From a virus, in the IMG/VR virus record IMGVR_UViG_3300034060_001790, positions 1-43,438 of that record: a stretch of 43,438 nt of DNA; one strand, given 5' to 3'. Both the position numbers and the translations under genes were made by a program. The number at the start of each line of letters is the position of its first letter. Within the stretch, counting starts at the first letter, position 1. The notes under the pieces are model-generated. The model saw nothing but the letters and a program-made list of their open reading frames with translations. It was not told the origin of the DNA and made no database searches. This document shows positions 1-43,438 of this stretch, piece after piece.

Positions 1-3000
1 GAACTTCAGGTTCTAATGGATCAAATGGAAGCTCAGGAACTTCGGGTTCTAATGGAAGCTCAGGTACTTCAGGTTCAAATGGATCAAACGGTTCTTCAGG
101 AACTTCAGGTTCAAACGGCTCTAATGGAAGCTCAGGTACTTCAGGTTCAAATGGATCAAACGGTTCTTCAGGAACTTCAGGTTCAAACGGCTCTAATGGT
201 AGCTCAGGTACGTCAGGCTCAAATGGATCTAATGGTAGCTCGGGAACTTCAGGTTCTTCTGGAACAAGAGGTACGTCAGGTACTTCCGGTACTAGTGGAA
301 CCTCAGGTTCTAATGGTAGCTCAGGAACTAGTGGAACCTCAGGTTCAAGCGGCTCAAATGGTTCTTCTGGAACTTCTGGAACATCTGGTTCTAATGGTAG
401 TTCAGGTACTTCTGGTACATCTGGCTCTAATGGATCAAATGGTTCTTCTGGTACTTCAGGTTCTAATGGATCAAACGGAAGCTCAGGTACATCAGGTTCT
501 AATGGTTCTTCTGGAACAAGCGGTAGCTTAGGAACTTCTGGAACATCAGGTTCAAGCGGCTCAAATGGTTCTTCTGGAACTTCTGGAACATCTGGTTCTA
601 ATGGTTCTTCTGGTACTTCTGGTTCAAATGGATCAAACGGAAGCTCAGGAACATCAGGTTCTAATGGATCGAGTGGAAGCTCAGGAACGTCAGGTTCTAA
701 TGGTTCTTCTGGAACAAGCGGTAGCTTAGGAACTTCTGGAACATCAGGTTCAAACGGCTCAAATGGTTCTTCTGGTACTTCTGGTTCAAATGGATCAAAT
801 GGTTCTTCTGGTACTTCTGGTTCAAATGGATCAAACGGAAGCTCAGGAACATCAGGTTCTAATGGATCGAGTGGAAGCTCAGGAACGTCAGGTTCTAATG
901 GATCAAGTGGAACTTCCGGTTCAAGTGGAACTTCTGGTTCTAATGGATCAAACGGAAGCTCAGGAACTTCAGGTTCAAATGGTTCTTCAGGAACTTCAGG
1001 TTCAAATGGCTCAAATGGTTCAAGTGGAACTTCAGGTACTTCAGGTTCAAATGGATCAAACGGTTCAAGCGGAACATCAGGTTCAAATGGATCTAATGGA
1101 TCAAGCGGAACATCCGGTACATCTGGTTCAAACGGATCAAATGGAAGCTCAGGAACTTCAGGTTCAAACGGCAGCTCTGGTACGTCAGGTACATCTGGTT
1201 CAAACGGATCAAATGGTTCTTCAGGTACTTCAGGCTCTAATGGATCTTCTGGAACTTCTGGTTCTAATGGCTCAAGCGGTACATCCGGCTCTAATGGTTC
1301 AAATGGTAGTTCAGGAACTTCAGGTTCTTCTGGAACAAGAGGTACTTCTGGTACTTCTGGTACTAGTGGAACTTCAGGAACATCAGGCTCAAACGGATCA
1401 AATGGTTCTTCTGGAACATCTGGAACTTCAGGTTCAAACGGCTCAAATGGAAGCTCTGGAACTAGTGGAACCTCAGGGTCTAATGGTTCATCTGGAACTT
1501 CTGGTTCTAATGGTTCAAGCGGTTCATCTGGTACTTCTGGAACAAGAGGTACTTCTGGAACTTCTGGTACTTCAGGTACTTCCGGTTCTAATGGTTCTTC
1601 TGGAACTTCTGGTACTTCCGGTTCTAATGGTTCTTCTGGAACAAGTGGTACGTCTGGTTCAAATGGATCAAATGGAAGCTCTGGTACCTCTGGTTCTAAT
1701 GGATCAAACGGAAGCTCAGGAACTTCAGGTTCTAATGGCTCAAGTGGAACATCTGGTTCAAACGGATCAAATGGAAGCTCTGGAACTTCTGGTACATCTG
1801 GTTCAAATGGCTCAAGCGGAAGCTCAGGAACTTCAGGCTCTAATGGAAGCTCAGGAACGTCGGGTTCAAACGGATCAAACGGTTCTTCAGGAACTTCTGG
1901 TTCAAGCGGTACATCCGGTTCTTCTGGCACAAGAGGTACTTCAGGTACTAGTGGTACCTCAGGTACATCAGGTTCAACTGGTACTTCTGGAACAAGCGGT
2001 ACTTCTGGTTCTAATGGATCAAATGGAAGCTCAGGAACTTCAGGTTCAAACGGTTCAAACGGGTCAAGCGGAACTTCAGGTTCTTCCGGCTTAACTGGTA
2101 GCTCAGGAACTAGTGGAACTTCCGGTTCTAATGGTTCTAGTGGTACATCAGGTTCAAACGGTTCTAATGGTTCTTCAGGAACGTCAGGGTCAAACGGTTC
2201 TAACGGTTCTTCAGGAACGTCAGGGTCAAACGGATCTAATGGTTCTTCTGGAACTTCAGGTTCTAACGGTAGCTCAGGAACATCTGGTTCAAATGGATCA
2301 AACGGTAGCTCAGGAACATCTGGTTCAAATGGCTCTAATGGTAGCTCAGGAACTTCAGGATCTTCAGGAACAAGAGGTACTTCAGGTACTTCTGGTACTA
2401 GTGGAACTTCAGGTTCAAACGGTTCATCTGGAACTTCAGGAACAAGCGGTTCAAACGGTTCAAGTGGAACTTCAGGTTCTAATGGATCAAATGGAAGCTC
2501 AGGAACTTCAGGTTCAAACGGTTCTTCTGGCACATCAGGTTCTAATGGTTCTTCTGGAACTTCAGGAACCAGAGGTACTTCTGGTACATCTGGAACAAGC
2601 GGAACTTCCGGTTCAAACGGATCAAACGGAAGTTCTGGTACATCAGGTTCTAATGGCTCAAATGGATCAAGCGGTACTTCTGGTTCTAATGGCTCAAATG
2701 GTAGTTCAGGAACTTCAGGTTCTAATGGATCAAATGGAAGCTCTGGTACCTCAGGGTCTAATGGTTCTAATGGTTCTTCTGGAACTAGTGGAACTTCAGG
2801 TTCTAATGGATCTTCTGGAACATCTGGTACTTCAGGTTCTAATGGCTCAAACGGTAGCTCTGGTACTTCCGGCTCAAATGGTTCTTCAGGAACATCTGGT
2901 TCAAATGGATCAAACGGTTCAAGTGGAACGTCAGGTTCTAATGGTTCTTCTGGAACTTCAGGAACAAGAGGTTCTTCTGGAACTTCGGGAACAAGCGGAA

Positions 3001-5867
3001 CATCAGGTTCAAATGGTTCTAACGGCTCAAGTGGTACCTCAGGTTCTAATGGATCAAATGGTTCTTCTGGAACTTCTGGTTCTAATGGATCAAATGGTTC
3101 TTCTGGAACTTCAGGTTCTAACGGTAGCTCAGGTACTTCCGGTTCTAACGGCTCAAGCGGAACCTCAGGTTCAAACGGCTCAAATGGTTCAAGTGGAACT
3201 TCAGGTTCAAACGGCTCAAATGGTAGCTCAGGAACATCTGGTTCAAACGGAAGCTCAGGAACTTCAGGTACTTCAGGTTCAAATGGTTCTAATGGCTCAA
3301 GTGGAACATCAGGTTCAAATGGTTCTTCAGGAACATCAGGTTCAAATGGATCAAACGGTTCAAGCGGTACTTCTGGTTCAAATGGTTCAAACGGTTCTAG
3401 TGGAACTTCAGGTACCTCAGGCTCTAACGGCTCAAATGGTAGCTCAGGAACATCCGGCTCAAATGGTTCTTCAGGAACTTCTGGAACAAGAGGTACTTCA
3501 GGTACTTCTGGTTCAAACGGTAGCTCAGGAACATCCGGCTCAAATGGTTCAAACGGTTCAAGCGGTACGTCTGGCTCAAACGGTTCTTCGGGAACTTCTG
3601 GTTCAAATGGTAGCTCAGGAACCTCTGGTTCAAACGGTTCAAGCGGTAGCTCAGGAACATCCGGCTCAAATGGTTCAAACGGTTCAAGCGGTACTTCTGG
3701 CTCAAATGGAAGCTCAGGTACTTCAGGTTCTAATGGTTCTAACGGAAGTTCTGGTACATCAGGTTCAAATGGCTCAAATGGATCTTCAGGTACATCAGGT
3801 TCAAATGGTTCTAACGGAAGTTCTGGTACATCAGGTTCAAATGGCTCTAACGGAAGTTCTGGTACATCAGGTTCTAATGGTTCTTCAGGAACTTCCGGCT
3901 CAAACGGCTCAAACGGCTCTAGTGGAACTTCTGGTTCAAATGGCAGTTCCGGTACTTCAGGAACACGTGGTACTTCTGGTACATCCGGTTCTAATGGAAG
4001 CTCAGGAACGTCCGGCACATCAGGCTCAACTGGAGCAAGTGGAGCAGCAATTAGTGACGGTTGGGATTGGGGTACTCCATTAGCCAGTACTAAAATTTAT
4101 AGTAATAATGGTAATTTAGATGCTGCAACTTCTCTATTAAACATAGCGGAAGTTTCATTAACTTCAACCAATTATAGTGGAGTGTATCCATCAATTGGTA
4201 CTGGCACACTAATTAAGACAAATGGTGGAATTGGTGGTCAAATTGTATATTATAGAACAACTGGTGTAGGTTTTGATACTGGAATATATTGGGAATTTCC
4301 AGTAACTTATGTTTCAGGTACACCTTGGACGCCATCTGCTGGCACTGATATTATTGTTGACATATCTGCTGCAGGTGTATCAGGCTCGTCTGGTACTTCA
4401 GGAACACGTGGTACTTCAGGTACTTCAGGCTCAAATGGTTCTTCTGGAACCTCAGGTTCTAATGGATCAAATGGAAGCTCGGGTACATCAGGTTCTAATG
4501 GTTCTTCTGGAACTTCAGGTTCTAACGGATCAAACGGTAGCTCTGGTTCTTCTGGAACACGAGGTACGTCAGGAACCTCTGGTACATCTGGTTCAAACGG
4601 TTCTTCTGGAACATCAGGTACTTCAGGTTCTAATGGCAGCTCAGGTACATCAGGAACTTCAGGATCAGCTGGTACTAGTGGTACAAGTTTTATATGGAAA
4701 GGTATTTGGGTTGGTGGTACTCTTTATGCGATTAATGATGTAATTTCATTTAACGGAAGTTCTTATATTTCTATAGTATCAAGTAATATAGGAAATAACC
4801 CGTCTACTAGTCCAGCGCAATGGACGCTAATGGCATCTGCTGGGTCAAACGGCTCATCAGGTACAAGTGGTACATCAGGCTCAAATGGTAGCTCTGGAAC
4901 TTCTGGTTCAAATGGCTCAAATGGAAGTTCTGGAACTTCAGGAACAAGAGGTACTTCTGGAACTTCTGGTTCAAATGGATCATCTGGTACTTCTGGTACA
5001 TCCGGTTCAAACGGTTCTTCTGGAACTTCTGGTTCTAATGGATCAAATGGCTCATCAGGTACAAGCGGTACATCCGGCTCAAATGGTAGCTCTGGAACAT
5101 CAGGTTCTAATGGTTCAAACGGAAGTTCTGGAACTTCTGGAACAAGAGGTACCTCAGGTACGTCTGGTTCTAATGGGTCTTCTGGAACATCAGGTTCTAA
5201 TGGCTCAAGTGGAACTTCTGGAACAAGCGGCGCTACTGGTGGAACTGGTTCTTCTGGAACTAGTGGAACAAGCGGAGTTTCTGGTGCATCAGGTACGGCT
5301 GGAACATCCGGAACAAGCGGTGGAACTGGTGGAACTGGTTCAAGCGGAACATCCGGAACTACTGGTTCTTCTGGAACTTCAGGCGGTACTACTGGAACTA
5401 TTACATCAAGTACAGTTGACCGAATAGCCTACTTCTCTGCAGCAACTACCATAGCTGCAACAAATATGCACTACGATGTTACAAACGGCAGACTATCTAT
5501 TGCTAATGGAACCGGTCCAACTTATCGATTAGAAGTAGGCGGCGATATTTATGCAACTGCTAATATTATAGCATACTCAGATAGATCAGTTAAAGATAAT
5601 GTGAAGACCATCACTGATGCTCTAGCTAAGGTAACATCAATGAGAGGAGTTACCTTCACCAGAAATGATCAAGAGGATAAGACTCGAGTTCATGCGGGTG
5701 TTATTGCACAGGAAATGGAAACAGTATTTCCGGAAGTTGTATTTGAAAATGAGAATGGCACCAAGGCAGTTGCCTATCCAGCACTTGTATCAGTCCTAAT
5801 TGAGGCAATCAAGCAGCAACAGCACCAAATTGATGACTTACGGGATCAAATTGAAAAATTATTATAA
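1..5867 (+). CDS. giant collagen-like tail fibre, S74 chaperone end (5' partial)
   Basis: The gene enters from upstream; the frame beginning at base 3 is open to the TAA at 5865-5867, giving about 1,954 residues here. Most of it is Gly-X-Y triplets (GTS, GSN, GSS, occasional GTR) with almost no proline. Two folded inserts interrupt the repeats: an unknown beta-rich one at residues about 1350-1457, and one at about 1563-1612 with the spacing of aromatic residues of a small chitin-binding-like (CBM5/12) module (IWKGIW, then ISFNGSSY, then AQW). The end, from the SDRSVKDN motif (Ser about residue 1859) through GVIAQEMETVFPE to a coiled-coil tail, matches the Peptidase_S74 intramolecular chaperone, known to trimerise phage fibres and cut itself off at the Ser-Asp step. 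Probable host-binding fibre. The neighbouring glycosyltransferases could modify its Ser/Thr residues (inference). Confidence 0.9.
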   Translation, partial: TSGSNGSNGSSGTSGSNGSSGTSGSNGSNGSSGTSGSNGSNGSSGTSGSNGSNGSSGTSGSNGSNGSSGTSGSNGSNGSSGTSGSSGTRGTSGTSGTSGTSGSNGSSGTSGTSGSSGSNGSSGTSGTSGSNGSSGTSGTSGSNGSNGSSGTSGSNGSNGSSGTSGSNGSSGTSGSLGTSGTSGSSGSNGSSGTSGTSGSNGSSGTSGSNGSNGSSGTSGSNGSSGSSGTSGSNGSSGTSGSLGTSGTSGSNGSNGSSGTSGSNGSNGSSGTSGSNGSNGSSGTSGSNGSSGSSGTSGSNGSSGTSGSSGTSGSNGSNGSSGTSGSNGSSGTSGSNGSNGSSGTSGTSGSNGSNGSSGTSGSNGSNGSSGTSGTSGSNGSNGSSGTSGSNGSSGTSGTSGSNGSNGSSGTSGSNGSSGTSGSNGSSGTSGSNGSNGSSGTSGSSGTRGTSGTSGTSGTSGTSGSNGSNGSSGTSGTSGSNGSNGSSGTSGTSGSNGSSGTSGSNGSSGSSGTSGTRGTSGTSGTSGTSGSNGSSGTSGTSGSNGSSGTSGTSGSNGSNGSSGTSGSNGSNGSSGTSGSNGSSGTSGSNGSNGSSGTSGTSGSNGSSGSSGTSGSNGSSGTSGSNGSNGSSGTSGSSGTSGSSGTRGTSGTSGTSGTSGSTGTSGTSGTSGSNGSNGSSGTSGSNGSNGSSGTSGSSGLTGSSGTSGTSGSNGSSGTSGSNGSNGSSGTSGSNGSNGSSGTSGSNGSNGSSGTSGSNGSSGTSGSNGSNGSSGTSGSNGSNGSSGTSGSSGTRGTSGTSGTSGTSGSNGSSGTSGTSGSNGSSGTSGSNGSNGSSGTSGSNGSSGTSGSNGSSGTSGTRGTSGTSGTSGTSGSNGSNGSSGTSGSNGSNGSSGTSGSNGSNGSSGTSGSNGSNGSSGTSGSNGSNGSSGTSGTSGSNGSSGTSGTSGSNGSNGSSGTSGSNGSSGTSGSNGSNGSSGTSGSNGSSGTSGTRGSSGTSGTSGTSGSNGSNGSSGTSGSNGSNGSSGTSGSNGSNGSSGTSGSNGSSGTSGSNGSSGTSGSNGSNGSSGTSGSNGSNGSSGTSGSNGSSGTSGTSGSNGSNGSSGTSGSNGSSGTSGSNGSNGSSGTSGSNGSNGSSGTSGTSGSNGSNGSSGTSGSNGSSGTSGTRGTSGTSGSNGSSGTSGSNGSNGSSGTSGSNGSSGTSGSNGSSGTSGSNGSSGSSGTSGSNGSNGSSGTSGSNGSSGTSGSNGSNGSSGTSGSNGSNGSSGTSGSNGSNGSSGTSGSNGSNGSSGTSGSNGSSGTSGSNGSNGSSGTSGSNGSSGTSGTRGTSGTSGSNGSSGTSGTSGSTGASGAAISDGWDWGTPLASTKIYSNNGNLDAATSLLNIAEVSLTSTNYSGVYPSIGTGTLIKTNGGIGGQIVYYRTTGVGFDTGIYWEFPVTYVSGTPWTPSAGTDIIVDISAAGVSGSSGTSGTRGTSGTSGSNGSSGTSGSNGSNGSSGTSGSNGSSGTSGSNGSNGSSGSSGTRGTSGTSGTSGSNGSSGTSGTSGSNGSSGTSGTSGSAGTSGTSFIWKGIWVGGTLYAINDVISFNGSSYISIVSSNIGNNPSTSPAQWTLMASAGSNGSSGTSGTSGSNGSSGTSGSNGSNGSSGTSGTRGTSGTSGSNGSSGTSGTSGSNGSSGTSGSNGSNGSSGTSGTSGSNGSSGTSGSNGSNGSSGTSGTRGTSGTSGSNGSSGTSGSNGSSGTSGTSGATGGTGSSGTSGTSGVSGASGTAGTSGTSGGTGGTGSSGTSGTTGSSGTSGGTTGTITSSTVDRIAYFSAATTIAATNMHYDVTNGRLSIANGTGPTYRLEVGGDIYATANIIAYSDRSVKDNVKTITDALAKVTSMRGVTFTRNDQEDKTRVHAGVIAQEMETVFPEVVFENENGTKAVAYPALVSVLIEAIKQQQHQIDDLRDQIEKLL
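3..4046 (+). repeat. Gly-X-Y coding repeat block 1
   Basis: About 1,350 codons of degenerate 9-nt units encoding GTS, GSN and GSS triplets. Third positions vary freely (tct, tca, agc, agt for Ser), so the protein repeat is kept while the DNA repeat is blurred. GTR triplets occur near 265, 1335, 1545, 1930, 2370, 2570, 2965, 3485 and 3965 and are usually followed by GTSGTSG. Confidence 0.95.
4374..4688 (+). repeat. Gly-X-Y coding repeat block 2
   Basis: Short continuation of the same GTS/GSN/GSS triplet repeat between the two folded inserts of the fibre. It contains two GTR triplets, near 4403 and 4558. Confidence 0.9.
4842..5400 (+). repeat. Gly-X-Y coding repeat block 3
   Basis: Last repeat block before the fibre's C-terminal domain. 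Toward its 3' end the triplets become more varied (GAT, GGT, GVS, GAS, GTA), as if older and less homogenised. Confidence 0.9.
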
Positions 5868-5870
5868 GTA

Positions 5871-6563
5871 ATGCCGATAGACGGAACACCAACTGGAGTA
5901 ATGGCGGTCGTTTGGGCGCCAGACGACAAATCTTCGATTGCTGCACTATTAACTCAACAGTCTGGGGCTTCTGCCAGTGTCGGGAATCAGATTTACCCAG
6001 ATAAGACGGGCGCTCCTGAGTTTAGATGGAAAATACTCAGTGGTACATATGCTGGTACTTATGACATCAACCGAAATGACCCACAAGGATTAAGCTATTG
6101 GGCTGCAGCCAACGCAGTTGCAGGTGCAATTGGATTTGACCAGTTTTATAATTATCGACACTGGACTGATGAGCACACATATGACGGCGAAGTTATGAAT
6201 AATTCTTCGTTTGACATAATGGTTGAATTAGTGATAAACGATGGAACCAGTGGTCCTTATACCTATTTTACTAATACCCCATTTAGTACTGGCCTCACGA
6301 GTATAAACGGTGGACCAGTTACATATTACTATCAGCACTTCATGCCAAATGCAGACTTTGAGCATACCATTAATTTAGACAATAGTGCACCATTCCCAGT
6401 AAACTTAGTGCAGCTTCGGCTAACTGACATTGATACTGGCTTTAATATTGCCGACTTTGTTGGTGGACCTCCAATATCGATACCTCCAGGCCCGATCTCG
6501 TTTTTCACCCCTGGATTACCATTTTTTAGAAGATATTCTATTACAATTGAAATTGCTCCATAA
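5871..6563 (+). CDS. unknown protein, probably fibre-associated
   Basis: 230 residues, starting 3 nt after the fibre stop codon, so very likely co-transcribed with it. No family recognised. The sequence is rich in Gly, Pro, aromatic and Asn residues with alternating beta-strand character, and has no signal peptide or membrane segment. A tryptophan- and tyrosine-rich stretch (residues about 80-105) and a Pro/Gly-rich loop near residue 205 (GGPPISIPPGP) are the most distinctive parts. Position suggests a fibre tip, an adaptor or a small structural protein. This is inference from the neighbourhood only. Confidence 0.7.
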   Translation: MPIDGTPTGVMAVVWAPDDKSSIAALLTQQSGASASVGNQIYPDKTGAPEFRWKILSGTYAGTYDINRNDPQGLSYWAAANAVAGAIGFDQFYNYRHWTDEHTYDGEVMNNSSFDIMVELVINDGTSGPYTYFTNTPFSTGLTSINGGPVTYYYQHFMPNADFEHTINLDNSAPFPVNLVQLRLTDIDTGFNIADFVGGPPISIPPGPISFFTPGLPFFRRYSITIEIAP

Positions 6564-6579
6564 TTAGTTAAAAACAAAA

Positions 6580-6588
6580 ATAAATAAA
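6580..6588 (+). promoter_or_regulatory. ATAAATAAA late-promoter-like motif (weak)
   Basis: Copy of the ATAAATAA motif, but only 12 nt before the ATG at 6592, closer than the 26-31 nt seen at most other copies, so functional assignment is weaker here. Confidence 0.35.
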
Positions 6589-6591
6589 ATC

Positions 6592-6831
6592 ATGACTACT
6601 AATATTCAAAACTATTCAATACTCGGCAAAACTGCAACCAGTATTAAATTTATACCCATGACCTATGAATTAGGCGCAACCTCAGTTTCTGTGATTTATC
6701 AATTAATGGATAGCGGCAATGCAATTATCTGTAGTGGTGCAGTTCGGTTAACTGATATATCTGATTGGGGTACAAATGATAGTGTTATTGTTACCAAAGT
6801 CTTAACTGCCCTAGGCTTAACTGCTGCATAA
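6592..6831 (+). CDS. small unknown protein, probably structural
   Basis: 79 residues, no recognised family. Predicted mostly beta strand (alternating hydrophobic pattern in YELGATSVSVIYQLM), with no membrane segment. It follows the 5871 gene by 28 nt and is the last gene before the glycosylation cassette. There is no Shine-Dalgarno sequence; the ATG follows an A-rich leader as for most genes here. It could be a small fibre or baseplate accessory. Confidence 0.6.
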   Translation: MTTNIQNYSILGKTATSIKFIPMTYELGATSVSVIYQLMDSGNAIICSGAVRLTDISDWGTNDSVIVTKVLTALGLTAA

Positions 6832-6855
6832 TTTTTTTAAGATTACATAACCTTA

Positions 6856-6891
6856 TTGCTAAACTTTAGTATAAAATAAAAAGTTTAGCAA
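6856..6891 (+). promoter_or_regulatory. perfect 12-bp inverted repeat enclosing an AGTATAAA box
   Basis: TTGCTAAACTTT (6856-6867) and AAAGTTTAGCAA (6880-6891) are exact reverse complements separated by 12 nt that contain AGTATAAA (6868-6875). There is no T-tract after the right arm, so it is a poor intrinsic terminator. It ends 5 nt before the ATG at 6897. It may be an operator around a promoter, or an mRNA hairpin near the start codon. Confidence 0.6.
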
Positions 6892-6896
6892 AAGGC

Positions 6897-9707
6897 ATGT
6901 CGATTAAAATTAAAGCGCACACCTCAATTATTGGGGAAACTGGATACAATTGTCATTCTAGAAATTTCTTTAAAGCCCTAAATTCTCTAGAAGATTTAAG
7001 AGTTGATGTCAGAAATTGGACAGTAGGTTCAACCTGGACGGGTTATAATAATGATGAACCTCATAATGATGAGTATTATATTGATACTGAGTTAAAAACA
7101 ATCCTAACTCAACAAACTTTACAGACCCCAAACCTTTCACAAGAGTTTCCACTATATCAAAACTATCCAAATCCTGGAAAACCTGATGTTCACATTGTCT
7201 TAAATGATGTTAATCATAAATATTTTGGTGATAAGTATGATGGCCCAAAAATTGCCTATAATGTTTGGGAAACTACTAAATATCCAGAAGATTTTTTTAA
7301 ACACTTACAAACCTTTGACCAAGTTTGGGTTCCAAGCAGCTGGCAAAAAGAGTGCACAATTGTCCAAGGAATTCGAGCCGATAAAGTAAAGGTTGTACCT
7401 GAGGGAGTTGATACCCAAATGTTTAAACCCATTTCTCGAGAGACCTCATTTCCAGAAGGTCGCCCATTTAGATTTGTTGTAGTTGGCCGCTGGGAATATC
7501 GCAAATCTACTAAAGAAATTATAAAAGCATTCATTGATACCTTTTCAGAAGATGAAAATGTTGAACTTATCCTAAATGTTGAAAATCCATTTGCAAATGA
7601 CGACTGTTCAAATACTCAAGAACGTCTTGCCAAATTTGGCTTAACTCATAAAGGCATTAAAATACTTACTCATTTAAGCAAAGCTGACTATGTCAACTTA
7701 TTACAAACGGCTGATGTATTTGTTTCTTGTGCTCGTAGTGAAGGTTGGAATCTTCCACTAATTGAGGCAATGGCCTGCGGTACCCCATCAATCTATTCTG
7801 ATTGGGGAGCTCAATTAGAATTTGCTGCAGGTAAAGGTTTACCAGTAGCAACCCATGGAGAAGTTCCAGCTGGTGTTGCAAATGACGAATCTTGGAATCC
7901 AAATGCTCCAGGTAATTTCGTTGAGCCAAACTTTGAAGATCTTAAGCTTAGACTTAGAGAAGTTTATGATAATTATGAAATTTATAAAAAATCCGCGCTA
8001 ATGGAATCAAAACAAATCCGAACCCAATTCACTTGGGAAAATGCAGCAAAAATCGCACAAGATCACATCCAGGACCTCATTCAACCTGAGGTAAATGAAT
8101 ACTCAACTGACTTTGCATGGGTGACCTGCGGTAACCTGGCCTATATGCCGATCATTCAGAAATTAGCTGAATCGCTATTGGAATTCTCAAACCGTAAACT
8201 TATTGTTTATGGAATTGACTGTGATGTTCCGTTTGACTATTTGCCAAATGTAATTGCCCGAAAATTAACAATTCCCTACTATTCAAACTATGATAAATGG
8301 TATTGGAAGCAATATGCCTGTCTTGCAGCCTTTGAAGAAAGTTTTGAAAATTTTGTTTGGTTGGATGGTGATATTATTGCAAACCATACAATCGATAAAT
8401 TATCAGAGCATTTTGCAAATATCGAAAACTATCCATTAGCTGATATTCATGTACAGGAAGATTTTATTGGATATTATACAAAACCTGACGGTTCAAGAGG
8501 TCAGCAATTATTTAATGAAAATTTATGCAAAGCCAAAGGAGTTAAGCGTCTTGCTACCAAAGCCCATATTTGCATGTACGTATACAATCGAAATTGCGAA
8601 TGGTGGTTTAATGAAATCTTAACAGTATATAAAGAAACTGATCTTGCGGACTATCCAAGTTTATTACAATGGAATGATGAAGGTATTGATAATTACCTAA
8701 GATGCAAATATGGTTATAATAGGTTTTTACCAATTTCAAATTTTGATGTTTCTGAATGGGACGGCGATTTACTTGGAACAACTGGCAAAGCAATGGAACA
8801 CTTTATTTCTTTTTGGAGAGATCAAGGCCCTAAGAATTTTGGAAAAGTATACGGCTGGCAATTTATCCCAAAGAATAAAGACCAAATTCTATACTTTCAT
8901 GGAAATAAAAATCTAGGCTTTGCTCAAATCATGATTGACCATATTAAAGCTCAAAGAGACCAAAATTTCCATGATACTGAATATTTCTTTGTTGCTAAGG
9001 ACGAAATTAAAAATTTAGGTTCAATTAAACAAGTACAAGGTGGTACAATGGATATTGCCTATAAATACGGATGGGATTATGCAATTTATCATGAAATTTA
9101 TAACTTAACTGATTATGAACATCCACACCGCTCAGAAAATCCAGTTGTTAAAATCCAACCAGGAGATGTAGTGGTTGATCTTGGTGGAAATATTGGAATC
9201 TTTACTCGGTATGCATATCATATGGGAGCAAGTAAAATTGTAACCTTTGAACCTGATCGTAGGTATTTTGAGATCCTAAAACAAAATGCGCCAGCAAATG
9301 CCGTCCTATTTAATGCAGCAATTGGAGATCAATTAGGAACCTTAACCTTAACTGAAAGTTCTCACTTAGGTGGCTCTAACTTATGGCATCAAAAAGATCC
9401 AACTGTTACTCAATACGACGTTAATCTATATACCCTAGACTATATTTTAGACAATGGTTTAATTGACCGAATTGACTTCTTAAAGGTAGATATTGAAGGT
9501 TCTGAAATTATTGCACTAAAAGGCATTAGTGATGCTAACTTAGCTAAGATTCGAAATGTTGCAGTTGAATATCATCATGAACACCTTAATTTTAATGAAG
9601 AATTACGTGATGAATTTATTGTCAGATTTAACAGATTAGGTTTTAATTCATACTTACTATTTTGCGGCCCTAATAATGCACTACAATTAATTTATTTTTG
9701 GAAATAA
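6897..9707 (+). CDS. three-domain glycosyltransferase / glycosyltransferase / FkbM methyltransferase
   Basis: 936 residues. Residues about 1-395 form a GT-B glycosyltransferase of the GT4 type: RPFRFVVVGRW opens the C-terminal half and the EX7E motif is at E282 and E290 in EGWNLPLIEAMACG. Residues about 400-720 look like a GT-A nucleotide-sugar transferase with a DxD-type site at LDGDII (D490, D492). Residues about 755-936 are an FkbM-type SAM methyltransferase (VVDLGGNIGIF, then FEPD, then FLKVDIEGSE). Such a protein could add two sugars and methylate the product. No signal peptide, so cytoplasmic. It opens the cassette downstream of the fibre genes and is followed after 1 nt by another methyltransferase gene. 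Acceptor and sugars cannot be read from the sequence. Confidence 0.85.
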   Translation: MSIKIKAHTSIIGETGYNCHSRNFFKALNSLEDLRVDVRNWTVGSTWTGYNNDEPHNDEYYIDTELKTILTQQTLQTPNLSQEFPLYQNYPNPGKPDVHIVLNDVNHKYFGDKYDGPKIAYNVWETTKYPEDFFKHLQTFDQVWVPSSWQKECTIVQGIRADKVKVVPEGVDTQMFKPISRETSFPEGRPFRFVVVGRWEYRKSTKEIIKAFIDTFSEDENVELILNVENPFANDDCSNTQERLAKFGLTHKGIKILTHLSKADYVNLLQTADVFVSCARSEGWNLPLIEAMACGTPSIYSDWGAQLEFAAGKGLPVATHGEVPAGVANDESWNPNAPGNFVEPNFEDLKLRLREVYDNYEIYKKSALMESKQIRTQFTWENAAKIAQDHIQDLIQPEVNEYSTDFAWVTCGNLAYMPIIQKLAESLLEFSNRKLIVYGIDCDVPFDYLPNVIARKLTIPYYSNYDKWYWKQYACLAAFEESFENFVWLDGDIIANHTIDKLSEHFANIENYPLADIHVQEDFIGYYTKPDGSRGQQLFNENLCKAKGVKRLATKAHICMYVYNRNCEWWFNEILTVYKETDLADYPSLLQWNDEGIDNYLRCKYGYNRFLPISNFDVSEWDGDLLGTTGKAMEHFISFWRDQGPKNFGKVYGWQFIPKNKDQILYFHGNKNLGFAQIMIDHIKAQRDQNFHDTEYFFVAKDEIKNLGSIKQVQGGTMDIAYKYGWDYAIYHEIYNLTDYEHPHRSENPVVKIQPGDVVVDLGGNIGIFTRYAYHMGASKIVTFEPDRRYFEILKQNAPANAVLFNAAIGDQLGTLTLTESSHLGGSNLWHQKDPTVTQYDVNLYTLDYILDNGLIDRIDFLKVDIEGSEIIALKGISDANLAKIRNVAVEYHHEHLNFNEELRDEFIVRFNRLGFNSYLLFCGPNNALQLIYFWK

Positions 9708-9708
9708 T

Positions 9709-10374
9709 ATGAGATCACTAAATACAATTGCCCTTTCTAAAGGCACTGACAAATCTTCTGAAATTCACAACTATTGTGTAAAATACGAGAAGTGGTTACC
9801 ATTTAACCAATTAGAGCCTTTAAAAATTCTTGAAATTGGGGTATTGCATGGAGAGTCTCTTTCTACTTGGAGAGAATACTATCCAAATGCAACAATTATT
9901 GGCATTGATATTGAACCTTCATGCAAACAATACGAAAATCCAGATAAAAAGGTTTTTGTAGAAATTGGGTCTCAAGATGATGCTAATTTTTTAAAATGGG
10001 TTGCCCAAAAATGGGGACCATTTGATATGGTACTTGATGATGGGTCTCACATTAACCGTCATGTAATTACCTCATTTAATCATTTAATTGACCACGTAAA
10101 ACCGGAAGGAGTATATGTAATTGAAGATACTTGCACGTCGTATTGGGAAGATTACGAAGGCGGTTTTAAACACCCAGGTTCCTCTATTGAATTTACAAAA
10201 AATCTAGTAGATGATATTAATTTTAATGGGCAAATGCAAGAAGAATTTTGGAACGTGCATGCTAGAAGAGAAGACTTCTTAACTAAACAGACAAAAGAAA
10301 AAGGTTTAACAATTCGCACTGATATTGAATCAGTAAATTTCCTAAATGGAATAACAATAATAACAAAAAGATAA
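9709..10374 (+). CDS. class I SAM-dependent methyltransferase, TylE/CalE-like
   Basis: 221 residues. The N-terminal SKGTDKSSEIHNY segment, the SAM-binding loop ILEIGVLHGESL, GIDIEP and the metal-site-like LDDGSH followed by YVIEDTCTSYW are typical of the methyltransferases related to macrocin/demethylmacrocin O-methyltransferases, which methylate sugar hydroxyls. The ATG lies 1 nt after the previous stop codon and the next gene follows after 6 nt, so the three form one operon. Likely role: O-methylation of a sugar made or transferred by the flanking enzymes (inference from family and context). Confidence 0.8.
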   Translation: MRSLNTIALSKGTDKSSEIHNYCVKYEKWLPFNQLEPLKILEIGVLHGESLSTWREYYPNATIIGIDIEPSCKQYENPDKKVFVEIGSQDDANFLKWVAQKWGPFDMVLDDGSHINRHVITSFNHLIDHVKPEGVYVIEDTCTSYWEDYEGGFKHPGSSIEFTKNLVDDINFNGQMQEEFWNVHARREDFLTKQTKEKGLTIRTDIESVNFLNGITIITKR

Positions 10375-10380
10375 GTAAAA

Positions 10381-13113
10381 ATGGCACATCCTCAACAGCA
10401 AGAATTTTGTAAAAAAATGAGTGGTATTTTCCCAAAATATTTCACTGGCAAAAAAGTTTTAGATATTGGATCATTGGACATAAATGGCAATAACCGATTT
10501 ATGCTAACCAACTGTAATTATATTGGATTAGACGTGGGAGAAGGCCAAAATGTTGATGTTATCCAAGTTGCTCATTTATATGATGCACCAGACGAGCAGT
10601 TTGACTTGATAATTTCAACTGAAGTATTTGAACATGATATGTTCTATGAAATGTCATTACAAAACATTATTCGAATGCTAAAACCTGGTGGAGCATTTAT
10701 ATTTACATGTGCTTCAATTGGAAGACCTGAACATGGAACCAGAAAGTCAGATGGAAGTTGGGCAGCTCCATTGCTTGCAAATATTTCAGAAGAATGGTCT
10801 GATTATTATAAGAACTTAACCGAAGAAGATATTCATAAAGTAAAAGGTTTTGACGAAGCTTTTCCAGATGGAGTTTTTGAATATAATTCAAACCCAGGCG
10901 ATCTATATTTCTTTGGAGTTAAAGGTGGAATTGCAAATGACATAAAATACTCAGTAGATAATAGACCTTCAATAATTAGGCCGAATGAATATCCTGATGA
11001 TATTTTTGTTGTTGATACTTGGCCAAATACTCCAGAAAAAGAATCTGACCTAATTGAGTGTATTAAAAAACTTAGAGAATTTTCAGGAATTCCAATCTTA
11101 TTGGTTTCGCATTATGCAATTAAACCGGAAATTCAAAAATTAGTTGACTATTATTTGTATGATAAAGAAAATCCACTGCTATTAAATTCTGAATTTGAAG
11201 AATATAAAGTAGGCAGCGGTAGATGGTGTACATTTGGAAAAACTAGAGTTGATACAGAAATGGAATATCACCATGACTATGCAATTTGGAGATCAATGAC
11301 ACATGCTTTTAATTTCTGTAAATATCTAGGAAAGAAGATGATTCACTTTATGGAATATGATAATCTACTTGATACCTTTCAATATCGCCAAGCCTTTTTA
11401 GAAAGAGCTCATCAGCATGATGCCGTAATTTATGAATATCATGAAGGCTCGGTAACTGATACTCACCTAGCTAAATTTATGGCAACCTTTATTTTCTCAA
11501 TTAAAACTGAGGTTGCCCTAAATATTATAAATGAAGTAAAAACAAAAAAGGATTACTTTATGGATCGCCCAAATGGTTGGCAATTAGAAAGAGTATTTTT
11601 ACACTATTTAGAAAAACACGCTAAGGATATTTGGGTAACTAATTATATTGCAAATTCAAATGAATTAAATACACAAGCTGTTTGGAATAGAGATGGTATC
11701 CTAAGAGACGATGCTAAATTTCAAATTTATACAGCAGCTGACGATTTTAATAATTTATATTTACATCTAGTTTCAGGATTTCACGATGAACCTGCAACCA
11801 AAGATTACCTACTTGAAATTAAGTATAATGGAACAGTGCAGTTTACTACTCTTAAAAAGGGAGACTTTCTACTTATTAAATTAGGCGAATATCGTAAAGG
11901 TTATACAGTAACTGTTAATTATTTAGGTAAATGCGCATTCACTCAATTTTTAAATGATGACTTCCAAAATTTTGCAAAAATGAATCATGTAACAATTGAT
12001 GGAGTTCAGGCACTACCTACCGTAAATCATAATTTAGTAGATGGACCGTTTGTTGAATTAAAAACTACAAGTCCAATGAAATATCAAGTAGACTTTATTG
12101 ATAATGAAACTGACAAATTAGTTTATTCAACAAAATTAAGCGGCGGAGCGTGGGCAAAAAGTTCAATCAAATATTTTAAAGATTGGAAAATTAAAGTTAC
12201 GGACCAGAACGGAAATCCAGTAATAATATTTAATACTGACCTAAAAGGCAAGCGTGTCTATATTCCACTAGAGTCAAAAGCACTAGGCGATACTTTAGCA
12301 TGGTTTCCGTATGTTGAAGAATTTAGAAAGAAGCACGATTGTATTATAATCTGTTCAACTTTTTGGAATCAACTATTTAAAGATACTTATCCAAATATTG
12401 AATTAATTGAACCTGGCCAAATGGTAACTAATTTACATGCAATGTACAGAATTGGATGGTTCCATAATGGAGATAATATTGATCGTGAAAAAAATCCTAG
12501 AGATTTTAAATTAGGTCCATTACAAAGAACTGCAACCGATATTTTAGGTTTGGAATATAAAGAGGTTAAACCAATTATTAATTATCCAACTGGTCCAATA
12601 GTTAAGAAAAAAGTAGGCCTTGGAATTCATAGTACTGCTCAAGCAAAATATTGGAATAATCCAACCGGCTGGCAAGAAGTTACAGATTGGTTAATTGCAA
12701 ATGGTTATGAACCTGTAATATTATCTAGAGAAGAAGACGGTTATATGGGAAACCGCAATCCGGTTGGAGCTGCTAAACTTGAAGCTGGTACAATTGACCG
12801 AGTAATTACTGAATTAACTGAATGCGCAGCATTTATTGGAATAAGTAGTGGATTAACTTGGCTAGCTTGGGTAACAAATACTCCAAGTATTCAAATCTCC
12901 GGTTTTACTGAACCTTATAATGAACCAGATGGCGATATTATTAAATTAGCTGCACCAACTGGAGCTTGTTCAGGTTGCGCAAACCGATTAAGGCTTAATG
13001 CTGGTGATTGGAATTGGTGCCCAGATCAAAAAGGTACACCTCGTCAATTCGAATGTTCAAAATTAATCACTGCTGATCAGGTAATTGAAAAGTTAAAGAC
13101 AATTCTAATATAG
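10381..13113 (+). CDS. methyltransferase / glycosyltransferase / TibC-type O-heptosyltransferase fusion
   Basis: 910 residues in at least three parts. Residues about 1-175: SAM methyltransferase (VLDIGSLDINGN, GLDVG, then FDLIISTEVFEHD and MLKPGGAF). Residues about 190-430: GT-A-like domain (FVVDTWPNTPEKESDL, LLVSHYAIKPEI) resembling sugar transferases of bacterial surface-glycan and phage cassettes. Residues about 480-600: a beta-rich linker. Residues about 620-910: glycosyltransferase resembling the autotransporter strand-loop-strand O-heptosyltransferases (TibC/Aah, GT9-like): SKALGDTLAWFPYVEEF, CSTFWN, IGWF, ATDILGL, then the four-cysteine iron finger C863-x2-C866-x13-C880-x11-C892. The family transfers heptose to Ser/Thr of repeat-containing autotransporters. 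In this phage a Ser/Thr-rich fibre is the obvious candidate acceptor (inference). Confidence 0.85.
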   Translation: MAHPQQQEFCKKMSGIFPKYFTGKKVLDIGSLDINGNNRFMLTNCNYIGLDVGEGQNVDVIQVAHLYDAPDEQFDLIISTEVFEHDMFYEMSLQNIIRMLKPGGAFIFTCASIGRPEHGTRKSDGSWAAPLLANISEEWSDYYKNLTEEDIHKVKGFDEAFPDGVFEYNSNPGDLYFFGVKGGIANDIKYSVDNRPSIIRPNEYPDDIFVVDTWPNTPEKESDLIECIKKLREFSGIPILLVSHYAIKPEIQKLVDYYLYDKENPLLLNSEFEEYKVGSGRWCTFGKTRVDTEMEYHHDYAIWRSMTHAFNFCKYLGKKMIHFMEYDNLLDTFQYRQAFLERAHQHDAVIYEYHEGSVTDTHLAKFMATFIFSIKTEVALNIINEVKTKKDYFMDRPNGWQLERVFLHYLEKHAKDIWVTNYIANSNELNTQAVWNRDGILRDDAKFQIYTAADDFNNLYLHLVSGFHDEPATKDYLLEIKYNGTVQFTTLKKGDFLLIKLGEYRKGYTVTVNYLGKCAFTQFLNDDFQNFAKMNHVTIDGVQALPTVNHNLVDGPFVELKTTSPMKYQVDFIDNETDKLVYSTKLSGGAWAKSSIKYFKDWKIKVTDQNGNPVIIFNTDLKGKRVYIPLESKALGDTLAWFPYVEEFRKKHDCIIICSTFWNQLFKDTYPNIELIEPGQMVTNLHAMYRIGWFHNGDNIDREKNPRDFKLGPLQRTATDILGLEYKEVKPIINYPTGPIVKKKVGLGIHSTAQAKYWNNPTGWQEVTDWLIANGYEPVILSREEDGYMGNRNPVGAAKLEAGTIDRVITELTECAAFIGISSGLTWLAWVTNTPSIQISGFTEPYNEPDGDIIKLAAPTGACSGCANRLRLNAGDWNWCPDQKGTPRQFECSKLITADQVIEKLKTILI

Positions 13114-13123
13114 ATAATTCTAT

Positions 13124-13741
13124 ATGCTATTAAACGCCAGACAAAACAGTTTTCTCATAAACTTACCAATGGACTTCTTTAATGATGTAGTACAGCAAAA
13201 GTACAACAAATATTATAGAAGTCTGCTATTGCCATATAAGTCATTATCTGATTTTATGGCATCAACTATACAAACTGTGAATTTTCCAGGATTTTCTTCA
13301 ACTTTACCAACTCAAATCCGAACACTTGGCAAGATTCAAGAATTACAGAGTGCAAAACCAATAGCTGATCAATTTACTAGAGAGCTTAAATTAACTTTTA
13401 AGTTAACTGATGCATACCTAAACTATTTTATATTTTTAGATAATGCGCTAAATTATTTAGAACCAGCAAATGTTAATCCAGAGAATCTTGGCAATAATTC
13501 ATTAGGCCAAGCGTTAACGGTAAATCCAATCTCAAATGTAAATCATCCATTCTTTCATCCAATCCGATTAACTCTCTTAAATAATGAAGGTTATGCAGTT
13601 TCGTCTATTATTTTTAATAGACCAATGCTAAAGTCATTAAGTGAAATGAATCTATCATATTCATCAATAACTCCGCAGTTTACAACTTTCACTGCAACTT
13701 TCCAATATTATAATTTTGATCTGGAATTAGATTTTGACTAA
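13124..13741 (+). CDS. putative tail tube protein (T4 gp19-like fold)
   Basis: 205 residues. The middle carries a strand pattern of phage tube proteins: IQTVNFPGF, then RELKLTFKLTDAYLNYF, and a final SLSEMNLSYSSITPQF with TFTATFQYYNF, as in proteins of the gp19/gp54 tube family where the last strands read out 'F..TF.Y'. The identification is by pattern, not by strong identity, so a tube initiator or baseplate tube adaptor is possible. It starts 10 nt after the heptosyltransferase stop codon and ends directly against the minus-strand gene with no intergenic base. Confidence 0.55.
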   Translation: MLLNARQNSFLINLPMDFFNDVVQQKYNKYYRSLLLPYKSLSDFMASTIQTVNFPGFSSTLPTQIRTLGKIQELQSAKPIADQFTRELKLTFKLTDAYLNYFIFLDNALNYLEPANVNPENLGNNSLGQALTVNPISNVNHPFFHPIRLTLLNNEGYAVSSIIFNRPMLKSLSEMNLSYSSITPQFTTFTATFQYYNFDLELDFD

Positions 13742-14602
13742 TTATGCATTTTGATCAACAAATCCAAAGCAAACTGTACAATAGTATTCCGACACGGTGT
13801 AATTAAAACTTACCATACTTACGGTACCGTCTATTCGAATAATATTATATCCTTCTTGTCCAGTAAACTGAGTGTATTGAGTTCCATTAACTGCATTTTG
13901 ATAAGTGGTAGCAGTTTCCCAAATTGGAGTAAATGGCGCAGATACTTGAACTGGCACCTGTAATCCAGGATTACCTACGCTGGCAAATGCAACCAATGGA
14001 TCTGTAACAGGTTGGCTAAATATTGCTGTAAATATTCCAGCTGATTGATTTAAAATTTGAATACCATCAAACGGTACTCCATATTCTTCTGGGAATGTAT
14101 TTGCCGCATACATACCAGTATGCTGTTCCATACCTCCAGCGCTTTGACTAATTGTAATTCCAATTGAGTTTTGACCTACTCCTGATGCTGAACTTCCGGT
14201 AACTGAACTAATTGTCATCCATTGAAATCCTGAACTTCCAAAACTTGACCAATTATTCCAATATCCGTTATCAGTTAACCAGGTACTTGCAGCATTGCCG
14301 CTTATAAAAACTTGGCCGCTTACGCTATTTGCAACGTTAATGAAAGCTGCTTCGGTCAATGAGGTTGCTCTATTAAATCCAACTGATGCAGTTGTACCGA
14401 ATATTGGAGTTGGGTGTAGTCCATCAGGCTGCGAATACGCAATAACATATCCCAAATCTTCATCAGGACCTTGCCACCATTGAACTCCACCAGGTGAAGT
14501 TGTGTAATCTTGGGCGTCTACGCTAATTGCTAGATCTCCAACTTGGTCAGTTCCAGCAATTGGAGAACCTGTATTGTATGCAAATGATTTTGAAGTTGAC
14601 AT
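13742..14602 (-). CDS. unknown virion-type protein
   Basis: 286 residues on the minus strand. Rich in Gly, Ser, Thr, Asn and aromatic residues with a beta-sandwich look and no membrane segment. An N-terminal segment (VQWWQGPDEDLGYVIAYS) followed by VGFNRATSLTEAAFINVAN reminds me of domains seen in tail fibres and neck appendages of Bacteroidota phages, but I cannot name the family. Its stop codon abuts the stop codon of the tail-tube-like gene (TAA and TTA adjacent). It follows the gp15-like minus-strand gene by 17 nt, so the two are probably co-transcribed. Confidence 0.7.
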   Translation of the reverse strand: MSTSKSFAYNTGSPIAGTDQVGDLAISVDAQDYTTSPGGVQWWQGPDEDLGYVIAYSQPDGLHPTPIFGTTASVGFNRATSLTEAAFINVANSVSGQVFISGNAASTWLTDNGYWNNWSSFGSSGFQWMTISSVTGSSASGVGQNSIGITISQSAGGMEQHTGMYAANTFPEEYGVPFDGIQILNQSAGIFTAIFSQPVTDPLVAFASVGNPGLQVPVQVSAPFTPIWETATTYQNAVNGTQYTQFTGQEGYNIIRIDGTVSMVSFNYTVSEYYCTVCFGFVDQNA

Positions 14603-14619
14603 TTGTTTATTTTATTATT

Positions 14620-15375
14620 TTAAGTATTTGGACTGTTTTGATCAACCCATTCAGTTTTAGTTAATTTATCACCACCTGGGCCTTTACGATTAACTTCAAA
14701 TCTTTCAATAACATTTGAACTTTTACGTTTAGAAGTATGTTCAAAACTAGGTAAATATGTCTCAACGTCAACTGATAAAATAACGTTTAGTTTATTATTT
14801 TCAAGCATTGTAAACTTATAAGTCTTATCAACTGTTTCATTTGCCGGAAATTGAAATTGAGCAGGAATTCTTACTCCGTGATATTGAAAATACATTACCC
14901 GGTTTGAATAAAAAATATGTAACATATTTTCAGCAATCTTAAATGCTTTATTTAAGTTATCACAAATAATTTTAATATCGAATTTAATTGACATTGGAAA
15001 AGAAAATAGCTGAGCTGAATAGCCAGTTAGGATATTTTCATCATTTTCTCCTCTTTCAGGTTCAGTAAAACTACCCCTAACAAACTTATTTGTAATATCA
15101 GAAGGTTTAACTTGGAAGCTTGACAAAGTTACAATTCCTCTAGGAATAATATCATAGGTGCCTTCTGCTGCTGGAATGCGACAGTTATCTGGCAGGCCAA
15201 TATAAAAATCCTTTAAGAAGCCTTCATCTGTTCCATAATTATAAAGAAATGGAACTTTAAAAGTTTCATTATGATCATTCCTTGCAATAATAATCTCCAT
15301 TTCTCCGTTTAACAAATCAAGCAAGGCAATTGTTAAATTTCTTAGAAAAATATCGTCTGTGTTTAATGTTTTCAT
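14620..15375 (-). CDS. putative tail sheath stabiliser / completion protein (T4 gp15-like)
   Basis: 251 residues, minus strand. Organisation recalls T4 gp15, the hexameric ring that terminates tube and sheath: an N-terminal helix (LRNLTIALLDLLNGEMEI), a VPFLYNYG strand, a central IIPRGIVTLSSFQVKP segment, then FPMSIKFDIKIICDNLNKAFKIAENMLHIF, matching the 'P..I.Y.L.I....D..Q.VEQILP.F' pattern. T4 gp15 is 272 residues, close in length. The tail is charged and probably flexible. An ATAAATAAA box on the minus strand ends 8 nt upstream of the ATG. The strand switch separates it from the other tail genes. Confidence 0.55.
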   Translation of the reverse strand: MKTLNTDDIFLRNLTIALLDLLNGEMEIIIARNDHNETFKVPFLYNYGTDEGFLKDFYIGLPDNCRIPAAEGTYDIIPRGIVTLSSFQVKPSDITNKFVRGSFTEPERGENDENILTGYSAQLFSFPMSIKFDIKIICDNLNKAFKIAENMLHIFYSNRVMYFQYHGVRIPAQFQFPANETVDKTYKFTMLENNKLNVILSVDVETYLPSFEHTSKRKSSNVIERFEVNRKGPGGDKLTKTEWVDQNSPNT

Positions 15376-15383
15376 CTGGTTTA

Positions 15384-15392
15384 TTTATTTAT
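15384..15392 (-). promoter_or_regulatory. ATAAATAAA late-promoter-like motif, minus strand
   Basis: The minus strand reads ATAAATAAATAAA just upstream of the 15375 start codon. The register is ambiguous because of the repeat; first A to ATG is about 17 nt. Confidence 0.45.
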
Positions 15393-15417
15393 GTCCAGAC
15401 TCAACTCTTAGAAAATA

Positions 15418-15447
15418 AAAAAGGTACCCAATGCTGGATACCTTTTT
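15418..15447 (-). terminator. intrinsic terminator of the tmRNA
   Basis: On the minus strand, a 12-bp stem AAAAAGGTATCC / GGGTACCTTTTT (one G-U pair) with loop AGCATT, ending in a T-run. It begins 1 nt after the CCA end of the tmRNA, as expected for a stand-alone RNA gene. The A/T ends also make it plausible as a bidirectional terminator. Confidence 0.85.
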
Positions 15448-15448
15448 G

Positions 15449-15815
15449 TGGTGGAGATAGGCGGAATCGAACCGCCGTCCAAAAAACCTCTAATTAAACT
15501 TTCATTTACACGCTTAGTCCATTTTTCTAATTGGACGAAATATCTTATTCTTTAACGACTTAAAGTTAAAGTCGGTAACGGTTCGACTTGGCCGCTACGC
15601 CATGCTGGTTTTGCAACTTTGGTTAGTCAAGCAGTTGCCGCTTGGTTACTTATGCAGCTAAAAGCTCTTCAGTAACAGGAGTGTTAACGCCTTGGTTAAC
15701 TAGGCTCCAGAAAGTAGTGTTGCCACTTATTGTTTGTAATACATTTTAACGAGTCTTAGCATCATCCTCGGCGTGCAAGCGTAACCGATAATTTCTGTCA
15801 AAACCGGTTATCCCC
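15449..15815 (-). ncRNA. ssrA: phage-encoded tmRNA (transfer-messenger RNA)
   Basis: 367 nt on the minus strand, close to the usual 360 nt. The 5' GGGGATA pairs with TATCTCC before the encoded ACCA; the third pair is G-U, the alanine identity signal. The T arm is GGCGG-TTCGATT-CCGCC. Conserved tmRNA segments are present: GCACGCCGAGGATG near the 5' end and CTAAGCGTGTA near the 3' end, which pair as in helix P2. Two pseudoknots can be drawn: CAAGC/GCTTG with GCAACT/AGTTGC (nt 172-203) and GTAGCGG/CCGTTAC with AAGTCG/CGACTT (nt 218-247). The tag frame probably resumes at GGC (nt 92-94, coordinate 15724) and runs 24 residues, from GNTTFWSLVN to TEELLAA, then TAA. It rescues stalled ribosomes and tags their products for proteolysis. 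Confidence 0.95.
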
Positions 15816-15826
15816 ATATAATAACT

Positions 15827-15845
15827 ATTATACCTAATTATTTAT
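15827..15845 (-). promoter_or_regulatory. promoter-like motifs upstream of the tmRNA
   Basis: Minus strand: ATAAATAAT (15845 to 15837) and, overlapping its downstream side, GGTATAAT (15834 to 15827). Either would start transcription shortly before the mature 5' GGGG at 15815, leaving a short leader for RNase P to remove. Confidence 0.5.
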
Positions 15846-15881
15846 ACAGGTGGTCTCTTTCATAAACGTTTTACTCTGCTG

Positions 15882-15890
15882 ATAAATAAC
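15882..15890 (+). promoter_or_regulatory. ATAAATAAC late-promoter-like motif
   Basis: ATAAATAAC followed by CTAAAAG, 30 nt before the gp6-like ATG. The same extended string recurs before 26609 and, slightly changed, before 37198. Confidence 0.65.
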
Positions 15891-15911
15891 CTAAAAGAAG
15901 CTACTCCTTAA

Positions 15912-17606
15912 ATGGCAAACCTTACTAAACAAAATACCAGTCTAAGGCTCTTTACTAGTTTAAATATACGAGTTAGAGATATTCTTAGCGAAACTATACA
16001 ATTCTTACAAACAAAGTTTAAACAGAGCCGTTCTGTATTTACTGCAGCTTCTCCATTTGGGCAGCTATTAATTGTTGTAGAAAACTTAAGTCAACTTATT
16101 TTTTATTATATTGAAGACTCAATTACTGAACTAAATATAAATGAAGCAAGTCGAGTTTCATCAATCTATTCATTAGCCACTTTGGCTGGCCATAACCCAA
16201 GTAGAGCAATTGGTGCAACTGGTCAAATCCGACTTGTTAGAAAACCCAATATTACAGCGCCGGCCACTAAAGTTGTGCTTAATAACCTATTTAGAGTTCG
16301 TTGTGAAAATAATGGACTTACCTATGCAATTGAACTTACTCAAGAAGAAGTTAGACTTGCACTAAGTGGTGCAGAAACTACTGCAATTTTTAGTATTCGT
16401 CAAGGCCAAATTGAATCCCAAACATTTACAGCAAAAGGTATTGCATTTGAAAGCTATCAAATGGGAGCACCAAACAATTTTTATATTGATAATTTTATCG
16501 TTAATGTATACGTTAATGGAGAGAAATGGACCAAATACGAGTCCTTATTAGATATTCCAAGAGGAGCAAAAGGTTTTCTTGCAAAAACCGGTATAACAAA
16601 TGGATTAGACATCTATTTTGGTAATGGATCATTTGGTAAAATTCCAAATACCGGGTCAACCATTGTGGTTGAATACTTAAATACTGACGGTTCTTCTGGC
16701 AATGTTAAAGTTGATAATAATGCACAAGTAGTATTTTCTTTTGTTGATACTGGATTTTCTCCAATTGGGGAAGAAATTATAATGAGTGACTATTTTACAA
16801 TTGTAACAATAAGTGCTCCAAATTTTGGAGTAGACCCAGAGGATCCTACCTTAACCCGATTAATTGCACCGCGAGCATCAAAAAGTTTTGCACTAGTTAA
16901 TCTAGATAATTATGAAGTTCTATTGCAAAAAATGCAAATGTTTTCAACAATTAAAGTATTTCTAGATCAAGATTCAACTGGCAATATCCTAGATTCTAGA
17001 ATGATTAATTTATTCTTAGTACCAGATGTTACCCAAATGTTTAAAAATGGAACTGATTATTTTAATTTACCAATCAGCAATTTTAAGTTAACAAATTTTC
17101 AAAAGAACGAGTTAATGAAATATGTTGAAAAATCTGGAACAAAAATGATTTCAACTGACTTAAAAATAGTTGATCCAAAAATTACCAGATACATTATTAA
17201 TCTAAGTATTATTGCGTTTGATGATGTTTCTCAAGATATTGTTAAGTCTGATATTGCTGATGCTCTAGGTAAATATTTCATTAAATTAAAACGCCAAGAT
17301 CGTGTTCCAAAAAGTGATTTAATTACAGTAGTTGAAGCAATTAATGGAGTTGATTCAGTTAGTATTAATATGCTAAGCGAGCTTAATGAACTTTATAGAA
17401 CTGCAAATCCAGCAAGTGAAACTCTAGTAGGGCTTGATGATTTTAACGATATTATTATTGGGTTAGACGAATTTCCAGTAGTACGTGGAGGTTGGACTGA
17501 TTCTCAAGGTAATAAGTATGCCGAAGGTTTATCCGACTCGGCACTAGGCGCACTAAATATTTCAATTAAAGCACAAGTTGCTCGTAAAAATACTGGAATT
17601 ATATGA
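15912..17606 (+). CDS. baseplate wedge protein (T4 gp6-like)
   Basis: 564 residues, near the length of T4 gp6 (660). The N-terminal half has the gp6/baseplate-J signature: a helix ending in ITELNINEASRVSSIYSL, then ATLAGHNPSRAIGATGQIRL, closely following gp6-type 'A..AGHNP.R...A.G.I'. A strand-rich middle includes FGNGSFGKIPNTGSTIVVEY, typical of baseplate J proteins, and the C-terminal half contains the small alpha/beta domain (YIINLSIIAFDD, then GVDSVSINMLS). In T4, gp6 dimers form the baseplate inner ring that triggers sheath contraction. Its stop overlaps the next start (ATGA). Confidence 0.8.
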   Translation: MANLTKQNTSLRLFTSLNIRVRDILSETIQFLQTKFKQSRSVFTAASPFGQLLIVVENLSQLIFYYIEDSITELNINEASRVSSIYSLATLAGHNPSRAIGATGQIRLVRKPNITAPATKVVLNNLFRVRCENNGLTYAIELTQEEVRLALSGAETTAIFSIRQGQIESQTFTAKGIAFESYQMGAPNNFYIDNFIVNVYVNGEKWTKYESLLDIPRGAKGFLAKTGITNGLDIYFGNGSFGKIPNTGSTIVVEYLNTDGSSGNVKVDNNAQVVFSFVDTGFSPIGEEIIMSDYFTIVTISAPNFGVDPEDPTLTRLIAPRASKSFALVNLDNYEVLLQKMQMFSTIKVFLDQDSTGNILDSRMINLFLVPDVTQMFKNGTDYFNLPISNFKLTNFQKNELMKYVEKSGTKMISTDLKIVDPKITRYIINLSIIAFDDVSQDIVKSDIADALGKYFIKLKRQDRVPKSDLITVVEAINGVDSVSINMLSELNELYRTANPASETLVGLDDFNDIIIGLDEFPVVRGGWTDSQGNKYAEGLSDSALGALNISIKAQVARKNTGII

Positions 17607-17848
17607 TAAGAAACTCTCTATACCAAAAGGTGTATAATAGAAAAGACAAACGTCTTCATTTAGGTTATATGTATAAAGATAACTTAATGAAGCGAGTCCT
17701 TTCAAATCAAATGTTTGGAGCAAACCCAATACTAGATTCGTTTATTGCATATATTGAAGCTTACATATACGAGCATATTGAGGCAGTTAAACAAATTAAA
17801 ATATTTGCAAATCCAGCGCTAGATAAGAATGAAAATCGACTAAACTAA
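17603..17848 (+). CDS. small unknown protein
   Basis: 81 residues, starting within the gp6-like gene's stop codon (ATGA), so translationally coupled. Highly basic N-terminal third (VYNRKDKRLHLGYMYKDNLMKR), then a helical IEAYIYEHIEAVKQIKIF segment. No recognised family. Its place between the baseplate wedge and small terminase genes suggests a baseplate or packaging accessory; that is only positional. Confidence 0.65.
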   Translation: MIRNSLYQKVYNRKDKRLHLGYMYKDNLMKRVLSNQMFGANPILDSFIAYIEAYIYEHIEAVKQIKIFANPALDKNENRLN

Positions 17849-17851
17849 TGT

Positions 17852-18598
17852 ATGGCTGGACCAGTATTCTCAAAGGAAAAAAAGGCTCAAATTAAGGGCG
17901 AACTTGAATCACTATTGAGTAGCTACTCAGGTGGACCTAATCAGGAAGACGATAATATTGATGAGCAACTTGCTGAAATTGCAGCAGCACCTCCATTGGA
18001 TTTTATTGAAATGAATGCAGGTTTTGAAAAGCAGGCTAAAAATATTACCGACTCTCTTCTTTCGTTTTATGTTGATCTTGGCGTACTAGACAAGCATGAA
18101 TATATTAAACAGAAACAGGTTCTTGATAATTCAAGTATTCAAAATATTTTCTTTCAATTAAAAACCATTCGAATGGCAATTGAAAAAATTGCTGAAGAAA
18201 TTAATCAAGGAAATACTCATCCTAGACTATTTGAAGTATTTGGACAACTACAAGATAAATTAACAGCTGTTGTAAAAACTCAAGCAAATTATATGTTATT
18301 TCTAGAAGATACCTATAAAAAGGTAAATCAAGATATATCACAAAAAGAATTAGGTGGAACCGGCCCACAAGCAAGAGCAATACCGCAAAGTTCAAGCGAT
18401 TACTACATCACAGCCGGTACAAAAAATTTAATAAAAGAAATTGACGCTCTTGAAATAGAAGAAGATACTTCTGATTCAAGACACTTAACTCACCCAGGTA
18501 GAAAAGCTGAAGTTATGATAGAAAGAGGCGTATCCAATGTTATTATTACAGAAGATAGCGATATTGATTATATGGATGACGTCAATTCATTAATATGA
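17852..18598 (+). CDS. terS: putative small terminase subunit (T4 gp16-like)
   Basis: 248 residues. Its place directly before the large terminase, with an ATGA overlap, is that of T4 gp16. The central helices KTIRMAIEKIAEE, then HPRLFEVFGQLQDKLTAVVKTQANYMLFLEDTYKK recall the gp16 coiled-coil core ('PR..EVFA.LM.Q......ELL.L...'). Acidic N-terminal region and an acidic C-terminal tail (ITEDSDIDYMDDVNSLI) are probably disordered; the tail could contact the large subunit. Longer than T4 gp16 (164 residues). Small terminase recognises DNA and regulates the packaging ATPase. Confidence 0.7.
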   Translation: MAGPVFSKEKKAQIKGELESLLSSYSGGPNQEDDNIDEQLAEIAAAPPLDFIEMNAGFEKQAKNITDSLLSFYVDLGVLDKHEYIKQKQVLDNSSIQNIFFQLKTIRMAIEKIAEEINQGNTHPRLFEVFGQLQDKLTAVVKTQANYMLFLEDTYKKVNQDISQKELGGTGPQARAIPQSSSDYYITAGTKNLIKEIDALEIEEDTSDSRHLTHPGRKAEVMIERGVSNVIITEDSDIDYMDDVNSLI

Positions 18599-20565
18599 AA
18601 GATTTTATAGCAAATAGTGGAAGTCGAACTCAGATGAAGCTTTCTGACCTTGACCAAGAGAATAGTGCGATTTGGACAACAGTTAAGGTGCAACAATTAC
18701 TTGATGATTTTGAAAATGGGGCAATTGATATTAAAACAATCAAAAATTCTCCATTTAAAGACAATGATCCAGTTTGGAAGAAGGCAAATATTGTATTTGA
18801 ATATACGCCAGAAGAACTTGAAGAAATCCGAAAATGTAAAGCTGACCCAGTTTATTTTGCTGGTAAATATGCTCAAGTAATGCAGGAGCAAGGTATTGAG
18901 CAAATTATCTTGCGTGACTATCAAGAAGAAATTATCAGGTCATTTAAGAATAATCGATTTAATTGCCTGATGGCAAGTCGCCAAATTGGAAAGACTGTAA
19001 TGTCCGGTGTATTTATTGCATGGTACCTAATCTTCCATACTGATAAAAATGTTCTGGCTGTAGCGAATATTGCATCAACTACTAAAGAGGTTTTGGATAA
19101 GATTAAATCAGTACTTGAAAATTTACCATTCTTCTTAAAACCTGGCTGTATTTCAAATAACGTAATGTCAATGAAATTTGACAATGGCTGTCGATTAATT
19201 GGACGTACTACCACTAAAAATACAGGTATTGGTTTTACAATTCATGTATTATATATTGATGAGTTTGCACATATTAATCCATCGTATCTTGACTTCTTTT
19301 ATCGAGCAATTTATCCTACAATTTCAGCCTCATCCAATTCAAAGATTATAATAACGTCCACGCCAAATGGTATGAACCGCTTTTACGATATTTACATGGA
19401 TGCAATGAACGGTGCAAATACGTATGTTCCATTAAGAGTAGATTGGTGGCAAGTTCCAGGTCGTGATGATGCATGGAAGCAATCAACAATTGCAAACTTA
19501 GGATCAGAAGAAGACTTTAACCAAGAATATGGGCTACAATTCTTTTCATCAGATAAGTTACTGCTACCGTCTAAAGATCTTAAGAAAATATTTAACTTAC
19601 GCACATCATACGTCATCCCAGAGTGGGCTCAAAGCCCAGATCACTTAGCAATATTAGATGGCTTTACTGTTCATCCAAACCTTGCCAAATTAACACCAGA
19701 TGATATTAAAAACGATGGTAATAATTATATTTTTGCAATTGATACAGCTGATGGATTAGGTAGAGATTATTCAGTAATTAATATTTTTAAGTTAGCAGCA
19801 CTTCCATTAAAAATGCTAGATCAAGTAAAAGACTTTATTAAAAATGAAGGCGATATTTTTACACTAGTACAAGTTGCAACGTTTAGATCAAACAAAAAAG
19901 ATATTAACGAATATTGTAACACTTTAGAACATTTGTTGTATAATATCTTTAATCCTGAAAAAGTTAAACTTTTAATTGAGCTTAACCATAAAGGAGAATG
20001 GGTAATGGATAAACTAACACAAAACGAGGATTTTTGGCCAGGTCAAGTAATTCATTCAAAGCACACAACCACTTCTATAAATTGGAAACCTGGATTAAAG
20101 ATGACAGAGACAAATAAGACTAAATATTGCGAACGTTTTAAATATTTAGCTGCTGTAAATAAAATTTTACCAAATGAACATAAAACAGTTCATGAGCTTG
20201 GTGCATTTGGCCGATCAAGTAATGGTAATTACCGAAGTCAAAGCGGAAATGACGATTTAGCAATCACATGTGTTGAAACCGCCGCATTCTTTGAATCACC
20301 AAATTTTTGGGAATTAGTAAATGAAGAACTTGACAGATTACCTAAAGAGTATTTGTCAAAAGTATATTCATTATATTTAGGAGAAGCTTATCTTGGAAAT
20401 TCGTCAGGATACGATCACTCTGCCTTACGAGAATTAAATACAACAGCTGAGGTTAAAAAACCTGGTAAACTAATTAATGTATTTGATGAAATGACAATAA
20501 ATCAAATAAAAAGAACCCGTGACACCTTTTACGGAAATAATTCAAAGTCAGGCTATGAAACATGA
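18595..20565 (+). CDS. terL: large terminase subunit (T4 gp17-like packaging ATPase/nuclease)
   Basis: 656 residues, close to T4 gp17 (610). An adenine-binding Q motif precedes the ATPase (LRDYQEEIIRSF), Walker A is ASRQIGKT at residues 127-134, Walker B is LYIDEFAHI at about 218-226 and the coupling motif is ITSTPNG. The C-terminal RNase H-like nuclease starts with FAIDTADGLGRDYS (first catalytic Asp about residue 382), continues to LLIELNHKGEWV and ends around NDDLAITCVE. It pumps DNA into the prohead and cuts concatemers. The start codon overlaps the small terminase stop and its end overlaps the next gene by 11 nt. Confidence 0.95.
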   Translation: MKDFIANSGSRTQMKLSDLDQENSAIWTTVKVQQLLDDFENGAIDIKTIKNSPFKDNDPVWKKANIVFEYTPEELEEIRKCKADPVYFAGKYAQVMQEQGIEQIILRDYQEEIIRSFKNNRFNCLMASRQIGKTVMSGVFIAWYLIFHTDKNVLAVANIASTTKEVLDKIKSVLENLPFFLKPGCISNNVMSMKFDNGCRLIGRTTTKNTGIGFTIHVLYIDEFAHINPSYLDFFYRAIYPTISASSNSKIIITSTPNGMNRFYDIYMDAMNGANTYVPLRVDWWQVPGRDDAWKQSTIANLGSEEDFNQEYGLQFFSSDKLLLPSKDLKKIFNLRTSYVIPEWAQSPDHLAILDGFTVHPNLAKLTPDDIKNDGNNYIFAIDTADGLGRDYSVINIFKLAALPLKMLDQVKDFIKNEGDIFTLVQVATFRSNKKDINEYCNTLEHLLYNIFNPEKVKLLIELNHKGEWVMDKLTQNEDFWPGQVIHSKHTTTSINWKPGLKMTETNKTKYCERFKYLAAVNKILPNEHKTVHELGAFGRSSNGNYRSQSGNDDLAITCVETAAFFESPNFWELVNEELDRLPKEYLSKVYSLYLGEAYLGNSSGYDHSALRELNTTAEVKKPGKLINVFDEMTINQIKRTRDTFYGNNSKSGYET

Positions 20566-20866
20566 TGATTTTTTAAAATTCGACTATGGCACTAACAAAA
20601 AGCAAATTTTTGATATAGTAGTTGCCCAAATAGATGTAGCCCTTTCAGAAAAAAGGCCTCACATCTATATTAAAAAACTAAAAATCGTTGATGAAGAATT
20701 AGACGTTATTGCAGAAAGTAAAGATTGGCCAAATTGCTTAACAAAAGCGCTTGCCTTTTACAAGCAAATTGAAGATTATGAATCTTGTTCAAAATGCCAA
20801 AAATTATTGGATAAGATCAATACTAAACCTAAACCAAAAAAAAGAATCACTAAATCTAATGGCTGA
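20555..20866 (+). CDS. small unknown protein between terL and phoH
   Basis: 103 residues from the ATG at 20555; an in-frame ATG at 20519 lies deeper in terL and is less likely. It overlaps terL by 11 nt and the PhoH-like gene by 8 nt. Mostly helical, with a CSKC pair (ESCSKCQKLLDKI) and a strongly basic C-terminus (KPKPKKRITKSNG). No known family recognised. Two cysteines alone are not enough for a zinc claim. Confidence 0.7.
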   Translation: MKHDDFLKFDYGTNKKQIFDIVVAQIDVALSEKRPHIYIKKLKIVDEELDVIAESKDWPNCLTKALAFYKQIEDYESCSKCQKLLDKINTKPKPKKRITKSNG

Positions 20867-21581
20867 AAGACCGCAATCAAAGAGAAAAACTCAATCTTTT
20901 AAACCTGAATTAACGGAAAAGGAGTTAAGGCAAATTAGCTTAAAACCTTCACAGGCTGATTATTTACAAAAGATTATGTCTAGTGACATAACTTTGTGTT
21001 ATGGACCTGCTGGGACAAGTAAAACGTTTACTGCATGTCTAGCTGCACTAAAACTTTACTTAGGTGGAAAAATTAAAAAAATTATCTTATCTAAACCTAT
21101 CCAAGAGTCTGGAGAGAAGCTTGGTTTTTTACCTGGAGAAATAAAAGATAAAATTGATCCATTTATGGAAAGTTATCGATCAAATTTGGTAAAATTATTA
21201 AATGATCCCAATAATGTTGGTTGGTTAGAAACTGCTGGAGTTATTGAATTTAGGCCTCTTGCATATATGAGAGGTGCAACATTTGATAATTGCTTAATGA
21301 TTTTAGATGAAGCTCAAAATGCTGATTTTAAACAGTTAATGCTATTCATTACTAGGATGGGTAAAGATTCTAAGGTATTAATATGCGGAGATGTAAGCCA
21401 ATATGATATCGCAAAGAGTAAAGTAGCTTTACCTGATTTTATTGAATTGCTCAGTGGAATTAATGGATTAAGTGTGCATACATTTAAAGATGAAGATATT
21501 GTGAGAAATAAAATACTAATCCAGATAACCGAAAGATATGATAAATGGAAATCCGCTAACCCAAATAAATACACCAACTAA
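20859..21581 (+). CDS. phoH: PhoH-like P-loop ATPase
   Basis: 240 residues from the ATG at 20859, which overlaps the previous stop; the longer upstream reading frame lies inside that gene. Walker A is YGPAGTSKT (G49-T56), followed by KIILSKPIQESGEKLGFLPG, the PhoH signature after the P-loop, then Walker B CLMILDEAQN and LICGDVSQYD. PhoH proteins are widespread in large phages; they are RNA/DNA-acting ATPases of uncertain role. Here the gene sits in the terminase operon. Confidence 0.92.
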   Translation: MAERPQSKRKTQSFKPELTEKELRQISLKPSQADYLQKIMSSDITLCYGPAGTSKTFTACLAALKLYLGGKIKKIILSKPIQESGEKLGFLPGEIKDKIDPFMESYRSNLVKLLNDPNNVGWLETAGVIEFRPLAYMRGATFDNCLMILDEAQNADFKQLMLFITRMGKDSKVLICGDVSQYDIAKSKVALPDFIELLSGINGLSVHTFKDEDIVRNKILIQITERYDKWKSANPNKYTN

Positions 21582-21590
21582 CCCAACTAC

Positions 21591-22217
21591 ATGAGCGCAT
21601 ACGATCTACTGAATAAGCAATTAAATGACGAAATGCAAAGCCTTGCTGAACTTATTAAGTCAGGCAAATATACAGAAAAGGATCGAAACCGCTTAGCCTC
21701 AATCATGTATCCAAAATTAAAATATTTTATTTGGAAATTTTTTAATGATTCGGATGAAACTGACGAGGTATTGCATAATACCCTGTTTAAAATATTTAAA
21801 GGAATTGCATCATATAGTGATAATTATCGGTTTACTACTTGGATTTATACAATTGCAAAGAATGAGGCACTACTTCATCAACATAAATTAAAGCAGCAAT
21901 ATGCAACAAGTTTAGATAATTTAACCAAACCATTAAATATACCAGATGACTCGGCTTATACTTTTGAAAAGGAAGTATATTTTGATGATTTATATAATAT
22001 GACCAGGTTTGAAATTAATGCGCTGCCTGAATGTATTGAAAAATCGATATTAATTGATAAAGAATTACATCATATGCGAGGTAATGAGATTGCTGAGAAA
22101 TATGAAATGAATTTGAATACGGTTAAAACCAAAATCAGAAAAGCTCGTAAAATGTTAAAAGAGGCCGTGTTGACTAAAAATCCTCACATGGTTGATAAAC
22201 TAGGAGAATATTTTTAA
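21591..22217 (+). CDS. ECF-type RNA polymerase sigma factor
   Basis: 208 residues with the two-domain layout of ECF (group 4) sigma factors. Region 2 spans about residues 40-105: YPKLKYFIWKFF, DETDEVLHNTLFKIF and then FTTWIYTIAKNEAL, the -10 recognition helix. Region 4 spans about 145-200: LPECIEKSILI, then a helix-turn-helix IAEKYEMNLNTVKTKIRKARKML. It would direct host RNA polymerase to a subset of promoters. Lying within the late operon it is a candidate counterpart of T4 gp55, and the ATAAATAAY boxes in this window are candidate targets (inference). It starts 9 nt after the PhoH-like stop codon. Confidence 0.85.
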   Translation: MSAYDLLNKQLNDEMQSLAELIKSGKYTEKDRNRLASIMYPKLKYFIWKFFNDSDETDEVLHNTLFKIFKGIASYSDNYRFTTWIYTIAKNEALLHQHKLKQQYATSLDNLTKPLNIPDDSAYTFEKEVYFDDLYNMTRFEINALPECIEKSILIDKELHHMRGNEIAEKYEMNLNTVKTKIRKARKMLKEAVLTKNPHMVDKLGEYF

Positions 22218-22219
22218 TT

Positions 22220-22726
22220 ATGAAACTACTTAACTATTTAAACCCGATTGATGCATTTAGTTCAGCTAAACTAATTGCAAAGGACATTAGCAATTATCTT
22301 TTTTACCGAAAGAAAATAACTGGGCTGGAAGAGTCTGGTTTTATTAAAGGTTTTAAGATGCGAGCTGATTTGTTAAAGCGAGTATATTATGTTATTAACT
22401 TGGAGCCAGAAACCCTATTGGCTACTGGCGATTTAATTGATCTTGAAAAAAGTAGAGTATTTGACTCAGTTTCTAAATTTCAAAATAAATTCGCAGACCT
22501 AAATCTTACTGAGATAGTAGATATTTCAACAAAACGAATTAAATCTGCCGACTATTATGCCTATTTAGTTTGGGTAAAGTGTAAATTCTTCTCAGAAAGG
22601 TCAGATTTCTTTAGAGTTATTGTATTTGGTGCTGCTTTATATTATGCAATTAGCACCGGGCTGTGGATTTATCACAATAATGCTGATGTGCAACTGTGGA
22701 TAACAAATAAACTAACTACCAAGTAA
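22220..22726 (+). CDS. unknown protein with C-terminal membrane segment
   Basis: 168 residues, starting 2 nt after the sigma factor stop codon. Mainly helical with basic patches. A hydrophobic segment at about residues 133-152 (FFRVIVFGAALYYAISTGLWIY) is the only membrane candidate, leaving a short C-terminal tail. No family recognised. Adjacent membrane proteins downstream suggest a group acting at the cell envelope, for example lysis or superinfection exclusion; nothing in the sequence decides this. Confidence 0.65.
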   Translation: MKLLNYLNPIDAFSSAKLIAKDISNYLFYRKKITGLEESGFIKGFKMRADLLKRVYYVINLEPETLLATGDLIDLEKSRVFDSVSKFQNKFADLNLTEIVDISTKRIKSADYYAYLVWVKCKFFSERSDFFRVIVFGAALYYAISTGLWIYHNNADVQLWITNKLTTK

Positions 22727-22735
22727 ATAAATAAC
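22727..22735 (+). promoter_or_regulatory. ATAAATAAC late-promoter-like motif
   Basis: Lies just after the 22726 stop codon and 27 nt before the ATG at 22754, matching the spacing of the other copies. Confidence 0.6.
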
Positions 22736-22753
22736 CAAAAAGATATTTTAACC

Positions 22754-23044
22754 ATGAATTTTATTAAACTTCATTTTGAAAAATTTATATTAGCATTTAT
22801 GCTAATCGTGTTTGTTCAACAGTGTAATAATTCTAGTCGACTTTCTAAAATTGAAAAACAGGACAAAATTACAAATTCCCAATTAGATTCAATTTGTACT
22901 ACTAAAGAACTTAATAAGTACCTTGAAATCGAAGGATTAAAAGCTGAAAAGCGCATGATTCAATCAACTGATCGTAAAATATTTGATGTTAATCGTCAAT
23001 CTGAAATTGATTTAGCAATTAAAAAATTAGAATCTTCTAAATAA
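22754..23044 (+). CDS. small membrane-anchored protein
   Basis: 96 residues. One N-terminal hydrophobic segment (residues about 10-22, FILAFMLIVFVQQC) followed by a charged, helical, probably coiled-coil domain. Cys24 after the hydrophobic stretch could look like a lipobox, but the preceding VFVQQ is a poor match. Topology (short N-terminus in, helical domain out) is that of an inner-membrane spanin subunit, but many small phage membrane proteins look the same. Its stop codon overlaps the next start (TAATG). Confidence 0.65.
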   Translation: MNFIKLHFEKFILAFMLIVFVQQCNNSSRLSKIEKQDKITNSQLDSICTTKELNKYLEIEGLKAEKRMIQSTDRKIFDVNRQSEIDLAIKKLESSK

Positions 23045-23817
23045 TGAGTAAAAAAGCCGTTAGTTATTTTATAATAGGCACGTTTGTTACTTTATATTTG
23101 CTAGTTTCAATAATTTCAACAATCCACGTTATTGATTTCTTTAGCATGTCTAATCCTCAATGGCTAGCAATAAGCTTAGCAATTGCGTTTGAGGTTGGAG
23201 CAGCAGCGTCACTTGCCTCACTTATTACCCTTGACAAAATGAATAAGGGTATTGTTTGGATGCTATTTCTTTTATTGACAGCAATGCAGGCAATGGGAAA
23301 TATGTATTATGCATACGTTCATTTAACCAATTTTCAAGGTTGGATAGAATTATTTGGACTAGTTGAGGAAGAATTAATTTATCAAAAACGAATTCTTTCT
23401 ATTGTAAGCGGCGCAATTTTACCAATTGTTGCACTTGGATTTATTAAATCACTAGTTGACTATATTAAACCTGATAATAAAGTTGGTGAGATTGTTAATC
23501 CTCAAATCACTGATGCAGTTACTCAAATAGCTAAAGAAACTCAAACTATTATCGCTGAGCCAATAGTTGAAACTACTACACAACCTGTTGAACCTTCATA
23601 TCTTTCTAAAATCAGTATTGAAATGACTGATATTAACCCAGCTGAAATTAATGAACCTAACTTAAATGAGGTTTCTAAAACGGCGGTTAATGTTCAAGAA
23701 ATTGCTGACGAACCTAAGGTAGATAATAATATACAAAGAGAACGAAAAATAGACAAAGAATTAGCTAGAGGGAGTAATCCTGGTTCTGGTAAAGTAATGT
23801 TTAATGATCGTCCTTAA
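23044..23817 (+). CDS. unknown four-helix membrane protein
   Basis: 257 residues. Four hydrophobic segments at about residues 6-28, 39-62, 68-90 and 113-137 (for example IIGTFVTLYLLVSIISTI and GIVWMLFLLLTAMQAM), then a long soluble tail rich in Ile, Thr, Glu and Pro (residues about 145-257), ending in a basic, Gly-rich segment. No family recognised. Translationally coupled to the preceding small membrane protein. Together they may form an envelope complex, but function is unknown. Confidence 0.7.
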   Translation: MSKKAVSYFIIGTFVTLYLLVSIISTIHVIDFFSMSNPQWLAISLAIAFEVGAAASLASLITLDKMNKGIVWMLFLLLTAMQAMGNMYYAYVHLTNFQGWIELFGLVEEELIYQKRILSIVSGAILPIVALGFIKSLVDYIKPDNKVGEIVNPQITDAVTQIAKETQTIIAEPIVETTTQPVEPSYLSKISIEMTDINPAEINEPNLNEVSKTAVNVQEIADEPKVDNNIQRERKIDKELARGSNPGSGKVMFNDRP

Positions 23818-23832
23818 AAAAGTCTACTATGA

Positions 23833-24552
23833 ATGGCATATATTAATTTTCAAGATGATCCAATTTCAAAAAGGTTTAATAATTCTTTTGCAAACCTATG
23901 TGCAGGCGATCCAACTAAAAAGGTTTTAAAGTTATTAGAAAAATGCTTTAATATCTATAGCAAAGGTCAATCTGAGGCAAGCTTTTGTAATCTAAAGGAC
24001 TTTCTTTATCCAGTTGATAGTTATCAAGTAATTAACTTTGAAGTTTGTGCAGGTGATACGTTATCAGTATTTGATAATGATTTAGTCATTCAAATTAGTT
24101 CAGTTATTCCAGGAGATCCTGATCCAGCCCATCCAGGCGATCTTATTTCAGTTGATCTAGACTATCCATTTGGGTTAAACACTGAGTATATGGCACATGC
24201 CGGTACTGATTTATCGCCAGAGTATTATATTTTAACAAATGATAAGAACTATAGCCGAGGCTGTTTGTTGTATATTGAGTATCCAAAGACTGATAAAAAT
24301 GGAGAAATTGTTCTTCCAGCAAACATGTCAAGTAAAATACTATTAGGTGCTTTCAATAATGGAGTAGCTAGCAATATTACTCTACCAGTTTCTCAATTCT
24401 TTTCGCATTTCAGTAACCCTGAGACGCTTAACGCAAATAACCTAATAAATAAGATAGAGATAACTAATCCTAATCCTAATTTCAGTATTAAGGTATCAGG
24501 TTTAATAGTCTATGTAAAAAGCAATAACGATCCAAATAATTGTGCTTGCTAA
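23833..24552 (+). CDS. unknown, probably structural protein
   Basis: 239 residues, no membrane segment. Central and C-terminal parts have beta-sandwich character (ISVDLDYPFGL, GCLLYIEYPKTD, FSIKVSGLIVYVKS), like decoration or appendage domains. Cysteines occur at both ends, including a terminal CAC. No known family recognised. It is followed after 15 nt by another small beta-rich gene. Confidence 0.6.
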   Translation: MAYINFQDDPISKRFNNSFANLCAGDPTKKVLKLLEKCFNIYSKGQSEASFCNLKDFLYPVDSYQVINFEVCAGDTLSVFDNDLVIQISSVIPGDPDPAHPGDLISVDLDYPFGLNTEYMAHAGTDLSPEYYILTNDKNYSRGCLLYIEYPKTDKNGEIVLPANMSSKILLGAFNNGVASNITLPVSQFFSHFSNPETLNANNLINKIEITNPNPNFSIKVSGLIVYVKSNNDPNNCAC

Positions 24553-24567
24553 AAATATTAAAACCAA

Positions 24568-24900
24568 ATGAACACTACTATTGCTAAAATTTTAAAAACC
24601 CACACTGATGCAGATAATGGAACTGATTATACTCCAGTCTTTGTTAATCAAAGTTCTAGAAATATTACTGATTTAGATACTGGAGTAGGCTATTATACTG
24701 ATACATTTTTCGGAATTCATAATCCAAGCGGTTCAGCAATTACAGTAAATGTAAAAACTGCAGCCCAGGGAATAACTGGAGATGGAGTAGACATTAGACT
24801 TAATGCAGGTGATACCTTCTACACAGTAATTTCAAAAATAACAGTAGGTAGCGGAGTTACAGTAGCATTACTTGCAATTCCTTCTACTTTTAGTAGATAA
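24568..24900 (+). CDS. small beta-rich protein, possibly virion decoration
   Basis: 110 residues, Thr/Gly/Val-rich, with repeated short strands (SAITVNVKTAAQG, GVDIRLNAGDTFYTVI, GVTVALLAIP) that suggest a single beta-barrel or sandwich domain. The LNAGDTF turn resembles small head-decoration and trimeric spike domains, but that is a general similarity. The stop codon overlaps the next start by 1 nt (TAATG). Confidence 0.6.
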   Translation: MNTTIAKILKTHTDADNGTDYTPVFVNQSSRNITDLDTGVGYYTDTFFGIHNPSGSAITVNVKTAAQGITGDGVDIRLNAGDTFYTVISKITVGSGVTVALLAIPSTFSR

Positions 24901-25352
24901 TGGTACCAGTATTAACATTCGGTCAAAGACAGCAAGCAATGAAAGGCCTACCTTTTTATGGAAGAGGTGACTTTAGTTTTGTGTCAAACCGCAGTGGTTT
25001 TACAAACGGTATATCAGTTCATCTATTACCTCTATCTGATCTATCATTACCTCAACAAATTGAAGTTGATGATTTTGATCAAGAAATAAAGAAACTCAAT
25101 AATCTATTTAAAAAAGGATCACGTCTTGGTGGAGTAGTTGTTAACTCAACCTTTAAAAACGCTAAAGGCAATCCAGATAGTATTATTGGAAAATTTGATA
25201 GTTTTAAAATTGATACTAAACATAAAACAATTAGAGCATTCATTAGGGATACAAATTCAATGAAACTAGTTGAAGTTTACCCAGAGACTCTATCTAAATT
25301 GAATGAGTCTAATTCACATCTAGCAAAAACCTTTCTAGGGTTTTTGATATAA
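24900..25352 (+). CDS. unknown protein
   Basis: 150 residues. Basic and mixed alpha/beta; it contains a segment FDSFKIDTKHKTIRAFIRD. No membrane segment and no recognised family. It immediately precedes the gp26-like baseplate gene and its stop codon lies within a small hairpin, so it probably ends a transcription unit or is partly attenuated there. Confidence 0.6.
   Translation: MVPVLTFGQRQQAMKGLPFYGRGDFSFVSNRSGFTNGISVHLLPLSDLSLPQQIEVDDFDQEIKKLNNLFKKGSRLGGVVVNSTFKNAKGNPDSIIGKFDSFKIDTKHKTIRAFIRDTNSMKLVEVYPETLSKLNESNSHLAKTFLGFLI
25324..25346 (+). terminator. weak hairpin at gene end
   Basis: CAAAAACC and GGTTTTTG pair with a 7-nt loop, ending just before the TAA. The following ATATAATTT is a poor T-tract, so termination may be partial or the hairpin may protect the 3' end. 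Confidence 0.35.
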
Positions 25353-25372
25353 TTTAATAAACAAAGTATTTA

Positions 25373-26401
25373 ATGGCAGAAGACACTAACGCTCCAATTG
25401 TGGAGGATGAAGCATTGGCCTTTTTAGAAAAGGAAGATGCAAAGTACGGCAAGAATACAAATGGACCAATTGATTCCAAACCAACTGAGCCAGTTTCTCC
25501 AATAAGCAGCTTAGGTCAAGCAATTTCGCTTCAACCTACTTCAACTGTTTCTGGAGCTAATGATAATTATTGGAAAAATATTCCATTAGAGAATTTACCA
25601 TCAAGGGGTATGTTCTACGCAGAAGGCTCAGAATTAACAATTAGAGCAGCAACCGTTTCTGAAATTAGGCATTGGTCTACCATTGATGAATCTGACGTAT
25701 TAGATATTGATGATAAATTAAATTTTATTATTGAAAAGTGTACTAGATTTAAAGTTAAAGGTGGTCAATCTTGGTTAACCTGGAGAGATATTGTTGAAGT
25801 AGATCGTCTCTATATTATTTTTATAATCCATGAAATTACCTTTCCTGAAGGTCAAAATGAACTTTCCACAAAAATGGAGTGTACTCAAACTTGTTCAGAA
25901 GATGGTGGTTGGTCAGATGATGTTAAGGTTAGAAGTAACATGTTACAGTTATTTGATATGCCTGAAGAAATTAATCAATGGTATTCTGCGCAGTATCGTT
26001 GTTTTGAAGTAGTTTCTCCAAAATTAAATGAGACCTTTTATTTGTATATGCCAACTCTTGGTGTAATTGAAAGACTTCGTAAACGGATTTCTGAAGCAAA
26101 ATCACAGAGTAAAACAATTGATAAATCATTTATTAAAGTTGCTCCATACCTTGTACAAGACTGGTCAAAATTCGGTCAACCTGAATATGCCGCAAGTCAA
26201 TCTGAAACTTTTAATTGGCACCTTAATAAATTTACATTTGTTACTAAGTTTGCTGAATTAATGCAAGGTTCAAGAGAAAGTGCCTTAACTACTGTCTGCC
26301 CTAAATGTGGATCAACATTATCCAGTTCAATTTTTTCGTCAGACAGCTTCACGATCAAAGATCTTTTCCTTATTTCAGGTAGACTTAATGAACTTATTTG
26401 A
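25373..26401 (+). CDS. baseplate hub assembly protein (T4 gp26-like)
   Basis: 342 residues. After a disordered Pro/Ser/Glu-rich N-terminus (1-65) comes NIPLENLPSRGMFYAEGSELTIRAATVSEIRHWS, the opening of the T4 baseplate protein family that includes gp26: 'LPS.G..Y..G....R..TV.E...'. Cys170/Cys174 and Cys309/Cys312 (MECTQTC and CPKCG) could form one zinc site joining the two halves. In T4, gp26 is needed for assembly of the central hub. The C-terminus overlaps the next small gene by 14 nt. Confidence 0.7.
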   Translation: MAEDTNAPIVEDEALAFLEKEDAKYGKNTNGPIDSKPTEPVSPISSLGQAISLQPTSTVSGANDNYWKNIPLENLPSRGMFYAEGSELTIRAATVSEIRHWSTIDESDVLDIDDKLNFIIEKCTRFKVKGGQSWLTWRDIVEVDRLYIIFIIHEITFPEGQNELSTKMECTQTCSEDGGWSDDVKVRSNMLQLFDMPEEINQWYSAQYRCFEVVSPKLNETFYLYMPTLGVIERLRKRISEAKSQSKTIDKSFIKVAPYLVQDWSKFGQPEYAASQSETFNWHLNKFTFVTKFAELMQGSRESALTTVCPKCGSTLSSSIFSSDSFTIKDLFLISGRLNELI

Positions 26402-26558
26402 GACTAATCGTCTCTTGGCCGTGAAGCTGAACCAATCGATTACTGAACTTTATTCATTACCTTTATATGAATATTTAAGTTACGTTAAATTTTTAGTAAA
26501 TGAATCTGGCGAAAATAGCCAGCAAACTTTTGAAATCCAGACTGGACTTGATGACTAA
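26388..26558 (+). CDS. small protein overlapping the gp26-like gene
   Basis: 56 residues from the ATG at 26388, in a different frame from the end of the gp26-like gene. Upstream in-frame ATGs lie further inside that gene. The sequence (LLAVKLNQSITELYSLPLYEYLSYVKFLVNE) forms a credible amphipathic helical protein, and a terminator follows at once, which supports it as a real last cistron. It could be a hub-assembly partner; no family recognised. Confidence 0.65.
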   Translation: MNLFETNRLLAVKLNQSITELYSLPLYEYLSYVKFLVNESGENSQQTFEIQTGLDD

Positions 26559-26581
26559 CTCTCTCAAGTCCTTCTTTTTTT
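26544..26581 (+). terminator. intrinsic terminator overlapping a stop codon
   Basis: GGACTTGA (26544-26551) pairs with TCAAGTCC (26564-26571) across a 12-nt loop that contains the TAA stop, followed by TTCTTTTTTT. It is directly followed by the ATAAATAAC box at 26583, so one unit ends and the next begins. Confidence 0.8.
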
Positions 26582-26582
26582 A

Positions 26583-26591
26583 ATAAATAAC
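26583..26591 (+). promoter_or_regulatory. ATAAATAAC late-promoter-like motif
   Basis: ATAAATAACTAAAAG, 26 nt before the GTG start at 26609 and immediately after a strong terminator. The best-placed example of the motif for a promoter role. Confidence 0.7.
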
Positions 26592-26608
26592 TAAAAGAAC
26601 CTAATTAA

Positions 26609-28036
26609 GTGAAATATAATTTAAACTATTTAACCATTTTTGAATTACTTCCGATTGGCGTAGATAATCAATCCGTTTTAGCAATTAGGGTTGTAAATAT
26701 TGAAACTGGAGCAATAGTTGCCAATGCTGAAGAACTTGGCTCTTTAAAAACTGCCTATAAATCAGCAATCCGCCAAATAAAAACTCAACTGGCTGAAGAA
26801 AAGATTGAGGGCGTAATTTTACCTAGCGTAACTCAAATAAATCAAGGAGTTACTAGCCTATCGCCGTCTGAGCCTTTGCCTGGAAGCCTTATCTCATCTA
26901 ATATTACTGAATTAACAACAGCTAATATTTTAGATAGCGCAATTAATAAATCAACCGCCCAAAGTACTATTCCAACTAGTGAAACTGTTTTATCAAAAGA
27001 AACCGCAAAACCTTCTCCTAATCTAGCCGCAACTGTAAATATTAAACCGGCTAGAATTGAACAGCCTTCACCTAAACCTGAGGATCAGACTAAATTAACT
27101 TCACCTAAACCTGAGGAGTCCACTAAATTAACTGCTCCCGAACAAACTAGTGCAATTGCTGCAACTAGTGGAAATGTTGTAGCTATTGCAAGTACTCCCG
27201 CTGTACAAGCGCAAGCACAATCTCCATCACTTACTAATACTACAATTAATAACGTTACTAAATCTGAATCTGCCGATAACTCAAATAGCATAGTCAATTT
27301 AACAAAGGTACTAAAAGATTCTATTTCTGAAAAGACTACTAGTTCAACAACGGTATCTGATTCTACAACTAAACTGCTTGAAACATTAACTGGAATACCT
27401 CAAGCCTTAACTAAAAATGAGACGTCAACTGTTAATCAAAAATCAACTAATTTAAGTTTACTAAATAAAACAAAAGAGTCAATTGATTCTAAAATTTCAA
27501 ACGTACTTAAGTCAACTGTTGATAATCAATCTACTTCAACTAAGGAAGATGAGCAGACTAAAACAAATCAGTCAATGTTAAATACTCTACTTGGAATATC
27601 AAATACATCTGACTCTACTGACGTTACTAAAACCAATATTAATAAAACAAATACAAATGAATCAGTTAATTTAAAATCTACTAAATTAGTTGAATCTGCT
27701 AGTGTAAAAAAAATATTGGAACCGGATAAAACATTAGAGAAGAGTGTAGGTAAATTATCTAAAGATTTACCAGCAGCTGTAAATAACCTAAGTTCGTCAG
27801 TTACCTCAATGAATCCTCAAACTAGTACGTCAAGCACAGTAACAAATGAAGGAACTAAAATTGATCAAAGTTCTAAAACTACAATTAATCAAAACTCTGG
27901 ACAAACTGGCCCTCAAGAACAAGCGGTTAAACCGGTAGAAGTATCTCAACTTCAACAAAGTAGCGATTTTTATCTACAGGGAATTTATGCGGCTCTTATG
28001 TCTGGCAAAATCAAAGTAAAACTTGAATATCAATAA
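26609..28036 (+). CDS. long Ser/Thr/Lys/Asn-rich disordered protein
   Basis: 475 residues from a GTG start, chosen because the N-terminal 70 residues (LNYLTIFELLPIGV, then LAIRVVNIETG) look folded and a terminator and promoter lie just upstream. Residues about 80-440 are low-complexity: Ser, Thr, Asn, Lys and Gln with a near-duplicate SPKPE segment. The last about 30 residues (FYLQGIYAALMSGKIKVKLEY) look folded again. A flexible linker joining two short binding ends would suit a scaffold or tether. The many Ser/Thr residues could also be glycosylated. No family recognised. Confidence 0.7.
   Translation: MKYNLNYLTIFELLPIGVDNQSVLAIRVVNIETGAIVANAEELGSLKTAYKSAIRQIKTQLAEEKIEGVILPSVTQINQGVTSLSPSEPLPGSLISSNITELTTANILDSAINKSTAQSTIPTSETVLSKETAKPSPNLAATVNIKPARIEQPSPKPEDQTKLTSPKPEESTKLTAPEQTSAIAATSGNVVAIASTPAVQAQAQSPSLTNTTINNVTKSESADNSNSIVNLTKVLKDSISEKTTSSTTVSDSTTKLLETLTGIPQALTKNETSTVNQKSTNLSLLNKTKESIDSKISNVLKSTVDNQSTSTKEDEQTKTNQSMLNTLLGISNTSDSTDVTKTNINKTNTNESVNLKSTKLVESASVKKILEPDKTLEKSVGKLSKDLPAAVNNLSSSVTSMNPQTSTSSTVTNEGTKIDQSSKTTINQNSGQTGPQEQAVKPVEVSQLQQSSDFYLQGIYAALMSGKIKVKLEYQ
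27067..27128 (+). repeat. short tandem duplication within the disordered protein
   Basis: Two adjacent copies, about 30 bp each, of CACCTAAACCTGAGGA... ending ...CTAAATTAACT, encoding SPKPEDQTKLT then SPKPEESTKLT. A recent in-frame duplication. Confidence 0.75.
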
Positions 28037-28266
28037 TGGAATATTTAACTGAAATAAAAGAAATCGTAACTGAATACGATAAAATAAATGCCGGCCTATC
28101 TGAATTAGAGAAAATGGCAAATCTATTAGAGATTAGGAAAAATGAGTTAATGCATGCACTAGACTCTAACCGACTAAAGGAGAAATCCCTAATAGATAAA
28201 ATAGTAGCGGAAACTGGCAAAGCCCCTGACTATTATAAAATTATGCTGGACTTAAATGAACATTAA
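28036..28266 (+). CDS. small coiled-coil protein
   Basis: 76 residues, start overlapping the previous stop by 1 nt (TAATG). Heptad-like helix through most of its length (GLSELEKMANLLEIRKNELMH). Likely an oligomeric coiled-coil accessory of the preceding protein. It overlaps the next gene by 11 nt. No family recognised. Confidence 0.7.
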   Translation: MEYLTEIKEIVTEYDKINAGLSELEKMANLLEIRKNELMHALDSNRLKEKSLIDKIVAETGKAPDYYKIMLDLNEH

Positions 28267-28888
28267 AGACTTACGTAAACTTGACTTTAAAACATTAGCT
28301 GTAATTGTACTAATTATCATTATTATCTTAATGAGAGCATGTGATGGTACTAGTACAAAAACTGGTGATACTGTTAAAATTGATGGTAAAAAATATGAAG
28401 TACTTAAACATGATATTGACACAGTTCTTGTACCACATGATACTGTGATTTATAGAAAAGGTAAAGATATTTACCATGAGAAACCAATATATGTACCAGT
28501 ACCAATGTCAGTAGATACACTTGCGGTATTAACTGATTATTATGCAAAACGCGTTTATATTGATACATTAAAATTAGCAGACTCATTAGGCTATATTGTA
28601 ATAAATGATACAGTTTCACAAAACTCATTATTAGGCAGATTATGGACTGCTCAAGTGAATAAAATACAAATAAAAGAAACTTTAATTGTTAAAGAACTTC
28701 CTAAGAATCAAGTATATATTGGATTAAGTGGAGGCTTTGATAAAGTAAATGTTGTTAATTTTATTGGACCTTCAATATTGTTAAAAACAAAAAGCGATAA
28801 AATATACAGCGTAGGAGTTGGCTACTCTGCTAGTAAAACAATCTCAATTCAAGGAAGTATTTACTGGAAAATTAAGCTAAAGAAATAA
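28256..28888 (+). CDS. membrane-anchored protein with beta-rich C-terminus
   Basis: 210 residues. Residues about 13-28 (TLAVIVLIIIIILM) form one membrane segment followed by RACDG. A charged middle has repeated DTV/DTL motifs. The last about 55 residues (VYIGLSGGFDKV, YSVGVGYSASK, SIYWKIKLKK) alternate like outer-membrane beta strands. Such two-part proteins occur in Bacteroidota phages; an envelope-spanning role such as lysis is possible. Unproven. Confidence 0.65.
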   Translation: MNIKDLRKLDFKTLAVIVLIIIIILMRACDGTSTKTGDTVKIDGKKYEVLKHDIDTVLVPHDTVIYRKGKDIYHEKPIYVPVPMSVDTLAVLTDYYAKRVYIDTLKLADSLGYIVINDTVSQNSLLGRLWTAQVNKIQIKETLIVKELPKNQVYIGLSGGFDKVNVVNFIGPSILLKTKSDKIYSVGVGYSASKTISIQGSIYWKIKLKK

Positions 28889-28900
28889 CAATTAAAAACA

Positions 28901-30844
28901 ATGACTTCTAAATTTGTAACCCTATCAGACTATTGTATATTGGAGTTTATGATGACTCCACTTGGGGACCCTGCTCCTAATATTGTTAATTCTGATTACT
29001 ATTTTGTTAAAAATAATAATGTAGATCTTTATCAGATTTATAATACCGACGCAGATGCAGCCGCTACTAAAAATGCTAGAGCCTCAAGCGTTGTACCAAT
29101 TGGCGAGTCTAGATTAGTTCAAGTTGACCTAACGTCAAATCCAATATATACTGCATACGATCCAAATATTATAGAATCTAGTGTATTACCTAGTTTATCA
29201 AGTGCACTAGTTATGGACACTATGAGGTTTCACTTTGCTTCAGGTTTTAACTTTACTGAAGTTGAGAATATTGTAGTTGGAGCAAGAGTAAAACTAAATA
29301 ATTTAAAGCAACTTCAAACTGCAAGTGTTTTAATTAATGCAGCATCTTATCAAGAGCTATTAACATTTAACACAAGACCTCTATTTTTAGCAAATACGGT
29401 TTATGATAAGTATGTTGATATTAAAGTTCCAAACTCAGCATACCTAGATGCAGACTTTGCTCAATTTGGAGTAGATTCATTTGAATCAGTTGTAACTGAA
29501 GGTACTGGTTTAATTGCAGGTTCTCCAATTACGGTATCGTTAGCCGAAGTAAGCTATGAACCATATTATGCAGATAATGGAGAAACTTATAATTTATATA
29601 GAGTTGTTTCCTATTTTGAAGGATCAGTTCCTCAAACTAACGACTTTGATAGTTTAGGCGCAGTTATTCAAGAAGCAGCAGACGGCGATTATATTGAATT
29701 TTTTGCAACATGGAATGGAGCATTTCCTGATCAATTAATTTCAAACTTAGATTCTCAAGGTACAGGAAATGATTGGATATTTGTACATCAACTTCAAGTA
29801 TATGAACAAAATGGCGGTAACTTTGTACCGGCTGGAAATTTTTTAGTATATCAAGAAGAGAATTTTGATGCTCCGTTAAGCTATAGACCAATCCTAAAAG
29901 GTGCAGGTTTTGCAGTATCAATGTCAATCGACTATACTCTTAGACTCTTAAATAAAAATACTGGTGACCAAGTTATTCGAACAGGTTCTATGAGCTTATT
30001 TAATCCTAACAAATATGGTAAGTATTTAGCTAAACTTGAATTAGCAGAAGCTCCTCAATCATTAAAAGTCTATAATAAAATTGTTCAAAAAAATATTGAT
30101 ATTACTAACTTATTTACTGGTAAAAAATTACCACCAACCACCTCAGCAGCAGGTGCTACAACAGGAGGTATTACCTTTGTGGATCGACCTGTGCAAGTAG
30201 CAGTTCCAACTTTTTATAAACAGGCAAATATCCGAATAAGTCAAAAAAATGCACTATTAAGGGCAACTGATGGTTCAGCTGAATTAATTTATGGCCAGGG
30301 AGAATTAATTATTCCAATAGACCCAACTGATAATTTTATAAAGATTGGGGTCTATGAAGAGAGCGTTTTAAACCCAGGAAGTCAAACTCCAGCTAATCTA
30401 AATAATAATTCAAAGTTTGCTCTTAATTTTGGAGCAGACGCAAAATATTCATATTCTTCATTACGCGACCCGGCCTTTGAAAATCCTAGCCAAGGCCAAA
30501 TTGCATTTAGAATACCAAAGGATCAAGCCAGAAAGATTTTAGACCTAACTGATCAAACTATGTACATATCATTAATTGCAGAAGATGGTACTGAAACTCT
30601 TTTATATACTGGTAAATGGTTACCGTCTAGTGACTATGCAACTATTTTAAGAGCAACCGAAGCTGCAAAAAATGCACTGCTTAATGATCCAGCAATAACA
30701 ATTGCTGGTTTAAATACAACTATTCAAACCTTAATATCAGAAAACGATGCTTTGAGAGCACGACTTAGTTCACCTAGGTCAGTTGCAACTAGCACAACTA
30801 GAAATGATAACGTTCAAAATATAAATACGCTAGCCAGTATGTAA
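28901..30844 (+). CDS. large unknown virion protein
   Basis: 647 residues, acidic, no membrane segments. Beta-rich through residues about 1-370 with Asn/Asp/Tyr-rich loops, a Thr/Gly/Ala-rich linker near 405-420 (PPTTSAAGATTGG), a second beta-rich domain to about 565, and a C-terminal coiled coil (NTTIQTLISENDALRARL) for oligomerisation. I first considered a tail sheath, but sheath motifs are not evident. A neck, collar or whisker-like protein would fit. It is the last gene before a triple promoter-like region. Confidence 0.7.
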   Translation: MTSKFVTLSDYCILEFMMTPLGDPAPNIVNSDYYFVKNNNVDLYQIYNTDADAAATKNARASSVVPIGESRLVQVDLTSNPIYTAYDPNIIESSVLPSLSSALVMDTMRFHFASGFNFTEVENIVVGARVKLNNLKQLQTASVLINAASYQELLTFNTRPLFLANTVYDKYVDIKVPNSAYLDADFAQFGVDSFESVVTEGTGLIAGSPITVSLAEVSYEPYYADNGETYNLYRVVSYFEGSVPQTNDFDSLGAVIQEAADGDYIEFFATWNGAFPDQLISNLDSQGTGNDWIFVHQLQVYEQNGGNFVPAGNFLVYQEENFDAPLSYRPILKGAGFAVSMSIDYTLRLLNKNTGDQVIRTGSMSLFNPNKYGKYLAKLELAEAPQSLKVYNKIVQKNIDITNLFTGKKLPPTTSAAGATTGGITFVDRPVQVAVPTFYKQANIRISQKNALLRATDGSAELIYGQGELIIPIDPTDNFIKIGVYEESVLNPGSQTPANLNNNSKFALNFGADAKYSYSSLRDPAFENPSQGQIAFRIPKDQARKILDLTDQTMYISLIAEDGTETLLYTGKWLPSSDYATILRATEAAKNALLNDPAITIAGLNTTIQTLISENDALRARLSSPRSVATSTTRNDNVQNINTLASM

Positions 30845-30890
30845 GTGTCAAATTGTATTCACAAATTTCATTAAATTAAACTGGGTTAAG

Positions 30891-30948
30891 ATAAATAACT
30901 GTACAAGTACAAGATAAATAAATTTAGCAGCAAAAGCTGATAAATAAT
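30891..30948 (+). promoter_or_regulatory. three tandem ATAAATAA boxes
   Basis: ATAAATAAC at 30891, ATAAATAAA at 30914 and ATAAATAAT at 30940, each preceded by G, in the 123-nt gap before the ATG at 30968. Spacing between copies is 23 and 26 nt; the last is 28 nt before the ATG. The rest of the gap holds only short palindromes such as GTACAAGTAC. Confidence 0.65.
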
Positions 30949-30967
30949 AAAAAAGACAAACGTTTCA

Positions 30968-32506
30968 ATGAACGGTCTCATACAAGAACTAACTAACGAG
31001 CTCAAAAATAATTCGAGCATAAGCTCTAATATCGCCGCAAAGGTAGTATTGGAATCAATTAATAACTCATTACTTTTGGGAGTTTCTCCTGATCAAATTT
31101 TAGAAAATTCTCTAAACACCTTAGAGCAATTTGCTAATGAACTAGTAAACGAAAATCTTAAAGAAGTAGTTGCTAAATTCAAAAAGATGGCAGACAAGCC
31201 AACTAAGCGTCTTCAAAATATGGCTAGCGAAGCTGGTCTTTCTTTAAAACTTAAAGCCTTAAAGGAAAGCGAAATTTACGCAGATCCTGTAGTTAAGCAC
31301 ACAGTTGCTAGATTAGAAGAAGCGGTTGCATCAATGCCGGAATACAGAGCTTTAACCTTCTTTTTTAATGGGTTATCTAAATTCTCTTATGATAAGACAG
31401 TTTCTACAATTTTAGAATCTCTTATTACTTACGTAAATGAAAATTCAGTAAAACTTGAAATCTTAAATTCAATTTATGAAATGCGAGTTACTGGTGCAAT
31501 TCTTTACAAAGATGCATGTGCTCTATTAGAAGAAGCTCTACTTGAAAATATTGAAACATCAGATTCATTAAAAATGAAATTACGTTCTCATGCTCAATTA
31601 CCAGTAGTTAATCAGTTAATTAATAAAATTAGCATGTTAGAATCAAAAAATACTGGGACCTTTAATTTAGGAATTGGTAATAGCGATTCACAAGTAAAAC
31701 CAATTATTGCACCATTCTATAAAATTAGCGAAAGCGATGCAATCGTTTTTGTTGATAATAAATTTATTAAAGTATCAGAAGATTCTGATCCATCTCAAAT
31801 GACAGCCGAAGAAGTTAAGGAATTCCCTGAGTTCTTTGAAACTTGCGAAGCTTTTGCAACTTTAAATTTTAAAGAGCACAGCACCGAGCTAGTATCTAAT
31901 TGTAGAAACTTAACCGTTGCATTTGGTATTAATGAAAATGGTACACTAAACTTAAAAATCAATAATTCAATTATTGAAAATATTAACAATATTAAATTGT
32001 CTGAAATTTTCTTAATGGAAGCTATTGAGACCCGTAATGCTCTTTCTAAATTGTTTAATAATTTAGATCTAGTAGTTAATCTTGAGTTTGGAAAAACTAT
32101 TATTAATGAAAGACTTGGAAGAGACTCAATTGTTCTTAACCTAGGCGAAGATATTTTTGTATTTGAAAAACTTGGAGAAACTAGAATTGTTAAGAAAATG
32201 AAAGGTTTAACTTTCCATAATTATGTTATGGAGAACTTTAAATATGATATTAGTGAAATGTATTCAATTCAATTAGAAGAGAGAGAAGCTAATATTAAAG
32301 CGTTTGATGTTGAAAAGAAAACAATTGAAGAAAATCTTGCTAAATTAGAAGAGTCAATCGCTAAAATTGAAGAGGCCCTATCTGATACAAGCATTACTAA
32401 CGATTATCAAGAAAAATTAACTGAACTTAAAGTATCTATCGAGAAAAACGTAAATGCTCTTAAGAGTCAGTATATTATAGTTGATCAATCCAAAAAAAAA
32501 GCATAA
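30968..32506 (+). CDS. unknown, probably abundant virion protein
   Basis: 512 residues. Helical N-terminal third (residues 1-220, Leu/Ala/Glu/Lys-rich), beta-rich middle (VKPIIAPFYKISESDAIVFVDNKFIKVSE and LTVAFGINENGTLNLKI) and a C-terminal coiled coil (residues about 435-500, EREANIKAFDVEKKTIEENL). No family recognised; a head or internal protein is possible. Three tandem promoter-like boxes suggest strong expression. The 3' end has nine A's read as AAA AAA AAA before GCA TAA, and the -1 frame stays open beyond the stop; see the slippery-site entry. Confidence 0.75.
   Translation: MNGLIQELTNELKNNSSISSNIAAKVVLESINNSLLLGVSPDQILENSLNTLEQFANELVNENLKEVVAKFKKMADKPTKRLQNMASEAGLSLKLKALKESEIYADPVVKHTVARLEEAVASMPEYRALTFFFNGLSKFSYDKTVSTILESLITYVNENSVKLEILNSIYEMRVTGAILYKDACALLEEALLENIETSDSLKMKLRSHAQLPVVNQLINKISMLESKNTGTFNLGIGNSDSQVKPIIAPFYKISESDAIVFVDNKFIKVSEDSDPSQMTAEEVKEFPEFFETCEAFATLNFKEHSTELVSNCRNLTVAFGINENGTLNLKINNSIIENINNIKLSEIFLMEAIETRNALSKLFNNLDLVVNLEFGKTIINERLGRDSIVLNLGEDIFVFEKLGETRIVKKMKGLTFHNYVMENFKYDISEMYSIQLEEREANIKAFDVEKKTIEENLAKLEESIAKIEEALSDTSITNDYQEKLTELKVSIEKNVNALKSQYIIVDQSKKKA
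32492..32500 (+). promoter_or_regulatory. A9 slippery run, candidate -1 frameshift or slippage site
   Basis: Nine A's aligned as three AAA codons, followed by GCA TAA. Moving back one base gives AAA AGC ATA AGT GAG and an open frame to 32796. The downstream domain has no ATG, GTG or TTG until 32572, which would remove its apparent first strand. No obvious strong stem-loop is seen just downstream, so polymerase slippage on A9 is as likely as ribosomal frameshifting. Confidence 0.5.
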
Positions 32507-32571
32507 GTGAGTCGGAAGATATCACTTTAGTTTCACCTACTTCTTCTAAATACATAACTGGCCAAGAGGTC

Positions 32572-32796
32572 ATGTTAAAATCAGGCCATACTGCCAAAAT
32601 TATTGGAATTGATCCAATTGCTAAAACCTATAAGGTTATGGGCTCTGATAATAAAGTTCAATCCGTTAAATCTGATGAGATTGAAAAGACTGAGCCTAGC
32701 CGATATGATGATTATCAAACAGCTGGACCAAATCCCGAAAATCCAAATGAGCTTTTAATTAAACAAAAGGACGTTAACGTAGACCAAAGCTTATAA
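32572..32796 (+). CDS. SH3/KOW-like domain, possible frameshift extension of the 30968 gene
   Basis: 74 residues from the first ATG; the open frame reaches back to the A9 run at 32492. The block GQEVMLKSGHTAKIIG followed by KTYKVMGSDNKVQSVKSDEIEK looks like a small SH3-type barrel in which YITGQEV, upstream of the ATG, would be the first strand. That favours translation as a C-terminal extension of the 512-residue protein through a -1 shift; independent initiation at 32572 remains possible. The C-terminus is polar and probably flexible. Confidence 0.6.
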   Translation: MLKSGHTAKIIGIDPIAKTYKVMGSDNKVQSVKSDEIEKTEPSRYDDYQTAGPNPENPNELLIKQKDVNVDQSL

Positions 32797-32801
32797 ACTG
32801 T

Positions 32802-32809
32802 AGTATAAT
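32802..32809 (+). promoter_or_regulatory. AGTATAAT promoter-like motif
   Basis: TGTAGTATAATTAG, 29 nt before the ATG at 32831. One of six similar boxes upstream of glycosylation, bS21, acidic-protein and ligase genes. Confidence 0.55.
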
Positions 32810-32830
32810 TAGTCTAAACAACAATTATAA

Positions 32831-33643
32831 ATGGCAGACGTATTATGTTCAATTGAAGAGGCTAGACAAAATGGAACCCTTCAGGTTTTCCAAAAGAAAA
32901 CCAAATATCACGATTATCAATTTCTAGTTAGGTCTGAGGAAGAGATTAAATTTAATGTCTCTCAAAATATTTCAACTAAACCAACTGGTGGTGAATATTT
33001 TAAACCTCTATTCATACCGCATTATGCGCAAAATGGAGGTCCACTAAACCTGGAAGATCTAAACCATGAAGATACATGGTTAGACGCTGGCGGCCATATC
33101 GGTATCTTTGCAACCCGTTTATTAACTCAATTTCCAAAAGTAAAGAAAGTCTATTCATACGAACCTTTCCATAATAATGTGGAGTTCCTAGAACAAAATG
33201 TTCAAATGAATGGCGTTCAAGATCGTTGTGAAATTATTGAAAAAGCAATTGTTGCAGATGATTCATCTGAAGTAGAATTTTACCTATCACAAGACTCTGG
33301 CAAGCATAGCGTGCATCACATTAGAGGTCGTCAGGTTACAACTGTCCCAGCTGAGAATATAAACACTATTATCAAAGAAAAGGGTATCACAGCCATCAAG
33401 ATGGACATTGAAGGGTTAGAGTATGATATGATTAAAGCCTTAAATCAAGAGAGCCTAGACCAAATTCGTCTCTTTATTGTTGAATACCATTTTCATTATA
33501 GTTGGTTATTGGAAAATCGATCAGCTAAATTTACTGAAATCCTTGATATTTTTAGAGCAAACTTTGGGCAATTATTTGTTAATCCACGTACAATAAACGG
33601 AAAGCATTTTATTACGCATTTTGCCGGTTTTAAAAATACTTAA
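32831..33643 (+). CDS. FkbM-family SAM methyltransferase
   Basis: 270 residues. SAM loop TWLDAGGHIGIFATRL (about residue 88-103), acidic ribose-binding YSYEPF, then KAIVADDSS and the FkbM hallmark AIKMDIEGLEYDMIKAL. FkbM enzymes O-methylate sugars or polyketides; stand-alone relative of the C-terminal domain of the 936-residue protein at 6897. It has its own AGTATAAT box and is followed by a glycosyltransferase gene, so it probably acts on a transferred sugar. Confidence 0.85.
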   Translation: MADVLCSIEEARQNGTLQVFQKKTKYHDYQFLVRSEEEIKFNVSQNISTKPTGGEYFKPLFIPHYAQNGGPLNLEDLNHEDTWLDAGGHIGIFATRLLTQFPKVKKVYSYEPFHNNVEFLEQNVQMNGVQDRCEIIEKAIVADDSSEVEFYLSQDSGKHSVHHIRGRQVTTVPAENINTIIKEKGITAIKMDIEGLEYDMIKALNQESLDQIRLFIVEYHFHYSWLLENRSAKFTEILDIFRANFGQLFVNPRTINGKHFITHFAGFKNT

Positions 33644-33653
33644 TCAAAAGTCG

Positions 33654-33661
33654 AGTATAAT
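33654..33661 (+). promoter_or_regulatory. AGTATAAT promoter-like motif, close to start
   Basis: AGTATAAT lies only 7 nt before the ATG at 33669. If TATAAT is a -10 box, transcription would start at about the A of the ATG, giving a leaderless message. Confidence 0.5.
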
Positions 33662-33668
33662 ACCTATT

Positions 33669-34733
33669 ATGGAAAATAAAAAAGCCCTTTATGCATATTT
33701 TGGTGAACTTGGAATATTTAATGAAAATATTCCAGGTCATACCTTTTACCAATTAGGTTTATTAGATGAATTGGCTAATCAATATGAAATTGATAAATTT
33801 GATTTTGTAAATTATTTAGATACTGGAATGGTTAATCTTGCAGGTCGACCTAGCTTTCCGGAAGATCAATTGGGCAAAGTATTTAATCAATTTGCAGATA
33901 AATTAATTGATAATTATAGATTACATCAATCCACAGTATTTGAGGCTATTAAAAATAAAGAATATTCAAAATTATTTCTAAAGGCTCGATTCAGAAATTT
34001 GTCTACGCTTGAAAAGAAATTAAAGGATGCAGCTTATTTTGAAACTATTATTAATATTGCGCTAGCGTCAGGCTATGAAGCAGCCGATATTGTTATATTA
34101 GATACAGATCTTTCATTATCCAATGAGTTTCTTCTTAAATTAACAGAATTAGGAATACGTAGAGAAATTCCATCAATTACTATTCCAGGTTGTAGTAAAG
34201 GCTTTATGAATGCGTGTTTAGACGTACATCAAGCCCATACAAATAAAGATTCAACCCATTTAATGTATTATGGAAACCTATCATTTGATAATTACAAAGA
34301 AGGCCATTCTAAAAATCCAATAATTATTGACATTATTTCTGCAATTGATAGCACCAATAAATTTGATGAAAGTTCATTTACTATGACGGTTGCTGCAAAG
34401 CACCATCCAACTTTGGAAAGCTGGATTGATACAATGCGTAATGTTGCTCTTTGCCCAAGAGAAAATCGTGAAGCAATCTGGGTGGACATGCAGATGTCTC
34501 AAGTTTCAATAAATGTAAGTAAGGATCTCTACCTAAAAGAAAGGTTCACTCCGGCTAGGGTTTATGAATCTGTTATATTTGGAACTATTCCAGTTTCTTA
34601 TAAAGACCCAAGATTTCATCCAGCAATGTCATTTGATACAGTAGATGATTTTTTTGAGATTTGTAAATTTCTATCAGATTGTTCAACTGGTGACTATTTT
34701 AAAATATTGCGCCAGATTGCCGATTCACTTTAA
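33669..34733 (+). CDS. putative glycosyltransferase, exostosin-like end
   Basis: 354 residues from ATG 33669; the upstream ATG at 33621 lies inside the methyltransferase gene and before a promoter-like box, so it is less likely. A GT-B pattern is suggested: N-terminal KKALYAYFGELG, a middle ADIVILDTDLSL strand, and a C-terminal FTPARVYESVIFGTIPVSYKD, closely resembling the 'R.YE....G.IPV' nucleotide-sugar site of exostosin-type and fucosyltransferase-like enzymes. Sugar and acceptor unknown. A DNA-glycosylating role, as for T4 alpha- and beta-glucosyltransferases, cannot be excluded. Confidence 0.65.
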   Translation: MENKKALYAYFGELGIFNENIPGHTFYQLGLLDELANQYEIDKFDFVNYLDTGMVNLAGRPSFPEDQLGKVFNQFADKLIDNYRLHQSTVFEAIKNKEYSKLFLKARFRNLSTLEKKLKDAAYFETIINIALASGYEAADIVILDTDLSLSNEFLLKLTELGIRREIPSITIPGCSKGFMNACLDVHQAHTNKDSTHLMYYGNLSFDNYKEGHSKNPIIIDIISAIDSTNKFDESSFTMTVAAKHHPTLESWIDTMRNVALCPRENREAIWVDMQMSQVSINVSKDLYLKERFTPARVYESVIFGTIPVSYKDPRFHPAMSFDTVDDFFEICKFLSDCSTGDYFKILRQIADSL

Positions 34734-34748
34734 TACCCGATCACTCGA

Positions 34749-34757
34749 ATAAATAAT
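34749..34757 (+). promoter_or_regulatory. ATAAATAAT late-promoter-like motif
   Basis: 31 nt before the ATG at 34780, in the 46-nt gap after the glycosyltransferase gene. It marks a return to the structural gene promoter type. Confidence 0.6.
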
Positions 34758-34779
34758 AAGAAATTACCATTACTACCTA

Positions 34780-37170
34780 ATGAGATATGTAATTTCAGCA
34801 GACCAGTACTTTAGTCAAGGGGCTGAACCAGTTAACGAAAAACTGGTTCAATACTTTCAAAATATCCCTGAGTCTTTTTGGGCTGCCTTAGATGCAGTTG
34901 ACTTTAGTAAATTAAGTAAACCTAGAACCCCTAATCATTCAGAAGAAGAAATCTTTGAACATCAAGTTTTTTTACTTGAAAATTTTGAAGATATTAATGA
35001 TATTATCAAAAAGGAAGACTTTTTGGTTAGACAGGGATATGATACCATTAAACTTAGACTTAACGAATCATACCTACATACTGTCCAATTAATTAACGAA
35101 GGCGTAATGAGTTCAGTTATGAACTTTGTAAAAGCCCTAGTTGCTGACCCAGATCCAACTGAAATGGGTCTAAATATTCTAAGATTAGTGTTAGACGTAA
35201 TTGGGATTGTTCCTTTTACTTGGGTTGGATTTCCAATTGACGTAGTTGCAAATATCCTATCTGCAATAATTTCTTTATACAAAGGCGAATACGTATCAAT
35301 GATACTTAGTGTAATTGCTGCAATTGACGTTACTAAAACTTCAAATTTCTTAAAAACTATTAAATGGTTACCTAAACCAGCTCTTAGTCTACTTGAAAAA
35401 TTAACCAAAATTCTATGCAGAACTGGAAGTTCTGCAACCGAAATTGGGCCAGCAGTTCTTGCCTTAAAAAATGGAATTAGAACACTAGGCAATAAAAGCA
35501 TTTCGGGAATAATCGTCTCTTTATTTAAAGGAGTTGCTAACTTTTTTGGAACAGTTGCAGTTGGTGTACTTAAATTTGTTACTAATTTTATAAAAACTGT
35601 TTTTAATTTAGTTCCAATTGTTGGAAAATATGGAGTAAAAGCAGTCCAAGCATTTGAAAGACTTGGACTTGAAGCTCAACTTGCGCTATTTGGTCGTAAT
35701 TTTGAAACTGCGGCTAAATTATTAGGAGAAGAAGCTACTAAAAAAGAAATTGCAAAAGGCGCTGATAAATTAGCAGATACGGTAATTTCTAAAAAAGGCG
35801 TTGAATATGCAGCAACTAGTCCACAAGGAAAAGCTATACTTAATTCAACTGCATATAAAGATTTTGACCCAGCGGTAATTACGGCTTATGCAAAAGAAGG
35901 AGGGTATTCAGCTGACTTACTAAAAGCGGTTGAGCAAGATAAAAAATTTATGGCCTCAATTGCAGGTCAACCCGAGGCTCTCCAGCAAGTAGCAAAAGCT
36001 GCAAAGGTTGAAAATGAATTAATTGGAGCATCGGTTGATGCAATTGATCAAATTATTAAAAAGGATCCAAAATTAACTGAATATTTTGCAAAGAAGTATG
36101 ACTGGAAGCCAAGCGGAGAATATATTACTCAACTTGCAAAGGACGGAAAGGTTGATGATATTCGCAAAGTTTTTAAAACAATGTTAACTGATCCAGCTGT
36201 TGCTAAAAATTTATCAAAAGCTGAAGTTAGGGCATTTACGCCATGGGCAACCAAACCTGAAATTTTTATTCAGGGTGTTAAAAACTTTGATGATACGGTT
36301 TATGTATTGGCTAAATTAACAAAAGCCGGCGGAGCTCTTGCAACTAGAGGTATATTTCTAAAAAGGCTACTTAATTTTATTTCTAGACTTGCATGGCAGC
36401 GTTATGGTAGTTGGGATTGTATTAAACAAATGGCAACTGGCAAGGCAAATTCAGCCGCATCTGGTTTAATTGGAGGAGCCTTAACTCCTGCAGTAAATGA
36501 AGAAGATTCAATATCTACTGGAGATTCTACAGTAGATGCAAATAATGCAGCTGCTAATCAGGCGGCTGCTGATCAAGTTAAACTTACTAATCCAGAAACT
36601 AAAACCCCAGTTGAGTCATCTGCTGTAGAAGAAGTCATTAAGAAAAATGACGAGACTATTAAAAAGGCAAAAGCAAATGGCGGTAAAACTAATTGTAATC
36701 TAATGAACGACGCTGTTAAAGCAACAGTTGGCGCACATTGTGCAAATTTCCCAGGGTCAACTGCTCTACTTGGAGGTACTGCAAATATGGCAGATGATCC
36801 AAAGGCAGCAGCCGAGTTTCAAAAGAAGAGTACTGAATACACTAAGCAAATTTTAAAATCAATGGGATTAGACGATTCAATTGATGCTCAAAGTGCACTA
36901 AATTCTCAAGCTCTTTCAACTAAGGCAGCCTTAGCCGACGTATGGGATTTTAAAACTGGTACAGTTAGTTTAAATATGAAAGATGCTTCAAGAATGCGTG
37001 AGTATTTACAAGAAGGAGTTAAGGACGGTTCATGGTCTCAAGAAGAAGCAGATGCTGCTGAAAAACTAGCACTTGAAGAAATAAAAAATGGAACTCCACC
37101 AGAATTAAAACTTCCAAATAATCAAACTAATGAAGGTTTATTTAGGACTAAAACCTTTAATTTTGCATAA
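34780..37170 (+). CDS. large protein with two hydrophobic blocks, possible internal/ejected protein
   Basis: 796 residues. Hydrophobic blocks at about 131-185 (LVLDVIGIVPFTWVG then IISLYKGEYVSMILSVIAAID) and 243-287 (FKGVANFFGTVAVGVLKF). The first recalls the pre-toxin segment before secreted toxins ('PV.G...D......G.Y'). Residues 290-530 are helical; an Ala/Asn/Thr-rich linker near 590-640 leads to a Cys-containing C-terminal region (KTNCNLMNDAVK, VGAHCANFPG). LINEG near residue 103-107 fits the T4 prohead-protease consensus (I/L)xE. An injected or membrane-active virion protein fits best; no family recognised. Confidence 0.7.
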   Translation: MRYVISADQYFSQGAEPVNEKLVQYFQNIPESFWAALDAVDFSKLSKPRTPNHSEEEIFEHQVFLLENFEDINDIIKKEDFLVRQGYDTIKLRLNESYLHTVQLINEGVMSSVMNFVKALVADPDPTEMGLNILRLVLDVIGIVPFTWVGFPIDVVANILSAIISLYKGEYVSMILSVIAAIDVTKTSNFLKTIKWLPKPALSLLEKLTKILCRTGSSATEIGPAVLALKNGIRTLGNKSISGIIVSLFKGVANFFGTVAVGVLKFVTNFIKTVFNLVPIVGKYGVKAVQAFERLGLEAQLALFGRNFETAAKLLGEEATKKEIAKGADKLADTVISKKGVEYAATSPQGKAILNSTAYKDFDPAVITAYAKEGGYSADLLKAVEQDKKFMASIAGQPEALQQVAKAAKVENELIGASVDAIDQIIKKDPKLTEYFAKKYDWKPSGEYITQLAKDGKVDDIRKVFKTMLTDPAVAKNLSKAEVRAFTPWATKPEIFIQGVKNFDDTVYVLAKLTKAGGALATRGIFLKRLLNFISRLAWQRYGSWDCIKQMATGKANSAASGLIGGALTPAVNEEDSISTGDSTVDANNAAANQAAADQVKLTNPETKTPVESSAVEEVIKKNDETIKKAKANGGKTNCNLMNDAVKATVGAHCANFPGSTALLGGTANMADDPKAAAEFQKKSTEYTKQILKSMGLDDSIDAQSALNSQALSTKAALADVWDFKTGTVSLNMKDASRMREYLQEGVKDGSWSQEEADAAEKLALEEIKNGTPPELKLPNNQTNEGLFRTKTFNFA
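34824..34850 (+). repeat. perfect inverted repeat early in a gene
   Basis: TGAACCAGTT and AACTGGTTCA are exact reverse complements around AACGAAA, 44 nt into the gene at 34780. In mRNA it forms a 10-bp hairpin near the start of translation; it may equally be a protein-coding coincidence (codons for EPVNEKLVQ). Confidence 0.5.
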
Positions 37171-37178
37171 TAAATAAC
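37170..37178 (+). promoter_or_regulatory. ATAAATAAC late-promoter-like motif
   Basis: ATAAATAACTAAAAA begins at the last base of the previous stop codon, 28 nt before the ATG at 37198. Confidence 0.65.
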
Positions 37179-37197
37179 TAAAAATAAGTAAACACAA

Positions 37198-38286
37198 ATG
37201 ACACTTGTTAAAACATTTGACGAATTTAAAAAACCGCCAGTAATTGATGAAGCCAGAACAGTTGGAAAGATTTCAGTTGCAAATCCAAAAGAAGGCGAAA
37301 TAAAAAGATGGAACGTAGTATTACGTAGTGGAGAAGAAGGAGCAGTTGACGAAACTAATCCATCTAATACAATATTAAGAGAACTTTCTCAAGACCCTGA
37401 TTTTAAAAATTGGTGGAAGTCTTATGATGCTCTATCAGTAACTAAAGATGAAAAAAAGATTCCAAATCATAACTTATTAGCTATTATTGATTTAGGTGTT
37501 CAAAATAAAACTAATTTAATTGGTCAAAATGTTTATAAAGCACAAGTTGCTTTTTTACCTTATGCAACTGGTCAACTTCGAACAGGCGAAGTTGCAGGTA
37601 TGTGGGTTACATATGATGTTACAAAAGTTCCACATAGAGCAAGTGCTACAGTTGAAGGATCAGACGTTGAATTGGTTGCTTGGAATATCCAAGATTTGCC
37701 TGACTTACGAGTTACTAACGATAATAAAAGAATAGAGGCAAAGGATAAAACTACTGGTGGAAATATACCAGCAAATTTAGTTAATCCAGCATACGTTGAA
37801 AAAAATGGAGCAAAAGGTGGAGTTGCTACAGTATCTACAACAACTGCCGCTAGTTCAACAACTGCCGCTAGTTCAACAACTGCCGCTAGTTCAACAACTG
37901 CTGCTAGTTCAACTACTACTGCTAGTACCTCAGTTGGATTAAAAGCTACTCAAACATTTGATCAAAAAATTCAAGACCTACAGAAAAAAATTATTGCAGG
38001 CGGCGGAGATGCTGCTGCTGCAATTAATACTAAAGGTGGAGCAATTGGTAAATATGGAAGTGGAACTGCTAAAGCAATTGCAATTTTAGTTGGTACTCCA
38101 ACGGTTCCAGTTACTGAAATTACAGCAGAAATTGCGGCTAAATTAGATGCAGCCTTAGCCAAGGTAACACCTGAACAAATTGCAGCAGTTAAAGCGCCGG
38201 CTGCTCAAGCAGCAACTGCTGCTAAACCTGCAGAAAAGGTAGCTGCTACAACTGTAACAACTAAAAAGGGCGCATTAACTTTCTAA
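37198..38286 (+). CDS. candidate capsid-internal protein with TTAASS repeats
   Basis: 362 residues. N-terminus LVKTFDEFKKPPVIDEARTVG resembles T4 capsid-targeting peptides (MKTYQEFIAEA-like) and includes IDE-A, a good (I/L)xE prohead-protease site. Residues about 25-200 form a folded domain; residues 215-244 are a Thr/Ala/Ser tandem repeat; the rest is Ala/Lys/Thr-rich with helical VTEITAEIAAKLDAALAKV. No family recognised. It could be packaged in the head and injected with DNA, like T4 internal proteins (inference). Follows the 34780 gene with its own promoter-like box. Confidence 0.65.
   Translation: MTLVKTFDEFKKPPVIDEARTVGKISVANPKEGEIKRWNVVLRSGEEGAVDETNPSNTILRELSQDPDFKNWWKSYDALSVTKDEKKIPNHNLLAIIDLGVQNKTNLIGQNVYKAQVAFLPYATGQLRTGEVAGMWVTYDVTKVPHRASATVEGSDVELVAWNIQDLPDLRVTNDNKRIEAKDKTTGGNIPANLVNPAYVEKNGAKGGVATVSTTTAASSTTAASSTTAASSTTAASSTTTASTSVGLKATQTFDQKIQDLQKKIIAGGGDAAAAINTKGGAIGKYGSGTAKAIAILVGTPTVPVTEITAEIAAKLDAALAKVTPEQIAAVKAPAAQAATAAKPAEKVAATTVTTKKGALTF
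37840..37929 (+). repeat. five tandem 18-bp units
   Basis: Units of ACAACTGCCGCTAGTTCA: three identical, the fourth with one change, the fifth diverged. They encode TTAASS. The near-identity implies recent copy-number change, unlike the degenerate fibre repeats. Confidence 0.85.
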
Positions 38287-38302
38287 AAAATAAAATCTAT
38301 TT

Positions 38303-39295
38303 ATGAATATTTCAAATTACGCAAGGGGCTTAGAGCTATCAAAATATAAAATTAATGAGTCTGCTATTTTAGAAGCTGATGCTGATCCAGCAAAAGCACT
38401 TGAGCAAATAAAAAGCGGAAAGGCTGGAGGCTCTTATGCAGCTCAATGGAAACAAGTACAAACTGCCGTTATTGCTGGTCATGAAGCTGACCAAACTACT
38501 GGAACGGTAATGGTTAAACACGATAATGGTTCAGACATGACTAATGTTAATTGGAAAATTACAAACGGCAAAGTTGAACTTTCAGTAGCAGGTGCCGCTG
38601 GTACAGTAACAGGTCAAAATGTTAGTATTGAAAAGCTTGCAGCATATGACCCAAAAGGTAAGATGAATGAAGTTGTTGCTGCTCTAATTACAATATCGAT
38701 TGAAAAATTTGGAAAGACTTGGGACAAAGCTCATATGGATTGGGTTAATGCTCAAATCAATAAGTGTAAAGCACTAGGTGGATTTTATAGTAGACTGGCA
38801 GAATCAGCAACCGGTAAATTCCTAGTTGATACTGGTGACATTTTTACCACATGGATAAGTCCACTAAGTGGAGGCGATAAGCCAACTCAAATTGATGCAA
38901 TTGGTGCAGCTAATAAAATTGCAGGATCTGCAGCAACTGACCCTCAAGTTAATATGATACTGCAGGCAATAAACATAAAGACTCAAGAATCACTAATCAG
39001 TATGACTGACGAAAGAGCAATTCATGGACTTTACATGTTAATTTCTCCAAAATACACAACTGGACAATTAGATAGAATGTATGCCGCAATTAGAGGAACC
39101 TCTGGTGGAGTATTGTCGGTAATGAAAGATAGTGGCGCAACCAATGATATTTCTTTAATTGAGAAAAAAGCCTTTGCACAATGGTGTATTGGAGTTAGAG
39201 GAAATCAATACAGCACAGATATGCTTGCGACATACGGCTTTGACTTAGCCTCATATACTGCTAGTTTAGCTGCGCTTAAATCTTCTTTAGTATAA
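38303..39295 (+). CDS. candidate capsid-internal or structural protein
   Basis: 330 residues. The N-terminus (residues 1-30) contains INE-S and ILE-A, both fitting an (I/L)xE prohead-protease site, as in the two preceding genes. After a lysine/alanine-rich region comes a small beta domain (KITNGKVELSVAGAAG) and a helical domain (residues about 110-330, e.g. MDWVNAQINKCKALGG and DERAIHGLYMLI). No family recognised. The final codons overlap the AGTATAAT box that precedes bS21. Confidence 0.65.
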   Translation: MNISNYARGLELSKYKINESAILEADADPAKALEQIKSGKAGGSYAAQWKQVQTAVIAGHEADQTTGTVMVKHDNGSDMTNVNWKITNGKVELSVAGAAGTVTGQNVSIEKLAAYDPKGKMNEVVAALITISIEKFGKTWDKAHMDWVNAQINKCKALGGFYSRLAESATGKFLVDTGDIFTTWISPLSGGDKPTQIDAIGAANKIAGSAATDPQVNMILQAINIKTQESLISMTDERAIHGLYMLISPKYTTGQLDRMYAAIRGTSGGVLSVMKDSGATNDISLIEKKAFAQWCIGVRGNQYSTDMLATYGFDLASYTASLAALKSSLV

Positions 39296-39296
39296 T
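39289..39296 (+). promoter_or_regulatory. AGTATAAT promoter-like motif before bS21
   Basis: TTTAGTATAATAAA overlapping the previous gene's stop codon; TATAAT ends 6 nt before the bS21 ATG at 39303. If it is a -10 box the message would start at about the ATG. Confidence 0.55.
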
Positions 39297-39302
39297 AAAT
39301 CT

Positions 39303-39488
39303 ATGTTAATAGTAAACGTAAAAGACAATGGAACTTTAGACAGGGCTCTTAAAGTTTTAAAACGCAAATTTGAAAAAACCGGTACAGTAAAGCAGTTACG
39401 TTCCCGAAAGGAATTTATAAAACCAAGTATAAAACGTAGACAGGAGATTCGTAATGCACAGTACCGTCAATCTCTAAACAATGATTAA
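39303..39488 (+). CDS. rpsU: phage-encoded 30S ribosomal protein bS21, Bacteroidota type
   Basis: 61 residues, the full length of bacteroidotal bS21. MLIVNVKDNGTLDRALKVLK, then KRKFEKTGTVKQLRSRKEFIKPS, follow the family throughout, and the basic C-terminal helix ends RNAQYRQSLNND. bS21 sits near the 3' end of 16S rRNA on the 30S platform. In Flavobacterium ribosomes it helps hide the anti-Shine-Dalgarno sequence, with a role for a tyrosine that I recall as Tyr54; this protein has tyrosine at exactly residue 54. It is likely to replace host bS21 on ribosomes during infection. It overlaps the NUDIX gene by 8 nt. Host-derived by its similarity. Confidence 0.93.
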   Translation: MLIVNVKDNGTLDRALKVLKRKFEKTGTVKQLRSRKEFIKPSIKRRQEIRNAQYRQSLNND

Positions 39489-39948
39489 AACATTTTCTAA
39501 TTTCTTGGCAGAAACAAAGAAATATTCAGATGGAGCCGGTGTAGCTATTCTTTATCAAAAAAAGATTCTACTAGTTCATCCAACTAATGGCAGTTGGACT
39601 AGACCAATTATGGGAATTCCAAAAGGCAAAATTGAAGAAGGCGAAGAACTTCTTGATGCTGCGCTTAGAGAACTTCTTGAAGAAACTGGAATTAGGCTCT
39701 CACCTGATAAATTAGAACCGGCTGTTGAAACTGTTCAAGTTTTCGATAAAGACGGCAACTATAAAAGCTCACTTCATTATTTTATTTGCAGAATTTCAGA
39801 TCTTGCTGAAATTGGACTAGATGGATTGGCTATCCCAAAAAGTCAATTACAGCCAGAAGAAATCGACTGGGCTGGCTTTATTGATATTAAAGATGCCTAT
39901 TCAAAAGTATCCAGAGCACAATTAATAATTTTAGATAGAATTTCCTAA
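39481..39948 (+). CDS. NUDIX hydrolase
   Basis: 155 residues. A complete Nudix box Gx5Ex7REUxEExGU lies at residues 49-71: G49, E55, R63, E64, E67, E68, G70. The family hydrolyses nucleoside diphosphates linked to another moiety (NTPs, sugars, NAD, RNA caps, ADP-ribose). The N-terminus MIKTFSNFLAETKK resembles the T4 capsid-targeting peptide and contains LAE-T, a possible prohead-protease site, hinting at packaging in the virion. Start codon overlaps the end of bS21 (ATG within AACAATGATTAA). Confidence 0.9.
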   Translation: MIKTFSNFLAETKKYSDGAGVAILYQKKILLVHPTNGSWTRPIMGIPKGKIEEGEELLDAALRELLEETGIRLSPDKLEPAVETVQVFDKDGNYKSSLHYFICRISDLAEIGLDGLAIPKSQLQPEEIDWAGFIDIKDAYSKVSRAQLIILDRIS

Positions 39949-39966
39949 AACTCCTTCACTGTTTTT

Positions 39967-39974
39967 AGTAAAAT
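39967..39974 (+). promoter_or_regulatory. AGTAAAAT promoter-like motif
   Basis: TTTTTAGTAAAATAGC, a one-base variant of the AGTATAAT box, 33 nt before the ATG at 40000. Confidence 0.4.
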
Positions 39975-39999
39975 AGCTAAACAACAAATTTTATATAAA

Positions 40000-40548
40000 A
40001 TGGAAAATCAACAAGAATTAATTACTGATGAATTAGTAATGGACGAAGCTACCGTAGCTATCGAAGAACCTCAAGCTGAAATGGAAGAGTCAGAGCCAAT
40101 TCAAGAACCTCAAGCTGACATGTCAGAATTAGACATGCTAATTAACAAAAGAACTGGATTTTTCCAAGTTAATTTGGACATTAAAGATCTAAAATGGATT
40201 AAAAATTCATGTAATGACGGTAAATTTGGATTCACTGGTCCAAATGAAGCTTTTATGATTATGAATTGTTTCATGGGATTCTCTTCTGCAATTGCACGTC
40301 TTGAGCAAGAAGAAAAAGAGGCTGAATCAGCTGGAGTTCAAATTCAAGCTTCTGCGGTTGAAGCTGCTGCAATCCTTATCAATAAATTCGAAGGTTCTAG
40401 TATGGAATCAGCACAACGAATTTTTAGAATTGCAATTGCTCTTAACAATCCAGTAATGGAAATGAAGCAACTTGATCAAATCATTAATCAGATTAAGTTA
40501 GAGACTGCAAAGCAGGAAGAACTTGCTAATCAAGAACCTCAAGCTTAA
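40000..40548 (+). CDS. unknown acidic protein
   Basis: 182 residues, acidic. The first 45 residues are Glu-rich and disordered with repeated EPQA motifs, and EPQA recurs as the last four residues. The middle (RTGFFQVNLDIKDLKWIKNSC, then AFMIMNCFMGFSSAIARLEQEE) and the helical C-terminus look folded. No family recognised. A monocistronic unit by its own promoter-like box and a strong terminator. Confidence 0.75.
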   Translation: MENQQELITDELVMDEATVAIEEPQAEMEESEPIQEPQADMSELDMLINKRTGFFQVNLDIKDLKWIKNSCNDGKFGFTGPNEAFMIMNCFMGFSSAIARLEQEEKEAESAGVQIQASAVEAAAILINKFEGSSMESAQRIFRIAIALNNPVMEMKQLDQIINQIKLETAKQEELANQEPQA

Positions 40549-40565
40549 TTTTTAACTTTTTATTT

Positions 40566-40590
40566 AAAAGCCGCGTCAGCGGCTTTTTTT
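40566..40590 (+). terminator. strong intrinsic terminator
   Basis: AAAAGCCGC and GCGGCTTTT pair as a 9-bp stem with loop GTCA and are followed by more T's. Ends the unit of the acidic protein; the ligase promoter-like box follows within 5 nt. Confidence 0.92.
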
Positions 40591-40594
40591 GTTT

Positions 40595-40602
40595 AGTATA
40601 AT
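40595..40602 (+). promoter_or_regulatory. AGTATAAT promoter-like motif before ligase
   Basis: TTTAGTATAATAGC right after the terminator; TATAAT ends 6 nt before the ATG at 40609, predicting a leaderless or nearly leaderless message. Confidence 0.6.
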
Positions 40603-40608
40603 AGCCAT

Positions 40609-41898
40609 ATGACAAATCTAGATTTTAAAGTAGTTGCACAATTTATTGAAGAAATGAAAGCAACTTCTTCAACAAATGATAAAAAAGAGATACTTAAAAA
40701 GTATGATACTCCAGTATTACGTAAACTATTTGAATATGTGTATTCTCCATTTAAGCAGTATTATGTTACTTCGGATAACCTAAAGAAACGTCAGGATCTT
40801 AGTTTTGATAACTATGATGATCTATTTGATTTACTTGATGATCTGAATGAACGGCTAATCACAGGCCACAATGCTATCCAAGTAGTTAATGGTTTTATTG
40901 CCAAGAATCAGGAGTTCGCAGATGTCATCTATGATGTGATAGACAGAAACCTAAAAACACGAGCAACTACCACCCTAATTAATTCAGTAATGCCAGGCAC
41001 AGTGCCTACCTTTGATGTTGCCCTAGCTGAGAAGTTTGATGGTAATGAAAAAAAGGTAAACTTTGACTCTGGGGAATGGTGGGCAAGTCGTAAGCTTGAT
41101 GGAGTTCGCTGTATTACTGTAATTGATGCAGATGGAGAACCTAAATTTTATTCACGAGCAGGCAATGAATTCTTAACTCTTTCAATATTAGCCCAAGATA
41201 TTAAGAAGCTTGGATTAAAGAATAAAATATTGGATGGAGAAGTTTGCGTTATGAAAGAAGGCGGACTTGAAGATTTCCAAGGTATTATCAAAGAAATTGG
41301 CAGAAAGAACCATACTATTCAAACTCCAAAGTATTATGTATTTGATTTTTTAGAAGCATCTGAATTTTGGAATCAAGCTGGAGATGTTTCTCTGTCAGCT
41401 AGACTAATTATCCTAAATGCAATTGTAACTGACTTAACCTATGCTGAACCGTTACCTCAATTTCAAATAAAATCAGTTGAAGAATTTGAAAAAATTGTAG
41501 CTGATGCAACTGAAATGGGTTATGAAGGAGTAATGATGCGTAAGGATATTGGTTACGAAGGCAAACGTTCAAAGAACCTGCTTAAGGTTAAAAAGATGCA
41601 TGATGCTGAATATGTTGTAATTGATCTTGAATCTGATGTAAATCGTATTATTGATATGGGTAAGGAAGTTGAAGAGCTTATGTTAAAAGCTGTAATTGTA
41701 GAACATAAAGGCAATACAGTTAGAGTAGGTTCAGGCTTTAATCTTGAACAAAGACGCCATTATCACGAAAACCCAAATGAAATTTTAGGTAAAACAATTA
41801 CCGTACAATTCTTTGAAGAAACTACTGATCAACATGGTGCTCACTCACTAAGATTTCCAGTATTCAAAGCAGTTCACGGCCAAAAGAGAGAATTTTAA
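40609..41898 (+). CDS. ATP-dependent DNA ligase
   Basis: 429 residues. Motif I SRKLDGVRC puts the adenylated lysine at residue 162; then FYSRAGNEF (motif Ia), KILDGEVCV (motif III), YYVFDFLE (IIIa), EGVMMRKD (motif IV) and KNLLKVKKMHDAEYVV (motif V). An OB-fold domain follows (residues about 345-429, with VRVGSGFNLEQRR). The N-terminal 130 residues are a helical domain, as in T4 gp30. Joins Okazaki fragments and nicks. Starts a likely replication/nucleotide operon with the guanylate kinase, DUF3127 and exonuclease genes. Confidence 0.93.
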   Translation: MTNLDFKVVAQFIEEMKATSSTNDKKEILKKYDTPVLRKLFEYVYSPFKQYYVTSDNLKKRQDLSFDNYDDLFDLLDDLNERLITGHNAIQVVNGFIAKNQEFADVIYDVIDRNLKTRATTTLINSVMPGTVPTFDVALAEKFDGNEKKVNFDSGEWWASRKLDGVRCITVIDADGEPKFYSRAGNEFLTLSILAQDIKKLGLKNKILDGEVCVMKEGGLEDFQGIIKEIGRKNHTIQTPKYYVFDFLEASEFWNQAGDVSLSARLIILNAIVTDLTYAEPLPQFQIKSVEEFEKIVADATEMGYEGVMMRKDIGYEGKRSKNLLKVKKMHDAEYVVIDLESDVNRIIDMGKEVEELMLKAVIVEHKGNTVRVGSGFNLEQRRHYHENPNEILGKTITVQFFEETTDQHGAHSLRFPVFKAVHGQKREF

Positions 41899-41906
41899 TT
41901 TAATAT

Positions 41907-42386
41907 ATGAGCAAAAGAATAATTTTAGTCGGCAAAGCCGCAAGCGGCAAGGATTTCCTTCGCAAAAAATTTGAAGATCGCGGGTTTAAATACGCAATCA
42001 GTTACACAACACGGCCGCCAAGAGAAGGCGAAATAGATGGAAAAGATTATTTCTTTATGACACGTCCTCAAGCTCAAGATATGATTGATATGGATCAGTT
42101 TTACGAATGGGTTGCATTTAATAACTGGATATATGGAACAACGGTTGAACAATTTGAAGAAGATGATGTCTTTATTATGACCCCGTCTGGTTTAGCCCAC
42201 TTATCTGATGATGCACGTAAAGAGTCACTAGTAATCTTTTTTGATATTGATGAAGAGATTAGACGTAAGCGTATGCTTAGTCGCAATATGCCAGGAGATT
42301 CAGTTGAGCGTCGACTTGAGGCAGACCGCAAAGATTTTGAAAATTTTACTAACTATGATATAAAAATAACTAATCACGATTTCTAA
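41907..42386 (+). CDS. gmk: guanylate kinase-like nucleotide kinase
   Basis: 159 residues, shorter than cellular guanylate kinase (about 205). P-loop GKAASGKD at residues 9-16, with Asp where Ser/Thr usually binds magnesium. GMP-binding segment YAISYTTRPPREGEIDGKDYFF is well kept, then FYEWVAFNNWIYGT, a Walker-B-like VIFFDIDEEIRRKR and RRLEADRKDFEN. Predicted to phosphorylate GMP/dGMP for phage DNA synthesis. The short length and altered P-loop leave open a related (d)NMP. Starts 8 nt after the ligase stop codon. Confidence 0.85.
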   Translation: MSKRIILVGKAASGKDFLRKKFEDRGFKYAISYTTRPPREGEIDGKDYFFMTRPQAQDMIDMDQFYEWVAFNNWIYGTTVEQFEEDDVFIMTPSGLAHLSDDARKESLVIFFDIDEEIRRKRMLSRNMPGDSVERRLEADRKDFENFTNYDIKITNHDF

Positions 42387-42387
42387 T

Positions 42388-42807
42388 ATGGCATTTGAAT
42401 TAACAGGGGTAATTATCGAAATATTCCCAGCACAGACATTTAACAAAGGCTTTCGCAAAAGAGAGTTTGTAATTGAATCAGGGGACAAGTACCCACAAAA
42501 AATAATATTTGGACTAGTCCAAGATAAATGCGATATGATTGATTCATATGGAGTTGGAGATACGGTCTCTATTTCATTTGATGTAAAAGGCAGAGACTGG
42601 ACTGATAAAGCTGGTCAAACCAAATATTTCAATAGTCTTGAGGCATACCGAATTAGCGGTCAACAACGTGCATCTACTAAAAGTAAAAAAGTTGAAGAAG
42701 AGGACGAAGATGATGAAATTTTCCGTAGTCTTGGAATTGACACTGGTCCTAAAAAATCAGCTGCACCAGCTAGCTCATTTAGTGATGATGCCGATTTACC
42801 ATTTTAA
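42388..42807 (+). CDS. DUF3127 OB-fold protein with SSB-like acidic tip
   Basis: 139 residues. Residues 1-90 follow the DUF3127 family (ELTGVIIEIFPAQTFNKGF, KREFVIESGDKYPQKIIF, VGDTVSISFDVKGRDW, KYFNSLEAYRI), an OB-fold group found mainly in Bacteroidota and their phages. The Ser/Lys/Glu-rich linker ends in SFSDDADLPF, like the DDDIPF tip by which single-stranded DNA-binding proteins recruit partners. Probably a single-stranded DNA-binding or replication-accessory protein. Starts 1 nt after the kinase stop codon. Confidence 0.85.
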   Translation: MAFELTGVIIEIFPAQTFNKGFRKREFVIESGDKYPQKIIFGLVQDKCDMIDSYGVGDTVSISFDVKGRDWTDKAGQTKYFNSLEAYRISGQQRASTKSKKVEEEDEDDEIFRSLGIDTGPKKSAAPASSFSDDADLPF

Positions 42808-42816
42808 TCTATACAT

Positions 42817-43438
42817 ATGAAATACATCTCAATAGATATTGAGACTACTGGTCTAAATCCAGAGTCTTGTCAAATTCTTCAAATTGGTGCAGTGATTGAA
42901 GACACTCAAAATCCCGTACCATACAATCAATTGCCTAAATTTCAGTGTATCATTGAACATGAAGCTTATGTTGGAAGTGCATTTGCTCTTTCCTTAAATT
43001 CATGGATCCTAAAAATCTTAGGAGGTCTTGAAAATAAAACCAAGGAAGAACGTTTGGAATACCGAAAGGCCCATAATATTTTACCTGCAGGCTTGGTTGC
43101 AAAATCTTTTCAAATGTGGTTAATCACAAATGGATTTCCATGTGAAGCAACTGGCGGCGTAAAGATTAATGTTGCTGGTAAAAACTTTGCAAGTTTTGAT
43201 AAAGTATTTTTACAGAAACTTCCAAATTGGATGAGCTCAATTCAAATGAGGCAACGTATCCTGGACCCAGCGATTCTATTAATGGACTGGCAAGAGGATG
43301 AAAGTTTACCAAATTTACAGACGTGCATGGATCGATGCCAATTATCTGGAGAAGTAACCCATGATGCTCTGCAAGATGCATTAGATGTAGTTAGAGTCAT
43401 CCGAACTGTAACTAGTAATTATAACTTTGTTAATATTA
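42817..43438 (+). CDS. DEDDh 3'-5' exonuclease, DnaQ-like (3' partial)
   Basis: ATG at 42817; the frame is open to the window end (207 codons). ExoI motif YISIDIETTG (Asp7, Glu9), ExoII-like GKNFASFDK, and ExoIII HDALQDALDV with the His of the DEDDh type. Such enzymes proofread or trim DNA or RNA; T4 DexA is a comparable stand-alone phage exonuclease. Continues the ligase operon with a 9-nt gap. The C-terminus is missing from this window. Confidence 0.88.
   Translation, partial: MKYISIDIETTGLNPESCQILQIGAVIEDTQNPVPYNQLPKFQCIIEHEAYVGSAFALSLNSWILKILGGLENKTKEERLEYRKAHNILPAGLVAKSFQMWLITNGFPCEATGGVKINVAGKNFASFDKVFLQKLPNWMSSIQMRQRILDPAILLMDWQEDESLPNLQTCMDRCQLSGEVTHDALQDALDVVRVIRTVTSNYNFVNI

Follow-up and report, generated by a model that had tools for sequence, protein, structure and literature searches.

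The 910 aa protein encoded at 10381–13113 (+ strand) of the window, by which we mean the whole stretch of 43,438 nucleotides of viral DNA analysed here (IMG/VR record IMGVR_UViG_3300034060_001790), is predicted to be an enzyme with a TibC-type O-glycosyltransferase domain from a sister family of its own. This enzyme is tightly coupled to Ser/Thr-rich Gly-X-Y proteins in phages as well as bacteria, and the coupling is what is new here. We consider it likely that the phage enzyme O-glycosylates the Gly-X-Y shaft of a collagen-like fibre, probably with heptose, and that GT4 and methyltransferase domains extend and cap the glycan.

Residues 548–908 matched the NCBIfam autotransporter O-heptosyltransferase family (TIGR04414) with an E value of 1.8e-79 and 267.4 bits, above the curated equivalog cut-off of 200, and the protein matched TibC in the PDB (4rap) at E 2.2e-50; the Pfam models TibC_1st and Glyco_transf_9 fell below the gathering score in the 910 aa protein. 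The model of the domain (pLDDT 93.8) shows the fold of TibC, both its N-terminal beta-domain and its GT-B core, and aligned with 4rap at Z 40.5 and rmsd 2.1 (354 residues, over model residues 1–363). An earlier note on this DNA had recognized the enzyme from SKALGDTLAWFPYVEEF and from a C863-x2-C866-x13-C880-x11-C892 finger; both were found as described, and its assignment to this enzyme class was borne out by the profile search and by the predicted fold, with the four iron-finger cysteines kept in the alignment. The TibC-like part, there given as the C-terminal 290 residues or so, extends over about 361, because a TibC-like N-terminal beta-rich domain belongs to it. The description as an O-heptosyltransferase of the autotransporter-modifying type stands for the enzyme class, on homology and fold, and needs changing as to its kind, because the protein falls in a sister clade associated with Gly-X-Y repeats and lacks the adenine-contacting Arg286 of TibC. 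The middle part was poorly modelled (mean pLDDT 57), with a best Foldseek E value of 3.9e-5 to nucleotidyltransferase and GT-A folds. Related stretches numbered 327 in IMG/VR, some near-identical, and a megablast of 25 kb of the window against the phage collection gave no match.

Table 1. Positions of the features discussed, numbered from the first nucleotide of the window.
Feature	Position	Strand	Basis or remark
Collagen-like fibre gene	3..5867	+	5' end cut by window start; proposed acceptor
Fibre Gly-X-Y runs	about 9-4049, 4374-4688, 4842-5390	+	Within fibre frame 3-5867
Peptidase_S74 (endosialidase-type intramolecular chaperone) of fibre	5577..5741	+	Pfam match
230 aa ORF adjoining fibre	5871..6563	+	No family match
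79 aa ORF	6592..6831	+	
936 aa ORF: N-terminal GT4 glycosyltransferase, C-terminal FkbM methyltransferase	6897..9707	+	PF00534, PF05050; phrog_2170
221 aa methyltransferase	9709..10374	+	PF13578, phrog_21658
910 aa protein: N-terminal SAM methyltransferase domain, aa 1-181	10381..10923	+	phrog_32762 E 5.3e-49; PF13489
910 aa protein: middle part, weak GT-A-like fold and beta-rich stretch	10930..12020	+	Low-confidence model
910 aa protein: TibC-like O-glycosyltransferase domain, aa 548-910	12022..13110	+	TIGR04414, TibC match, model
Catalytic Asp637 (TibC Asp110)	12289..12291	+	Alignment to TibC
Val808, aligned to TibC Arg286 (adenine contact)	12802..12804	+	Alignment
Iron finger Cys863, 866, 880, 892 (TibC Cys339, 342, 358, 370)	12967..13056	+	
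FkbM methyltransferase outside cassette	32831..33643	+	PF05050

The surroundings of the enzyme largely agree with what had been described earlier. The fibre stop is separated from the enzyme ORF by two small ORFs and two cassette genes, and the hundreds of GTS, GSN and GSS triplets attributed to the fibre were confirmed by counting: its three Gly-X-Y runs (449, 35 and 61 triplets) add up to 545, of which 200 are GTS, 177 GSN and 137 GSS, with 884 Ser/Thr but not a single Pro. A long uninterrupted Gly-X-Y register, as expected of a collagen-like protein, is present in the fibre, the last 561 aa of which matched the Pfam families Collagen (PF01391, 130.9 bits) and Peptidase_S74 (57.7 bits). An end of the Peptidase_S74 type is retained at 45–50% identity in four sister phages whose fibres are repeat-free. 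For proline-free repeats, a fold of the polyglycine-II type is a possible alternative to the triple helix. No match to the adjoining 230 aa ORF was found in Pfam, NCBIfam or PHROG, and no autotransporter-type substrate was found beside the enzyme within the window, the typed large neighbour being the collagen-like fibre. All four methyltransferase domains counted earlier were recovered (the C-terminus of the 936 aa ORF, the 221 aa ORF, the N-terminus of the 910 aa protein and the ORF at 32831), while of five possible glycosyltransferase domains two are solid (the GT4 domain of the 936 aa ORF and the TibC-like domain), a third is the low-confidence GT-A-like fold in the middle of the 910 aa protein, and the others were not established. 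Linked and fused domains of the GT4-like and methyltransferase types make a methylated oligosaccharide a plausible product.

The enzyme was detected in 23 of 50 phage records with Ser/Thr-rich Gly-X-Y runs and in 1 of 50 with other Gly-X-Y runs, this one also having Ser/Thr runs (Fisher 1.4e-7; the records are related and p-values therefore overstate independence). The Ser/Thr set was drawn from 120 stretches and comprised 28 with at least 20 triplets, a Ser/Thr share of at least 0.6, a Pro share of at most 0.05 and a contig of at least 25 kb, plus 22 of like composition and any length, with the qualifying L184, L198–L203 and L205 left out; the comparison set had at least 20 triplets and a Ser/Thr share below 0.4; its first 24 stretches were at least 25 kb long, and those beyond the 50 were left out. 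Among records of at least 60 kb the corresponding figures were 17/19 and 1/11, and the Ser/Thr pattern was present in 21 of the 24 enzyme-selected records of this length. For the neighbourhood comparison, which used 81 phage loci in 36 clusters, repeats lay within the fetched stretch in 14 of 17 clusters (3.2 expected), with the fibre upstream in some clusters, downstream in others and, in yet others, downstream but on the opposite strand. The association has exceptions. No enzyme match was found in G049 and G060, both of at least 60 kb with Ser/Thr Gly-X-Y, nor in 14 of the 36 Ser/Thr Gly-X-Y records of at least 25 kb; the repeats listed for G060 are near its contig end. Six clusters with both flanks of at least 9 kb had no Ser/Thr-rich run there (L032, L040, L060, L061, L077 and L079); records of the L032, L040 and L061 clusters contain Ser/Thr-rich repeats elsewhere, and two tested records of the L079 cluster (G037 and G039) have no Ser/Thr repeats by pattern. 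In many of the related phages, and in some bacteria, the enzyme goes with long Ser/Thr-packed collagen-like proteins, and these are therefore its likely targets; homology, fold and genomic coupling lend good support to the earlier proposal of a phage that glycosylates its own fibre. One locus binned as a Bacteroidetes MAG (L411) shares its tail order with the window on visual inspection and was therefore treated as phage DNA.

Terminase relatives gave a similar picture, with repeats in 13 of 16 enzyme-bearing records vs 0 of 10 lacking the enzyme, or 9 of 11 vs 0 of 10 when five records known beforehand to have the enzyme were excluded (26 of 78 terminase loci, mostly long contigs, and ten control records were used). 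The three enzyme-bearing records without repeats were G140 and G003 (enzyme near a contig end in both) and G142 (match below cut-off). Four enzyme-lacking records were inspected, and the shaft repeats and the cassette were both absent at one and the same place.

The pairing was found again in Methylococcales chromosomes, where Ser/Thr Gly-X-Y runs stood beside the enzyme in 8 of 9 loci of the class to which the window protein belongs vs 0 of 6 loci of the classic class; the nine include four already known from earlier, and among the five new loci the count is 4/5. In the tree, from which four loci repeating others were left out and in which some classic loci have short flanks, classic and pairing enzymes form separate clades, with support of 100/100 and 99/96 respectively. 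The pairing-clade enzymes of methanotrophs lie beside small Gly-X-Y proteins (signal peptides judged by eye), among housekeeping-like genes as far as read, and two large neighbours of classic members are of the AIDA type.

These comparisons bear on two other accounts of the association. Shared ancestry only, with enzyme and fibre type both old in one phage clade and the statistics reflecting kinship, would fit the enzyme-lacking terminase relatives, which are mostly one group with 68–69% terminase identity, whose counts carry no tree correction and which, as close kin, may represent one event; we regard it as very improbable, given that the position and strand of the fibre relative to the enzyme vary among clusters, that cassette and shaft repeats are absent together at one locus, and that the pairing recurs in bacterial chromosomes. 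Rather unlikely, too, is that the true substrate is something else, for instance a glycan of the host surface or a different virion protein, with the enzyme adjoining fibres merely through the clustering of receptor-related genes. Pelagimyophage glycosyltransferases and rfaE near tail fibres have been read as altering the host O-chain in the accessible text of PMC7029224, and that of PMC10202952 suggests that phage glycosyltransferases may protect the genome or alter the cell wall. Against this, the tie is specific to Ser/Thr-rich repeats rather than to Gly-X-Y generally, the pairing clade adjoins small Gly-X-Y proteins in methanotroph chromosomes too, and the substrates of TibC itself are proteins.

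The identity of the sugar is a separate matter. Asp occupies the Asp110 place in 48/48 pairing-clade and 19/19 classic rows, and the four iron-finger cysteines are present in 46/46 rows of one alignment and in 48/48 pairing and 19/19 classic rows of another. The equivalents of the donor-site residues Thr226, Lys230 and Trp305 (T752, K756 and W827 in the window) are kept in 48/48 pairing-clade rows. Arg is found at the Arg286 place in 0/48 of these rows vs 19/19 classic rows, and residue 750 is His in 46/48 vs Gln in 19/19. In TibC, Arg286 contacts the adenine of ADP-heptose, and R286A activity was abolished or largely diminished, according to the accessible part of PMC4358343; the pairing clade is without this Arg and its donor may therefore differ. 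A Gly-X-Y fibre bearing a non-heptose sugar, the loss of Arg marking a change of nucleotide-sugar donor, is accordingly a serious alternative that we nevertheless hold to be the less probable, the retained Thr, Lys and Trp being against it. Heptose is also favoured by HldE-like genes downstream of the enzyme in two phage clusters, a nucleotidyltransferase and a kinase immediately downstream in one (L061, L063 and L064) and a kinase two genes downstream in the other (L046 and L047). HldE-type genes were rejected as a general companion, being present in 12/75 enzyme-bearing vs 3/38 other records (p 0.38), a lack of overall enrichment that would suit another sugar; gmhA-like genes were found in just 1 of 50 records. 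In Microcystis phage Mel-JY01, a 'cytidylyltransferase like' gene close to the enzyme resembled HldE but gave weak matches to NMN adenylyltransferases. Heptose would probably be the sugar transferred.

We infer that the 910 aa protein would act in the cytoplasm of the infected host, ahead of virion assembly, placing a sugar, most likely heptose from ADP-heptose or another nucleotide-heptose, on many Ser/Thr of the phage's own Gly-X-Y shaft, and that the linked GT4 and methyltransferase domains would subsequently extend and cap the glycan. Stability or evasion had been put forward earlier as a possible purpose; the glycan would most likely serve to stiffen and shield the proline-free shaft. More tentatively, and with greater doubt than confidence, the clade may constitute an unrecognized prokaryotic and phage O-glycosyltransferase family that serves collagen-like Gly-(Ser/Thr)-(Ser/Thr/Asn) proteins and has an altered donor-base pocket; many glycans per fibre would then stand in for animal hydroxyproline in a proline-free triple helix, and shaft and cassette would be swapped between phages as one unit.

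The closest known systems are TibC and AAH (BAHT; TIGR04414; 4RAP, 4RB4), which share the N-terminal beta-domain, the GT-B core, Asp110, Thr226, Lys230, Trp305 and the four cysteines; the replaced Arg286, the Gly-X-Y partner and the occurrence in phages are features of the clade of the window protein. Full TIGR04414 matches of phages and methanotrophs score about 193–380 bits vs 653–663 for classic Methylococcales members, and the phage enzyme is often within longer ORFs, exceeding 600 aa at 40 of the 52 loci (among the 81) surveyed for length. The LPS heptosyltransferases WaaC and WaaF (GT9) share the GT-B fold with the window domain (Z about 18), but the match is far weaker than to TibC and the alignments begin past the N-terminal beta-domain, at model residue 77. 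Mycobacteriophage virions are glycosylated by phage-encoded glycosyltransferases on structural proteins, with other enzyme families and targets. In the Bacillus exosporium glycoprotein BclA the oligosaccharides are linked to Thr and the repeats contain Pro; as far as the available descriptions go, its collagen-like region likewise bears oligosaccharides including a methylated sugar, but other enzymes are involved and BclA is a spore protein, not a phage fibre. The Mimivirus L230 hydroxylase-glucosyltransferase is also a virus-encoded enzyme for the virus's own collagen-like protein, but adds glucose to hydroxylysine in a eukaryotic virus (likened here by description, from the accessible part of PMC9614988). 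A phage O-heptosyltransferase or glycosyltransferase paired with a collagen-like fibre was not found in the literature covered, which was titles and abstracts, with subscription papers and bioRxiv mostly outside. For protein glycosylation in tailed phages, both an enzyme and its likely acceptor can thereby be named, and there is a possible reason for some very long phage fibres being made nearly entirely of Gly, Ser, Thr and Asn. The cohesion of a proline-free collagen-like shaft becomes testable, and a family known from bacterial adhesins turns out to have a sister branch that differs in its likely acceptor and in its donor pocket.

The C-terminal domain of the 910-aa protein scored above the equivalog cut-off of TIGR04414, the autotransporter O-heptosyltransferase family, in a profile search, and matched TibC with an E value of 2.2e-50. 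For the predicted structure of this domain (pLDDT 93.8), the alignment to TibC covered 354 residues, at Z 40.5 and rmsd 2.1; the families that followed in the structural comparison reached Z values of 18-20. All 46 aligned enzyme sequences have the catalytic Asp, and all have the four cysteines of the iron finger. The observation in the earlier note, of an enzyme of this type next to a Ser/Thr-rich fibre, was right. The fibre upstream of the cassette of glycosyltransferase and methyltransferase genes contains 545 Gly-X-Y triplets, among them GTS (200), GSN (177) and GSS (137). It has 884 Ser/Thr, lacks proline altogether and ends in an S74 chaperone. An open frame of 1339 aa with VPEVPELPFEP-like repeats, opposite the fibre repeat region, is probably a by-product of the fibre repeat codons.

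Locations of the features discussed (L numbers are fetched stretches around a match)
Feature	Location	Assignment
Methyltransferase domain	aa 1-181 of the 910-aa protein (window ORF 10381-13113)	
Middle part of the 910-aa protein	between the methyltransferase and C-terminal domains	weak GT-A-like fold
C-terminal TibC-like domain	aa 548-908 of the 910-aa protein	TIGR04414, TibC
Open frame opposite the fibre	window 2-4018, minus strand	
ORF beside PhoH	window 21591-22217	
Gene between enzyme and kinase	L046:11067-11453	
Fibre-like protein	L061:179-6790	

IMG/VR was scanned for DNA coding GTSGTSG, with GPQGPQG as the control, and records were then chosen among the matches listed. The enzyme was found in 23/50 of the records chosen among these for Ser/Thr-rich Gly-X-Y runs (22 above the cut-off) and in 1/50 of those with other, mostly Pro-containing, Gly-X-Y runs; the single enzyme-bearing control record also carries the Ser/Thr pattern, 356 times. 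Among the matches listed, the enzyme was present in 22/36 Ser/Thr-rich versus 1/36 other records of at least 25 kb (p 7e-8) and in 17/19 versus 1/11 of at least 60 kb (p 2e-5), p-values that are optimistic because the records are related. The two Ser/Thr-rich records of at least 60 kb with no enzyme match were G049 and G060, the latter with its listed repeats near a contig end.

When records were chosen by the enzyme, the four-triplet Ser/Thr pattern was found in 21 of 24 records of at least 60 kb, several of which are near-duplicates. It was absent from G016, G037 and G039; around the G016 enzyme (L039), 50 triplets nonetheless occur in Ser/Thr-rich runs of a looser kind. At least 10 triplets lay inside the fetched stretch in 24/36 enzyme clusters, and in 17/23 where both flanks were at least 9 kb. 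Repeats were inside the enzyme stretch in 14 of the 17 clusters with a record of at least 60 kb, against 3.2 expected if one such repeat gene were placed anywhere. Depending on the cluster, the fibre lies upstream of the enzyme or downstream of it, in the latter case sometimes on the other strand, and the link between enzyme and fibre therefore survives rearrangement. Near the enzyme in L061 is a fibre-like protein of 2203 aa with a CBM5/12 match and an intein splicing domain match slightly under the Pfam cut-off.

Relatives were also chosen by terminase, and 26 of 78 loci were tested. The Ser/Thr pattern was present in 13/16 enzyme-bearing versus 0/10 enzyme-lacking records (9/11 versus 0/10 leaving out five records already known to bear the enzyme). 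Four enzyme-lacking records (G144, G145, G146 and G151) share the tail genes within 20 kb, along with a fibre whose S74 end is similar (45-50% identity). In no ORF listed for these stretches does a Gly-X-Y run exceed five triplets, and the cassette proteins gave no tblastn match at 1e-4 within them; shaft repeats and cassette are thus jointly missing at one locus, and several other genes fill the place of the cassette. In enzyme-lacking sister phages (L480-L483) the S74 fibre is separated from the tail tube by a row of look-alike proteins of 220-620 aa, which start like GLIFAFDTGDxxNSYxGxPTTN.

Phage-like ones aside, the closest enzymes in bacteria (five loci, 45-48% identity) are from Methylobacter, Methylococcaceae and a Polaromonas MAG, and adjoin small proteins with Gly-Thr-Ser/Thr/Ala repeats and an N-terminal signal peptide as judged by eye. 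In 301 Methylococcales genomes, matches above the cut-off fell into two groups, of 303-327 bits (nine loci) and 653-663 bits (seven matches, six of them fetched as loci). Within 1.5 kb, 8/9 of the lower-scoring versus 0/6 of the higher-scoring loci had a Ser/Thr Gly-X-Y run of six triplets or longer; four of the nine were already among the earlier loci, and of the five new ones 4/5 have the run. The ninth locus encodes a Ser-rich protein with an N-terminus of the same kind. The typed neighbours of the 653-663-bit enzymes were two large proteins, both AIDA-type, and those of the 303-327-bit enzymes were two, both Collagen matches. Across L412-L416 and L437-L445 (Methylococcales and one Polaromonas MAG) the enzyme forms a two-gene unit with a small protein that is apparently secreted and that, in most units, bears repeats of the Gly-Thr-Ser type.

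PMC7029224 interprets pelagimyophage glycosyltransferases and rfaE, often near tail fibres, as changing the host surface. The tie described here is specific to Ser/Thr Gly-X-Y proteins, which argues for the fibre as the target. Modification by the phage of its own fibre, as the earlier note proposed, is strongly supported by this genomic coupling.

In a tree of 68 sequences the classic, autotransporter-type enzymes (19 rows, 100/100) split from the remainder, and all phage and methanotroph-type enzymes formed one clade (48 rows, 99/96), with L417 outside it on a long branch. The methanotroph-type group (10 rows, 100/100) lies inside this clade at a weakly supported position. No fetched stretch of a classic row, some of them short, contained a Ser/Thr Gly-X-Y run that reached six triplets. 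Arg286 of TibC contacts adenine, and its exchange for alanine cost the enzyme most or all of its activity, according to PMC4358343. The equivalent residue is Arg in 19/19 classic rows but in 0/48 rows of the phage and methanotroph-type clade (Val 28, Thr 7, Ile 7, Leu 3, Ala 2, Met 1). All 67 rows of both have the equivalents of TibC Asp110, Lys230 and Trp305 and of its four Cys. Since Arg286 is replaced throughout the clade, its donor may be bound in another way or may be another nucleotide sugar. The label 'autotransporter-modifying type' has to be amended: the enzyme belongs to a family that is sister to the autotransporter heptosyltransferases, goes with Ser/Thr Gly-X-Y proteins and has a changed donor pocket.

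Heptose is favoured as the donor sugar because rfaE-like genes, all matching under the equivalog cut-offs, follow the enzyme in L061, L063, L064, L046 and L047. In L061 the gene right after the enzyme encodes an rfaE domain II-like nucleotidyltransferase of 127 aa (98.5 bits; 60.5 for the glycerol-3-phosphate cytidylyltransferase model), and the next one an rfaE domain I-like kinase of 251 aa (111 bits); in L063 and L064, which belong to this cluster too, close copies of both occupy the same places. In L046 a weakly cupin-like gene (128 aa) and then an rfaE domain I-like, or HldE-like, kinase (126 bits) follow the enzyme, with the fibre region soon after the kinase and 764 Ser/Thr-rich triplets in the stretch; such a kinase is likewise present in L047. 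The cupin-like gene is perhaps a sugar isomerase of the same pathway. Across records, the nucleotidyltransferase was found in 12/75 enzyme-bearing versus 3/38 others, an enrichment that was not significant.

TibC acts in the cytoplasm on repetitive acceptors, ahead of export. Because the fibre is made and assembled in that compartment, the enzyme could add sugars to the shaft while it trimerises or earlier; the ring of TibC holds six substrates (PMC4358343). Seven enzyme ORFs were scanned for linked domains: besides the enzyme, those of L062, L074 and L078 have GT4-like and FkbM methyltransferase domains, that of L082 a GT4-like domain, that of L031 a weak GT match and that of the window a methyltransferase domain, and no further domain was found in the scan of L039. 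GT4-like and methyltransferase domains within enzyme ORFs suggest that the first sugar would then be extended and methylated. Proline stabilises animal collagen, and some collagens are stabilised by sugars on Thr; stabilisation of the proline-free shaft is the most attractive candidate purpose of the glycan.

The window is a complete IMG/VR virus record of 43.4 kb. Its genes run in the order fibre, cassette, tail-tube-like, sheath stabiliser, baseplate wedge, terminase and PhoH, which is the order of a T4-like myovirus. A 208-aa ORF beside PhoH is ECF-type sigma factor-like as judged by eye. The top named terminase relatives among the matches listed were Sphingomonas phage PAU, Tenacibaculum phages and Flavobacterium phage MaF61 (29-33% identity), and a cyanophage terminase scored nearly as well; the host is perhaps, with uncertainty, a member of the Bacteroidota. 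A 254-kb contig binned as uncultured Bacteroidetes (L411), which encodes a 924-aa enzyme and has tail genes that are window-like by eye, is probably a piece of phage DNA that ended up in a bacterial bin.
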